This document shows positions 1-64,000 of a stretch of DNA of 64,000 nucleotides, in pieces. Made by a program: the position numbers and the translations under genes. The stretch covers positions 310,001-374,000 of the forward strand of contig NZ_CP098604.1 in assembly GCF_024499015.1 (NCBI RefSeq), read 5' to 3'. The DNA comes from Xanthomonas hortorum pv. pelargonii. GTDB taxonomy: Bacteria > Pseudomonadota > Gammaproteobacteria > Xanthomonadales > Xanthomonadaceae. The notes beneath the pieces are model-generated. The model did not search any database, had not been told where the DNA came from, and saw nothing but the letters and a program-made list of their open reading frames with translations. The first letter of the stretch is position 1, and each line of letters begins with the position of its first letter.

Positions 1-472
1 CGCCAACCTTGCAACTAGCAGGCTGAAACAACAGTGTCTGCGGCCCAGTGATTGCAGTTCCACCTGCTCCGGTCCCGATCACTCGCCCGCGACGATCAAA
101 GGTAAATTTTTCTGCGGAGTTGCCCTTGAAAACGATGGCACCTTTGCCTTGACCATATCGAATGACCGATTCGGCTCCATCCATCACGCCGTTGGCGTTT
201 TCGTCCCGCCAGACAAGCCATCCAGCGTTCCAGCTTCCGCCGCAGCCTGTCCCGGAACCAGAAGGACACATGCCAGCACCGGCGTTAGTGCGTATTGCCT
301 CGCTGCGGCCAAACGACAGCGCCGCCAACATTTCGTTGGCGGCAGTAGCAACCTGATTGGACTGAATCACACCTTTGAAACTGGGGAAAGCAACCGCCGC
401 CAAGATTCCGACCACGGCAACAGTGACCATCAGCTCAAGCAAGGTAAAACCAGATTCATGACGAACTGCCAT
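1..472 (-). CDS. fimT: FimT/GspH-family minor type IV prepilin, 3' end outside window
   Basis: Minor pseudopilin that would prime or sit at the tip of type IV pili in the periplasm and inner membrane. The frame opens at ATG 472 and runs off the left edge, giving about 157 residues. The N terminus MAVRHESGFTLLELMVTVAV is a classic prepilin leader: a short basic peptide, cleavage between G8 and F9, glutamate at mature position 5, then a roughly 20-residue hydrophobic helix. Downstream the pattern of GspH/FimT proteins is seen (two Cys in the middle part, and a stretch reading FDRRGRVIG). The neighbour ppnN is unrelated; other minor pilin genes would be expected beyond position 1. Family assignment is firm, exact paralogue (FimT versus FimU) is inferred. 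Confidence 0.85.
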   Translation of the reverse strand, partial: MAVRHESGFTLLELMVTVAVVGILAAVAFPSFKGVIQSNQVATAANEMLAALSFGRSEAIRTNAGAGMCPSGSGTGCGGSWNAGWLVWRDENANGVMDGAESVIRYGQGKGAIVFKGNSAEKFTFDRRGRVIGTGAGGTAITGPQTLLFQPASCKVG

Positions 473-545
473 CAAGACGCTCCCCAGCGTTGATGCCTGA
501 TGATGCGCTCGCCCTGGAAGGGAGGCAATCGCAAGACAGACGAAC

Positions 546-572
546 GGTCGCGTCTATACGACGAACGCGACC
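546..572 (-). terminator. Weak hairpin after ppnN
   Basis: An 8-bp stem (GGTCGCGT paired with ACGCGACC, 11-base loop) sits 14 bases beyond the ppnN stop codon and before fimT. There is no clear U tract, so it may only stabilise the 3' end or work poorly as a terminator. Confidence 0.35.
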
Positions 573-585
573 ACAGCCTCATTAC

Positions 586-1971
586 TCAAGTCACCACCCG
601 ATAACAAGGCCGGTAATCCCCCGAGATCTTCATGCGGCGCTGCTCGACAAAGCCGCGCAGCAGTTCGTCCAGCGCCTGCATGATGTCCGGGTCGCCGTGG
701 ATCTCGAAGGGGCCGAACTCTTCGATGCGACGCATGCCGTCTTCCTTGACGTTGCCGGCGACGATGCCGGAGAAGGCGCGGCGCAGGTCGGCGGCCAGTG
801 CGGGAGCTGGGCGGCCGTGGTGCAGGTCCAGAGCGGCCATGGCCTCGTGGCTGGGTTCGAACGGTTGCTGGTATTCGAGCGGGATGTGCACCGACCAGTT
901 GAAGTAGTACGAGTCCTTCTGGTCCTTGCGGTGCGCGCGCACCTCATGGATGCCTTCGGCCATGCGACGCGCCACCGCGACCGGGTCGCCGACGATGATC
1001 TCGTAGCGCGAAGCGACAGCTTCGCCCAGGGTGAGCCGGATGAAGCGGTCGATCTGCTCGAAATACGGCGCGGCGATGGTCGGGCCGGTCAGGATCAGCG
1101 GGAACGGCAAATCGGCGTTCTCTTCGCGCAACAGGATGCCGAGCAGGTAGAGGATTTCCTCCGCCGTGCCGACGCCACCGGGGAACACCAGGATGCCGTG
1201 GCCGATACGGACGAAAGCCTCCAGGCGTTTCTCGATGTCCGGCATGATCACCAGGTGGTTGACGATCGGGTTCGGCGACTCGGCGGCGATGATGCCTGGC
1301 TCGGTGACGCCGATGTAGCGGGTTTGGTGCTTGCGCTGCTTGGCGTGGGCGATGGTGGCGCCCTTCATCGGCCCCTTCATCGCGCCCGGGCCACATCCGG
1401 TACAGATGTCCAGGCCGCGCAAGCCTAGCTCGTAGCCCACCTGCTTGGTATAGAGATATTCGTCGCGCGAGATGGAATGGCCACCCCAGCACACGACCAG
1501 ATTCGGGTCGGACGGCTGCAGGATGCGTGCGTTGCGCAGCTGGCCAAACACTGCGTTGGTGATGCCCTCGCTGGTATCGAGATCGGCGCGCTGTGCTTCG
1601 AGCTCGATCGCCATGTAGGCCAGATCACGGACAACGGCGAACAGCAGCTCAGCCACACCTCGGATGATCTCGCCATCGACAAACGCCATCGCCGGCGCAT
1701 TGCTCAGATCGATGCGGATGCCGCGATCCTGCTGATTCACCTGGATGTCGAAATCCGGATACAGATCGCGCGCGGCGCGCGGGTCGTCCGAAGCGCTACC
1801 GCTGGTGAGCACGGCCAGCGCGCAACGGCGCAACAGCTCGTGCATGCCGCCGCTGGAGGCATCGCGCAAGCGCGCCACTTCCGCCCTGGACAACACATCC
1901 AGACCGCCACGCGGATAGATCCGCGCATCCACCACCGGCAGCGCCCGTGCTGCCGTACTGCTGAGTTCCAT
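586..1971 (-). CDS. ppnN: Pyrimidine/purine nucleotide 5'-monophosphate nucleosidase PpnN (LOG family)
   Basis: Cytosolic enzyme that hydrolyses nucleoside 5'-monophosphates to a free base plus ribose 5-phosphate; the E. coli homologue is a (p)ppGpp-regulated nucleotide recycling enzyme. The protein has 461 residues, the usual length. An N-terminal extension domain (about 1-130) is followed by the Rossmann-like LOG core with GGH at 163-165, GCGPGAM at 192-198 and the hallmark PGGVGTAEE at 264-272 that binds the phosphate and contains the catalytic Glu. Length and the extra N- and C-terminal regions separate it from short LOG cytokinin-activating enzymes. It stands alone between fimT and the TonB receptor and follows the receptor terminator, so it probably has its own promoter. 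Confidence 0.93.
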   Translation of the reverse strand: MELSSTAARALPVVDARIYPRGGLDVLSRAEVARLRDASSGGMHELLRRCALAVLTSGSASDDPRAARDLYPDFDIQVNQQDRGIRIDLSNAPAMAFVDGEIIRGVAELLFAVVRDLAYMAIELEAQRADLDTSEGITNAVFGQLRNARILQPSDPNLVVCWGGHSISRDEYLYTKQVGYELGLRGLDICTGCGPGAMKGPMKGATIAHAKQRKHQTRYIGVTEPGIIAAESPNPIVNHLVIMPDIEKRLEAFVRIGHGILVFPGGVGTAEEILYLLGILLREENADLPFPLILTGPTIAAPYFEQIDRFIRLTLGEAVASRYEIIVGDPVAVARRMAEGIHEVRAHRKDQKDSYYFNWSVHIPLEYQQPFEPSHEAMAALDLHHGRPAPALAADLRRAFSGIVAGNVKEDGMRRIEEFGPFEIHGDPDIMQALDELLRGFVEQRRMKISGDYRPCYRVVT

Positions 1972-2021
1972 AGCTTGCTCCTGTCGTATCTCAGAACTTT
2001 AGCGTACTCACCCGCACAAAG

Positions 2022-2048
2022 AAAACGGCCGGGAAGACCCGGCCGTTT
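2022..2048 (-). terminator. Rho-independent terminator of the TonB receptor gene
   Basis: A perfect stem AAAACGGCCGGG / CCCGGCCGTTTT closes on a 4-base loop, 25 bases past the receptor stop codon. The A- and T-rich flanks make it look functional in both directions, but only minus-strand transcription meets it here. Confidence 0.9.
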
Positions 2049-2073
2049 TGCAACATTCGACACGCTAACCAGA

Positions 2074-5000
2074 TCAGAACTGGTAGCGGAAGCCGAGCTG
2101 CAGCGCCCAGCGGGAGATGCCGCGATCGTCGTAAACGGTCGACTGATCCGGGGTGTTGAAGCGGTAGACGTACTTTCCAGTGGTCTGATCGATACCGCCG
2201 TACTCGACGACACCGCGCATGCCCGGGAAGCCATACTCTTCAACGCGGCCCCACTTCTTGTTGAGCAGGTTGCCGACGTTCATGACGTCGAGCCACACAG
2301 ATGCCTTGTTGTCCTTGAAGAAGCCCGGCACTTCCTGTTCGATATGAAGATCGAACTGGTTGATCCAGGAGTTGCGTGCGCCGTTGCGTTCGGCAACCTG
2401 GCCACGGCGTGCAGACAAATACTCGTTGCCTTCCACGTACGCCCAGAACGCCTGCGCTTCCGCAGCTGTGCCGAACTGCACATCGCCCGGGCCATTCGGG
2501 ACATACAGCAGATCGTTCAAACGACCATCGCCGTTAGCATCGTTGTCGAAGGTGTAGCTATAGGGACGGCCGTTACGACCCTGGTAGATCAAGCCGACCT
2601 TGGTCTCGTAGTCGCCGAAGAACGCGTGCTTCCAGTTCAACGTACCGAGGATGCTGTTCTTGATCTCATACGCAGCAGTCGATGCCACGTTTTCGTTCGC
2701 CTGGAACACCGCGTTGTTGCCCAGCTGCGAACCCGAGGTCGAACTGGTCAGGCCACTGACTTCGTCAGCATCGGTATACGTGTAGTAGAGACCCCAGGAC
2801 CAGTCCCCGCCGTTGAAGGGCTTGTTCAGACCAAAGGTGAAGCTCTCGCTGCCACCCTTGTCAGTAGGACGGGCTATGAAAGCATCGTTGTAAGCTGGAT
2901 CACGACCGCCGCGCGCATCGACCGAAACACCTGGCGGCTGCAAGCCGTTCACATTCCAGCTGCTCGGACGCAGGCCATTGGCATTCCAGTAAATGTTGCG
3001 ACCATCCTGACCAACCGCGCTCACCGCACCCAGGTTGAGCTGCTGATAGTAGATCGCCTCTTTGACCTGCGTGACCACTGCTTCGGCCGACGCCACAATG
3101 CCGTACCACGGCAGCTCGGTGTCGAACGCGAGATTGGCCTTCCATACGGACGGCTGACCCAGTTCACTATCAACGAAGTCAACCGACTGGGTTCCGACGC
3201 GCGCCGTACCATTGCCGGTCGGCTGGTTATTGATGTCAGGAGTGAAGCGAATGCCGTTGTCACGCACCAATGCCGGGCTGGAGAGGTTGTAATCGGTAAA
3301 GGCCAGGCCGGTATTAGAGTACGGGTTGGACAGCCACACGGTCGCTGCAGCGCCCTGGAACAAGCCGACGCCACCACGCACCTGGGTTGGACGATCACTG
3401 TCGAAGGTGTAGTTGAAGCCAAAGCGCGGCTGGAACAGACCGTTGCCATCGATGGTCTGGTCGTTACGGAAGCCGAACGCCGTAGATGCTGCGGCGTTAT
3501 AGACCGGGCTGTTCTTGACCATGGGTTCGTCATAACGCAGACCGAAGGTCAAAGTCAGGTTGTTGTTGACCGCCCAGGTGTCCTGCAAGAACACGCCAAC
3601 GTTGCGCATGCCCCATTGCGCAGCGATGTCGTCGATATTGCCGCTGTTGGACTGCGAGTAGCGGTAATTCTGCGCGACATTATTGCGATAGTCGGCGATC
3701 GAATTGAAGGTGTAGGAACCAAACACACGCTGGCCGAACAGATTGAAGATGTCGTTATCTTCGTAGTCGAAACCGAACTTGACGGTGTGGTCGTCCAGGA
3801 ACAGGGTGCCGGCAAAGAATGCATTCCATGTTTCGGTGCGCAGTTCGTTGGCTTGCGTGCTCTGTTCGGTGCCTAGATTGACGGTGTTGTTACCGATACG
3901 CACGGCCACGGCCGGCAGCTGCGAGGCTGCCGTACGCACCGCAGAATAATCGCGGTACGACACCTTGGCTTCGGTGGAGAAGGTATCGGTCCAATCGCTG
4001 AACAGCTGACCGGTGTAGGTCTTGAGGCTGAAGTCGCGAACGTAGTGATATGAATTCAACGACAGCGCTTGATTACCAAAACCGTTGAGGTTGGCAGTGC
4101 TCTGCTCGCTCTCACCGTAGCGGAAGGAAGCACGATGCTTGTCGGAGATATTCCAGTCGAGCTTGAAGCCCTTCTCTTCGGAATCCGAGTCCAGTGCAGG
4201 CAGCGCAAGAGTGCCCGGATCGAACCCGTAGACATTGCGCGAGATGTCGATGATCTCGTTAACCTGTGCCTGCGAGATCGGAACGATATTGCTCTCGCCC
4301 GAGCCGGTCGGACCGTAGCCGGACGCACCGGTGAACACGCCCTTGCCCTTGTACTTCTCATAGTTGGCGAAGAAGAACAGCTTGTCCTTGATCACCGGAC
4401 CGCCGAGCGTCAGACCGTAAACGGTCTCGTTGTCGAACAACTGCGGGCGGATATCGTTCTGGTTCTTGCCCGACCAATCGTTTTCGCGGTAGGTGCTGTA
4501 AACCGAGCCATGAAACTCGTTGGTACCGGACTTGGTGACCGCATTGATCACGCCACCGGTGGCACCGGTGATGGTGACGTCGTAGTTGGCGACGTCGACC
4601 GAGATTTCGTCGATGACATCCATCGAGAACGGCTGACGCGGGGTCGGCATACCGTTCGACTCAAGGCCGAAGGCGTCGTTGGTATTGATGCCGTCGACGC
4701 GGATCAAGTTGAAGCGCGGGTTCTGGCCACCCACCGAGATCTCGTTACGTGCCTTGTCGGTCTGCGCCACGCGCGGATCCAGACGTACGTAGTCCTGCAG
4801 ATTACGATTGATCGACGGCAGCGATTCGATCTGCTCCCGCGTCACATTGGTGCCGGTGCCCATCTTGTTGGCACTGAACAGCGCCGAGCCGTAATCGCCA
4901 CCGATGGCCTGCACTGCGCCAAGCGTGGTGACGTCGCCGCCAAGAGCTGCATCGACGCTGTTGACCTGATTGAGGTTGAGGTAAACGCCCTCTTCCGTCT

Positions 5001-5283
5001 TCGTGCCTTCACCCGACTTGGTGATAGTGATCGTGTACGGCCCACCCACACGCAGGCCGCGCGCGTTGTAGCGTCCGCTGGCATCGGTAGTGGCGCGGCT
5101 GACGGTGCCCGATTCGACGTGGGTGATCGTCACTTCGGCATTCGGCACCGGCTGACCGCCGCTGCTGGTGACCACACCAGCGACGCCGGCAGAGGTGCTC
5201 TGGGCAAATACGGGGGCAGCGGCAAGTGCGGCAACAAGGCCAAGCGTCAGCTTGGACATGCGAAGACAACGGGGGTGGGTCAT
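2074..5283 (-). CDS. TonB-dependent receptor with N-terminal carboxypeptidase-regulatory-like domain (Oar type)
   Basis: Large outer-membrane receptor of 1069 residues that would import a substrate using energy from TonB. A signal peptide ends at about residue 28 (PVFAQ). A carboxypeptidase-regulatory-like fold follows (about 33-105, GVVTSSGGQPVPNAEVTITH), then a plug domain (ESLPSINRNLQDYVRLDP) and a long beta-barrel ending in the outer-membrane signature LQLGFRYQF with terminal Phe. The start at 5283 is preferred because GAGG lies 8 bases upstream; the internal Met at 5259 has no such site. It is monocistronic with a strong terminator. The architecture matches Oar-like receptors; the ligand cannot be read from sequence. 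Confidence 0.9.
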   Translation of the reverse strand: MTHPRCLRMSKLTLGLVAALAAAPVFAQSTSAGVAGVVTSSGGQPVPNAEVTITHVESGTVSRATTDASGRYNARGLRVGGPYTITITKSGEGTKTEEGVYLNLNQVNSVDAALGGDVTTLGAVQAIGGDYGSALFSANKMGTGTNVTREQIESLPSINRNLQDYVRLDPRVAQTDKARNEISVGGQNPRFNLIRVDGINTNDAFGLESNGMPTPRQPFSMDVIDEISVDVANYDVTITGATGGVINAVTKSGTNEFHGSVYSTYRENDWSGKNQNDIRPQLFDNETVYGLTLGGPVIKDKLFFFANYEKYKGKGVFTGASGYGPTGSGESNIVPISQAQVNEIIDISRNVYGFDPGTLALPALDSDSEEKGFKLDWNISDKHRASFRYGESEQSTANLNGFGNQALSLNSYHYVRDFSLKTYTGQLFSDWTDTFSTEAKVSYRDYSAVRTAASQLPAVAVRIGNNTVNLGTEQSTQANELRTETWNAFFAGTLFLDDHTVKFGFDYEDNDIFNLFGQRVFGSYTFNSIADYRNNVAQNYRYSQSNSGNIDDIAAQWGMRNVGVFLQDTWAVNNNLTLTFGLRYDEPMVKNSPVYNAAASTAFGFRNDQTIDGNGLFQPRFGFNYTFDSDRPTQVRGGVGLFQGAAATVWLSNPYSNTGLAFTDYNLSSPALVRDNGIRFTPDINNQPTGNGTARVGTQSVDFVDSELGQPSVWKANLAFDTELPWYGIVASAEAVVTQVKEAIYYQQLNLGAVSAVGQDGRNIYWNANGLRPSSWNVNGLQPPGVSVDARGGRDPAYNDAFIARPTDKGGSESFTFGLNKPFNGGDWSWGLYYTYTDADEVSGLTSSTSGSQLGNNAVFQANENVASTAAYEIKNSILGTLNWKHAFFGDYETKVGLIYQGRNGRPYSYTFDNDANGDGRLNDLLYVPNGPGDVQFGTAAEAQAFWAYVEGNEYLSARRGQVAERNGARNSWINQFDLHIEQEVPGFFKDNKASVWLDVMNVGNLLNKKWGRVEEYGFPGMRGVVEYGGIDQTTGKYVYRFNTPDQSTVYDDRGISRWALQLGFRYQF

Positions 5284-5843
5284 TTCGGTAGCCTCGATAC
5301 AGGTTGGGCAGTGACAAAAAGGCGCAGTCAGCCCAACCGTTCCCGGGGATGGGCTGCCGATGATCTGGGGTCCCTCGCCGCGCGGCTGGTTGCTGCCGCA
5401 ACGGTTAACAACAGATTAACACGCTAAGGCCTGATTGTGACGGCGGCGTGACAAACTTCGCGCAGTGCAACATGAACTTCGCATGTGAAGGCGCAAACGC
5501 CATGTTGTGCAAAGTTGCAGAGTGAGCGAGACGTGGCTCTCGGATGAAACGAGCCCCTGCTTCGACCTCTGAAAGCCGAATGAAGGCTACTGCTGTGACC
5601 ATCGACTGTGACGTGAGGCCACCCGCCATGCTTATGCGTTCACTCCGCAGGAGTGCGCGCAGCTCTTCGCTGCGCCCTAGTCAAGCCAAGCCAAACGAGC
5701 GACGTCACAGATCGAGCTGTTCGCAGCTTGCGCATTAGACAACAGGAATGGTTGGGCTCGATCGCATTCCGGGCCAAGTCAGCCAGGCACCGCAACCCGT
5801 TTCATCCACCTGTGACAGCCGCCCTGCCCTGGCCCAGCTCGCC
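5284..5843. other. 560-bp gene-free leader region of the TonB receptor
   Basis: No convincing coding frame is seen. Nearest the gene is a hairpin (CAGCCCA 5329-5335 with TGGGCTG 5350-5356). Further upstream is an interrupted inverted repeat (TGCAACATG 5466-5474 and CATGTTG 5501-5507), inside an A/T-richer stretch than the surroundings (5405-5520). These may be promoter or operator elements of the receptor gene; that is inference. The far part (5700-5840) also lies beyond the 3' end of the marC-family gene and shows no clear terminator. Confidence 0.4.
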
Positions 5844-6443
5844 TCAAATCGACACCGGCAACTTGAAGTAGGTCCCTAACCCATCTAGGAACATCTGCAC
5901 CGAAATGGCCACCAGCAGCATGCCCATCAGCCGCTCGATCGCGGTCAGTGCGCGATGACCGAGCAGTTTGTACAGCAGCGGGGCCGAGGCCAGGATCGTG
6001 GATGCACCGATCCAGGCAATCATCAGCGCCAGGCTCCAGTCCCAGAGTCGAGTCGGTTCGTTGCTGCCCATCAGCATCACCGCAGCCATGCCCGACGGGC
6101 CGGCCACCAGCGGGATGGCCAGCGGCACGATGAAGGGTTCGCCATCGGGGATCTCGCCCATCAGGCCTTCCGGGCGCGGGAAGATCATGCGGATGCCGAT
6201 CAGGAACAGCACGATGCCGCCGGCGATCGCCACCGATTCCTGGCGCAGATGCATCAACTCCAGCGCATACTTGCCGCCCCACAAAAATGCCATCAGCACG
6301 AACAAAGCGATCAGCAACTCGCGCGCGAGCACGAAACGCTGGCGCTTCGGCGGCAGCGGCTTGAGTACACTGAGAAACACCGGGATGTTGCCCAGCGGGT
6401 CGAGAATCAGGAATAGCAGCAAGGCTGCCGACAGGATGGTCAT
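5844..6443 (-). CDS. MarC-family integral membrane protein
   Basis: Inner-membrane protein of 199 residues, the usual MarC/YhgN length, with six predicted hydrophobic segments. Typical family stretches are visible: FLILDPLGNIPVFL near the N terminus, GGIVLFLIGIRMIF in the middle, and AIPLVAGPSGMAAVML. The family is not a drug efflux pump despite the old name, and the transported substrate is unknown. Its ATG overlaps the stop of the upstream SDR gene (ATGA at 6440-6443), so it is translationally coupled as the third gene of a grxD-SDR-marC operon. Confidence 0.9.
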   Translation of the reverse strand: MTILSAALLLFLILDPLGNIPVFLSVLKPLPPKRQRFVLARELLIALFVLMAFLWGGKYALELMHLRQESVAIAGGIVLFLIGIRMIFPRPEGLMGEIPDGEPFIVPLAIPLVAGPSGMAAVMLMGSNEPTRLWDWSLALMIAWIGASTILASAPLLYKLLGHRALTAIERLMGMLLVAISVQMFLDGLGTYFKLPVSI

Positions 6444-7183
6444 ACGGAAGGACTCCAGATCGCACCACGGTGCGCGCCACCGGCCGTGGACAACAAGGTG
6501 ACGCAGGCGGGAGCGTAGCGTGCGGGTTCGACCGCGGCGCTGTCTTCCTGATGCGTAAAAGCGCGTGCGCGTAACACGGTACGCATCGGTCCGGGCTGCA
6601 GGCCGCTAATGCGCACCGGGCCTGCGGCAGTTTCGTGATGCAAACTCGCAAGCAGGCCACGCTGCGCATGCTGGGCAGCGCCATAAGCGCCCCAATAGGC
6701 CTGGCCAACGCGCGCCGGATCGTCCACAACGAAAACCACTGCTGCGTCGTCCTGCTGGCGCAGCAGTGGCAGGCAGGCCTGGGTCAACCAGGCGCGCGCA
6801 GTGAGGTTGATATGCAGGTTGCGTGCGAAGTCTGCAGGCGCCGCGAGTTCGGCCGGGGTCAAGCCGGCGAAGTCGGCAGCGCAGTGCAGCAGGCCATGCA
6901 AACCACCCAGTTCGGACTGCAGACGTTGCGCAAGTGCGATGTAATCGTCTGGCGTAGCACCGGCCAGATCCAACGGATACAGCAACGGCTCCGGACCGAG
7001 CTTGGCAACCGTATCGTAAACGCGCTCCAGCGGGCGCAGCTTGCGACCGAGCAGCACCACCGTCGCACCGGAAGATGCGCAGGCCTGTGCAGCGGCAGCG
7101 CCCAGGCCGCCGGCGGCACCGGTAATCAGCACCACGCGCTCAGCCAGCGCAGACGCCTCGGACTGGCCCTGCAACGCACTCAC
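6440..7183 (-). CDS. Short-chain dehydrogenase-like protein with degenerate active site
   Basis: A 247-residue Rossmann-fold protein related to the YciK branch of SDRs. The cofactor motif TGAAGGLG (21-28) is intact. The active site is not: where the family has YxxxK the sequence reads Y167-G-A-A-Q171, so the catalytic lysine is glutamine, and the catalytic serine position in the preceding strand reads FVVDDPAR (D154/D155). NNAG is replaced by HCAA. It begins with GTG, overlapping the grxD stop as GTGA (7180-7183), and its own stop overlaps the marC-family start. It may be a non-catalytic NAD(P)-binding protein; the oxidoreductase label should be used with care. Confidence 0.85.
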   Translation of the reverse strand: MSALQGQSEASALAERVVLITGAAGGLGAAAAQACASSGATVVLLGRKLRPLERVYDTVAKLGPEPLLYPLDLAGATPDDYIALAQRLQSELGGLHGLLHCAADFAGLTPAELAAPADFARNLHINLTARAWLTQACLPLLRQQDDAAVVFVVDDPARVGQAYWGAYGAAQHAQRGLLASLHHETAAGPVRISGLQPGPMRTVLRARAFTHQEDSAAVEPARYAPACVTLLSTAGGAHRGAIWSPSV

Positions 7184-7500
7184 GGCTGATAGGCCTCACT
7201 GACGATGCGCTTGAGTTCGCCGGCTTCGAACAGCTCCAGCGTGATGTCGCAGCCACCGATCAGCTCGCCGCGGATAAACAATTGCGGGAAGGTCGGCCAG
7301 TTGGAATAGCGCGGCAGATTCGCGCGTACCTCGGGTTCTTCCAGCACGTTGACCGTGCGCAGCTGGTCGGCGCCGGCAGCAACCAATGCCTGCACCGCGC
7401 GACTGGAAAACCCGCACATCGGGAACTGCGGGGTGCCTTTCATGAACAACACGATCGGGTGTTGTTCGACTTCGGCCTGGATCCGTTCCATCACCGGCAT
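7180..7500 (-). CDS. grxD: Monothiol glutaredoxin GrxD (CGFS type)
   Basis: 106-residue monothiol glutaredoxin that carries a glutathione-ligated [2Fe-2S] cluster and delivers it in iron-sulfur protein maturation or iron regulation. The CGFS active site (C29-G-F-S32) is seen, with the conserved lysine in FMKGTPQFP and the WPTFPQLFI and GGCDI glutathione-binding stretches. The start at 7500 is chosen over the longer upstream frame because AGGAGAG lies at ideal spacing and the protein then has the family length. First gene of a coupled operon with the SDR-like and MarC-family genes; divergent from the SOD gene, with 121 bases between them for both promoters. Confidence 0.95.
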   Translation of the reverse strand: MPVMERIQAEVEQHPIVLFMKGTPQFPMCGFSSRAVQALVAAGADQLRTVNVLEEPEVRANLPRYSNWPTFPQLFIRGELIGGCDITLELFEAGELKRIVSEAYQP

Positions 7501-7621
7501 TGGACTCTCCTGACTGGGAGCGGCAGGCCCGACCGCCGGGTCGGATAGACTTCCGCAAAGGCGCGCATTGTAAGCCTTCAGCGCGACCTGTCGCCGCACT
7601 CCCTTCGCTGCCCTTGCCATC

Positions 7622-8200
7622 ATGCCGATCGAACACGCTGCACTGCCCTACTCCCGCGCCGCTCTGGAGCCGCATCTCTCATCCGCAACATTGGAAGCGC
7701 ACCACGGCATCTGTCATCGCAGCGAGGTCGAACGGCTCAATGCGCGCATTGAAGGCAGCGAGTTCGCCGAGCTGACGCTGGAAGAAATCATCGCGCAGGC
7801 GCAAGGCACGTTGTTTCATCTGGCCGCGCAAGTGTGGAACCACAATTTCTACTGGCAATGCCTGCGCCCACGCGGCGGCGGCGAACCACTGGGCCGGCTG
7901 GCCGACAGCATCGCCAGATCGTTCGGCGACTTTGCGCACTTCAAGCAGGAATTCAGCCGTGTCGCGCTGGGTACGTTCGGCTCGGGCTGGGTGTGGCTGG
8001 TGCAGCGCCCGGACAGCACCTTGGCGGTCGTTGCCACGCCCAATGCGTCCACGCCGCTGACCGGGCCGGACACGCCACTGCTCGTCTGCGACCTGTGGGA
8101 ACACGCGTACTACCTGGATTATCAGCAGGATCGCGCGCACTACCTGGACGCGTTCTGGAAGCTGATCAACTGGGATTTTGCGGCTAGCCGGTTGGGTTAG
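7622..8200 (+). CDS. sodB: Iron-type superoxide dismutase with altered second-shell residues
   Basis: 192-residue Fe/Mn-family superoxide dismutase that would disproportionate superoxide in the cytosol. The metal ligands align with E. coli SodB: H27, H74 (AAQVWNHNFYW), and the Asp and His of CDLWEHAYY. Gln70 (in AAQ) and the overall sequence point to the Fe type. Anomalies lie near the first ligand: the family stretch HYGKHHQTY reads HHGICHRSE, so the nearly invariant active-site gateway tyrosine (Tyr34 in mature E. coli numbering, residue 35 here) is Glu, and His30 (residue 31 here) is Cys. The protein is full length and otherwise well conserved. Transcribed divergently from grxD. Activity may be lowered or changed. 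Confidence 0.93.
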   Translation: MPIEHAALPYSRAALEPHLSSATLEAHHGICHRSEVERLNARIEGSEFAELTLEEIIAQAQGTLFHLAAQVWNHNFYWQCLRPRGGGEPLGRLADSIARSFGDFAHFKQEFSRVALGTFGSGWVWLVQRPDSTLAVVATPNASTPLTGPDTPLLVCDLWEHAYYLDYQQDRAHYLDAFWKLINWDFAASRLG

Positions 8201-8246
8201 CCATGCAGTTGGTCTTGGCGTTCATTAGTAGTCGCAGCGTTTATTA

Positions 8247-9059
8247 GGGCCTGTTAACACATCCGAAGCCCATCAACGACTAGGACGAAGCTGAGGAATC
8301 CAAGGAACATGACATCCAGCTTCTCGAAGCGCGAGAAAATCCGGCGGTAGCCTTTCAAGCGACGGAACAGTCTCTCCACTTCGTTACGCCGCTTGTACAT
8401 CTCCCGGTTGTATTCCCAAGGCTCGACCCGATTGGATTTCGGCGGGACCACCGGCACGAAGCCAAGATCGAGCGCCAACTGGCGGGTTTCGTTGCCTTCG
8501 TAAGCACGGTCCATCAACAAATGAATCGGCCGCTCCACTGGCCCCAGGTGTTCAAGCAACGCGCGGCCTGCAGGTGCGTCATGCACGTTGCCAGGCGTCA
8601 ATCCAAAGGTGATGGCTGTTCGAGCATCTGCGGCAACCATATGAATCTTGGTGTTCCATCCACCGCGAGACTTGCCGACGGCCTGCGGGCCGTTTTTTTA
8701 ATGCACCCGTGCCATCGGGATGGAGCTTGACGCTGGTGGAGTCCAGCGAGACTGCTTCGATCTTGATGCGCACGATCTGGGACTTCTGCAATTGGGCGAA
8801 CATCCGGTCCAGCACACCCGCCTTGGCCCAACGGTTCATGCGTGTGTAGACCGTATGCCAGTTGCCAAAGCGCTTGGGTAGGCCGCGCCATTTGCAGCCA
8901 TGCTCGGCAACGTAAAGGATGGCGTTGACCACTTGCAGGTTGGTCATGCTGACATTGCCGCGCTGCGCCGGCAGGCAGTGTTCGATCAGAGAAAATTGTG
9001 CTGGCGTGATCTCCATGCCCAATAGTTTAATCGCTCGGGCCATTAGTGTTAACAGGCCC
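8247..9059 (-). mobile_element. IS5-family insertion sequence (IS427-like), complete
   Basis: An 813-bp element bounded by perfect 14-bp terminal inverted repeats, GGGCCTGTTAACAC at 8247-8260 and its complement at 9046-9059. It is flanked by TA on both sides (8245-8246 and 9060-9061), which fits the short TA target duplication of this group. It contains a transposase in two frames. The insertion lies between the SOD gene and the 3' end of purK and does not disrupt a recognisable gene. Confidence 0.93.
8254..9043 (-). CDS. IS5-family transposase in two frames
   Basis: DDE transposase of about 263 residues split at a run of seven A (minus strand, about 8697-8703). The first part (8579-9043) carries an N-terminal DUF4096-like region (PAQRGNVSMTNLQVVNAILY, GCKWRGLPKRFGNWHTVYTR) and the first catalytic Asp in VSLDSTSVKLH. 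The second (8254-8640) carries LLMDRAYEGNE with the second Asp and RRNEVERLFRRLKGYRRI with the catalytic Glu. Joining needs a +1 (or -2) shift at the A run; with six A the frame would continue smoothly through GPQAVGKSRGG. This could be programmed frameshifting, as known for this group, or a one-base insertion that kills the element. The stop codon lies inside the left inverted repeat. Confidence 0.88.
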
Positions 9060-9179
9060 TAGATCGATCGACTGCTGCAGAGCCGCGCGTGGCGGCCATC
9101 GATCTGTTCGACAAAGCTTACTTACGAGTCACGCGTTTTGACGCTATTTCGCCGCGTCACCGCTCATACGCCTTGAAGA

Positions 9180-10325
9180 TTACGCTTCGCTCAAGCGTGC
9201 AACCACCGGCCCAACCTGCGTCTCACGCTGCAAGGCACTGCCCGCATTGACCAGTGCGCGCGCAAGCAGCGACGGCGTATCGGCGCGTAGCGTTGCATGG
9301 CCGACCTTGCGGCCGGCACGCGATTGCTTGCCGTAGTCGTGCCAATGCCCACCGGGCACCGCAAGAAACGCAACCGCATCCGGCATCGCACCCAGCCAGT
9401 TGAGCATGCAGGCGTGACCGCGCATTGCGGTGCTGCCGAGCGGCAAACCAAGCACCGCACGCACATGATTTTCGAATTGCGAGGTCTCTGCGCCTTCAAT
9501 GGTCCAATGGCCGGAGTTGTGCACGCGCGGCGCGATCTCGTTGGCGAGCAGCTCGCCATCGCGCACGAAGAGTTCCAGCGCAAACACCCCCACATAATCC
9601 AGGCGCTCGGCAATCGCGCGCGCATGCGCTTCTGCGGCAGCCTGCAATCCGGCATCCACAGTTGCCGGCGCCAGACTGGCCGACAGCACGCCGTTCACAT
9701 GCCAGTTCTCGGTCAGCGGCCAGGCGCGAAACTCGCCATCGCGGCCGCGTACCGCCACCACGCTGACTTCGCGCTGGAACGGCACGAAGGCTTCCACGAT
9801 CAGCCCTACTTTCGCCGCCTGCGCACCGAGCGCGTCCCACGCGGCATCGGCATCGGCCAGCGTCCTGATGCGGAACTGGCCCTTGCCGTCGTAGCCGAAG
9901 CGGCGCGTCTTCAGCACGCAAGGCGTACCGATGCGGGCCAATGCCGCATCGAGTCCAGCACGGTCATCGATAGCAGCGAACTCGGGAACCGGAATGCCAA
10001 GCTCGCGGAACAAGGTTTTTTCGCTGAGCCGGTCCTGCGCCACCGCCAATGCGGCAGCACTGGGAAACACCGGCACCTGCTCGGCCAACTGCTGCGCGCT
10101 GGCGGCCGGCACGTTTTCGAAATCGAAGGTGATCACATCCACCTGTGCGGCGAACGCGGCAAGCGCAGCCGTCTCGTCGAATGCGCCGACCTGCAGCGCT
10201 GCCACCTGCCCTGCGCAGGCATCGGCGGACGGGTCGAACACCGCAAAGCGCAGCCCCAACGGCGCGCCGGCCAACACCAGCATGCGTGCCAGTTGGCCGC
10301 CACCCAGAATGCCAACCGTGCTCAT
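9180..10325 (-). CDS. purK: N5-carboxyaminoimidazole ribonucleotide synthase PurK
   Basis: ATP-grasp enzyme of 381 residues that carboxylates aminoimidazole ribonucleotide with bicarbonate and ATP in de novo purine synthesis. The N terminus [13 protein letters not shown] is the characteristic nucleotide-fold start, followed by TFDFENVP and the ATP-grasp segments [13 protein letters not shown] and [35 protein letters not shown] in the central and C-terminal parts. Start ATG overlaps the purE stop by 4 bases (ATGA), so purE and purK are coupled. Its 3' end faces the IS element, 120 bases away. Confidence 0.96.
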
Positions 10326-10825
10326 TGGCGCGGGTCGTCGCTGGCCATCACATCGTCGGTCTGCTTGGCGCGGAACTGCGCCAATGCCAGGCCGATCTGC
10401 GCCTGCTCCGGCGCCAGCATCGCGGCTGCGAACAATGCGGCATTGGCGGCGCCGGCATTGCCGATGGCAAACGTGGCAACCGGAATCCCGGCCGGCATCT
10501 GCACGATGGACAACAACGAATCCATGCCGTTGAGCGCCTTGGATTGCACCGGCACACCCAGCACCGGCACCGCCGTCTTGGCCGCCAACATGCCCGGCAA
10601 GTGTGCTGCGCCGCCGGCACCAGCAATGATCGCGCGCAGGCCGCGTTCACCCGCCTGCTCGGCATAGGTGAACAACACATCGGGGGTGCGATGCGCCGAG
10701 ACCACCTTGACTTCGTAAGGCACGCCCAACGCATCGAGCTTTTGAGCCGCGTGTTGCATGGTCTCCCAATCCGAACGGGAGCCCATCACGATGCCGACCA
10801 GCGGCGCGGAGTGGTTGGAGGTCAT
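10322..10825 (-). CDS. purE: N5-carboxyaminoimidazole ribonucleotide mutase PurE
   Basis: 167-residue class I PurE that converts N5-CAIR to CAIR, the step after PurK. Recognised by [14 protein letters not shown] near the N terminus, SAHRTPD at about 45-51, and [18 protein letters not shown] with the conserved His. A GGAGG-like site precedes the ATG at 10825. It is the first gene of purEK and is divergent from the Trm112-like gene, with only 58 bases between the two start codons. Confidence 0.97.
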
Positions 10826-10883
10826 GGCCCTGCCCTGCGTTAAAGACGTATTCTAGCCAATCTCCACGCAAGACAAGACTTCG

Positions 10884-11153
10884 ATGGATCGCAAACTGCT
10901 CGACCTGCTGTGCTCGCCCGACACCCGCCAACCGCTCTCGCTGCTCGACGGCAAGGGCCTGGAAGCACTCAACACCGCCATCGCCGGCGGAAACCTGCAG
11001 CGTGCCGACGGCACCGTGCAGGCACAGCCGTTGCGCGAGGCGCTGATCACCCGCGACCGCAAGCAGATCTTCCGCGTCGACGACGGCATTCCGGTGCTGC
11101 TGGCCGAGGAAGCCATCGGCACCGCGCAGATCGCCGACTTCCCCGAAAAGTGA
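10884..11153 (+). CDS. Trm112/YcaR-family small protein (UPF0434-like)
   Basis: 89-residue protein of the Trm112-like family, normally about 60 residues in E. coli YcaR. The family start KLLDLLCSPDTRQPLSLL and the IFRVDDGIPVLLAEEA ending are clear; between them is a longer insert (about 28-60), as in other xanthomonads. Only one Cys of the zinc knuckle remains, so metal binding is doubtful. The stop overlaps the GTG of nadC. The cellular role is not established; the eukaryotic homologue activates methyltransferases. Confidence 0.85.
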   Translation: MDRKLLDLLCSPDTRQPLSLLDGKGLEALNTAIAGGNLQRADGTVQAQPLREALITRDRKQIFRVDDGIPVLLAEEAIGTAQIADFPEK

Positions 11154-12034
11154 GTTCTTCCGCGCGCACGACCGTGCCGGAGGCGCCACCCGCCGCGCTG
11201 GTGGATGCCGATGTGGCACGCGCGCTGGCCGAGGACATCGGCACCGGCGATGTCACCGCCGCGCTGTTGCCCGATCAGGCCGACAGCGCGTATCTGCTGT
11301 GCAAGCAGGATGCGGTGATCGCCGGGCGCCCCTGGTTCAACGCCACGCATCGTGCGCTCGACCCGCAGGTACGCATCGACTGGCACGTGCACGAAGGCCA
11401 GCATGTGCGTGCCGGCACCGTGCTGGCCCTCCTGCATGGTCACAGCCGCAGCTTGGTCAGCGCTGAGCGCACCTCGCTCAATTTCATGCAGACGCTCTCG
11501 GCTACCGCGACCACCACTGCTGCGTATGTCGCTGCGGTGGCCGGCACCGGCACGCGCATCCTGGACACCCGCAAAACGCTACCGGGGCTGCGCGCCGCGC
11601 AGAAATACGCGGTGCGCTGCGGCGGTGGCGACAATCACCGCATCGGCTTGTTCGATACGGTGATGCTCAAGGAAAACCATATCCGCGCCGCCGGCTCGTT
11701 GAGCGCCGCCGTGCATGCCGCGCGTGCGCAGCAACCGCAGTTGCCCCTAGTGGTCGAAGTGGAAACGCTGGAGCAACTGCGCGAAGCATTGCAGGTGGGC
11801 TGCACGCGCATCCTGATCGACGACTTCGACCCGGCAATGCGCCGCGAAGCGGTGCGTATCGTCGCGGCCTTGCCAGCGGCACAACGCATTCCGCTCGAAG
11901 TCTCCGGCAGCGTGGATCTGGCCGGCATTGCCGCGATTGCCAACGATGGCGTGGACTGCATTTCCATCGGCGGCCTCACCAAGCACGTGCAGGCGGTGGA
12001 TCTATCGCTCAAGCTCGGCCCGCCGCCACACTAG
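11150..12034 (+). CDS. nadC: Nicotinate-nucleotide pyrophosphorylase (carboxylating) NadC
   Basis: 294-residue quinolinate phosphoribosyltransferase, which makes nicotinate mononucleotide from quinolinate and PRPP in NAD synthesis. Family segments: ALAEDIGTGDVTAALL near the N terminus, SAERTSLNFMQTLSATATTT, ILDTRKTLPGLRAAQKYAVRCGGGDNHRIGLFDTVMLKENH (active-site Arg, Lys and His) and VEVETLEQL. The GTG start at 11150 overlaps the TGA of the preceding gene as GTGA, giving the usual length; a longer open frame upstream is not supported. The next gene starts 63 bases downstream. Confidence 0.96.
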   Translation: MSSSARTTVPEAPPAALVDADVARALAEDIGTGDVTAALLPDQADSAYLLCKQDAVIAGRPWFNATHRALDPQVRIDWHVHEGQHVRAGTVLALLHGHSRSLVSAERTSLNFMQTLSATATTTAAYVAAVAGTGTRILDTRKTLPGLRAAQKYAVRCGGGDNHRIGLFDTVMLKENHIRAAGSLSAAVHAARAQQPQLPLVVEVETLEQLREALQVGCTRILIDDFDPAMRREAVRIVAALPAAQRIPLEVSGSVDLAGIAAIANDGVDCISIGGLTKHVQAVDLSLKLGPPPH

Positions 12035-12097
12035 ATTTCACGTGTGCCCGCAGGCAGCTCTGTCAGCCTGCTGCGATTGTTCAGTACAGGATCTGCG

Positions 12098-13150
12098 ATG
12101 ACTGTAAAACCTTGGCCGTGGATCTGCGTGTTGCTGGCAGCATGGGGCGGCAGCGCGGCTGCTGCGGAAGTGTGCGACATGCCGCCACGGTTCGGCACCA
12201 GCCCGGCAGCGATCGCCATCGTGCGCAGCGCCTGCAACGAACACCGCTTGTGGCAACACCCCTTCATCGATACCAAAGGTCGCCTGGCCAGTCTTGGCGT
12301 GACCGAAGCCGAATCGGGCTATCTCGCCGACCATGGCGTGGTCGCATGGCAACGCGTGGCAGGCTACTGGCGCGACAGCGGCACGCTGGCATCGATGGGC
12401 GGTCGCCCCGGCGCATCCAATTGCGCAGCGTTGGATGGCACGCGCTATACCGCCAGCGAGTGCCGCGCGTTTGTGGTCGATAATCCGTGGTCGGCGGCCT
12501 TCATCTCATGGGTGATGACGCAAGCCGGCTTGAGCGGCTTCCATCGCTCCGCGCGCCATCTGGATTACATCCGCAGCGCCTATAACGACGGCACCAGCGG
12601 GCCGTATCGGTTCACTGATCCTGCAGTGGAAAAACCCGCCCCTGGCGATATGCTCTGCCTGCTGCGTGGACGCACTGTGTCGCTCGGCTATGCCGGCCTC
12701 AAGGCCGCGCTCGGCGGTAGCGCACCGATGCCGTGGCAATCGCATTGCGATGTGGTGGTGGCTGCCAACGTCGGTGGCGACCGCACGCTGTATCTGATCG
12801 GCGGCAATGTGTTCAACACGGTGATGATGCGCAAGATGCCGCTGGATCGCGCTGGCCGCGTGGTGTTGCCGACGCCGCAGTCCGACACTGCTCAGGACCA
12901 GAACGAAGACAGCCTGGGCATCGCCAGCGAATGCACGCCAGCGCACGAAGAACTGTGCGATTTCAATCGACGCGACTGGGCTGCCTTGTTGAAGCTGCGT
13001 CCTGATGCGGTAATGACCGCGCCAGCACCGAGTGAGCCATTGCCTGCGCCTTCCGTTTTGCCCGCAGATCAAACAATGCCGCCGGGTTTTCCGCGCGTCG
13101 TACCGCCACGCCCGGAAACGCAGCCTGCGCCCACGCAGCAGCCTCAGTGA
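12098..13150 (+). CDS. Secreted DUF2272-domain protein
   Basis: 350-residue exported protein with a clean signal peptide (MTVKPWPWICVLLAAWGGSAAAA). The mature part matches DUF2272: a segment around NPWSAAFISWVMTQAGLSGFHRSARHLDYI, then KPAPGDMLCL and HCDVVVAANVGGDRTLYLIGGNV. This layout resembles NlpC/P60-like hydrolases (Cys/His residues near SWVMTQAGL and WQSHCDVV), but catalytic function is inference. The C-terminal 40 residues are Pro-rich. The start is set by AGGA 8 bases before ATG 12098. Last gene of the plus-strand trio; tandem palindromic repeats follow 11 bases after its stop. Confidence 0.85.
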   Translation: MTVKPWPWICVLLAAWGGSAAAAEVCDMPPRFGTSPAAIAIVRSACNEHRLWQHPFIDTKGRLASLGVTEAESGYLADHGVVAWQRVAGYWRDSGTLASMGGRPGASNCAALDGTRYTASECRAFVVDNPWSAAFISWVMTQAGLSGFHRSARHLDYIRSAYNDGTSGPYRFTDPAVEKPAPGDMLCLLRGRTVSLGYAGLKAALGGSAPMPWQSHCDVVVAANVGGDRTLYLIGGNVFNTVMMRKMPLDRAGRVVLPTPQSDTAQDQNEDSLGIASECTPAHEELCDFNRRDWAALLKLRPDAVMTAPAPSEPLPAPSVLPADQTMPPGFPRVVPPRPETQPAPTQQPQ

Positions 13151-13160
13151 AAAGGATCAG

Positions 13161-13569
13161 AGCCCCTCTCCCGCCGGGAGAGGGGTTGGGGTGAGGGTAC
13201 GTGGCGAAGCCCTCGCGTCGCTCCAACTGCACGAGGCTTCGCACGTACCCTCATCCGCCCCTGCGGGGCACCTTCTCCCGGAGGGAGAAGGGTCAAAGCC
13301 CCTCTCCTGCCGGGAGAGGGGTTGGGGTGAGGGTACGAGGCGAAGCCCTCGCGTCGTTCCAACTGCACGAGGCTTCGCACGTACCCTCATCCGCCCCTGC
13401 GGGGCACCTTCTCCCGGAGGGAGAAGGGATCAGAGCCCCTCTCCCGCCGGGAGAGGGGTTGGGGTGAGGGTACGAGGCGAAGCCCTCGCGTCGCTCCAAC
13501 TGCATGAGGCTTCGCCCGTACCCTCATCCGCCCCTGCGGGGCACCTTCTCCCGCAGGGAGAAGGAACAA
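13161..13569. repeat. Three tandem copies of a 136-bp palindromic repeat
   Basis: Units begin at 13161, 13297 and 13434 with nearly identical sequence. Each has a hairpin CCCCTCTCC-x-GCCGGGAGAGGGG, the stretch GGGGTGAGGGTACG with GCGAAGCC, a spacer (CTCGCGTCGCTCCAACTGC), the complementary GGCTTCGC and CGTACCCTCATCC, and a second hairpin CTTCTCCCG/CGGGAGAAG. Each unit is therefore one large imperfect palindrome. The array fills the gap between the convergent DUF2272 and pnp genes. A single related copy lies at 48880-49003. Open frames through the array are by-products of the repeat. Confidence 0.9.
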
Positions 13570-13594
13570 AGCACGGGTTATTCCGAACCGACAA

Positions 13595-13622
13595 CAAAAA
13601 AGCGGGCCGAAGCCCGCTTTTT
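13595..13622 (-). terminator. Rho-independent terminator after pnp
   Basis: Stem AAAAAAGCGGGC / GCCCGCTTTTT with a CGAA tetraloop, 40 bases past the pnp stop; symmetric A and T tracts suggest it works in both directions and also stops read-through from the DUF2272 side. A second palindrome, ATGCATCACG-CACGTGATGCAT, lies between it and pnp (13627-13648). Confidence 0.92.
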
Positions 13623-13661
13623 CGTCATGCATCACGCACGTGATGCATCAACCCGCAGCGA

Positions 13662-15776
<2,115 letters not shown>

Positions 15777-15896
15777 GGAGGTTTTTCCCTTAGGTGTTGC
15801 TGTCTTCGTTGGACCGTCGTCGACCCATGCCGAGAACGGGCGGCCGGGAGGCTCCGGCCCATGAATTACATCGTGCAAATAACGGAATGCGAACGA

Positions 15897-15932
15897 CCAA
15901 AACAAAACCGCGGCGCATCGCTGCACCGCGGT
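15897..15932 (-). terminator. Terminator or attenuator between rpsO and pnp
   Basis: On the minus strand ACCGCGG and CCGCGGT enclose a loop with its own short stem, followed by TTTTGTTTT, 12 bases past the rpsO stop. Its position matches the rpsO-pnp terminator known in E. coli; it likely allows partial read-through into pnp. Confidence 0.75.
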
Positions 15933-15944
15933 GGTAGGACTCGA

Positions 15945-16205
15945 TTAGCGGCGCAGGCCGAGCTTTTCGATCAGCGACTTGTAACGCTCGCTGTCCTTCT
16001 TCTTCAGGTAGTCGAGCAGGCTGCGGCGACGGTTGACCATCTGCAGCAGACCACGACGGCTGTGGTGATCCTTCTTGTGGGTCTTGAAGTGACCGCTCAG
16101 CAGTTCGATGCGGGCGGTCAGCAGAGCGACCTGCACTTCCGGGGAGCCGGTGTCCTGGGCGCTGCGCTTGTTGTCTTCAATAACTTTCTGGGTGTCGACG
16201 GACAT
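15945..16205 (-). CDS. rpsO: 30S ribosomal protein S15
   Basis: 86-residue primary 16S rRNA-binding protein of the small subunit platform. Family stretches [45 protein letters not shown] and [12 protein letters not shown] are all present and the length is standard. The start at 16205 is set by homology; the frame extends upstream without support. It lies between truB and pnp, the common bacterial order, and probably has its own promoter in the 156-base gap upstream. Confidence 0.98.
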
Positions 16206-16361
16206 GTGTTTTCTCGATAGATGCGTGGTCGACAGGAACGTGCATGACGCACCGCCGGACTCGCCGTTTGCTTGGGATGAGCGCGCTTGGCGCTGGAGGT
16301 GCCCCGAACGGGGCCGCGAAATTGTAACGTCGTGCGAGCCCGGGGACAAGTTGACTAAAAC

Positions 16362-17315
<954 letters not shown>

Positions 17316-17370
17316 GCGCGCCCGTTGAAATCAGAGCCGCGTAGAAAGAGGCGGCCGTCCCAGACAGCGC

Positions 17371-17763
17371 TCAGCGCTGCTCGGCGTCTTCGTCGCTGGA
17401 GGCAGCCTCGGGGCCGATGTCGTCCAGGTCACGCAGCAGGTTGTCGATGCGTTCGCCGCGATCGACCGAATCGTCGTAATGAAAGTGCAGCTCGGGCACG
17501 TGGCGCAGTTTCATCGCGCGCGCCAACTGCGTGCGCAGCTGACCGGCGATTTCCTTGAGCCCCTTGACCGCTTCGACCGAGCGCTCCTGCTGCAGCGCGG
17601 TGACGAACACTTTGGCATGCGCAAGGTCGCGGGTGACTTCGACATCGGACACACTGACCGACGGCAGGCCGTGATCGCGCACGGCCGCGTGCACGATCGT
17701 GCCGAGGTCGCGACGCACCTGCGCCGAGACGCGGTCGGTGCGATGGAATGATTTGGTTGGCAT
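17371..17763 (-). CDS. rbfA: 30S ribosome-binding factor RbfA
   Basis: 130-residue KH-fold factor needed for late 30S maturation and cold adaptation. The opening SFHRTDRVSAQVRRDLGTIVHAAVRD, the central VSVSDVEVTRDLAHAKVFVTAL and the AMKLRHVPELHFHYDDSVDRGERIDNLL region are characteristic. The acidic tail (EAASSDEDAEQR) is variable in the family. The Met at 17763 gives the family N terminus. It lies between infB (173-base gap) and truB. Confidence 0.96.
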   Translation of the reverse strand: MPTKSFHRTDRVSAQVRRDLGTIVHAAVRDHGLPSVSVSDVEVTRDLAHAKVFVTALQQERSVEAVKGLKEIAGQLRTQLARAMKLRHVPELHFHYDDSVDRGERIDNLLRDLDDIGPEAASSDEDAEQR

Positions 17764-17936
17764 GGTCGTGGACCTGGTTGATTCGGAGGGCCAGATGGCA
17801 CCGAAGCCAAAAACGAACGTGGGCGGCCATGCCGCCCTCGCCTTGCAAAACGTGCTGTCCAAAAATCGGGCGTTACCGACTCCAGCTTGCCGACTCCGGA
17901 GCCCGCAGGCCCCGGTAGCCATGACAGCCGCAGCCG

Positions 17937-20648
<2,712 letters not shown>

Positions 20649-20743
20649 TCGGATCCTATGATCTGGTTGGCGCCCCCTCGCCCAGAGCAAGGGAAGCGCT
20701 GATTCTAAGCCCTGATGGGGTCAGGGCGCGGTTCATTGCCGGC

Positions 20744-22255
20744 TCATTCGCCGCGCTCCAAACGGGCGATCTCCTCGGCGCGGGCCGCCAGGATCAGCGC
20801 CGCGGCGCGCTCCTGGGTCAAACCCTCGATGCCGAAGTCGACGATCTCGTCCGCTGCCAGGTCGGACAAGTCCTCGCTGGTGCGCACGCCGTGCTCGGCC
20901 AGAGCAAAGGCCGTTTCCTCGTCCATCCCCTCCAGCGCCAGCAGGTCCTCGGTGGGCTGAGTTCCTTCCAGGCCTTCTTCCTCGGCCAGCGCGGCGTTGA
21001 GCAACGCATCGCGGGCACGGGCACGCAACTCTTCGACGATGTCTTCGTCGAAGCCTTCCACCGCCAGCAACTCGCCGACCGGCACGTAGGCGATTTCTTC
21101 GACCGTATTGAAACCTTCGGTCACCAGAATCGCTGCGATTTCTTCGTCCACTTCCAGGCGATCCATGAACAACTGGCGCGCGGAGGTCTGCTCGGCTTCG
21201 GACTTGGCGGCCACCTGGTCGGCGGTCATCACGTTGAGCTGCCAACCGGTCAGGCGGCTGGCCAGACGTACGTTCTGGCCGCCCTTGCCGATCGCCTGGG
21301 CCAGGCGATCTTCTGCCACGGCCAGGTCCATCGAATGCTTGTCTTCATCGACGATGATCGACTGCACTTCGGCCGGCGCCATCGCATTGATGACGAAGTT
21401 GGCCGGGTTCTCGTTCCACAACACGATGTCCACGCGCTCGCCATTGAGCTCGTTGGACACCGCCTGCACGCGCGAACCACGCATACCGATGCACGCGCCG
21501 ATCGGATCGGTGCGGGTGTCGTGCGCGATCACCGCGATCTTGGCGCGGTCGCCCGGATCGCGGGCACAGGCCTTGATCTCGACCAGGCCCTGGCCCACTT
21601 CCGGCACCTCGAGCTTGAACAGCTCGATCATGAATTCCGGCGCGGCACGGCTGATGAACAGCTGCGGGCCACGTGGTTCGGAACGCACTTCGGCCAGATA
21701 ACCGCGCACGCGGTCGCCCGGACGCAGCACATCGCGCGGGATGCCCTTGTCCTTCGGAATGAAGGCTTCGGCATTGCCGCCCAGATCGACAAAGATATTG
21801 CCGCGCTCGGCACGCTTAACCACACCAGTGATCAACTCGCCGACGCGATCCTTCCATGCGTCCACAACCTGCTGACGCTCGGCTTCGCGCACACGCTGCA
21901 CGATCACCTGCTTGGCAGCCTGCGCAGAGATACGGCCGAAATCCGGGTTTTCGATCTGTTCTTCGATGTAGTCGCCCACATCCACGCCGTCGGCTTCGTC
22001 GATGGCGTCCATCAGACGCACCTGGCGATCCGGCGACTCCATCACCACATCGTCGGCAACCACTTCCCAACGACGGTAGGTTTCGTAGTTACCGTCCTTG
22101 TGGTCGATGGTCACGCGCGCCAGCACGTCCTGGTCGGGATAGCGCTTCTTCGCTGCGGAAGCCAACGCGGCCTCGATCGCATCGAAGATCACTTCGCGCG
22201 GCACGCCCTTTTCGTTGGCCACCGCATCCACTACCAGCAAAAGTTCCTTGCTCAT
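20744..22255 (-). CDS. nusA: Transcription termination/antitermination factor NusA
   Basis: 503-residue RNA polymerase-binding factor that controls pausing, termination and antitermination. Order of domains: N-terminal RNAP-binding domain (MSKELLLVVDAVANEKGVPREVIFDAIEAAL), S1 (GVVKRAERGNIFVDLGGNAEAFIPK), two KH domains (DPIGACIGMRGSRVQAVSNELNGERVDIV and LAQAIGKGGQNVRLASRLTGW) and two acidic C-terminal repeats as in E. coli. Its start codon is 4 bases after the rimP stop, so the two are co-translated. Confidence 0.98.
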   Translation of the reverse strand: MSKELLLVVDAVANEKGVPREVIFDAIEAALASAAKKRYPDQDVLARVTIDHKDGNYETYRRWEVVADDVVMESPDRQVRLMDAIDEADGVDVGDYIEEQIENPDFGRISAQAAKQVIVQRVREAERQQVVDAWKDRVGELITGVVKRAERGNIFVDLGGNAEAFIPKDKGIPRDVLRPGDRVRGYLAEVRSEPRGPQLFISRAAPEFMIELFKLEVPEVGQGLVEIKACARDPGDRAKIAVIAHDTRTDPIGACIGMRGSRVQAVSNELNGERVDIVLWNENPANFVINAMAPAEVQSIIVDEDKHSMDLAVAEDRLAQAIGKGGQNVRLASRLTGWQLNVMTADQVAAKSEAEQTSARQLFMDRLEVDEEIAAILVTEGFNTVEEIAYVPVGELLAVEGFDEDIVEELRARARDALLNAALAEEEGLEGTQPTEDLLALEGMDEETAFALAEHGVRTSEDLSDLAADEIVDFGIEGLTQERAAALILAARAEEIARLERGE

Positions 22256-22259
22256 TTAG

Positions 22260-22850
22260 TCACTCCGCGCGCGGCTTGCCAGCCGCCGACTCGTTGGATG
22301 GTTTCTTCTTCTCGTGCCCGGGTTTTTTCGGGCCGGGCTTATTCGGTTTTTGCGGCGCCAGGCCCAAAGCGACCCAATCCGGCAGGATGCGCGCCTTGTC
22401 GATGTTGTCGAAGCCGATCTGCACGTCCTTGCCGTCGATGGCAAACACCACGGCGTCGGCCTCCGCCTCGATCCGCAGGATCTTGCCCTGAAAGCGGCGC
22501 CGACCATCCTGCGCCAGCTTCAGCACGATCTTTGCGGACTCGCCGACATGACGTGCGAACTGTTCAAGCGTAAACAAGGGGCGGTCCACACCTGGCGAAG
22601 ACACTTCAAGCGTGTAGTTGCCGGTGATGGGATCTTCAACATCGAGCTGGGCGGAGACTTCGCGGCTCACGCGCTCGCAGTCATCGACGTTGATCACACG
22701 CTCGGGCTGTTCGGCCAGCGGCACATCGATATACAGACGCAACGTGGCGCCACCTGGAGCGGGAAGATATTCCACACCCAGTAGTTCCAAGCCCAAGGAC
22801 TCAACCGTTGGACTCAGCAGATTCGCGATTTCGGTCGCTTTTTCGCTCAC
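22260..22850 (-). CDS. rimP: Ribosome maturation factor RimP
   Basis: 196-residue factor for 30S subunit maturation. The N-terminal domain ([32 protein letters not shown]) and the conserved [38 protein letters not shown] are evident. A basic Lys/Pro-rich C-terminal tail of about 40 residues ([18 protein letters not shown]) is longer than in E. coli. First gene of the rimP-nusA-infB-rbfA-truB run, behind tRNA-fMet and two terminators. Confidence 0.97.
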
Positions 22851-22916
22851 AGACTGCCCTGATCAAATGATTGCCAGTAGAACCCCGGCAACCGGCAGCA
22901 AACTTTCCGGTTCCGG

Positions 22917-22976
22917 AAAAAACAAGGGGCCCGATGGGCCCCTTGCGTGAAAAAAGCCCGACCTCTCAGGGTCGGC
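22917..22976 (-). terminator. Tandem terminators between tRNA-fMet and rimP
   Basis: Two consecutive intrinsic terminators on the minus strand: stem CCGACC/GGTCGG (22958-22975) followed by GCTTTTTT, then a longer perfect stem CAAGGGGCCC/GGGCCCCTTG (22923-22945) followed by TTTTTT. They lie between the tRNA and the rimP start, so they should end the tRNA transcript and limit read-through into the nusA operon. Confidence 0.9.
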
Positions 22977-23061
22977 GCAAAGACGGGAACATGCGTCTTT
23001 GCGATCCAAGAACATGAACTGCTGCCCTAAGGCAAACTGCATCAAAGCAGCAATTCAAACT

Positions 23062-23138
23062 TGGTAGCGGGGGCAGGATTTGAACCTGCGACCTTCGGGT
23101 TATGAGCCCGACGAGCTGCCAGACTGCTCCACCCCGCA
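23062..23138 (-). tRNA. Initiator tRNA-fMet (CAT)
   Basis: 77-nt cloverleaf with encoded CCA. Anticodon CAT sits on the GGG/CCC stem (GGGCTCATAACCC) that marks initiators. The acceptor stem pairs G2-C71 through G7-C66 and leaves position 1:72 unpaired (U1 and U72 here; C1 and A72 in E. coli). The T-arm reads GGTTCAAATC. It is the counterpart of E. coli metY by position upstream of rimP-nusA-infB. Confidence 0.96.
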
Positions 23139-23341
23139 GCAGAAGCGGAATTATGAAGAACTTGAGCGGCAATTGCAAGCCCTAGTTTTTCATCGATTGA
23201 AAACCTTGGAGGTCTTCAATGTCGCGGCAAATGATAACCGCATTGCAACAAAAACGAAACAGCAATCACGACTTTATTTCAGTAACGCGTCAAAGGCGCG
23301 CCTGACGCACGCGCCCACAACGGTATGCAGGCACGTAATTC
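23139..23341. other. 203-bp gap between nuoN and tRNA-fMet
   Basis: No gene is seen. The part next to the tRNA is A/T-richer (about 23155-23285) and probably carries the tRNA promoter. A short palindrome AGGCGCGCCT (about 23295-23304) lies closer to nuoN but has no T tract. Confidence 0.4.
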
Positions 23342-24802
23342 TTACGCAAGGCCCGCAAATGCGCGCTGGCACCACACCATGATCGGGCTCCAGGCCAGAC
23401 CGAGTGCCAGCAGTGCGAGCGCGTTGACGCCGAGGACGGTACCAAGCACACGGTCGTTGTTGGCCGGCAACGGCTCACCGACCGGCTCATCGAAGTACAT
23501 GACCTTGATGACGCGCAGATAGTAGTACGCACCGATCACCGCGCAGAGCACGCCGACCAACGCCAGCCACAACATATCGCCCTTCACCGCAGCACCCAAC
23601 ACGGCCAGCTTGGTCCAGAAGCCAAGGAACGGCGGGATGCCTGCAAGCGAGGCCATGATGCACAGCACCAAGCCGGCCATCCATGGATTGCGTGCGTTGA
23701 GCCCCTTGAAGTCGTCGATGTTCTCGGCTTCAAACCCATTACGCGACAACGCGATGATGGCGCCGAACGCAGCGGTCGACATGATGGTGTAGCTCACTGC
23801 GTAGAACATCGCCGCGGCATAACCCTCTTCGCCACCGCCGGCCACGCCCATCAACAAAAAGCCGATATGCGAGACAGTCGAATACGCGAGCATGCGCTTG
23901 AGATTGGTCTGCGCAATCGCCATCAGGTTGCCGATCACCAGCGACAGTGCCGACAGGCCGCCGATCAACAGATGCCACTGCGGCGACAACGGACCCATGC
24001 CGACTTCGAGCAGGCGATAGGCCATACCAAAGGCAGCCAACTTGGGCGCGGAACTGATGAACAACGCGATCGGTGCCGGCGCACCCTGATACACGTCGGG
24101 CAGCCACATGTGGAACGGCGCCGCACCCAGCTTGAAGGCCACGCCGGCGATCATGAAAATGGTGCCGGTCAGCAGCAGGGTGCGCTCGTTGGAGCCTTCG
24201 ATGGCGTCATGGATACCCGCCAGGCTCAACATGCCGGTAGCGCCGTAGACCAGCGACATGCCGTACAGCAACAGCCCCGACGCCAGCGAACCGAGCACGA
24301 AATACTTCATCGCCGCTTCGGTGGCCAGGCCGTTATCGCGATTGGACGCGACCAGTGCGTACGAGCACAGGGCCAGCAGTTCCAGGCCCAGATACACCAT
24401 CAGCAGGCTGCCTGCCGAGGCCAGCAGCATCATGCCGGCGGTGGCGAACAGCACCAGCACAGGGATTTCGCCCTGATAGAGATTGCGTTCGCGCAGGTAC
24501 GTCCAGCCATAGACCAGGCTCAACCCACTGACCAGCACGATCACCGTCTTCATGACGTCGGCTGCGGTGTCGCGGACGAACATGCCGTGGAAGGCTTCGC
24601 CCTGCCCGCCCGTTCCGGTCGCCAGCAACGCGAACACCACGGCCAGCACGGCCACGGAGAACAGGTGGGTCCAGACCTCGTGCCGCTGGCTCATAAACAG
24701 ATCGAGCATCAACAGAGCAAAGGCGCCGCCGATCAGCACCAGCTCCGGTGCGAGCGGAGCCAGGTCAGCGGTGGTCAACGGCGCGAGCGTTGGCGTGGTC
24801 AT
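23342..24802 (-). CDS. nuoN: NADH-quinone oxidoreductase subunit N
   Basis: Membrane-arm antiporter-like subunit of complex I with about 14 transmembrane helices and 486 residues. Typical features: the conserved Glu helix region (SLLMVYLGLELLALCSYALVA), the discontinuous-helix segment KLGAAPFHMWLPDVYQGAPAPIALFISSAPKLAAF, and LKRMLAYSTVSHIGFLLMG. AGGA lies 7 bases upstream of the ATG at 24802; another ATG is at 24805 and TTG at 24808, so the exact start is uncertain by two codons. Last gene of the nuo operon. Confidence 0.96.
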   Translation of the reverse strand: MTTPTLAPLTTADLAPLAPELVLIGGAFALLMLDLFMSQRHEVWTHLFSVAVLAVVFALLATGTGGQGEAFHGMFVRDTAADVMKTVIVLVSGLSLVYGWTYLRERNLYQGEIPVLVLFATAGMMLLASAGSLLMVYLGLELLALCSYALVASNRDNGLATEAAMKYFVLGSLASGLLLYGMSLVYGATGMLSLAGIHDAIEGSNERTLLLTGTIFMIAGVAFKLGAAPFHMWLPDVYQGAPAPIALFISSAPKLAAFGMAYRLLEVGMGPLSPQWHLLIGGLSALSLVIGNLMAIAQTNLKRMLAYSTVSHIGFLLMGVAGGGEEGYAAAMFYAVSYTIMSTAAFGAIIALSRNGFEAENIDDFKGLNARNPWMAGLVLCIMASLAGIPPFLGFWTKLAVLGAAVKGDMLWLALVGVLCAVIGAYYYLRVIKVMYFDEPVGEPLPANNDRVLGTVLGVNALALLALGLAWSPIMVWCQRAFAGLA

Positions 24803-24838
24803 CATCAAATCCTGAAAATCGGTACGTACGGCAAGCAG

Positions 24839-26341
24839 TTACAGCTTGGTCGCGGCAATCTGGGTAGCCAGCTTGGCGATCGATGGTTCCATCAGATCGG
24901 TCAGCGGCTTCGGATACAGGCCCAGGGCCAGCACGCCAGCGGCGAACACCCCCAGCACGAATGCCTCACGGCCATTGATGTCCTTCAGCTCGGCCACGTG
25001 TGCGTTGGCCACTTCGCCAAAGAACACGCGCTTGTAGAGCCACAGCGTGTAAGCGGCGGTGATCACCAGCGTGGTGGCAGCGGCGAAGGCAACCAACGGA
25101 TGCTTCTGAAAGCTGGCCAGGATCACCATGAACTCGCCGACGAAACCGCTGGTACCCGGCAGGCCGGCATTGGCCATGAAGAACAGCATGGCGAAGGTGG
25201 CAAACCACGGCATCACGTTGACCACGCCGCCGTAATCGGCGATGCGGCGGGTATGCATGCGGTCGTACAAGACGCCGATGCAGGAGAACATCGCACCGGA
25301 CACGAAACCGTGCGAAATCATCTGCACCATCGCGCCCTGCAGGCCCAGACGTGCGGCGTCGGTGCTGCCGTAGTCGCGCACCAGGGTGAAGGCGATAAAG
25401 GTGCCGAGAGTGACGAAGCCCATGTGCGCGATGGACGAATACGCCACCAACTTCTTCATGTCGTCCTGCACCAATGCCACCAGGCCGACGTAGATCACCG
25501 CGATCAGCGACAGCGTGATCACCAACCAGGCGAACTCATGGCTGGCGTCCGGCACGATCGGCAGGTTGAAGCGCAGGAAGCCGTAGCCACCGATCTTCAG
25601 CGCGATCGCGGCCAGGATCACCGAACCGGCGGTCGGTGCCTCGACGTGCGCATCGGGCAGCCAGGTATGCACCGGGAACATCGGCACCTTGACCGCGAAG
25701 GCGATCAGGAACGCGAAGAATATCCAGGTCTGCTCCTTGGCGGTCAGCTGCAGCGCGTACAGGTCGGCGAGCTGGAAGCTGCCGCCCTTCAGATACAGGT
25801 AGACCAAGCCCACCAGCATCAGCACCGAGCCGAGGAAGGTGTACAGGAAGAATTTCATCGCCGCGTAGATACGCCGCGGGCCGCCCCAGACACCGATGAT
25901 CAGGAACATCGGTATCAGCATGGCTTCGAAGAAGACATAGAACAGCATCGCGTCGGTGGCGGCGAAGATGCCCAGCGTGACGCCTTCCAGGATCAGGAAC
26001 GCCGCAACGTACTGGTTGACGCGCTTGTCGATCGAGCGCCAGGCGCCGATCAGGGCCAGCACCGTCACCAGTGTGGTCAGCACGATCAACGCGACCGCGA
26101 TGCCGTCCACGCCCAGGTTGTAGCCGATGTTGTAGGCCGGAATCCAGGCATGCAGTTCGACGAATTGCAGGGCGTCATTGGCGGTGTCGTAGCCCAGCAG
26201 CGGCAGACTCAGCACAAAGGTCGCCACCGCCACCGCCAGCGATGCCCAGCGGGCAGTCTCGGCGTTGCGCAACGCAAGGATCAGGGCGCCACCGATAATC
26301 GGCAGCCAGATCAAGATAGACAGTAAAGGCCAGTTCGACAC
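24839..26341 (-). CDS. nuoM: NADH-quinone oxidoreductase subunit M
   Basis: 500-residue antiporter-like proton-pumping subunit of complex I, with about 14 membrane helices. Seen are the N-terminal LSILIWLPIIGGALIL, the glutamate-bearing FYVFFEAMLIPMFLIIGVWGG, KVPMFPVHTWLPDAHVEAPTAGSVILAAIALKIGGYG, and QDDMKKLVAYSSIAHMGFVTLG. It follows nuoL by 20 bases and precedes nuoN by 36 bases. Confidence 0.97.
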   Translation of the reverse strand: MSNWPLLSILIWLPIIGGALILALRNAETARWASLAVAVATFVLSLPLLGYDTANDALQFVELHAWIPAYNIGYNLGVDGIAVALIVLTTLVTVLALIGAWRSIDKRVNQYVAAFLILEGVTLGIFAATDAMLFYVFFEAMLIPMFLIIGVWGGPRRIYAAMKFFLYTFLGSVLMLVGLVYLYLKGGSFQLADLYALQLTAKEQTWIFFAFLIAFAVKVPMFPVHTWLPDAHVEAPTAGSVILAAIALKIGGYGFLRFNLPIVPDASHEFAWLVITLSLIAVIYVGLVALVQDDMKKLVAYSSIAHMGFVTLGTFIAFTLVRDYGSTDAARLGLQGAMVQMISHGFVSGAMFSCIGVLYDRMHTRRIADYGGVVNVMPWFATFAMLFFMANAGLPGTSGFVGEFMVILASFQKHPLVAFAAATTLVITAAYTLWLYKRVFFGEVANAHVAELKDINGREAFVLGVFAAGVLALGLYPKPLTDLMEPSIAKLATQIAATKL

Positions 26342-26361
26342 GTTTTCTTATTCCGTACAGG

Positions 26362-28517
26362 TCAACGCCAGAAATGCATCAGTACCGCCAACAAGGCGAT
26401 CAAACCGATGATCATTGCGAAGGCGTAGTGATAGAGGAAACCGGATTGCGTGCGACGCAGCAGATTTGCAGCCAGGTCGATCAGTCGGGCAGAACCATTG
26501 ACGACGACACCGTCGACCACATGGGTATCGATGGCACGTGACGCCTTGCCAAGGACCACGCCGCCACCAGCGAAGCCATTGATCCAGAGCTTGTCGAAAC
26601 CGTACTTGTTTTCCAGCAGCCACACGAGCGGCGCGAACGCCTTGCGCGACTTGGTGGCCAGCTCCGGCTTCCAGAGATAGAACAGAGCAGCCAGCAGCAG
26701 ACCGGCAACGGTCAGGAAGAACGGCGCAGCCATCATGCCGTGCAGCGCGAAGGCCACCGGACCATGGAACTCTTCGGCCAGTGCACCGACGGTGTCGCGC
26801 GCCGGATCGTAGAAATCGACGATGCCGGTGAAGAACGAGACCGCCTGCCCCTTGATGGCATGCGCCGCGTGGTGACCTTGCCAATCGGTGCCGAACAACA
26901 TCGGGCCGATGGTGAAGAAGCCGATCGCCACCGAGGGAATCGCCAGCAACACCAGCGGCAGCGTCACCACCCACTTGATTCGTGCGGCTCATGGGCACCG
27001 TGATGTCCATGGCCATGGTCGTCATGACCGTGCGTGTCATGTGCATGCGCGTCGTGCGCGTGACTGTCGTGCGCATCGGCATGCGCGGTGTCGTGATGAT
27101 CGTGCGCGTCATGCGCATGCGCGTCGCGGAAGCGCTCCTTGCCGTGGAAGGTCAGGAACAGCAGACGGAAGCTGTAGAAGCTGGTCACCAGCACGCCGCC
27201 GAGTACTGCCCAGTAACCATAGGTCGCGATCCAGCTGTGCGACTCGTGGGCATGGTGCGCAGCCGCCTCGATGATGGTGTCCTTCGAGTAAAAGCCGGAG
27301 AAGAACGGCGTACCGACCAGCGCCAAGGTACCGATCACGCTGGTCCAGTAGGTCACCTTCATGTACTTGCGCAGGCCGCCCATCTTGCGCATGTCCTGCT
27401 CGTGGTGCATGCCGATGATGACCGAGCCGGCTGCCAGGAATAGCAGCGCCTTGAAGAAGGCATGCGTCATCAGATGGAACACGGCCGCCGAGTAGGCAGA
27501 CACGCCCAGCGCCACGGTCATGTAGCCGAGCTGGGACAGCGTGGAATACGCAACCACGCGCTTGATGTCGTTCTGCACGATGCCGATCAGGCCAGTAAAG
27601 AAGGCCGTGGTGGCACCGATGAACAGGATGAAGTTGAGCGCGGTTTCCGACAGCTCGAACAACGGCGACATGCGCGCGACCATGAAGATGCCCGCAGTCA
27701 CCATCGTTGCGGCATGGATCAGTGCCGAAATCGGCGTCGGTCCTTCCATCGAGTCCGGCAGCCACACATGCAGCGGCACCTGCGCCGACTTGCCCATCGC
27801 ACCGATGAACAGGCAGATGCAGATCAGCGTCATCACGCTCCATTCGTGGCCTGCGAACAGCTGCACCTTGGCGTTGGCCATGGTGGTCGCATTGGCAAAC
27901 ACGGTGGAGTAGTCCAGCGAACCGAACCACAACAAAACGCCGGCGATGCCGAGGATGAAACCGAAGTCGCCGACGCGATTGACCAGGAACGCCTTCATGT
28001 TGGCGAATACGGCAGTCGGGCGCTTGAACCAGAAACCGATCAGCAGGTAGGACACCAGGCCCACCGCTTCCCAGCCGAAGAACAGCTGCAGGAAGTTGTT
28101 GCTCATCACCAGCGTCAGCATGGAGAAGGTGAACAACGAGATGTAGCTGAAGAAGCGCTGGTAACCCGGGTCTTCTTCCATGTAGCCGATGGTGTAGATG
28201 TGCACCAGCAGCGACACGAAGGTCACCACCACCATCATCATCGCGGTCAGCCGGTCGACCATGAAGCCGACATGCGCCGAGTAGTTACCGACGTCGAAGA
28301 AGGTGTACAGGTTCTGGTTGAACGGGCTGGCGCCCTGCTCCACCAGTTGGTACAGCGTCAGGCACGACAGTACGCAGCTGACCGCCACGCCCAGGATCGT
28401 GACGTATTGCGCGCCCTTGCGCCCTACCTGGCGACCGAACAGGCCGGCGATGATGCTGCCGACCAGCGGTGCAAGCACCACTGCGATCAACAGACTCTTG
28501 GAGAGAGTGATTTCCAT
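26362..28517 (-). pseudogene. nuoL: NADH-quinone oxidoreductase subunit L, broken by a frameshift
   Basis: Proton-pumping subunit of complex I that would have about 718 residues if intact. The N-terminal 512 residues (from ATG 28517) include the antiporter core: FGWEAVGLVSYLLIGFW, AQVPLHVWLPDSMEGPTPISALIHAATMVTAG and IKRVVAYSTLSQLGYM. A His-rich segment with 19 His in 48 residues (465-512) follows, then the frame stops at 26964. The remaining C-terminal helices (VVTLPLVLLAIPSVAIGFF to the end) continue in another frame from about 26978 to 26362. One missing base near 26972-26980, as if reading HES-KWVVTL, restores everything. The downstream part could start at GTG 26970, overlapping the stop, but this looks like an error or recent mutation rather than two genes. 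Confidence 0.88.
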
Positions 28518-28524
28518 CTACAGG

Positions 28525-28830
28525 TCAGCCCTTCAACGTATCGACTTCGGCCACATTGATCGTGCGGCGCGTGCGGAACAGAGTCACCAGAATCGCAAGG
28601 CCGATCGCAGCCTCCGCAGCGGCAACGGTCAGGATGAAAAACACGAACAACTGGCCTGCGGGATCGCCGAGCTCGCGGGAGAACGCAATGAAGTTGACGT
28701 TGACCGACAACAGCATCAACTCGATCGACATCAGCAACACGATGACGTTCTTGCGATTGAGGAAGATGCCGGCCAGCGAGATGCAGAACAGCACCGCGCC
28801 CAGTCCAAGCAGGTGGCCCAAGGTAATCAA
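28525..28830 (-). CDS. nuoK: NADH-quinone oxidoreductase subunit K
   Basis: 101-residue, three-helix membrane subunit of complex I. The conserved glutamates lie in [22 protein letters not shown] and in [22 protein letters not shown]. Its ATG overlaps the nuoJ stop (ATGA, 28827-28830), and nuoL starts 7 bases after its stop. Confidence 0.98.
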
Positions 28831-29486
28831 GACTTCGCCTCCTGTCCGTCAGCCGCATCGAGCTTCGGCGCGACCTGTACCGGCTTTTCAACCGCCATTT
28901 TGACCATGCGCAGACGATCACCCGCCTTCACCCGCGATTGATCACCCGCGTTCTGCAGCTTGATGCCGGTGCGCTTGCGCAAGGTCAGCATCACTGCGGC
29001 CACCACCGCCACGGTCAGGATCACTGCGGCAAATTCGAATGGCAGCAGGAACTCGGTGTACAGGCTCTTGGCCAACCAGGTCAGGTTCGACACGTCGGCA
29101 GCCTGCGCGGCAGCGTTGTCGGCCGGGAACGGCGTGGCGCTACGTGCCTTGACGCCGATCAGGGTGACCACCTGCGCGAACATGGCGACCGCCACGATGA
29201 CGCCGACCGGCATGTACTTGACCCAACCCTCGCGCAGGCGGCTGGTATCGATGTCCAGCATCATCACCACGAACAGGAACAGCACCATCACCGCGCCGAC
29301 GTAGACCAGCACCAGCGTCACGCCAAGGAACTCGGCGCCGACCAGCAACCAGATGCACGCCATCGAGAAGAAGGTGAGGATCAGGCACAACACGGCGTAC
29401 ACCGGATTGCGCACGCTGATCACCGCACCCGCAGAGACGACCGCGACGGCGGAGAACGCGTAGAAAGCAATTTTGACCCAGTCCAT
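28827..29486 (-). CDS. nuoJ: NADH-quinone oxidoreductase subunit J
   Basis: 219-residue membrane subunit of complex I with five helices and the pi-bulge helix region [24 protein letters not shown] basic C-terminal extension of about 45 residues ([21 protein letters not shown] and after) follows the last helix. GAGG precedes the second of two adjacent ATGs (29486), which is taken as the start; 29489 is the alternative. The stop overlaps nuoK. Confidence 0.95.
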
Positions 29487-29493
29487 CATGACC

Positions 29494-29982
29494 TCAACGG
29501 AAGGCGGCATCGGCAGCGCGACGCTCGGCGATCTCGGTTTCGAACCGGTCTCCGATCGCCAGCAGCTGCGGCTTATTAAGAATATTTTCGCCGCGCTTCT
29601 CGAAGTGGTACTCGAGGAGGTGCGTCTCGACGATCGAATCCACCGGGCAGCTTTCTTCGCAGAAGCCGCAGAAGATGCACTTGAACAGATCGATGTCGTA
29701 GCGGGTGGTACGACGCGAGCCGTCCTCGCGCTTGGCCGAGTCGATGGTGATCGCCAGCGCCGGGCACACCGCTTCGCACAGCTTGCAGGCGATGCAACGC
29801 TCTTCGCCGTTGGGATAGCGACGCAATGCATGCACGCCACGGAAGCGAGGCGACTGCGGGAACTTCTCCATCGGATACAGCACGGTGTACTTGGGCTTGA
29901 ACGTGTATTTCAACGTCAGCCAGAGCCCTCCGAGCAGTTCGAGCAGCAGCAAGCTCTTGAAGTAATGGGTGATCTTGTTCAT
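29494..29982 (-). CDS. nuoI: NADH-quinone oxidoreductase subunit I
   Basis: 162-residue subunit carrying two [4Fe-4S] clusters (N6a and N6b) that pass electrons toward NuoB. Both ferredoxin motifs are intact: [12 protein letters not shown] and [12 protein letters not shown]. The N terminus has an amphipathic anchor ([22 protein letters not shown]). An in-frame TTG lies one codon upstream, immediately after the nuoH stop; ATG 29982 is taken as the start. Confidence 0.97.
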
Positions 29983-29985
29983 CAA

Positions 29986-31080
29986 TTACACGCCCTTCTG
30001 GATCACGCCGTAAAACACCATCAACGCCGTCACTGCGATCCACACGATCGTCAGCGGAATGAACACCTTCCAGCCCAGACGCATGATCTGGTCATAGCGA
30101 TAGCGCGGGAAGCTGGCACGGAACCAGATATAGGCGCTGGCGAAGAAGAACACCTTCATCAGCAGCCACGGCCAACCGCCCTTCCACAGCCAATCGATCC
30201 ACGGCGAGATATCCGGATTGCCCCAAGCCTGCGGCCATGGGCTCAACCAGCCGCCAAGGAAGAAGATCGAGATCAGGAAGCTGACCAGGATCATGTTGGC
30301 GTATTCGGCCAGGAAGAACAGCGCGAACGCACCGCCCGAGTACTCCACCATGTGGCCGGCAACGATTTCCGATTCGCCTTCCACCACGTCGAACGGCGCG
30401 CGATTGGTCTCGGCGACGCCGGACACCCAGTACACGATGAACAACGGGAACAGCGGGATCAGGAACCAATCGCCTACGCCCGAGCTACCGCCCTGCGCAA
30501 ACACGATCTGACTCAGGTTGACGCTGCCCGACGCGATCATCACGCCGACCAACGCAAAGCCCATCGCGATTTCGTAGCTGACCACCTGCGCGGCCGAGCG
30601 CATCGCACCCAGAAACGCGTATTTGGAGTTGGAGGCCCAGCCGGCCAGGATGATGCCGTACACGCCCAGCGAGGTCATCGCCAGCAGATAGAGCAAGCCG
30701 ACGTTGGCGTTGGACAACACCAGCTGTGCATCGAACGGCACCACCGACCAGGCCGCGAAGGCCGGCGCCAGCGTCAGCAGCGGCGCGATGATGAACATCG
30801 CCTTGTGCGCGCTGCTCGGCTGCACGATCTCCTTGAACAGGAGTTTGAACACGTCGGCGAAGGCCTGAAAGATGCCCATGCCCACGTACATCGGCCCGTG
30901 GCGTACGTGCATCCAACCGATCAACTTGCGCTCCCAGACAACAAAGAACGCCACCGCCACGATCACCGGCACCGCGATCAGCAGGATCTTCAGCACGGTC
31001 CACAACACCACGCCACCATCGCCCAGCCCGACGAACCACTGGTGCAAAGGATTGACCAGATTCAACAGCAATTCGTTCAT
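29986..31080 (-). CDS. nuoH: NADH-quinone oxidoreductase subunit H
   Basis: 364-residue eight-helix subunit that forms much of the quinone chamber of complex I. Visible are [34 protein letters not shown], and the conserved loop [40 protein letters not shown]. The ATG at 31080 overlaps the nuoG stop (ATGA). nuoI follows. Confidence 0.97.
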
Positions 31081-33311
31081 GCAGCCACCACCGTTACCCG
31101 ACCGGCACCAAGCGGCGCGGTCGCGCCATGGCCGGATTCGATCCACACCGTGCCCGGTGCGACGCGCTTGTCCAGCACCACCGGCAGCGTTGCCTTACCG
31201 GCATCGGTACCGACCTTGACCATCTGACCTGCGCCAATCTGCAACTGCGCAGCCTGCTCTGGATGCATCGCCACGCATGGCGCGATGTTGAGCGGATGCG
31301 ACTGCAGTGCAGCGGCGCGACGTACCACGGCGTCGGTGCGATAGATCGCAGCGGTCGCAGCCACTTCCAGCCCGTCGCTCGCTGCGGCCGACTGTGCCGA
31401 TGCTGCAGGCGTCACGCTGCGGTTCTGCATGCCGGCACGCAGGCCGACCAGATCGATGAATTCGAAACCGGCCAGACCCAGCTCGCCGCCGAGCGCACGC
31501 AACACGCGCCAACCTTCGCGCGCTTCCACCGGCAAGCGGCCGGCGGCACGGGCGGTCTGCACGCGACCATCCAGATTGGTCAGCGATGCGTCGATTTCCG
31601 GCAACGCGCCGATCGGCAAAATCACATCGGCCACATCGCGCGTTGAAGCACAGGCGAACTGGCTGAAGGCCACCACTTTGGCACCCGCCAGCGCGCTGCG
31701 TGCGGCGGCTGCATCGGCGAAATCCAGACCCGGCTCGATGCCGTACAACACATACGCCTGACGCGGCTGCGCCAGCATGCCGGCGACATCGCGTGCGCTC
31801 GGCAATACACCTTGCGAGACCAGACCGACCGCATTGGCACCCTGCGGAATACGGCACAGCGAAGCGCCAGTTGCAGCGGCAAAATCGCGTGCAGCGGCAC
31901 GCAACGCGGCAGCCTGCGGATGATTTTCAGCCAGTGCGCCAACCACGATCACAGCACGCGTAGCGCCCTTGACCGCATCGCGCAGCGCGGCATCGTCGAG
32001 CGCACCTGCCAGTTTCGACGGCGCGACCACGGTGCGGCTCGCCTGGGTAAAGGCAAAATCGAAATCGACCGGGTTGACCGAATGGATCTTGGTCCCGTTC
32101 TGGATGCTGGCCTTGCGCAGACGCGCATGCAGCAGCGGCAGTTCGTGACGCACGTTGGTGCCGAACAGCACCACGACATCGGCGTGCTCGATCTCGGCCA
32201 ACGGCGTAGCAAACGCTTCGGCCACCGCAGCATCGGAGAAATCGCGATTGAGCAAACGGTGATCCAGATTGCCGCTACCCAGCCCTTCGGCCAGACGTGC
32301 GAGCAGCGCGCCTTCCTCGTTGGAGGTGGACGGATGCACCAGTACGCCGAGCTGATCTCCAGCATTGTCACGCAGGATTTGCGTTGCGGCAGCCAGCCCT
32401 TCGGCCCAGCTCACCTCGGTCCACTCACCGTTGACCTTCTTCAGCGGCTTGACCGCACGGTCTTCCGAATACAGGCCCTGATGCGAATAACGATCGCGAT
32501 CGGACAGCCAGCACTCGTTGACCGCCTCGTTCTCGCGCGGCACGGTACGCAACACTTCGCCGCGACGCACGTGCAGGAACAGGTTCGAGCCCATCGCATC
32601 GTGATAGCCGAGCGATTCGCGCGCCATCAGCTCCCACGGGCGGGCACGGAATTGGAACACCTTGTTGGTCAGCGCGCCGACCGGGCACACGTCGATGACA
32701 TTGCCGGAAATTTCGGTGGTCAGCGGCTTGCCGTCGTAGGTGCCGATCTGCAGGTTTTCACCGCGATACATGCCACCCAACTCGTAGGTGCCGGCGATGT
32801 CCGCAGTGAAGCGCACGCAACGGGTGCACTGGATGCAGCGGGTCATTTCGGTGGCGACCAGCGGACCGATGTCCTCGTCGGGCACCACGCGCTTGCGCTC
32901 GTTGAAGCGGCTGACCGAACGGCCGTAACCGAGCGAAACGTCCTGCAACTCGCACTCGCCGCCCTGATCGCAGATCGGACAGTCCAGCGGGTGATTGATC
33001 AGCAAGAATTCCATCACGCTGCGCTGGTACTTCAGCGCCTTTTCGCTACGCGTGGTGACCTTCATGCCGTCCATCACTGGAGTGGCGCAAGCAGGCGACG
33101 GCTTCGGGGATTTTTCGACGTCCACCAGGCACATGCGGCAGTTGGCCGCGATCGGCAGCTTCTCGTGATAGCAGAAGCGCGGGATCGGGATGCCGGCCTT
33201 GTCGGCCGCCTGGATGATCATCGAACCCTTCGGCACCACCAGACTCTGCCCGTCGATCTCGACGGTAACGTGATCCGGTGGCACGTTCGGGTTCACTGGT
33301 TGGGCGCTCAT
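31077..33311 (-). CDS. nuoG: NADH-quinone oxidoreductase subunit G
   Basis: 744-residue large peripheral-arm subunit with several iron-sulfur clusters. The N-terminal 2Fe-2S domain has [33 protein letters not shown]; the His-Cys cluster region is [18 protein letters not shown]; two further 4Fe-4S motifs are [10 protein letters not shown] and [22 protein letters not shown]. The C-terminal half is molybdopterin-oxidoreductase-like without the cofactor. Start overlaps the nuoF stop (ATGA at 33308-33311). Open frame continues upstream but has no support. Confidence 0.97.
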
Positions 33312-34642
33312 GCGGCCACTCCGACGTGCGTGTCGACGATCGAACGACCGTTGACGATGTAGTACTCGAACTCGTCCCAGAACTGGCGCAGGAAGCCTTG
33401 AATCGGCCACGCCGCGGCTTCGCCGAACGCACAGATGGTGTGCCCTTCGATCTGGCCGGCAACGGTACGCAACTGGTGCAGGTCTTCCATCGTGGCCTTG
33501 CCGGCGACGATGCGCTCCAGCACGCGGTGCATCCAGCCGGTGCCTTCGCGGCACGGGGTGCACTGACCGCAGGATTCCTTGTGGAAGAACTGCGAAATGC
33601 GGCAGGCAAAACGCACGCAGCAGACACTGTCGTCCAACACCACGATCGCGCCCGAACCCAGACCGGTCCCCAATGCGCGCAAGGTGTCGTAATCCATCTG
33701 CAGGCCGGCGACCTGGTCGGCTTTCAGCACCGGCATCGACACCCCGCCAGGCACCACGCCCTTGAGGGTGCGGCCCGGACGCAGGCCACCGGCCATTTCC
33801 AGCAGTTCGTCGAAGGTGGTACCGAGCGGCACTTCGAAATTGCCGCCCTTCTGCACGCAGCCGGACACCGAGAAGATCTTCGGGCCGCCGTTCTTGGTCT
33901 TGCTCAAACCGAGAAACCACTCCGGGCCATTGCGAATGATCGCCGGCACCGACGCGTAGGTCTCGGTGTTGTTGATGGTGGTCGGCTTGCCGTACAGGCC
34001 GAAGTTCGCCGGGAACGGCGGCTTGTAACGCGGCTGGCCCTTCTTGCCTTCCAGCGATTCCATCAATGCGGTTTCTTCGCCGCAGATGTAGGCGCCGGCA
34101 CCCAGCGCACCGTAGATATCGATATCCACGCCGCTACCGAGAATGTTCTTGCCCAGCCAGCCATTGGCATACGCATCGGCCAGCGCCAGCTCGAAGTTTT
34201 CGAACGGCTCGTGATGGAACTCGCCACGCAGGTAGTTGTAGCCCACGGTCGAACCGGTGGCGTAGCAGGCGATTGCCATGCCTTCCACCACCGAATGCGG
34301 GTTGTAACGCAGGATGTCGCGGTCCTTGCAGGTGCCCGGCTCGGATTCGTCCGAGTTGCACAGGATGTACTTCTGCATCGTGCCCTTGGGCATGAACGAC
34401 CACTTCAAGCCGGTCGGAAAGCCCGCGCCACCACGGCCACGCAGATTGGAGGCCTTGACCATCTCGATGACGTCGGCCGGCGCGATCTTCTCTTCGAGGA
34501 TCTTGCGCAGTGCGGCATAGCCACCGGTCTTGAGATAGCTCTCGTACGACCACGGGGTGTCGTAGTGCAGCGTCGTGTAGACGACCTGATGCGGCAACGG
34601 CGCCGGACCGACCGGGCCTGAGGGTGCGTGATGATGTGCCAT
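33308..34642 (-). CDS. nuoF: NADH-quinone oxidoreductase subunit F
   Basis: 444-residue NADH- and FMN-binding subunit with the N3 [4Fe-4S] cluster, where electrons enter complex I. FMN/NADH site: [17 protein letters not shown] and [32 protein letters not shown]. Cluster N3: [12 protein letters not shown] plus the downstream Cys. An N-terminal His/Pro-rich extension ([19 protein letters not shown]) is unusual but short. Three bases separate it from nuoE. Confidence 0.98.
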
Positions 34643-34645
34643 GTC

Positions 34646-35173
34646 TTACTCCAGCCCGTCCAGCAGCGCGTCGACCTTCTCTTTCGTCAGGTGCTCGTGG
34701 TAATGGCCGTTGATGACCATCATCGGCGCTGCAGAGCAGGCCGCCAGGCACTCTTCTTCGCGCTTGAGGTAGACCCGGCCATCGGCCGTCGACTGCCCCA
34801 GCTTGCAACCCAGTTTCTTCTCGGCGTGTGCCAGCAGATCCTCGGCGCCGTTGAGCCAGCAGCTGATATTGGTGCAGAACGCCACGTTGTGGCGGCCGAC
34901 CTTTTCAGTCTCGAACATCGAGTAGAAGCTGGCGACCTCGTAGGCCCACACCGGCGGCAGTTCCAGATACTTGGCCACGCCGACGATCAACTCATCGGTG
35001 AGCCAGCCCTGGTTCTGCTCTTGCGCAGCATGCAGGCCCTGCAGCACCGCCGACCGCTTGCGGTCGGGCGGAAACTTGCTCAGCCAATGATCGATGTGCG
35101 CGCGCGTCTTGTCGCTCAGCACTACCTGCGGATCGACGTCGCGCGCCGCTTCGAAATTACCCGTCGCCTTCAT
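34646..35173 (-). CDS. nuoE: NADH-quinone oxidoreductase subunit E
   Basis: 175-residue thioredoxin-fold subunit carrying the [2Fe-2S] cluster N1a. Cluster ligands are seen in [15 protein letters not shown] and [22 protein letters not shown]. The N-terminal helical part ([26 protein letters not shown]) is typical. Its ATG overlaps the nuoD stop (ATGA at 35170-35173). Confidence 0.97.
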
Positions 35174-36477
35174 CGGTCAACCTCACCGAAAACCAAATCG
35201 TAAGTACCGATCATCGCCACGACGTCGGCCAGCAAATAGCCCCGCACCACCGCGTCCATCGAGGACAGATGCGCAAAGCCCGGCGCGCGCAGATGCAGGC
35301 GGAACGGCTTGTTGGCGCCATCGGACATCAGGTAGCAGCCGAACTCGCCCTTGGGTGCTTCGACGGCGCAATAGGTCTCGCCAGCCGGCACGCAATAGCC
35401 TTCACTGAACAGCTTGAAGTGATGGATCAGCGCTTCCATGTCGTCCTTCATGCCTTCGCGGCTTGGCGGAGCGACCTTGAAATTGGTGACCATCACCGGG
35501 CCTGGATTGGCCTTCAGCCAGGTCACGCACTGCTTGATGATGCGGTTGGATTCACGCATCTCGGCAACACGGACCAGATAGCGGTCGTAGCAGTCGCCGT
35601 TGGTGCCGACCGGGATATCGAAATCCACCGCGTCGTACTTGGCATACGGCTGCTTTTTGCGCAGATCCCACTCGATACCGGAGCCACGCAGCATCGGGCC
35701 GGTCATGCCCCAGGCACGCGCCAGATCCGGGCTGATGATGCCGACATCGACGGTGCGCTGCTTCCAGATACGGTTATCGGTCAGCAGCGTTTCGTACTCG
35801 TCCACACGCGACGGGAACGTATTGGTGAAGTCCTCGAGGAAATCCAGCATCGAGCCTTCGCGCGCGGCATTGAGCTTCTTCAGCGCCCCGCCCTTGTGCC
35901 AACGCGATTCCTTGTACTTGGGCATGCGATCGGGCAGATCGCGATACACGCCACCGGGGCGATAGTAGGCAGCGTGCATGCGCGCGCCACTGACCGCCTC
36001 GTAAACGTCCATCAACTCTTCGCGCTCGCGGAACGCATACAGCATCACCGCCATCGCACCCAGATCGAGCGCGTTGGAGCCGAGCCACATCAGGTGGTTC
36101 TTGATGCGGGTGATTTCGTCGAACATCGTGCGGATGTACTGCGCACGCTCGGGCACTTCGATTCCCATCAGGGACTCGATCGCGCGCACGTAAGCATGCT
36201 CGTTGCACATCATCGACACGTAATCCAGACGATCCATGTACGGAACCGACTGGTTGAACGGCTTGGACTCGGCCAGCTTCTCGGTGCCACGGTGCAGCAG
36301 GCCGATATGCGGATCGGCACGCACCACGGTTTCGCCGTCCATTTCCAGGATCAAGCGCAGCACGCCGTGCGCCGCAGGATGCTGCGGGCCGAAGTTCATC
36401 GTGTAATTGCGAATTTCCTGCTTGCTTTCGACAGGATTGCTAGCGAAGGCGGCAGTCGCCTGGTGGAACTCACTCAC
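35170..36477 (-). CDS. nuoD: NADH-quinone oxidoreductase subunit D
   Basis: 435-residue 49-kDa-type subunit that lines the quinone site with NuoB. Key stretches: [49 protein letters not shown] [15 protein letters not shown], and the C-terminal [17 protein letters not shown]. It starts with GTG, which overlaps the nuoC stop (GTGA at 36474-36477). Confidence 0.97.
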
Positions 36478-37226
36478 TTGGCAGTCTCCGACTTGCCCAC
36501 TTCACCGGCGGCAGTCTCATAACGGGCATCGTCGCGAATCACGCGCGGCACGCCGACGCGCGGCTCGACCGAGGTGACCGGCTCGTACACCACGCGCTTT
36601 TTCTCTTCGTCGTAACGTACTTCGACGTTGCCGATCAGCGGGAAATCCTTGCGGAACGGATGGCCGACGAATCCGTAGTCAGTCAGGATGCGGCGCAGAT
36701 CCGGGTGACCGTCGAACACGATGCCGAACAGGTCGAACGCCTCGCGCTCGAACCAGTTCACGCCCGGCCAGATATCGGTCAAGGAGGCCACCACCGGCAC
36801 CTGCTCGTCCGGGGCGTAGCAACGCACGCGCAGACGCTGGTTGTGCTGGTAGGACATCAGCTGGGCGACCACCGCAAAACGCTGCTTGGGCATGTGCTGC
36901 GGGTGGGCGCCATCGGAGCTTTCCTGGCTGGGAAATTCACCCCAGGCGAAACGCCCGACCGCCTTGCCTTCGACACCGCGGCTGAAACCCTGCGACGACA
37001 CGTCGGCGGTATCCCACTCGTCGCTGCCATAGCCCAGATGATCGACGCCGCACAGGTCGCTCAACTGCTCGAAACCGAGCTCGTCGCGCAAGGCCAGACA
37101 GGTGGCGTGCCAATCGGCCGCAGCGACTTCCAGCGTCACTTCGCCGCGCGGCAAGGCCACGGCAATCTGCGCACCGGCGAAACGTGCCGCAAGTCGGTCA
37201 GTGAAGGAGGATGCTTGCTCTGCCAT
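36474..37226 (-). CDS. nuoC: NADH-quinone oxidoreductase subunit C
   Basis: 250-residue 30-kDa-type subunit of the complex I connecting arm, separate from nuoD (they are fused in E. coli). The signature [40 protein letters not shown] is complete. The middle contains an insert (about 75-105, [26 protein letters not shown]) compared with shorter homologues. It lies 36 bases after nuoB. Confidence 0.97.
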
Positions 37227-37262
37227 GGGGGCTTGGCTGCTCTCGGTAGAAGAAGACGGGTA

Positions 37263-37817
37263 TCAGCGCGCGATCGTCTGGGTACGCCAGATCTTCTTCT
37301 GCAGCTGCAAGATGCCGTAGACCAGCGCCTCGGCGGTCGGCGGGCAGCCCGGGACATAGATGTCCACCGGCACGATGCGGTCGCAACCGCGCACCACCGA
37401 ATACGAATAATGGTAATAGCCGCCGCCGTTGGCGCAGCTGCCCATCGAGATGACCCATTTGGGATCCGGCATCTGGTCATAGACCTTGCGCAGCGCTGGC
37501 GCCATCTTGTTGACCAGCGTGCCGGCCACGATCATCACGTCGGACTGGCGCGGCGACGGGCGAAACACCACGCCGTAACGGTCCAGATCCAGGCGCGCCG
37601 CGCCGGCATGCATCATCTCGACCGCACAGCAGGCCAGACCGAAAGTCATCGGCCACATCGAACCGGTACGCGCCCAATTCAACAGCGCATCCACGCTGGT
37701 GGTCACGTAGCCCTTTTCGAGCAGCGGGTTCTCGCCTTCCGGGCGCAGGATGTCGTCCAACCGACCTTCCGGCATCGGATTGGTCATCAGACGATCGAGG
37801 GTCTGAATCACTCCCAT
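37263..37817 (-). CDS. nuoB: NADH-quinone oxidoreductase subunit B
   Basis: 184-residue subunit carrying cluster N2, the last iron-sulfur cluster before quinone. The tandem-Cys motif [50 protein letters not shown] with the remaining ligands is intact. Starts 10 bases inside the end of nuoA in another frame. Confidence 0.98.
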
Positions 37818-38164
37818 TCCAACGCTCCCTTCTTCCAGACGTAGATAAAACCGAGGAACAACATGCCGACGAACAGCCCCATGGTGACCAACGAACGTGC
37901 GCCGATCTCCATGAACACCTGCGTCCACGGCACGATGAAGATGATTTCCAGATCGAACACGATGAACTGGATCGCGATCAGGTAGTAGCGCACGTCGAAC
38001 TTCATGCGCGCGTCTTCGAATGCCTCGAAGCCACACTCGTACGGCGAGAGCTTGCGTGCATCGGGGCTACGCGGACCGAGGAACCGGCCGATCAACATCA
38101 ATGTGATGCCGATACCGGTGGCGACGATCAGAAACAGCAGACTCGGCAAATATTCGGCCAGCAC
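37808..38164 (-). CDS. nuoA: NADH-quinone oxidoreductase subunit A
   Basis: 118-residue three-helix membrane subunit of complex I and first gene of the operon. The conserved loop [38 protein letters not shown] is complete. Translation should start at GTG 38164, just after a GAGAG stretch. The operon promoter should lie in the roughly 106 bases up to the tRNA-Leu gene. Confidence 0.97.
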
Positions 38165-38270
38165 AGCGATTCTCTCTTGCCTTTGCCCGCACGCGCCGCG
38201 TGCCGGCATGGGGTATAAGCAGGACCCGCGCGTGGCATTACCACGATGCGCAGGAACTGCAGCCAAACAA

Positions 38271-38355
38271 TGGTGCCCAAGAGGGGACTCGAACCCCTAC
38301 GACCTAAATCGCTACCACCTCAAGGTAGTGCGTCTACCAATTCCGCCACCTGGGC
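38271..38355 (-). tRNA. tRNA-Leu (GAG)
   Basis: 85-nt class II tRNA with encoded CCA. The anticodon loop CTACCTTGAGGTGGTAG reads GAG, with a long variable arm and the T-arm GGGGTTCGAGTCCCC. The acceptor GCCCAGG pairs with the 3' CTTGGGC part. It lies 49 bases downstream of secG, as E. coli leuU does, and is probably co-transcribed with it. Confidence 0.97.
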
Positions 38356-38404
38356 ATACGTTGCGCCGCTGGGCATCCCAGTGCGCAGCGTATTGTAACC
38401 GGCT

Positions 38405-38878
38405 TCAGCGTTTTTGTGCTGGTTCTGAAGCGTTTTCTTCGCGTGCCGCGGGCGCTTGCTGCGCCGGTGCGGACTGCGCTGGCGCTGCGGCCGGAACAGC
38501 GGCAGGCGATGGCTGCGACGGAGCGGTGGGCACTGCGCCGGCGGCTGGTGCCTGCGGCAACGGCTGAGTCAGCTCGCCGGCGGCGGCCGGTGCCGGGGTA
38601 GCCGACTGCGACATCACGCCAAGATTCTGATCGGTGGGACGCGCGCCATGGGTCGCATACCACGCCATGAACAGGCTGATGCTGAAAAACACCACCGCCA
38701 GCCATTTGGTCGACTTGGACAGGAAGTTCGACGCACCCTGCGAACCAAACACGGTACCCGAGGCACCAGCACCGAAACCGGAGCCCGCTGCCGCACCCGC
38801 GCCACGCTGCATCAGGATCAGCGCAATCATCGCCAGCGCGACCAGCACGTAGACCACATTGAGGATCAACATCAGCAT
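38405..38878 (-). CDS. secG: Preprotein translocase subunit SecG with extended tail
   Basis: 157-residue small membrane subunit of SecYEG. The first 80 residues are typical: helix 1 (ILNVVYVLVALAMIALILMQ), the loop RGAGAAAGSGFGAGASGTVFGSQGASNFLSKSTKWLA, and helix 2 (VVFFSISLFMAWYATH). After that comes a tail of about 70 residues made mostly of Ala, Pro, Gln and Ser, longer than the E. coli protein's tail. It lies between tpiA and tRNA-Leu. Confidence 0.95.
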   Translation of the reverse strand: MLMLILNVVYVLVALAMIALILMQRGAGAAAGSGFGAGASGTVFGSQGASNFLSKSTKWLAVVFFSISLFMAWYATHGARPTDQNLGVMSQSATPAPAAAGELTQPLPQAPAAGAVPTAPSQPSPAAVPAAAPAQSAPAQQAPAAREENASEPAQKR

Positions 38879-38911
38879 TTCGAAATCCGTCCCCGGACAA
38901 AACTTAATGGG

Positions 38912-39667
38912 TTAACAAGCGGCCGCCGCACGTGCGATGGCCAGGAAATCTTCGGCGACCAGTGATGCGCCTCCGACCAGCCCGCCGTCGACATCGGGCT
39001 GTGCGAACAGCTCGTTGGCGTTGTCGGGCTTGACACTGCCCCCGTACACGATGGGCAGCGAATCAGCAATTCTAGCATCCGCCTTTGCGACTTCGCCACG
39101 CAGGAAGGCGTGCACAGCCTGGGCCTGCTCCGGGCTGGCAGTGCGGCCGGTACCAATGGCCCAGATCGGTTCATACGCAAGCACGGCGCGCGTAAAGCCT
39201 TCGCTGCCGACCAGGGCCAGCACCGGCTCGAGCTGAGCGCGCAGCACCGCCTCGGTCTGGCCCGCTTCGCGCTGCTCCAACGATTCGCCGACGCACAGCA
39301 CCGGGATCAACCCGGCATGCATGGCGGCCGCGAACTTACGCGCCACCAGCTCACTGCTCTCTTGATGGTACTGGCGACGTTCGGAGTGCCCGACCAGCCC
39401 GTACTCGGCGCCGACATCGACCAACATCGTGGCCGAGACCTCGCCGGTGTAGGCGCCCTTCTCGTTACTGCTGACGTCCTGCGCACCAAAGCACAGGTGA
39501 TGCTCCTCGAAATCCTCGATCAGATCGCCGAGGTAAGGCAGTGGCGGCAGGATGACGACATCGACACCCTCCAGGGGCATGTGCGCGGCGATCTGGGCCA
39601 CCAGTTCGGTGGCGAAGGCGCGGCTGCCATGCAGCTTCCAATTTCCGGCAACGAGTTTTCGACGCAT
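38912..39667 (-). CDS. tpiA: Triose-phosphate isomerase
   Basis: 251-residue glycolytic enzyme that interconverts dihydroxyacetone phosphate and glyceraldehyde 3-phosphate. All family landmarks: GNWKLHGS with the active Lys, VGHSERRQYHQE with the catalytic His, AYEPIWAIGTG with the catalytic Glu, and YGGSVKPDNANEL. Met at 39667 gives the standard start; the frame runs further without support. 33 bases separate it from secG. Confidence 0.98.
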   Translation of the reverse strand: MRRKLVAGNWKLHGSRAFATELVAQIAAHMPLEGVDVVILPPLPYLGDLIEDFEEHHLCFGAQDVSSNEKGAYTGEVSATMLVDVGAEYGLVGHSERRQYHQESSELVARKFAAAMHAGLIPVLCVGESLEQREAGQTEAVLRAQLEPVLALVGSEGFTRAVLAYEPIWAIGTGRTASPEQAQAVHAFLRGEVAKADARIADSLPIVYGGSVKPDNANELFAQPDVDGGLVGGASLVAEDFLAIARAAAAC

Positions 39668-39779
39668 CAGGCGCAGGTTCCTGAGTGGAAGAGAGGCGAC
39701 AGAATAGCCCATGCCCTGTCGGCAGCCGGCACACTTCTGTCCATTGCCTGTCCCATCCCCTCTTCAGCAGGAACCTGCC

Positions 39780-40580
39780 ATGTCCGTTTCGCCTGTCTTC
39801 GCGCTGGTCACCGGCGCCTCCAGCGGCATCGGCCGCGAGATTGCCCGCGCCTACGCCAGGCGCGGCGTGCCGTTGATCCTGACCGCGCGCCGGGTGGACA
39901 GGCTGGAAGCACTGGCCGACGAGTTAAGGACGTCGGTGCAGGTGGAAGTGTTGCCTGCCGATCTGGCTAACCCTGCGGCGGTAGAGATGCTGGTTGCGCA
40001 GATCCAGCGTAATGGCTGGACCGTAAGCACCCTGGTCAACAATGCCGGCTACGGTGTGCCGGGCCGCTATCTGCACAACGACTGGGCCACGCATGCGCGC
40101 TTTCTGCAGGTGATGGTGGGCGCGGTGTGCGAGCTGACCTGGCGGTTGTTGCCGATGATCCGCGCCAGTGGCCAGGGCCGCATTCTCAACGTGGCCTCGT
40201 TTGCCGCGCTGACGCCCAGCGCAGACGGGCAAACGCTGTATGCGGCAAGCAAGAGCTTCCTGCTGCGCTTCAGCGAATCGCTGGCGCTGGAAAACGCCGA
40301 TTGTGCAGTGAGGGTCTGCGCGCTGTGCCCGGGCTTTGCGTGGTCGGAATTTCACGACATCACTGGCACACGCGAGCAGATGTCCACCCCGCCCCGCTGG
40401 GCGTGGCTGCAGGCCGATGCCGTGGCCGAATACGGCATCGAAGCACTGGAGCGCGGACAGGTGCTGGCAGTGCCGGGCTGGCGCTATCGCCTGGCCAATG
40501 CCGGGTTACGATTGCTGCCGCATGCGCTTGCATTGCGCCTGATGGCGCGAGGATCGCATCGGGTGCGCCCGCTGGATTGA
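39780..40580 (+). CDS. Short-chain dehydrogenase/reductase
   Basis: 266-residue classical SDR with intact active site: TGASSGIGREIA at about 12-23, NNAGYG, catalytic Ser in LNVASFAAL, and YAASK. After the core it has a C-terminal hydrophobic stretch (YRLANAGLRLLPHALALRLM) that may touch the membrane, as in DltE/YqjQ-type SDRs. Substrate unknown. AGGA lies 7 bases before the ATG. It is a lone plus-strand gene, divergent from tpiA and convergent with the globin gene. Confidence 0.9.
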   Translation: MSVSPVFALVTGASSGIGREIARAYARRGVPLILTARRVDRLEALADELRTSVQVEVLPADLANPAAVEMLVAQIQRNGWTVSTLVNNAGYGVPGRYLHNDWATHARFLQVMVGAVCELTWRLLPMIRASGQGRILNVASFAALTPSADGQTLYAASKSFLLRFSESLALENADCAVRVCALCPGFAWSEFHDITGTREQMSTPPRWAWLQADAVAEYGIEALERGQVLAVPGWRYRLANAGLRLLPHALALRLMARGSHRVRPLD

Positions 40581-40652
40581 GGCGACTGGGCGGTGGATCA
40601 GCGTAGGTGCGTACGGCTCTGCACGACCGCATGACCATACCCACACGGGATG

Positions 40653-41081
40653 TCAGTGATTGACGATGTCGCCGTGCATTGCCGCCAGTCGTGCGAGCAA
40701 GCGATTCTGCGTGCGGCGCGGAATCTTGCGCTGATCCATCGCCCAGTTCAGATCCTCGACCAAGGCATTGAAGTCGCCTTCGCGAATGGCCAGATGCGCA
40801 TGCGCCTGTTTCATCGACTTGGCGGTATCCGGGCATGGCCCGTCGCTGACTTGGCAGAATTTCTGCACCAGACGCTCGTTGAGCATGACGATATTGACGC
40901 GCGCGAATTGATCGACGATGCGTTGATCGTCGGCAATGCGCGAGAGCATGGTTTCCACCAGCGCCTCGATCCCGGCTTGCCCGCCGAGTTCGTCGTAGAG
41001 CGTCTGGCGCGGTTGCGTGGTGGCGCAGGCGCTCACCACGCCCAGCACGCAAAGCAGGCAGCAGCGCAGCCATCGGTTCAT
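40653..41081 (-). CDS. Group 1 truncated hemoglobin, predicted lipoprotein
   Basis: 142 residues. A lipobox (VSAC, Cys19) with Ala at +2 predicts an outer-membrane-sorted lipoprotein. The globin part begins LYDELGGQAGIEALVETMLSRI and contains MKQAHAHLAI, which places the proximal His. The distal Tyr of helix B usual in this group (DDFYxRV) is Leu here (ETMLSRI). Two Cys frame a short insert (FCQVSDGPCP). Haem binding by the lone proximal His is likely; ligand chemistry should differ from M. tuberculosis HbN. Its ATG overlaps the DUF3034 stop by one base (TGATG), making it the last gene of a coupled four-gene operon. Confidence 0.85.
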   Translation of the reverse strand: MNRWLRCCLLCVLGVVSACATTQPRQTLYDELGGQAGIEALVETMLSRIADDQRIVDQFARVNIVMLNERLVQKFCQVSDGPCPDTAKSMKQAHAHLAIREGDFNALVEDLNWAMDQRKIPRRTQNRLLARLAAMHGDIVNH

Positions 41082-41956
41082 CAGAACGCCACCTGCAAGG
41101 AAAGATAGGGACCACGTTGATCGGCGAGCGTGGCGATGTCGCCAAGGTCTGCCCAGGCCGCGGTGAACGACACATGCTTGCTGGGAAACCAGGCGACGAA
41201 TGCGTCTGCCCAGGCCTGTTCGCGCGCGAAGCCCAGGTTATCGGGTTTGTCTCGGTATTCCACGCCCACTGCCAGGGAGGGCAACAGCATTACCGCAGCG
41301 CTGGCCTCGGCCACCAGCCGGTAGCTGTTGCGACGATCGCCGCCGAAGCCGAGCAAGCCGGTCTGATTGGCGCGGGTGGCGCGCAGGGTGCCGTTGAGCA
41401 ACAGCTGATAACCGCCAACGCCTTGCAGAAACAGCCGGCTGGCACTGACGTACACATCGGTGCCGTGGTCGTCGCGCGCACCGATCGCCAGGGGCAGCGT
41501 GCCGTTGCGCAAACGCCTGTATTGCATGCCCAGACTGACTTGCGGCGCGCTCCCGTACACGAGGTCGCCCTGCAAGCGCAGCTTTGCGCCGAACACGTCC
41601 TGACCCAGCGCATTCCATGGCAAGCCCAATCGGTCCTGCAACGTGCCCAGATCCAGGCGTTGCCGCGCGAGCGAGAGTTCCAGCCGATTGCCGACGGTGA
41701 GCGCGGCGCCCTGCACATCCAATCGGTAATCGCCGCTGTCCACGTGGGTGGCGAACACGACGGTGGCAAGTTCATCGCGCGTGCCGTAGCCCGATAGCGT
41801 GGCCCACGGCACGATGCCTCCGCCGCTGCTGCCTTCGATCATCGACACGCCGCCGGTGGCAAGCAGACGCCCTTCTCCAGCGATCGCCAGTGTCGGCGTG
41901 AGCGCCAAACAACCCAATACTGCAGCAGACCGCGCAGCCCGCACCCACTTGCTCAT
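41081..41956 (-). CDS. DUF3034-family exported protein, probable beta-barrel
   Basis: 291 residues with signal peptide ending near AIAG. The rest is made of alternating amphipathic stretches and ends in Phe (GPYLSLQVAF), typical of outer-membrane beta-barrels. Recognised as DUF3034 from the pattern GGVSMIEGSSGGGIVPWATLSGYGT and the C-terminal WFPSKHVSFTAAWADLGDIA. Function is unknown. It overlaps the GGDEF-EAL gene by 4 bases (ATGA) and the globin gene by one base, so it is made together with both. Confidence 0.8.
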   Translation of the reverse strand: MSKWVRAARSAAVLGCLALTPTLAIAGEGRLLATGGVSMIEGSSGGGIVPWATLSGYGTRDELATVVFATHVDSGDYRLDVQGAALTVGNRLELSLARQRLDLGTLQDRLGLPWNALGQDVFGAKLRLQGDLVYGSAPQVSLGMQYRRLRNGTLPLAIGARDDHGTDVYVSASRLFLQGVGGYQLLLNGTLRATRANQTGLLGFGGDRRNSYRLVAEASAAVMLLPSLAVGVEYRDKPDNLGFAREQAWADAFVAWFPSKHVSFTAAWADLGDIATLADQRGPYLSLQVAF

Positions 41957-44337
41957 CGTTGCGCTCCTGCTTGCGCGGCCGGCACCAGATCGAGTTGACC
42001 CAGATCGAGTTGACGCATGCACCAGGCCACAAACGGCACTTCTTCCAGCGGCGGCGCGTAAAGATAGCCCTGCACCATGTCGCAGCCATAACTGCGCAGC
42101 AGCCCGAGCGCTGTGGCGTTTTCCACGCCTTCGGCGATCACGCTCAAGCCGAGGTTATGCCCCAAATCGATCGTGCTGCGCACGATGAATGCATCGTCGG
42201 TGCCTTCGGCCAATTGCATGACGAAACTCTTGTCGATCTTCAATTCGTTGACCGGCATGCGCTTGAGCTGCGCCAGCGAGGAATAGCCGGTGCCGAAGTC
42301 GTCGATGGACAGGCGCACGCCGACGCTGCGCAGCTGATGCAGCATGTGCAGCGCGAATTCGACATCGCGCATCAAGGCGCTTTCGGTCAATTCCAGCGTG
42401 ACCCGCTCGGCCGCCACCGCGTGATGCTCCAGACGACCGCGCACATAATCCGGCAGGCCGGGGTCGGACAGATCGAGCGCAGAGAGATTGATCGCCATGC
42501 CCAGCTCCAGGCCCTGGCTGCGCCATTGCGCCTGGCACCGCAGCGCCTCGTCCAGCACATAGCGGGTCAGCGGGTGGATCACCCCGGAGTGCTCGGCGAG
42601 CGGAATGAATTCGTCCGGGCCGATCGGCCCCAGCACCGGGTGATGCCAGCGCACCAGCACCTCGACCTGTTCGACGCGATCGCTGCGCAGGCAGATCTTG
42701 GGCTGGAAGCGCAAGGTCAGTTCGTTGCTGGCAATCGCCTGGCGCAGATCGCCAGTGAGCCTTAGACGACGCAGATGCTGCTCGTCCTGGCCCAGGCGAT
42801 ACACGCTGCTGGCACCGATGGTGATGACATTGCCGCCCTGGCGACGTGCGATATCGGCGCGCCGCAGCAAGGTATCCGGATCGGCGCCGTGTTCGGGGAT
42901 CAAGGCGATGCCGATGCTGGCTTCCAGCTGGATGCGCGCCTGCGGCAACGCCAGTGGGCGACGCAGCTGCAGCAGCAATCGTTGCGCATCCTGCTGCACG
43001 CTGGTCATATCGGCCTGCGCCACCACCACCATGAATTCGTCGCTGCCTAGCCGCCCGACCACATTGGGCTCCTGCACGACCTCGGCAAGGCGGCGCCCTG
43101 CTTCGACCAGCACCTGATCAGCGAAGTCGTGCCCCAGGCTGTCGTTGAGTTCCTTGAAGCGCTCCAGATCCAGGATCAGCACGGCGGCCGTACCGCCGGA
43201 GGCCACGGTCTGGTCGACCACCTGTTGCAGCCGCTCCAGCAGCCAGATGCGATTGGGCAGGCCGGTCAAGGCATCGTGGCGCGCCTGATGCAGGATGTGC
43301 TGCTCGCGGCTGGCGATCTGCTGCTGCATGCGCCCGAAGCTGTCGGCCAGCTCGGCCAGTTCGCGTCCGGGCGGCACCTGCACCGCGGTGTGGTAATCGC
43401 CGCGCTGGATGCGTCGTGCTGCCTGCACCAACTGCGCGACCGGCTTGCTGACGCTGCGCGCGAGAAAAATCGCCACACCGAGTGCGGCGGCCGTGGCCAG
43501 ACCGGCCAACAACAGAATGCGCAGCTTGAGGATGCGGTACGGTGCGACCGCACGATCCAGCGAGGCCTGCAAGGCGACCCGCACATGACTGTCGCCCTGG
43601 ATCGATTGCAGTTTGACCAGGTAACGTGCGTCGGCCAGCGTCAGCGGGATCGCTTCGCCCTGCCCCGCTTCGGCGGCGGGCAGCTGCTGCGGGAACTCGG
43701 CGCGCGCAGCCGGCTCCAGGGTGGAGGCCAGTACGCGCACCGGCGGGCCATCGGTGAAAAAGGTCGCATCCAGCCCGGTGGTGGTACGAAAGTCCTGCGC
43801 AAGCCCATCGCCGGACTCGTTGCCGATCGCGATCCAGCCCACCCGGTTCGGCGCCAGCACCTGCACCACCGCCAGCCGCACGATGCGTTGATCCAGTGCC
43901 ACCACCCCGACCGCGTGCCCGTCGCGCTGTGCCTGTTGCAGCAGGGCCTGCACGGCGCGCAATTGCTCGGCTTGCGGCAGATCTGCCAGCCCGGTCAGGA
44001 ATTCGCCATCCGGCGACAACAGCACCGCGGTCTGCGCCGACATGCGCGCGGCATGGTTGCGCAATGCCGACTGCATGGTCGGCACGTCGCCACTGGCCAC
44101 CGCCGCACGGAAACCGAAATCGTCGGCCAGCACCGAGGCCGACTGCAGCAGTTGCTCATCGCGGCGCACATTGATGCGTTGCCAGACGCGTTCGCCGATC
44201 TGCAGTTCTTCGCCGAGCTGCGCCTTGACGCTGCGCTCGGTGGCGACCTGCACCGCGATGAAGGTCAGCGTTTGCGTGGCGAGCACGACCAGCACCACCA
44301 AGGCCGCGATGCGGGTATGCAGGCGCATCGCCTTCAT
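41953..44337 (-). CDS. dCACHE-HAMP-GGDEF-EAL c-di-GMP signalling protein
   Basis: 794-residue inner-membrane protein. TM1 at about 9-31, periplasmic dCACHE_3-like sensor at about 32-270 (FRAAVASGDVPTMQSALRNHAARM), TM2 at about 272-294, HAMP at 295-350, GGDEF at about 355-510 and EAL at about 525-785. The GGDEF motif reads GSDEF (431-435), so cyclase activity is doubtful. The EAL motif reads EVL (559-561), but the other phosphodiesterase residues are present (INLS, ELTES, DDFGTGYSS at 679-687, KIDKSF, AEGVE), so c-di-GMP hydrolysis is likely. Start overlaps the cupredoxin-like gene (ATGA). The periplasmic domain would read a signal linked to its exported partners; that is inference. Confidence 0.92.
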   Translation of the reverse strand: MKAMRLHTRIAALVVLVVLATQTLTFIAVQVATERSVKAQLGEELQIGERVWQRINVRRDEQLLQSASVLADDFGFRAAVASGDVPTMQSALRNHAARMSAQTAVLLSPDGEFLTGLADLPQAEQLRAVQALLQQAQRDGHAVGVVALDQRIVRLAVVQVLAPNRVGWIAIGNESGDGLAQDFRTTTGLDATFFTDGPPVRVLASTLEPAARAEFPQQLPAAEAGQGEAIPLTLADARYLVKLQSIQGDSHVRVALQASLDRAVAPYRILKLRILLLAGLATAAALGVAIFLARSVSKPVAQLVQAARRIQRGDYHTAVQVPPGRELAELADSFGRMQQQIASREQHILHQARHDALTGLPNRIWLLERLQQVVDQTVASGGTAAVLILDLERFKELNDSLGHDFADQVLVEAGRRLAEVVQEPNVVGRLGSDEFMVVVAQADMTSVQQDAQRLLLQLRRPLALPQARIQLEASIGIALIPEHGADPDTLLRRADIARRQGGNVITIGASSVYRLGQDEQHLRRLRLTGDLRQAIASNELTLRFQPKICLRSDRVEQVEVLVRWHHPVLGPIGPDEFIPLAEHSGVIHPLTRYVLDEALRCQAQWRSQGLELGMAINLSALDLSDPGLPDYVRGRLEHHAVAAERVTLELTESALMRDVEFALHMLHQLRSVGVRLSIDDFGTGYSSLAQLKRMPVNELKIDKSFVMQLAEGTDDAFIVRSTIDLGHNLGLSVIAEGVENATALGLLRSYGCDMVQGYLYAPPLEEVPFVAWCMRQLDLGQLDLVPAAQAGAQR

Positions 44338-45023
44338 GGATGCGGCTTCTTCGGGTCGGCGCGACGAAATTTGTCCTGCAGCGCGCGCACGCGCTCATCC
44401 GGTGGTGCCGCCATCGGCGCGGCGCCGGTGGTCTGCAGGGTCACGCGGCGCTGCACTGCATCGCGCGCAAGCAGCAACGGCTCGGTGACCACGGCGCCCT
44501 TGATGCGCGGGTGCCAGACCCGCAGCGTGTAGGTGCCTGCCGGTGCATCCAGTTGCACGCGGCCGTCGCTGCCGGTCTTGCCGAAATACGGCGTCTCCAG
44601 CACGACGATATAGCCAAGCATCCAGTCGTGAATGTTGCAGCCAATGGTCACCAGGCCCGCCTGATCGAAGCGGATCGGCGTGGCCTTGGTACCCTGAAAC
44701 AGCGGCAATTCGAAACGCTTGGCAGGCGAAAAAGAATAGACCTGATGGCGGATCTGATCGTTATTCGGAAAGCGCACCAAGGTGCCGGTGCGCACCGCTA
44801 GGACGGCGGGCACGAACTGCGAATTGACCTGATCCATTTCCGCAGTCTTGGAAGCAGTGGGTGGCGCGGGGCGCGCCGGCTCCAGACTGACCACCGCATC
44901 GACCAACATGCCGTTGGCATCGGCCACGGTCACGCTGACCGGCGTTGCCACCACAGCGCTTGCGGCGCAGTACGCCAGCAATAGCGAAACGACACCTATC
45001 GGTTTGAACCATTTCGTCCGCAT
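44334..45023 (-). CDS. Exported cupredoxin-like protein ('methylamine utilization protein' family)
   Basis: 229 residues with signal peptide (cut near SAVVA). The fold is plastocyanin-like: possible type 1 copper ligands are the His in NNDQIRHQVYSFSP and Cys, His, Met in GCNIHDWML (C-x2-H-x2-M). After it comes a carboxypeptidase-regulatory-like part (GSDGRVQLDAPAGTYTLRVWHPRIKG). Databases often name this family for methylamine use, but no other methylamine genes are here. It is the first gene of the four-gene operon; its stop overlaps the start of the GGDEF-EAL gene. Confidence 0.82.
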   Translation of the reverse strand: MRTKWFKPIGVVSLLLAYCAASAVVATPVSVTVADANGMLVDAVVSLEPARPAPPTASKTAEMDQVNSQFVPAVLAVRTGTLVRFPNNDQIRHQVYSFSPAKRFELPLFQGTKATPIRFDQAGLVTIGCNIHDWMLGYIVVLETPYFGKTGSDGRVQLDAPAGTYTLRVWHPRIKGAVVTEPLLLARDAVQRRVTLQTTGAAPMAAPPDERVRALQDKFRRADPKKPHP

Positions 45024-45228
45024 GCTGCCCCCAGCCTAGTGCAATCGGCAGCGGGCGCCAGGCGAATCCGACGTCGCGCTAGCGATCAGACTGAGTTATC
45101 GGCTGAGGTGAACGCAAGCTTTAACCAGACGCGAGCGGAATGTTTTGAACAGAACTGTGGTGTCCGTCATTACCCGTGTTGCGAGCGCGGCTATTCGCTG
45201 CGCGCGCTGATAGGGACCGCGTGCTGGA
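45024..45228. other. Gap holding the promoter of the cupredoxin/c-di-GMP operon
   Basis: 205 bases without a gene between the 3' end of the 2OG-Fe oxygenase gene and the cupredoxin-like start. The composition is lower in GC than its surroundings around 45100-45180. No clear hairpin terminator was found for the oxygenase gene, so read-through is possible. Confidence 0.35.
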
Positions 45229-46167
45229 TTACTTCAGCTTGATCTCGCGCAGACGCTCTTCCAGGAAGCCGTGTGCGGTGATCGGCTCGGGATAGCGACT
45301 CGGGTTTTCGGCAGTGATGCACGAAGGCAGCACGTCGATCAGGAAGTCCGGATTCGGGTGTAGAAAGAACGGCACCGAGTAACGCGGCTTGCGCGCTGCT
45401 TCGCCCGGCGGATTGACCACGCGATGGATGGTGGACGGGTACACATGGTTGGTCAGGCGTTGCAGCATGTCGCCGATATTGACCACGATGGTGTCGGCAT
45501 CCGCTGTGAATGGCACCCACTCGCCATCGTTGGAACGCACTTCTAGACCGGCCGCGCTGGCACCGACCAGCAAGGTGATGAAGTTGATGTCGCCATGCGC
45601 GCCGGCACGCACGTTGGGGATGTCGTCGCTGGTGATCGGCGGGTAGTGGATCGGCCGCAGGATCGAATTGCCGTTGTGGGTCTTGTCGACGAAATAGTCC
45701 TGCGGCAGGCCGATATGCAGCGCCAGCGAGGACAGCACGCGCGAGCCCAGGTGATCGAGCTGCTGGTACAGGCGGTAACCGGGTTCGCGGAAACCGGGCA
45801 CCTCTTCGGGCCACAGGTTCGGCGTCATTACCTCGCGATACGGCGAATCGTCCGGAATCTCGCGGCCGATATGCCAGAACTCCTTCAGATCGAAATGCTT
45901 GGAATCCTTGGCCGTTTCCACACCGAACGCGGTGTAGCCGCGCGCGCCACCGCTGCCTTTGACGTGGTAGCGCTGCTTTACCTCTTCCGGCAGTGCGAAG
46001 AACGCCTTGAACACCTCGTAGGCGCCATCGATATCGGCCTGCGCAATGCCGTGATTGCGGATGCCGGCAAAGCCCCACTGCCGATAGGCCGCACCAAGCT
46101 CGGCGACGAAGGCGTCGCGGTCGCTGTCGAAACGGGTGATGTCCAGGGTCGGGATGCGGGCGCTCAT
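45229..46167 (-). CDS. 2-oxoglutarate-Fe(II) oxygenase of the isopenicillin N synthase family
   Basis: 312-residue DIOX_N plus 2OG-FeII_Oxy protein. The iron triad is complete: H191-x-D193 (AGAHGDINF) and H248 (STIHRVVNP), with R262-x-S264 (PRYSVPFF) binding 2-oxoglutarate. The N-terminal stretch PTLDITRF and WGFAGIRNHGI matches the family. It would hydroxylate or oxidise a small molecule; which one is unknown. Its closest functionally described relatives include plant-type dioxygenases and bacterial antibiotic enzymes, which do not settle the substrate. Confidence 0.9.
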   Translation of the reverse strand: MSARIPTLDITRFDSDRDAFVAELGAAYRQWGFAGIRNHGIAQADIDGAYEVFKAFFALPEEVKQRYHVKGSGGARGYTAFGVETAKDSKHFDLKEFWHIGREIPDDSPYREVMTPNLWPEEVPGFREPGYRLYQQLDHLGSRVLSSLALHIGLPQDYFVDKTHNGNSILRPIHYPPITSDDIPNVRAGAHGDINFITLLVGASAAGLEVRSNDGEWVPFTADADTIVVNIGDMLQRLTNHVYPSTIHRVVNPPGEAARKPRYSVPFFLHPNPDFLIDVLPSCITAENPSRYPEPITAHGFLEERLREIKLK

Positions 46168-46202
46168 ACGGATATCTGCAGTCGAAGTCGAGGAGTCAAA
46201 AG

Positions 46203-46229
46203 GAAGGCCTGCTGTTCAGGACAGCAGGC
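46203..46229 (-). terminator. Rho-independent terminator after glmM
   Basis: On the minus strand GCCTGCTGT and ACAGCAGGC close on a CCTGA loop and are followed by CTTCCTTTT. It lies about 63 bases past the glmM stop and 36 bases before the oxygenase start codon. Confidence 0.8.
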
Positions 46230-46305
46230 GATACAACAGGTAAAACGTCGCGGCCTTGGCAAAGACCACGCACACGCCAATGATCAGCGACTCACGCCGC
46301 GTCAC
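46216..46305 (-). CDS. Possible 29-residue membrane peptide
   Basis: A GTG-started frame that overlaps the last codons of glmM and ends inside the terminator hairpin. It would encode a peptide with one hydrophobic segment ([20 protein letters not shown]). No ribosome binding site stands out. It may be chance; comparison with other xanthomonads would decide. Confidence 0.25.
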
Positions 46306-47641
46306 GCACGGCACCAGAGAGTCTGTCCAGCGTGTCCTGCATCAGGCCAGCGTCGTCGGCTTCCACCGTCACGCGCACCACCGGCTCGGTGCCGGAAGGA
46401 CGCAGAAACGCGCGGCCACGCCCCTGCACGGCGGCTTGCGCCTGCTGCAGCGCCTGCTGCACACCGGCGGCTTCCACAATCGCTTTGGCAGCGCCGCCAT
46501 CCAGACGCACGTTGATTGTTTTCTGCGGCACCTTGCTCAGGCTGCTCAAGGCCTGGCGCAGGCTCTGTCCATCGCGCCCCAGTGCCTCAGGGACCTGCAG
46601 CGCGCTGACGATGCCATCGCCGGTGGTGGCGCGGTCCAGGCACAACAGATGGCCGGAGGTCTCGCCACCCAGCGTGCCGCCACCTTCCACCAACGCCTGG
46701 TGCACGTAACGGTCGCCGACCTTGGCGCGCTGGAACGGGATGCTCAATCCAGCCAGCGCCTGTTCCAGGCCGTAGTTGGTCATCAGCGTGCCAACCACGG
46801 TGCCGGTGAGCCGGCCGCTGGCCTGCCAGGAACGCGCAAGCACATAGAGCAGATCGTCGCCATCGACCGGGTTGCCCTGGTCGTCGGCCATCAGCACGCG
46901 ATCGCCGTCGCCATCGAAGGCGATGCCCAACTGCGCACCGCTCTCGCGCACCTTGGCGGCGAGATTATCGATATGCGTGGAGCCGACGCCGTCATTGATA
47001 TTGAGCCCGTCCGGTGCGGCACCGATGACCACCACGTCCGCACCCAGCTCGCGGAACAGCATCGGCGCGATGTGATACGTGGCCCCATGCGCGCAATCCA
47101 GCACCATCCGCAAGCCATGCAGGGTGAAGCCGCGCGCCACGCTGGCCTTGCAGAATTCGATGTAACGGCCGATCGCATCGCGCGTGCGGATCGCCTTGCC
47201 CAGACGCTCCGATTCCACGGTGTGGAACGGCTCGTCGAGCGCGGCTTCGATCGCCGCTTCGGTGGCGTCGTCGAGCTTTTCGCCTTCGGCGGAAAAGAAC
47301 TTGATGCCGTTGTCGTAATGCGGATTGTGCGAGGCACTGATCACCACGCCGGCATCGGCGCGCAGCGTGTTGGTCAGGAACGCGATGGCCGGGGTCGGCA
47401 TCGGACCGATCAGCTGCACGTCTGCGCCGGCAGCGACCAGGCCGGCTTCCAGTGCGGCTTCGAACATATAGCCGGAAATGCGGGTGTCCTTGCCGATCAA
47501 CACCAGTGGGCGCTTGCTGCGGCCCTGGGTGAGCACGCGACCGAGCGCGTTGCCCAGCCGCAGCACGAAATCGGCCGAGATCACGCCCTGCCCGACCCGA
47601 CCGCGGATGCCGTCGGTGCCGAAATACTTGCGGGCGCTCAT
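46292..47641 (-). CDS. glmM: Phosphoglucosamine mutase GlmM
   Basis: 449-residue enzyme that converts glucosamine 6-phosphate to glucosamine 1-phosphate for UDP-GlcNAc synthesis. Landmarks: [11 protein letters not shown], the phosphoserine loop [16 protein letters not shown] (Ser104), the metal loop FDGDGDR, the sugar loop GGETSGH, and [11 protein letters not shown] near the end. Start at 47641 by homology. 127 bases separate it from accD; the gap holds no gene. Confidence 0.97.
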
Positions 47642-47768
47642 GGAGCCGTGACCGGAAGCGTCGGGACCTGCGGCCAGGGAGCAGGGGCCTGGAAGGAGCA
47701 GCCATCGACGGAAGTCCACAGGTCGCAGACCACGTTTTTCCCGGGGACAGCCAGCACGAATACCAACC

Positions 47769-48653
47769 TCACGCCACCGCCTCTTGCGGATGCGGCTGAC
47801 GCATCATCATCGCGGTCAGATCGGCGAGGCGGTCGCGCATGTCGCGGCGGTCGCAGATCTGATCGATGGCGCCATGGTCGAGCAGGAACTCAGAGCGCTG
47901 GAAGCCCTCCGGCAAGGTCTCGCGCACGGTCTGTTCGATCACGCGCGGGCCGGCGAAGCCGATCAAGGCATGCGGCTCGGCGATGTTGATGTCGCCCAGC
48001 ATCGCGAACGAGGCCGACACGCCACCGGTGGTGGGATGGGTCAGCACCGAGATGTACGGCAGGCCGGCTTCGCGCAGGCGGCCGAGCGCGGCGGAGGTCT
48101 TGGCCATCTGCATCAGCGAGAACAGGCCTTCCTGCATGCGTGCCCCGCCACTGGCGGAGAAGCATACGAACGGGCAGCCGACTTCCAGCGCCACTTCGGC
48201 GGCACGCGCGAAGCGCTCGCCGACCACCGAGCCCATCGAACCGCCCATGAAGGCGAAATCGAATGCGGCGGCGACCAGCGGGTTGCCCTTGAGCGTGCCG
48301 CGCATGGCGATCAATGCGTCGTACTCGCCGCTAGCCTTCTGGCTGGCCTTGATACGCTCGCCGTAGCGCTTCTGGTCCTTGAACTTGAGCACGTCGACCG
48401 GGCCCAGCTGGGCGGCGATTTCGGTGGTCGGGGCATCCACATCGAACAACGCGGCCAGGCGCGCGCGGGCGCGGATTGCCATGTGGTGGTCGCATTTCGG
48501 ACACACCTCCAGGTTTTCCTCGAGCTCGGGGCCGTACAGCGCGCTGCCGCAATTGCTGCACTTTTCCCACAGGCCCTCGGGGACGCTGCGCTTCTTGGCC
48601 GGGGTGTTCTCGGTGCGGATGCCGGAGGGCATCAATTTGCTGAGCCAGCTCAT
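47769..48653 (-). CDS. accD: Acetyl-CoA carboxylase carboxyltransferase subunit beta
   Basis: 294-residue subunit that, with AccA, transfers the carboxyl group to acetyl-CoA in fatty acid synthesis. N-terminal zinc ribbon: [26 protein letters not shown] (four Cys). The transferase core has [26 protein letters not shown] and [16 protein letters not shown]. It lies downstream of trpA, separated by a palindromic repeat. Confidence 0.97.
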
Positions 48654-48879
48654 GCGTGTATGACAATCCATGCAGGGCGGCCTTACGGGCCGCAGAGGGG
48701 CGTAAGTCCAACGCGCTGCGGGAAAAGCGAGGTAGCGCGGGGGATGAATGTGGGACTTGGTGGCAGTTCGGAGGACTAGCTGCGAGCTTGGTTCTAGGTG
48801 GTTGCGCGGGTGTTTGGAGTGAAGGTCGGTTTGTTGTGCTGCGCCTCACTCTGGTTGGCGTGCACTTGTGGTTGGGATG
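48654..48879. other. Gap upstream of accD
   Basis: 226 bases without a supported gene before the palindromic repeat. It probably holds the accD promoter; no clear sites were recognised. Confidence 0.35.
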
Positions 48880-49003
48880 CACGTGGCTTCGCCCGTACCC
48901 TCATCCGCCCCTGCGGGGCACCTTCTCCCGACGGGAGAAGGATCAAAGCCCCTCTCCTGCGGGGCGAGAGGGGTTGGGGTGAGGGTGCGGGCGAAGCCAC
49001 GTG
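48880..49003. repeat. Single copy of the large palindromic repeat
   Basis: 124 bases whose outer arms, CACGTGGCTTCGCCCGTACCC and the matching inverted stretch ending GCGAAGCCACGTG, are almost perfectly complementary. Inside are the hairpins CTTCTCCCG/CGGGAGAAG and CCCCTCTC/GAGAGGGG. It is the same family as the three tandem units at 13161-13569, in the opposite internal order. It lies 30 bases past the trpA stop. Confidence 0.9.
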
Positions 49004-49033
49004 CATCGACGCGAGAAGGGCTTTGGCCTGGTT

Positions 49034-49840
49034 TCAGGGATGATCCAGTGCCTGGCGCAGCGGGGTCAGGAACGCTTCGGCGTATTCGCGGGCGGTGCGG
49101 ACGTCCGGGGCTTCGGCCAGGGCGGCGACCAGGGCGCTGCCGACCACCACGCCGTCGGCATCCACGGCCATTGCGGCGGCGCTGACGGCGTCCTTGATGC
49201 CAAAACCGGCCACCACCGGGGCGCCGGCACGCAGGCGCAGCTGGCGCAGGCGATCGCCCGCCGCGGTGGTGTCGAGCAGATTCGAAGCGCCAGTGACGCC
49301 GGCGAAGCTGACGTAATACAGATACCCCTGGGCACTGCTGCACAGCATGTCCAGACGTTGCTCGCTGGTGGTCGGCGAGGCCAGCGCGATCAGGGCCAGG
49401 CCCACCTCGGTGAAGATGGCGCGGGTCTCGGCGGCCTCTTCGGGCGGCAGATCCACCAAGAGCAAGCCATCCACGCCGGCGGCGACGGCGGCTTCGGCAA
49501 AGCGCCGGGTGCCGTGGATCTCGATCGGGTTGAGGTAGCCCATCAGCACCACCGGGGTGGTGGGGTCTTCGCGGCGGAATTCGTGCACCGCTTCCAGCAC
49601 ATAGGCCAGGCCGGCACCGCGGCCCAGCGCGCGTTCGGAGCTGCGTTGGATGGTGGGGCCGTCGGCCATCGGGTCGGAAAACGGCACACCGAGTTCGATC
49701 ACATCGGCACCGGCGCGCACCAGCGCGTGCATCACCGGGACCGTGGCTTCCAGCGAGGGATCGCCGGCGGTGATGAAGGGGATGAGCGCCTTGCGGCCAT
49801 CGGCACGCAAATGTTGGAAGGTTTCGTCGATACGACGCAT
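49034..49840 (-). CDS. trpA: Tryptophan synthase subunit alpha
   Basis: 268-residue subunit that splits indole-3-glycerol phosphate to indole. Family stretches: AFIPFITAGDPSLE-like ALIPFITAGDPSLEATV, ELGVPFSDPMADGPTIQRSSERAL with the catalytic Glu region, LMGYLNPI, DLPPEEA and GFGIKDA. It starts 38 bases after the Cys-rich microgene, which in turn overlaps trpB. Confidence 0.98.
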   Translation of the reverse strand: MRRIDETFQHLRADGRKALIPFITAGDPSLEATVPVMHALVRAGADVIELGVPFSDPMADGPTIQRSSERALGRGAGLAYVLEAVHEFRREDPTTPVVLMGYLNPIEIHGTRRFAEAAVAAGVDGLLLVDLPPEEAAETRAIFTEVGLALIALASPTTSEQRLDMLCSSAQGYLYYVSFAGVTGASNLLDTTAAGDRLRQLRLRAGAPVVAGFGIKDAVSAAAMAVDADGVVVGSALVAALAEAPDVRTAREYAEAFLTPLRQALDHP

Positions 49841-49878
49841 TGAAAGACCTTGAAGTAATTAGCTGCGGTGCGACCGCA

Positions 49879-50087
49879 TCAATGGATGTCCTGGTACATG
49901 GCTGCGGGCAGTTCGGTCAACGCTTGCGCGTCCACCTCGACGTCGAAACTGTCCAGGCAGCACCCGCAGCCGGTGTTTTCCGAGCACGTGCGGATCTGCG
50001 GCGCCCAGCGGTCGAGCCAGGCGAACAGCAGGTCCTGTTCGCCTGGCTGGTCGGCTAGCGCGGTCACGGTGACGCGCCGCAGCGGCA

Positions 50088-50088
<1 letters not shown>
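49879..50088 (-). CDS. Cys-rich 69-residue protein between trpB and trpA
   Basis: Small protein of unknown function starting in the overlap TGATG with the trpB stop and ending 38 bases before trpA. It reads MPLRRVTVTALADQPGEQ, then DLLFAWLDRWAPQIRT and a cluster CSENTGCGCC (four Cys in ten residues) followed by an acidic DSFDVEVDAQALTELP. No signal peptide or membrane segment. The Cys cluster could bind a metal or form disulfides. Coupling to trpB and codon use like its neighbours argue that it is a real gene. Confidence 0.78.
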
Positions 50089-51305
<1,217 letters not shown>

Positions 51306-51413
51306 GGGAATCCTCTGCAGCAATGCGGTCATACGAGAAGCACGCACTTTAGCGCAGCCAGCCGGTGCGATAAATCGATAAGATTGCCGCAACCTGTGAC
51401 CTGGACTCACACA
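51306..51413. promoter_or_regulatory. Divergent control region between trpB and the LysR gene
   Basis: 108 bases between the two start codons. The central part is A/T-richer, including ATAAATCGATAAGATTG (about 51369-51385). LysR regulators usually bind such regions and control the facing gene, as TrpI does for trpBA in Pseudomonas. No operator was verified. Confidence 0.5.
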
Positions 51414-52343
51414 ATGAGTTACCCGCTTCCGCCGCTGGCGGCCTTGCGCGCCTTCGAATCTGCCGCGCGCCTGCAAAGCGTCAGCCGGGCTGCGCAGGAA
51501 CTACACGTCACCCATGGCGCCATCAGCCGGCATGTGCGCACCCTGGAGCAGTCACTTGGAACTGCCCTGTTTTCCCGCCAGGGCCGCGGCCTGGTATTGA
51601 CGGCAGCGGGCACGCGTTTGCGCGATGCGACCGGGGAAGGCTTCGCCTTGATCGGCGAGACCTGGGCTGGGCTGTTAAGGCGCCCTGGCAGCGAGACGCC
51701 GCTGGTGCTGGGCTGTTCGGGCAGTCTGCTGGCGCGCTGGGTCATTCCGCACCTGGGCCGGCTGCAGCAGGACCTGCCGGATGTGCGGCTGCATCTGTCG
51801 GCCAGCGAACAAGCGCCAGGCCCGGAGCTGGATGGCCTGGATGCGGCGCTGCTGCTGGACACACCGCCCTGGCCCGGCGATTGGCAGGTGCACGAGCTGG
51901 GCGTGGAATGGATCGGCCCGGTGCTGAGCCCGCAGCTTGCATCCACGACGCAGCTCGACGGAAACGACCCTGCCGCCCTGCTCGATCACGCCTTGCTGCA
52001 CACGCGCTCGCGCCCGCAGGCCTGGCCGGAATGGGCGCAGGCGCATGGTGTGGCACCCGAGGCGCTGCACTTCGGTACCGAGTTCGAACACCTGGTCTAT
52101 TTACTTGAAGCCGCTGCCGCCGGTCTGGGGGTCGCAATCGCACCGCAACCGTTGGTTGCAGCGGATCTGGCCGCCGGCCGCCTGCTGGCACCCTGGGGAT
52201 TCACGCCAACGCGCGGGCGCTGGGTGTTGTGCGCCGCAAAACGCAATCCGGATCCGCGGATCGAGCGGCTTGCTGGTTGGCTACGCGGTGCACTGACTGA
52301 AGATCAGGTGCAGACACCTGCAATAGATATCGCGCACGGCTAA
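51414..52343 (+). CDS. LysR-family regulator, divergent from trpBA (TrpI-like position)
   Basis: 309-residue LysR-type regulator. The N-terminal winged helix ([49 protein letters not shown]) belongs to the GcvA/TrpI branch. The effector domain follows (about 90-300). Its position facing trpB suggests it controls tryptophan synthase, with indole-3-glycerol phosphate as a possible inducer, as known for TrpI. That is inference from context. The 171 bases after it up to trpF hold no gene. Confidence 0.88.
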
Positions 52344-52514
52344 GTGCAGCCATCAAGCAACCGCGTCGTTCAAGAAGCAAGCGGCTGAGCGATGGTTAGC
52401 CCGAAAGGCGAGCGACCAAGAGCAATGTGTAGCGGCGACGAGCGCTCCAAAACAGCGGCACAAGCCCAAGCTCCGCTTGCCTAATCCCTAATCTCGATTC
52501 CCCAATCCCGAATC

Positions 52515-53183
52515 TCACGACATCTCGTGGCAATCGGCCCGGCGCACTTCTTCAACGAACTTGCGCATCATGTGGCCGTCCTTGATGCCGGGCGCCAGCT
52601 CCACGCCGCTGGACACGTCCACGCCCCACGGCAGCGTCGCCACGATCGCGTCGAACACGTTGTCGGCCGTGATGCCGCCGGCCAGCAGGAACGGGCGATG
52701 CAGGCCGGTCGGCAACCGCGACCAGTCGAAGGTCTTGCCGGTGCCGCCGCCTGCGCCGGGCGCATGGCTGTCGAACAGGAAGCCGGCAGTGTTGGGATAG
52801 GCCAACTGCAAGGTACGCGCGTTGGCATCTTCGCCATTGACGCCAGTGCTGCCCATCGGCACGGCCTTGAGATAGGGAAGATTGAAACTACGACAGAACG
52901 CGTCGTCTTCTTCGCCATGGAACTGCAGCAAGGTCGGGCGCACGGTGCGCACCACCTCGCGCACTTCTTCCTTGGAATTGTTGCGGAACAGCGCCACCAC
53001 ATCGACCATCGGCGCGGTGGCCTGGCGCATCGCGCGCGCCTCGGCCGGTGCCACGCGGCGCGGGCTGCCGTGCGCAAAGATGAAACCTACCGCGTCCACA
53101 CCCAGCTCGCCGGCCAGTCGAATATCGCCGGCGCGGGTCATGCCACAGAACTTGATACGGGTGCGGTACAGCGATCGATTCAT
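52515..53183 (-). CDS. trpF: Phosphoribosylanthranilate isomerase
   Basis: 222-residue beta-alpha barrel enzyme of tryptophan synthesis. Landmarks: [13 protein letters not shown] with the catalytic Cys, [44 protein letters not shown] and [14 protein letters not shown]. Its ATG overlaps the truA stop (ATGA at 53180-53183), the truA-trpF pair known in Pseudomonas. Confidence 0.97.
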
Positions 53184-53953
53184 TGGGTGACCTCAGCAGG
53201 CAGATGCCACTCTGCGGGATACAACGGCCCGACAAACACCAGGCCTTGTGGCGGCGCCGTCGGCCCGGCCACAGAGCGGTCGCGTCCGGCCAGCAATGTC
53301 GCGATCCAGTCGACCGGTTGTTCTCCGGTTCCGACCAGGATCAGCGAACCAACAATATTCCGCACCATGTGATGAAGAAATGCATTGGCCTGGACCTGCA
53401 TCTCCACCACTTCGCCAATCCGCTGCACGCTGATGGCCTGCAGGTTGCGGCGTGCATGCGGCGCCTGGCATTGCACGCTGCGAAATGCGTTGAAGTCGTT
53501 CTCGCCCAACAAGGCCTGCGCCGCTGTGTGCATGGCATCTGCATCCAGCGGGCGCCGCTCCCAGCTCAAGGTCTGCCGATACAGCGCGGGGCGTATCTGA
53601 CGATTGAGCAGACGATAACGATAACGGCGGGCACGTGCGGAAAACCGCGCATGGAAGTCGGCCGCCGCCGGCACGCACCAGCGCACCGCGATCGAGGGCG
53701 GCAGCCGCGCGGTGGTGCCCAACGTCCAGCTGCGCGGGTCGCGGCGTGCGTCACTGTCGAAATGCACTACTTGGCATTCGCCGTGGACGCCGGCATCGGT
53801 GCGGCCTGCGCAGATCACCTGCACCGGGGCATCGGCGACCGACGACAGGGCCGCCTGCAACCTGGCCTGCACCGTCGGCCCGCCGTGTTCGCCCAATTGC
53901 TGCCAGCCTTGAAACTCGCTGCCGTCGTACTCCACGCCCAGCGCGTAACGCAT
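53180..53953 (-). CDS. truA: tRNA pseudouridine(38-40) synthase TruA
   Basis: 257-residue enzyme that makes pseudouridines in the anticodon arm. Family parts: [40 protein letters not shown] with the catalytic Asp, [16 protein letters not shown], and [16 protein letters not shown]. Met at 53953 gives the standard length. 172 bases separate it from the VOC gene. Confidence 0.97.
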
Positions 53954-54125
53954 CGGAACCTGCCTGTTGTTGAATCGATTGAGTGTGCGGACCAAGCGCG
54001 GCCGGCAAAGCGTCGCGAGCGATCGTCAGTGAGGCGCAAACCGCGCGCAAGCACCGCAGTGTGACGAGCGGCGATGCCGCACCAAGAACCAACTGCGCGC
54101 GCCTGACGCTGAGCGCAGTGGTTTG

Positions 54126-54533
54126 TCAGTCGCCCTGCGCGGCGGCGCGCTCGGACCACACCGCCAGCGTCGTGCCACCGGGCTCGCGGAAATGAAATCT
54201 GCTGCCACCCGGGAAGCCGAACACCGGCTTGACGATCTCGCCACCGGCAGCACGTATGCGCTCGAGCACTGGTGCCAGGTCGTCGGCATACAGCACCACC
54301 AGCGGGCCCGCTTCAGCCGCTGCCGGCGCAGTGGCACGGTAGAAACCACCGTCCAGGCGCCCGTCGTTGAAGGCCAGGTAATCCGGGCCATAGGCCTGAA
54401 ATTGCCAGCCGAAGACCTGTTCGAAAAACGCGCGGCTGGCCTCCGGATCGATCGAGGCGAACTCCACGTAATCGATGCGACGCTCGCGTGCGGCACGCTT
54501 GTCTGCAGCAAGGCTGTCCATGGCCGGGCTCAT
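54126..54533 (-). CDS. VOC (glyoxalase/bleomycin-resistance)-family protein
   Basis: 135-residue vicinal oxygen chelate protein. Typical of the CFP-30-like branch: RIDYVEFASIDPEASRAFFEQVFGWQF, a middle VVLYADDLAPVLERIRAAGGEIVKPVFGFPGGSRFHFREPGGTTLAVWSE. The last part places the usual metal-ligand Glu region, but full metal binding is uncertain. Substrate unknown. Its ATG overlaps the stop of fimV (ATGA at 54530-54533). Confidence 0.88.
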   Translation of the reverse strand: MSPAMDSLAADKRAARERRIDYVEFASIDPEASRAFFEQVFGWQFQAYGPDYLAFNDGRLDGGFYRATAPAAAEAGPLVVLYADDLAPVLERIRAAGGEIVKPVFGFPGGSRFHFREPGGTTLAVWSERAAAQGD

Positions 54534-56482
54534 GTCAACTGCTCCAGCAATTCGGCCGCTTCGGCACGGGTGGCCTCATCGCCGGTGGCGGCGACTTCCA
54601 GCAACAGACCGCGTGCGGTGTCCTTGTCGCCCAGATCCATATAGGCCACTGCCAGCTCCAGGCGATCGCGGCCTGCGGACTTGAATTCCCTGTACGTCTC
54701 TACGCCAGGCACGGCGACGGGAGCGATGGGAGCCACCGGAGATTGCGCGAAATCCAGGCTGTCCTGGGCGGCAACCGATGCAGGCGGTGCGACTGGCGGA
54801 AGATCGCTGATTGCGTGCTCCGGCTCCGGCTCCAGTTCCGGCGCAGGCGCTGACGCTGTCAGGCTCGACGTACTCCGGCACAGCCACTGGAGCCGGAGCC
54901 GGCGGCGTTGCACGCAACGACCGCCAATCCTCGCTGGTGACCACGACCGGCGCAGGCGCTGGCTCAGACAGCAGCGGCTCGCGGCGCAACACCTCCGATA
55001 GCGGCTGCTGCGCATCGTAAGCGCGCTCGTCTTCGCGCAAATTGGCCTGCTCGAATTCGGTCTCATGCACCACGTCGTATTCGCTGGGCTGCGTGGCGAG
55101 CTCGGCATCCTGCGGCTCTGCCGTCTCGGCTGCAGCACCCACAGGCACGAAGTCGAACTGACGACGCGGCAACGGCGGCAGCGGCGAGGGTTTGCGGCGA
55201 CGCGCAGCCAGCCATGCGACCACGGCCGCAACGATCAACACCAGCCCACCGATCAACCACAGCGGGAAGCCGCCGCCCTGCTCTGCCGCAGCCGGCGTCT
55301 CCGACAGGCGCTTCTGCGCGGCCGCCAGATCGGTGTTCTTCATGGCGATCAAGGCTTGCTGTTGCTGCTTGAGCTTTTCCAGATCGGCCACGCGCGTGCG
55401 TAGATCCTGCAATTCGGCATCGCGGGTGGCGATGTCTTCCTTGGCCTGTTGCAACTGTTGGTTGGCCGCCATCTCGCCCTCGCCTTCGGCACTGGTGCCG
55501 GACGTGGCGCCGGCCTTGTTGGTCTGAATCGCCACTGCCGGGGCGATCTCGAGCCGCGCGCCGGCCCCTGCAGTGGTGGGCGCAGCAGGTGCTGCGGATG
55601 TGGGCGGTGTTGCGGCAGTCGCGCCGGCTTCGGCCGGCTGCGGAATCGCCGAGCGCGGCTGCCGCCACTGCGCAGCCTGCTCGCGCACCATCACCGCCGC
55701 TTCGGCCGCACCGACCTGTGCCAGCGCCTCTTCCTGCGGCGTACGCAACACTGCGCCCTGCTTCAGGCGATTGATGTTGCCGCCGATGAAGGCATCGGGG
55801 TTGGTCCGCAACAACGCCAGCATGGTCTGATCCAGCGAATGCCCGCTGGAGCGCGCCACGCGGCGGCGATTTCCGACAAGGTCTGGCCGGAGCGCACCGC
55901 AGGCAATGCATCGCCGGCCTGCGCGGCAGCGGCAGCGCTTGCACTGCGGCGTGCAGTTGGTGCGGTAGCGGCAGTGTTTTGATCGGTGCCGGCGGCAGCC
56001 GGCGCCGACACCGGGGACTGGCGGGGGATCGTGTTGTTGGCCCCGGCGCGCGGCGCTTCGATGGCCGGCCCTGCGATCGCAGCCGCGGTGTTGGGCGCAT
56101 CGACCAGCGCGGAATACTCGCGTACCAGCCGACCCTGGCCCCACTCCACTTCGATCAGGAAGTTGATCGCCGGTTGATCGACCACCTGGCTGCTGGTCAC
56201 GCGGATCACCGCACGCCCGCGCGCGTCCTGGGCGAACTGGAACTGCAGGCTGCTGACCAATCCCTGCGGGCGCTCCAGGCCAACCCGCGCAAAGGTGGTC
56301 GCCGATGCCAGCGCTACACGGGCGTTGTCGAGTTCGCCCGGTTCGTTGGAGATGACCGGAATCTCGGCCACCAGCGGTTGCCCAGGCTTGGACAGCACCC
56401 GGATATCGCCCAACCCTAACGCCATGGCGGTGCCACTGCAGACCATCAGCAGCAACGCACCTATCGCTTGTATCGGACGCAT
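54530..56482 (-). pseudogene. fimV: FimV/HubP-family protein with two frameshifts
   Basis: FimV is a pole-organising, peptidoglycan-binding inner-membrane protein needed for type IV pilus function. Intact it would have about 650 residues. Order seen: signal peptide (from ATG 56482, alternative 56506), the FimV N-terminal domain (ALGLGDIRVLSKPGQPLVAEIPV), a LysM-like segment (VRSGQTLSEIAA to NINRLKQGAVLRTPQ), a coiled coil (about 54 residues ending KRLSETPA), one membrane helix (FPLWLIGGLVLIVAAVVAWLA), an acidic region, and the C-terminal TPR-like module (RLELAVAYMDLGDKDTARGLLLEVAATGD). The frame changes near 55860 (as if one base is missing) and returns to the first frame near 54855 (as if one base is extra). 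Confidence 0.88.
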
Positions 56483-56613
56483 CGCGCCCCCGCCCCTATG
56501 TTTCATGGGCATCAATATAGCCGCTGAATGAGCGAAAAAGTCGGCCAGCTCGCGCGGGGTGCACATGCCGTCGCGATGCGGCATCCATGCAGCGGGCCAT
56601 CGGCAGCGCATGG
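56483..56613. other. Upstream region of fimV
   Basis: 131 bases without a supported gene, next to the palindromic repeats. It contains in-frame Met codons upstream of fimV at 56506 and 56512 and probably the fimV promoter. Confidence 0.35.
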
Positions 56614-56735
56614 GTAGGAGCGCACTTGTGCGCGATGAGGCTTCACTGGGAAAGCTTCATCGCGCGCCAGCGCGCTCCTACTGACGCGATGAGGCATCAC
56701 TGGGAAAGCTCCGTCGCGCGCCAGTGCGCTCCTAC
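56614..56735. repeat. Palindromic repeat pair (GTAGGAGCGC type)
   Basis: GTAGGAGCGCACTTGTGCGC pairs with GCGCGCCAGCGCGCTCCTAC to form a long hairpin (56614-56681). A second half-copy, GCGATGAGGCATCACTGGGAAAGC with GCGCGCCAGTGCGCTCCTAC, follows directly (to 56735). This is a second repeat family, distinct from the one at 13161. It lies 15 bases past the asd stop. Confidence 0.85.
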
Positions 56736-56749
56736 CGAACGACCGTGCT

Positions 56750-57775
<1,026 letters not shown>

Positions 57776-57861
57776 GAGATTGTCTTTATCGAAAGAGGAA
57801 AGAGGGGAACGCGCTTGCGCAGTGGGTTCGGGGAACCTCCAAAGCTGGCCGCGGAGGTTCC

Positions 57862-58950
57862 CTATCGTTTGGTCGTGGTGGTTTTGGTCGCGCCGGCTTT
57901 GATCGCTTCGCCATCGCTCGCGCCCACGCGCGCGCCGCCCTGTTTGGCAGCGGCCACCGCATCGGCATTGAGTGCGCTTGGCGGATGGCCGGCATGCGGA
58001 CCGTGGCCCAGCGCGGCAATCAGGTTGTCCACCGCCAGCTGCACCATGGCGCGGCGCGTGGCCAGGCTGGCACTGCCGATATGCGGAGTCAGCACCACGT
58101 TATGCAAAGCAAGCAGTTCCGGACGGACTACGGGCTCGCCTTCGTAGACATCCAGGCCGGCACCGGCCAGCCGCCCGTTGGCGAGCGCATCGGCCAACGC
58201 GATTTCATCGACCAGGCCACCGCGCGCGATGTTCACCAGCGTGGCGGTGGCGCGCATCTTGCCCAGCGCTGCGGCATCGATGATGTGGTGCGACCGCTTG
58301 GTGTACGGCAGCACCAGGACTAGGTGATCGGACTGCGCCAGCAAGGTGTCGAAATCCACATACTGCGCGCCAAGCGTTTGTTCGGTCTCGGCCGGCAACT
58401 GGCTACGGTTGTGATACAGCACGCGCATGCCGAAACCGTGCGCGCCGCGGCGGGCGATGCCCTGCCCGATCCGGCCCATGCCCAGAACACCAAGCGTGCT
58501 GCCGTGGATATCGGCGCCGAGCATGGTCTTGAACGACCACTGCCCCCACTGCCCATCGCGCAACCGGCGCTCGGATTCGGTGATGCGACGCGCGGTGGCC
58601 ATCAGCAATGCAAAGCCGAGATCGGCAGTGGTTTCGGTCAGCACGTCCGGCGTATTGCTGGCCAGGATGCCGGCCGCACTCAGCGCGTCGAGATCCAGAT
58701 TGTTGTAGCCCATACCGACATTGGCGATCGCGCGCAGCTGCGGTGCGGAGGCGATTTCCGCCGCACCGATACGCTCGTTGAGGGTAATCAACGCACCATC
58801 CAGCGATGCCAGCTGCGCAGCCAGATCGGCCGGCGAATAGGCAGTGACGCGCTCGGTGGTGATCAGCTCGAAATGCTCGCCCAACTGCGCGACGACATCG
58901 TCGAACAGGGGCTGGCTGACCCACACCTTGGCGCGCCGCGACTCAGACAT
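57862..58950 (-). CDS. D-2-hydroxyacid dehydrogenase (GhrB/glyoxylate reductase-like)
   Basis: 362-residue NAD(P)-dependent dehydrogenase. Rossmann loop [13 protein letters not shown], substrate and catalytic stretches [38 protein letters not shown] and [12 protein letters not shown], with the catalytic Arg, Glu and His. It likely reduces glyoxylate or hydroxypyruvate. A C-terminal tail of about 40 Ala/Thr/Lys-rich residues ends in KTTTTKR. Its ATG lies 8 bases inside the end of aroC, so the two are coupled. Confidence 0.92.
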
Positions 58951-60046
58951 CGAGTTGACCGGGAATCCGTGGCGACACCTCACCCACATCGCCGCACTGG
59001 GCGCGATGACGCAATGCCTGATCCATCAACACCAAGGCCATCATCGCCTCGGCGATCGGGGTGGCGCGAATGCCTACACAGGGGTCATGGCGACCGGTGG
59101 TGATCACATCCACCACGGCGCCCTCGGCATCCACCGTCGCGCCGGGCAGGCGCAGGCTCGAGGTCGGCTTGAGCACCATCGAGGCGGTGATCGCCTGGCC
59201 GGTGGAAATGCCGCCCAGGATGCCGCCGGCATGGTTGCTGAGAAAGCCTTCCGGGGTGATCAGGTCGCGGTGTTCGGTGCCCTTTTGCGCGGCGCTGGCA
59301 AAGCCGTCGCCGATCTCCACGCCCTTGACCGCATTGATGCTCATCAGCGCAGCAGCCAGTTCGGCATCGAGCTTGCCGTAGATCGGCTCGCCCCAACCCG
59401 GCGGCACGCCGCCGGCCACCACGTCCACGCGCGCGCCGACCGAATCGCCGGATTTGCGCAGCGCATCCATATAGGTTTCCAACTCCGGCACCTGCTCGGC
59501 ATGCGGCCAGAAGAACGGATTGTCTTCGACCGCATTCCAGTCGAAACCGGTCGGACGGATCTCGCCCAACTGCGATAAAAAGCCGCGCACCAGCACGCCG
59601 TAGCGCTGCTTGAGCCATTTTTTGGCGATCACCCCGGCGGCCACGCGCATGGTGGTCTCGCGCGCGGACGAACGCCCGCCGCCACGCGGGTCACGGATGC
59701 CGTACTTCTGCCAATAGGTGTAATCCGCATGCCCGGGGCGAAACTGCTGGGCGATGTTGCTGTAGTCCTTGCTGCGCTGATCGGTGTTGCGGATCAGCAA
59801 GCCGATCGGCGTGCCGGTGGTGCGGCCTTCGTAAACGCCGGACAGGATCTCGATCTCGTCGGCCTCGCGGCGGGCCGAGGTGTGCCGGCTCTTGCCGCTG
59901 GCACGGCGCTGCAGATCGTGGGTGAATTCTTCCGGCGCGATCTCCAGGCCCGGAGGGCAGCCGTCGATGACGCAGCCGATCGCCGGCCCATGCGATTCGC
60001 CGAAGGTACTGACCGTCAACAAGCGACCAAAACTGTTACTGCCCAT
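58943..60046 (-). CDS. aroC: Chorismate synthase
   Basis: 367-residue FMN-dependent lyase that forms chorismate from EPSP at the end of the shikimate pathway. N-terminal [29 protein letters not shown], the [34 protein letters not shown] stretch, [31 protein letters not shown] and [17 protein letters not shown] are all complete. The start overlaps the end of the upstream membrane protein gene by 11 bases. Confidence 0.98.
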
Positions 60047-60524
60047 GACGGCATCCTCTCAACAATGCAGCAGGTGGCGTGGCGCGCAAGATGCGCGGCA
60101 GATGACGTGCCGCCACCAGCATCGGCGCCACTGCCAACAAACCGCTGAACACCAGCACAAACACATCCAGCTCGTCACGCCCGCTAAGCAGCCAATCGGC
60201 AAGCAGGTACAGCGCAACGCCGATTCCGACCAGCAGGCCGAGTGCCACGATCAGCGTGCGGCGCCGATGCGCGCGCAAGGCCGCATCCGAACTGACAACG
60301 ACGATCCAGGCCGAAACAAGGCCGAAAAACGCCATCAGGCCAAAACCAATCTCCGCCGCCGCGCTCAACCAGCGCTGTGGCGAGGGGCTGCCGTACATCG
60401 GGTCGAACAAGCGGTACACCACGTCGAGCAAGCCGAGCGGAATGCCCACACCGAAGATGGACACCGGCACCAGCAACAGGAGATCGCTCAGCTGCGGCCG
60501 CGGTGTGGACGACTCAGCGCGCAC
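60036..60524 (-). CDS. Small four-helix membrane protein of unknown function
   Basis: 162 residues with about four hydrophobic segments ([80 protein letters not shown]). No motif was recognised. It overlaps prmB upstream and aroC downstream by 11 bases each, so it belongs to a prmB-orf-aroC-dehydrogenase operon. Confidence 0.8.
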
Positions 60525-61440
60525 TGGCCAACTCGGTGATGCGTGCGCCGTGGGCGATCAATTCGCGGCATTCCACCGCAAAGATACCCATCTGCCCGAC
60601 CTTGAATTCGACCCAGGCGAAATCCACTTCCGGCAGCAGCTTGATCAGATGCTGCTCGGACTCGCCCACTTCGCAGATCAGCAAGCCGTCTTCGCTGAGG
60701 TGCTGCGGCGCATCGCGCAGGATCTTCAGCACCAGGTCCAGGCCATCGTCGCCCGCACGCAGGCCCAATTCCGGCTCGTAGGAATACTCCTGCGGCAGCG
60801 CATCGGTCTCGTCGTTGGTGACGTACGGCGGATTGGTCACGATCAGGTCGTACTGGCGCCCGCCCAGCCCAGTGAACAGGTCCGACTTGAGCAAAGTGAC
60901 GTTGTCGGCATGCAGGCGCGCCTTGTTTTCGGCCGCCAGTGCCAGCGCGTCGTCGCTGATGTCCACGCCGTCCACGTCCCACTGCGGGTTGTAGTGGCCC
61001 ATGGCGATCGCGATACAGCCCGAGCCAGTGCACAGGTCCAGCGCACGGGTGACTTCGCGACCGCCCAGCCAGGGCTCGAAGCCGGCTTCGATCAGCTCGG
61101 CGATCGGCGAGCGCGGCACCAATGCGCGCGCATCGCTCTTGAAACTCAGGCCGGCAAACCAGGCCTCGCCAGTCAGATACGCCGCCGGCACGCGCTCGCT
61201 GATGCGGCGCTCGAACAAGCCCAGTACCTGCTCTTTTTCCGAGCGCAGCAGACGCGCCTGGCCATAGGCCGGACCCAGATCGTGCGGCAGATGCAGGCTG
61301 TGCAGCACCAGCTGGGTGGCCTCGTCCAGCGCGTTGTCGTAGCTGTGGCCGAAGGTCAGACCGGCTGCATTGAAACGGCTGGTGCCGTAGCGGATCAGGT
61401 CGATGATGGTGTGCAGTTCGTCGGCCGCGGCGGCAGTCAT
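60514..61440 (-). CDS. prmB: 50S ribosomal protein L3 N5-glutamine methyltransferase
   Basis: 308-residue SAM-dependent methyltransferase that modifies a glutamine of ribosomal protein L3. SAM loop ALDLCTGSGCIAIAM, substrate motif VTNPPYV, and the N-terminal helical domain (LHTIIDLIRYGTSRFNAAGLTFGHSYDNALDEATQLVLHSLHLP) distinguish PrmB from PrmC. First gene of the coupled group ending in the 2-hydroxyacid dehydrogenase; divergent from the SCO1 gene, 80 bases apart. Confidence 0.96.
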   Translation of the reverse strand: MTAAAADELHTIIDLIRYGTSRFNAAGLTFGHSYDNALDEATQLVLHSLHLPHDLGPAYGQARLLRSEKEQVLGLFERRISERVPAAYLTGEAWFAGLSFKSDARALVPRSPIAELIEAGFEPWLGGREVTRALDLCTGSGCIAIAMGHYNPQWDVDGVDISDDALALAAENKARLHADNVTLLKSDLFTGLGGRQYDLIVTNPPYVTNDETDALPQEYSYEPELGLRAGDDGLDLVLKILRDAPQHLSEDGLLICEVGESEQHLIKLLPEVDFAWVEFKVGQMGIFAVECRELIAHGARITELASAR

Positions 61441-61520
61441 GGCAACAACTAAAGAGGAATCGGCCCACGATTATAGAGGTCGGATCGGTATCATGAGCGT
61501 CCGTTGCAGTGGAAACCGCC

Positions 61521-62171
61521 ATGTTCAATCGCAATACCGGCATCGTGCTGCTGGTGGCGCTGGCCGCCGGCCTGGGGCTGTTGCTGGGCCAGAAGTTCCT
61601 CGGCGCCGCGCCCAGCTCGCCGTGGCCGCCCACCAAGACCATCACGTTTTATCCGCAGCCACGCACCCTGCCGCAGTTCAGCCTGCGCCAGTCCGATGGT
61701 ACCCAGCTGGTGCCCGGTGAGTTGAAGGGACATTGGACGCTGGTGTTCCTCGGCTTCACCTTCTGCCCGGACGTCTGCCCCACCACCTTGACCGATCTGG
61801 CGGTGGCACAGCAGCAGTGGGCAAGCATTCCGGATGGCCTGCGCCCGCGCGTGCTGTTCGTCTCGGTAGACCCGCAGCGCGATCCGCCCGCTCGCCTGGG
61901 CGAATACGCGCATGCCTTCCACAAAGACACGCTGGCGGCCACCGCCGATGTGCCGTCGCTGGAGCGCTTCGCCACCGCGCTGGGCTTCGTGTTTCAGAAG
62001 GTGCCGGGCAAGGGCTTCGCGCAGAATCCCAACGACTACAGCATGGATCACTCGGCCGGCATCGCCGTGCTCGACCCGCAAGGCCGCCTGGCCGGCTTGA
62101 TCCGTCCCCCGCTCGACCCCAAGGCGATCGCCGCCGACCTCCAACAGCTGACCAAGGTAACCGCTCCGTGA
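61521..62171 (+). CDS. SCO1/SenC-family copper-binding protein
   Basis: 216-residue membrane-anchored thioredoxin-fold protein that helps deliver copper to cytochrome oxidase. An N-terminal anchor ([19 protein letters not shown]) precedes the soluble domain with C82-PDV-C86 (FCPDVCPTT) and H177 (SMDHSAGI), the copper ligands. ATG 61521 is chosen; GTG 61509 is an alternative 4 codons upstream. Stop overlaps the psd start (GTGA). Confidence 0.94.
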
Positions 62172-63016
62172 GTCTCGTCACTTCCCTGACCTACGTGCTG
62201 CCGCACCGGCTGTTGTCCTCGATGGCGCGCGCACTGGCCTATTCCGATACGCCGTCCACCAAGCAATGGTTGATCGACACGGTGACGCGCAAGTTCGGCG
62301 TAGACCTGAGCGAGGCACTGGAGCCCGACCCGCGCGCCTACCCCACCTTCAATGCGTTCTTCACCCGCGCCTTGAAGGCGGGCGCACGCGTGCCCGATGC
62401 CGACCTCGCAGCCGTGCTGATGCCGGCCGATGGCCGTATCAGCCAGCTCGGCCCGATCGAGAACGGCCGAATTTTCCAGGCCAAGGGGCAGTCGTTTACC
62501 GCTGCCGAACTGCTTGGCGACGCGGAAGCGGCACTGCCGTTCAACGATGGCCTGTTCGCAACCGTCTATCTCTCGCCCAAGGACTACCACCGCGTGCATA
62601 TGCCATGGACCGGCACCTTGCGCGAAACCGTGCACGTGCCCGGCCGCTTGTTCAGCGTGGGCCCGGATGCGGTACGCAACGTGCCGCGCCTGTTCGCCCG
62701 CAACGAGCGCCTGGTGTGCCACTTCGACACCGACTTCGGCCCGATGGCCTCGGTGATGGTGGGCGCGCTGCTGGTATCGGGCGTGGAGACGGTGTGGAGC
62801 GGCGTGGAGATTCCGCGCTATGGCGATCGCATCACGCGCAAGGATTACTGCGGCAAGGGAATCGTATTGGAGCGTTTTGCGGAGATGGCGCGCTTCAATT
62901 ACGGCTCGACCGTCATTGTCTTGCTCCCGCCAGGCGTTGCAAAACTCGACGGCGCACTTGCTGCAGAGACATCGGTGCGGCTAGGCCAGACACTCGCACG
63001 TCGCCAGGTGAGCTGA
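62168..63016 (+). CDS. psd: Phosphatidylserine decarboxylase proenzyme
   Basis: 282-residue membrane-associated enzyme that makes phosphatidylethanolamine. It cuts itself before Ser247 of GST (246-248, in [14 protein letters not shown]) to form the pyruvoyl cofactor. Other landmarks: [17 protein letters not shown] (Asp88), [16 protein letters not shown] (His141/144) and [15 protein letters not shown]. The E. coli LGST reads YGST here. GTG start at 62168 overlaps the SCO1 stop. Two duplicated repeats follow. Confidence 0.96.
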
Positions 63017-63060
63017 TCACAGCGGCGCGCCGACGATCCCGGCTTCACACCCAACGCGGC

Positions 63061-63511
63061 GATCAGCAAATGCGGCTAGCGATGCCGTTGTAGGAGCGGG
63101 CTTGGCCGCGATGAGGCGTTCTCGATGACGTTTCGTGCACAGGCGCGTTTCGCACTCCCAGCCTCCGATTTAGCGCGCTCTCGCCCGCCGCGGAGCTACC
63201 GGGACGGCTTCATCGCGGCCGGGGCCGCTCCTACAGGAGCGAGGCCAGCGCGCGACTCGCCGACGCGATACCGCCCGCACTCCAGATGCAGCGATCAGCA
63301 AATGCGGCTAGCGATGCCGTTGTAGGAGCGGGCTTGGCCGCGATGAGGCGTTCTCGATGGCGTTTCGTGCGCATGCGCGTTTCGCACTCCCAGCCTCCGA
63401 TTTAGCGCGCGCCCACCCACCCTAGAGCTACCGGGACGGCTTCATCGCGGCCGGGGCCGCTCCTACAGGAGCCAGGTCCAGCGCGCGACTCGCCGACGCG
63501 ATACCGCCCGC
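63061..63511. repeat. Two tandem copies of a 232-bp repeat unit with inner palindromes
   Basis: Copy 1 (63061-63292) and copy 2 (63293-63511) share GATCAGCAAATGCGGCTAGC, then GTAGGAGCGGGCTTGGCCGCGATGA and its inverted partner TCATCGCGGCCGGGGCCGCTCCTAC, so each unit folds into one long hairpin. The arms belong to the GTAGGAGCG family seen at 56614. The copies differ at a few positions and in a 5-base stretch before the second arm. They fill the gap between psd and the LysM gene; no gene is seen in it. Confidence 0.88.
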
Positions 63512-63516
63512 GCTGG

Positions 63517-64000
63517 TCAGCGATCGCAGCCAGCCAGCTTGATGCTCTGCCCCGGCTTGAGCGCGTACGACGGCGCCTTCAGCCCATTGGCCTTGGCAAG
63601 CGTCTTGATCTCGCACTGGTACTTATTCGCCACGCGGCCGAGCGTGTCGCCCTTGGCGACGGTGTAGCTGCGCGCCTGCTTGGCCTTTGGCTTGGCGACG
63701 ACCGGCTGGCCGGTGGCCACGGTGGTCGGCACGCCCGCCATCGGGCTGACATCGCCCACTGCCACGCTGGGCACGTACTCGGGGGCGCTGCTGCTGCGCA
63801 CGATCGCGCTGTTGAGATCGGCAGTGATCAGCGTGCGCGCCAGGTCCGCACGCGGGCCGCTGACGCAGTAGCGCGTGTACAGGCTGGCGATGCGGTTGGT
63901 GGCATTGATGACGGTGCCGGCCGGAATCCAGCCATCGGATTCATAGCGCGGGTTGAGGTTGCGCAGCGCGCGCATGTAGCCGTCGCGCGTACCCATGCTG
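63517..64000 (-). CDS. C-terminal part of a LysM-domain protein, 5' end outside window
   Basis: The frame comes in from beyond the right edge; about 161 residues are seen. A LysM domain lies near the end (ARSYTVAKGDTLGRVANKYQCEIKTLAKANGLKAPSYALKPGQSIKL), which binds peptidoglycan or chitin. Before it is a stretch with NLNPRYESDGWIPAGTVINATNRIASLYTRYC, a common linker in periplasmic lytic transglycosylases of this group. A transglycosylase (MltD-like) identity is likely but the catalytic domain is outside the window. A true start cannot be seen. Confidence 0.75.
   Translation of the reverse strand, partial: SMGTRDGYMRALRNLNPRYESDGWIPAGTVINATNRIASLYTRYCVSGPRADLARTLITADLNSAIVRSSSAPEYVPSVAVGDVSPMAGVPTTVATGQPVVAKPKAKQARSYTVAKGDTLGRVANKYQCEIKTLAKANGLKAPSYALKPGQSIKLAGCDR

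Follow-up and report, generated by a model that had tools for sequence, protein, structure and literature searches.

Four genes on the minus strand of a Xanthomonas chromosome, in the order cup, eal, duf and glb, form, with a probability that we put at about 0.5, an envelope-spanning sensory unit in which the copper protein Cup is the input of a membrane receptor and an outer-membrane barrel together with a globin serves as its front end. The basis of this model is the gene set, the predicted folds of its products, their conserved sites, the co-occurrence of the four families and the exchange of one receptor output for another. Because the set recurs in many bacteria, it looks like a real envelope sensing device. 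Three rival readings, namely a copper sensor, a system for NO detoxification and a pore for polymer export, are less probable in our ranking than the model in which Cup is the input.

The locus and its four products

The locus was analyzed within a window of 64,000 nucleotides spanning positions 310001-374000 of the contig, by which we mean the whole stretch of DNA under study. A preliminary description of this DNA had reported overlaps of 1 to 4 bases (ATGA, ATGA and TGATG) between the genes, and the ORF coordinates bear this out: cup (44334..45023) and eal (41953..44337) share 4 bases (ATGA at 44334-44337), eal and duf (41081..41956) share 4 more (ATGA at 41953-41956, the ATG of duf being at 41956), and duf and glb (40653..41081) share 1 base at 41081, within TGATG. 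Judged from sequence, the genes appear to be transcribed as a single unit. A gap of 205 bp on the same strand (45024..45228), the presumed site of the operon promoter, separates cup from an upstream 2OG-Fe(II) oxygenase gene, also on that strand, and a convergent short-chain dehydrogenase gene lies downstream of the end of glb. No promoter or regulator box was recognized in the 205-bp gap, and a promoter and terminator scan at the operon returned no promoters and 3 terminators versus 3.1 expected, all of them inside eal. Seven simple patterns (FNR/Anr/Dnr, NsrR, NorR, CopR/CusR, Fur, Clp and NtcA-like) were also counted upstream of cup at 144 loci and compared with letter-shuffled DNA; five were at or below the shuffled mean, and the slight excesses for Fur (8 versus 3.6) and NorR (5 versus 2.4) were given no weight. 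Across these 144 loci no box for a regulator responding to NO, O2 or copper was prominent.

Cup had been described as an exported cupredoxin-like protein with a His and a C-x2-H-x2-M motif, and this reading was upheld by the ORF list, the ligands, a structural model and matches in the PDB. The ligand set is complete (H93, C129, H132 and M135) and unchanged in 165 of 165 Cup sequences scoring at least 90 bits, a tally in which some records occur in two sets. The AF2 model (pLDDT 88.6) contains a cupredoxin fold, in agreement with the PDB matches, and its amicyanin/plastocyanin-like copper domain (residues ~57-143) appears to be inserted in an Ig-like domain (residues ~22-50 and ~145-204). Matches to profiles were weak: Cupredoxin_1 (PF13473) gave 15.8 bits, below the cut-off of 27, and amicyanin (TIGR02657) gave 19 bits, far under the curated cut-off of 110.2. 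We designate Cup a predicted type-1 copper protein, with copper binding predicted from its residues. Relatives of Cup are named "methylamine utilization protein" or "plastocyanin" in public databases. The former name finds no support in the gene context seen; methylamine dehydrogenase (PF02975) had no match in the protein's own genome, but this profile was silent in every control genome too.

That the locus is a sensor of copper status, with copper ions handled by the barrel and Cup and periplasmic copper signalled by the receptor, is in our view very unlikely. The ligands are those expected of a buried type-1 redox site, not of an open carrier of copper; the globin would have no obvious part in such a sensor; and the CopR-like box was not above chance upstream of cup.

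The eal gene encodes an inner-membrane receptor in which Pfam recognizes dCache_3 (1.8e-10), HAMP (2.7e-13), GGDEF (1.7e-37) and EAL (2.4e-71, 240.3 bits) domains in that order. To our knowledge, the signals sensed by most periplasmic dCache c-di-GMP receptors are unknown. The motifs had been read as GSDEF and EVL in the preliminary description, exactly as they stand in the window; of the c-di-GMP enzyme it placed under a periplasmic sensor, the enzyme type was recovered by Pfam, but only the EAL half is conserved. E559, N617, E652, D679, D680, K700 and E736, the catalytic and metal-binding residues of EAL domains, do not vary across all 112 receptors compared, whereas the GGDEF motif is degenerate among the same relatives (first Gly in 40/112, second Gly in 54/112, Asp in 82/112). 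The GGDEF domain itself is present, and its GSDEF departs from the GG[D/E]EF active-site motif of diguanylate cyclases. With conservation confined to the EAL catalytic half, the receptor more likely breaks down c-di-GMP than makes it, and Eal is probably a c-di-GMP phosphodiesterase.

Several loci carry variants of this gene. At one (L084:4601-7822, X. phaseoli pv. phaseoli ATCC 49119, CP094243.1) eal and the DUF3034 gene are fused, in that record, into one open frame of 1073 aa. Just upstream of cup, an additional and closely related dCache-GGDEF-EAL gene is present at L048:4765-7200 and L049:11951-14347, and likewise at L096, L098-L101, L105, L112, L113, L115 and L133; the named loci among these are Pseudomonas, and a few records are listed twice. 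At L115:4621-7000, from Pseudomonas lactucae MAFF 301380, the eal beside duf is in pieces and the upstream paralogue is intact.

The product of duf belongs to DUF3034 (PF11231; 1.5e-111, 372.5 bits against a cut-off of 25) and shares as much as 98% identity with proteins of X. hortorum. Related clusters of DUF3034 numbered at least 5,084 among the 8,000 candidates scored. The likely outer-membrane barrel of the preliminary description is also what emerges from the AF2 model, a closed barrel of 12 transmembrane strands, on which basis we predict that the protein is an outer-membrane beta-barrel. The 12-strand fold is common to FapF, KdgM, NanC and the COG4313 barrels; identity to DUF3034 is 6-11% in the alignments listed, and we know of no gene context shared with them. 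With FapF as a structural neighbour, DUF3034 might be imagined as a secretion pore under c-di-GMP control that exports a polymer and is gated by Cup, Glb and Eal. We give this reading little credence, as KdgM, NanC and the COG4313 barrels score almost equally and the identity between DUF3034 and FapF is 10%.

Glb matches Bac_globin (4.3e-13, 49.9 bits against a cut-off of 21) and chains of HbN, its nearest solved relative (best 2.6e-10), and was assigned as a group-1 truncated globin based on Pfam, these matches and residue tallies. By eye, a lipobox (V-S-A-C19) is present in the window's protein, which is thus a predicted exported lipoprotein. Of the outer-membrane lipoprotein globin described earlier, the globin family and the VSAC lipobox stand; lipoprotein status does not extend to every relative, the lipobox being absent from some. 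The proximal haem His94 is kept in 125 of 125 globins. Family, proximal His and CD1 Phe are common to Glb and HbN, but Glb differs in being exported and in having two extra Cys (Cys76 and Cys83). Distal positions were placed via the alignment to HbN. In the window's globin the distal pocket is non-polar (L46, L67 and L71), and the polar distal residues that we take to be usual in group-1 truncated globins (Tyr B10 and Gln at E7 or E11), which do not define every member, were not found there. Among the 125 relatives position 46 is L, V, I or M (one N), position 67 is L, F, V, I or A and position 71 is L, F or I; the Tyr B10 and Gln E11 positions of HbN are aliphatic or Phe in these relatives, apart from one Asn. 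A Tyr and a Gly that are frequent among globins of the family are missing from all 12 Xanthomonas sequences, and because of this loss haem chemistry may differ there. The non-polar pocket was considered as a trait specific to the cluster and dropped, because three globins away from DUF3034 (L188-L190) have it too; the pocket instead marks a wider globin group. Three globins without an adjoining DUF3034 (L191 and L192) share the first conserved Cys, and two of them also the second, as read with a position ruler.

Taken together, the invariant Cup ligands, haem His and seven EAL positions suggest that the metal sites and the phosphodiesterase are functional, insofar as residue conservation can indicate this.

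Co-occurrence of the four families

In order to determine how often the families occur side by side, we searched 397 genomes drawn from the phylum (232 genera) and 14 control genomes. DUF3034 was found in 46 of the 397 genomes and 30 of the 232 genera, and in none of the 14 controls. It was present in 35 of 35 Xanthomonas genomes searched, a figure that holds for DUF3034 alone, and absent from seven genomes of other genera of the same family. Alignment searches of the 397 genomes gave matches to Cup at E<=0.001 in 106 genomes (60 by a 130-bit line) and to the globin in 133 (48 by a 130-bit line); both lines were our choice, taken from gaps in the score lists. Since only the best 7 (Cup) and 10 (globin) candidates per genome were scored, absences of these two proteins are less certain than presences. 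The globin occurred in all 46 DUF3034 genomes and Cup in 45, while 2 of the 48 globin genomes and 15 of the 60 Cup genomes were without DUF3034. Fisher p-values over the 397 genomes were 2.7e-58 for duf with glb and 4.2e-45 for duf with cup, and overstate the associations because the sampled genomes are related.

The linkage is physical as well. In 45 of 46 loci glb adjoins duf, and all four genes lie in one cluster in 36 of the 46 DUF3034 genomes, across 22 genera and 12 families, so that the families are far from rarely found together and the proposal that they form a unit gains support. Within the 36 clusters, cup is on the strand of duf in 29, and the eal-cup pair is divergent in the other 7. 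The exceptions are of several kinds: the cup-eal pair is at another locus than duf-glb in five genomes (G182, G190, G204, G214 and G335); one has eal-duf-glb with cup elsewhere (G124); one has cup-duf-glb and, close by on the opposite strand, a weaker match to eal (G136); one has a kinase instead of eal (G380); one has cup without such a receptor (G019); and in one, duf-glb was detected and no cup was found (G078). This last genome (L044 and L047) measures 2.3 Mb and has two DUF3034 copies, one with an internal stop. Among the named loci, which are the best 80 of 586 confirmed and come from Xanthomonas, Pseudomonas, Rhodanobacter, Dyella and others, 74 are complete, and the set recurs in many Pseudomonas as well as in other genera. 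The incomplete ones are L115 with its broken eal and five with duf-glb alone, three of which (L107, L116 and L151) lie where a contig ends or on a contig that is short.

It could be argued that adjacent genes were simply co-inherited without a joint function, given that the genes overlap in Xanthomonas and that overlapping genes, as is generally held, separate slowly. This is most improbable, since the linkage survives the divergent order in 7 of 36 clusters, the split into two loci of one genome in five genomes, and the swap of the output described below. The persistence of clusters through changes of gene order and strand speaks for the sensory unit.

Receptor partners of the copper protein

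To these data were added loci from the family of G145, where 31 of 59 genomes had a Cup match; 24 matches exceeded 90 bits, and 20 loci were read plus L160 and L184. The phylum sample and this family together gave 89 cup loci, in which the gene directly beside cup was a full-length eal on the same strand in 61, a dCache-HAMP Ser/Thr kinase in 9 and a short receptor in 2. At the remaining 17, cup was not directly flanked by any such receptor, which counts against the sensory unit, as do the presence of duf-glb without cup in G078, the residues lost from the Xanthomonas globin, the seven genomes from other genera of the Xanthomonas family without DUF3034, and the lack of a prominent regulator box upstream of cup. 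Among the 20 loci read from the G145 family, cup was paired with eal in 10, with a kinase in 7 (L234-L240), with a short receptor in 2 and with none of these in 1 (L229). At L066 and L160 the gene after cup encodes a dCache_3-HAMP-Ser/Thr kinase, and L240 holds a complete cup-kinase-duf-glb cluster, the kinase of which lacks the HRD and DFG letters that we take to be the usual Ser/Thr kinase motifs. At L241 and L242 the order is duf-glb-cup-receptor, and the receptors (L241:3591-4673 and L242:2503-3732) seem to stop beyond their membrane and linker portion, with no output domain found in either. In a tree of the 89 Cups, rooted at the midpoint and with groupings read without support values, the nine kinase-paired Cups and those of L241 and L242 form one group, from which it appears that Cup goes with its receptor type. 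These tallies indicate that Cup mostly follows the receptor and that duf-glb joins cup-receptor pairs of both kinds. The preliminary description had placed c-di-GMP in the system. This is retained for the Xanthomonas receptor and not for the design as a whole, to which c-di-GMP is not essential, because a Ser/Thr kinase, or a receptor in which no output domain was found, replaces eal in some genomes.

The same loci bear on the idea that the proteins serve detoxification or electron transfer, with Cup keeping a periplasmic globin reduced for the destruction of NO or peroxide and the c-di-GMP enzyme merely co-regulated. HbN is an NO dioxygenase, haem His and copper ligands are both invariant, and a distant cup (L185:3981-4994) adjoins a CCP_MauG di-haem peroxidase gene, all of which would suit such a role. 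Of the 15 Cup genomes without DUF3034, however, 9 still have a full receptor beside cup (8 eal and 1 kinase), and Cup stays with the receptor when the output changes. Because the receptor is thus kept without duf and through the change of output, Cup is more closely linked with the receptor than with the globin, and we regard detoxification as rather unlikely.

At five loci without a receptor (L159, L166, L168, L174 and L178) cup is followed by a gene for a protein of ~410 aa that resembles an outer-membrane barrel by sequence; the two of these proteins that were scanned (L159 and L174) matched no Pfam family. A direct link between Cup and a barrel would also fit these loci.

Proposed mechanism and comparison with known systems

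In the sensory unit that we favor, Cup in the periplasm would be the input subunit of the dCache_3-HAMP receptor, with which we infer that it makes contact. The state of Cup, either Cu(I)/Cu(II) or bound/unbound to the receptor, would be passed across the inner membrane and set the activity of the EAL phosphodiesterase, and c-di-GMP would be lowered or spared, with the sign of the response presumed. Together, the exported globin with its haem and the barrel of DUF3034 would form an outer-membrane and periplasmic front end that conditions Cup; as a first choice, the globin, with its non-polar distal pocket, may react with NO or O2 and exchange electrons with Cup. The signal may be NO, O2, redox or copper, and the first three are suggested by conservation at the haem and copper sites together with the non-polar pocket of the globin.

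More tentatively, the loci may represent a new modular class of envelope receptor, in which a blue-copper protein is the input of a dCache receptor, the output is either c-di-GMP breakdown or protein phosphorylation, and a barrel and haem globin feed the input. If this were true, haem-copper redox chemistry outside the inner membrane would directly control second-messenger and kinase signalling. DUF3034, a family of unknown function, gains a testable role, and the conserved neighbours suggest a copper protein, a haem globin and a barrel as likely partners of a dCache receptor. The outputs found on one input (EAL, kinase and none found) form a natural series that offers a way to find the signal.

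The statement of the preliminary description that no system of this composition had been described agrees with the open papers, in which we found no account of the cup-eal-duf-glb set; subscription literature was mostly outside this search. The set is not described in the accessible parts of PMC6515357 and PMC1592074. Among the open papers checked, as far as their accessible text extends, DUF3034 is named only in a retron figure legend (PMC12548924) and a Streptomyces gene table (PMC4255298). XAC2698, in the accessible parts of PMC7748154 and PMC5504864, is nuoG or its subunit and differs from this locus, and the available portions of PMC3770913 and PMC11102522 treat truncated globins in other settings. 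The blue-copper partner, the attached barrel and globin and the exchangeable outputs are undescribed as far as open papers show.

Control of a membrane GGDEF-EAL receptor by a periplasmic partner is an established arrangement, with NspS-MbaA and YfiBNR as examples. In NspS-MbaA the phosphodiesterase activity of such a receptor is set by a periplasmic protein whose gene lies next to that of the receptor, and the same is proposed here; however, NspS is a solute-binding protein, whereas the partner here is a type-1 copper protein and a barrel and globin are added. YfiBNR consists of an outer-membrane lipoprotein, a periplasmic protein and a membrane diguanylate cyclase, a three-layer envelope chain that ends in a c-di-GMP enzyme as this one does, but only GGDEF is in common, the present locus having a copper protein, a globin and an EAL output. 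With amicyanin and other small blue copper proteins Cup has the fold and the His...Cys-x2-His-x2-Met ligands in common, although it is larger than amicyanin and its copper domain apparently lies inside an Ig-like domain. Lastly, the Cyc2-rusticyanin outer-membrane electron chains likewise combine a barrel, a haem protein and a blue copper protein in a single pathway of the envelope; those chains have the haem fused to the porin and lead into respiration, whereas here the proposed chain would end at a signalling receptor.
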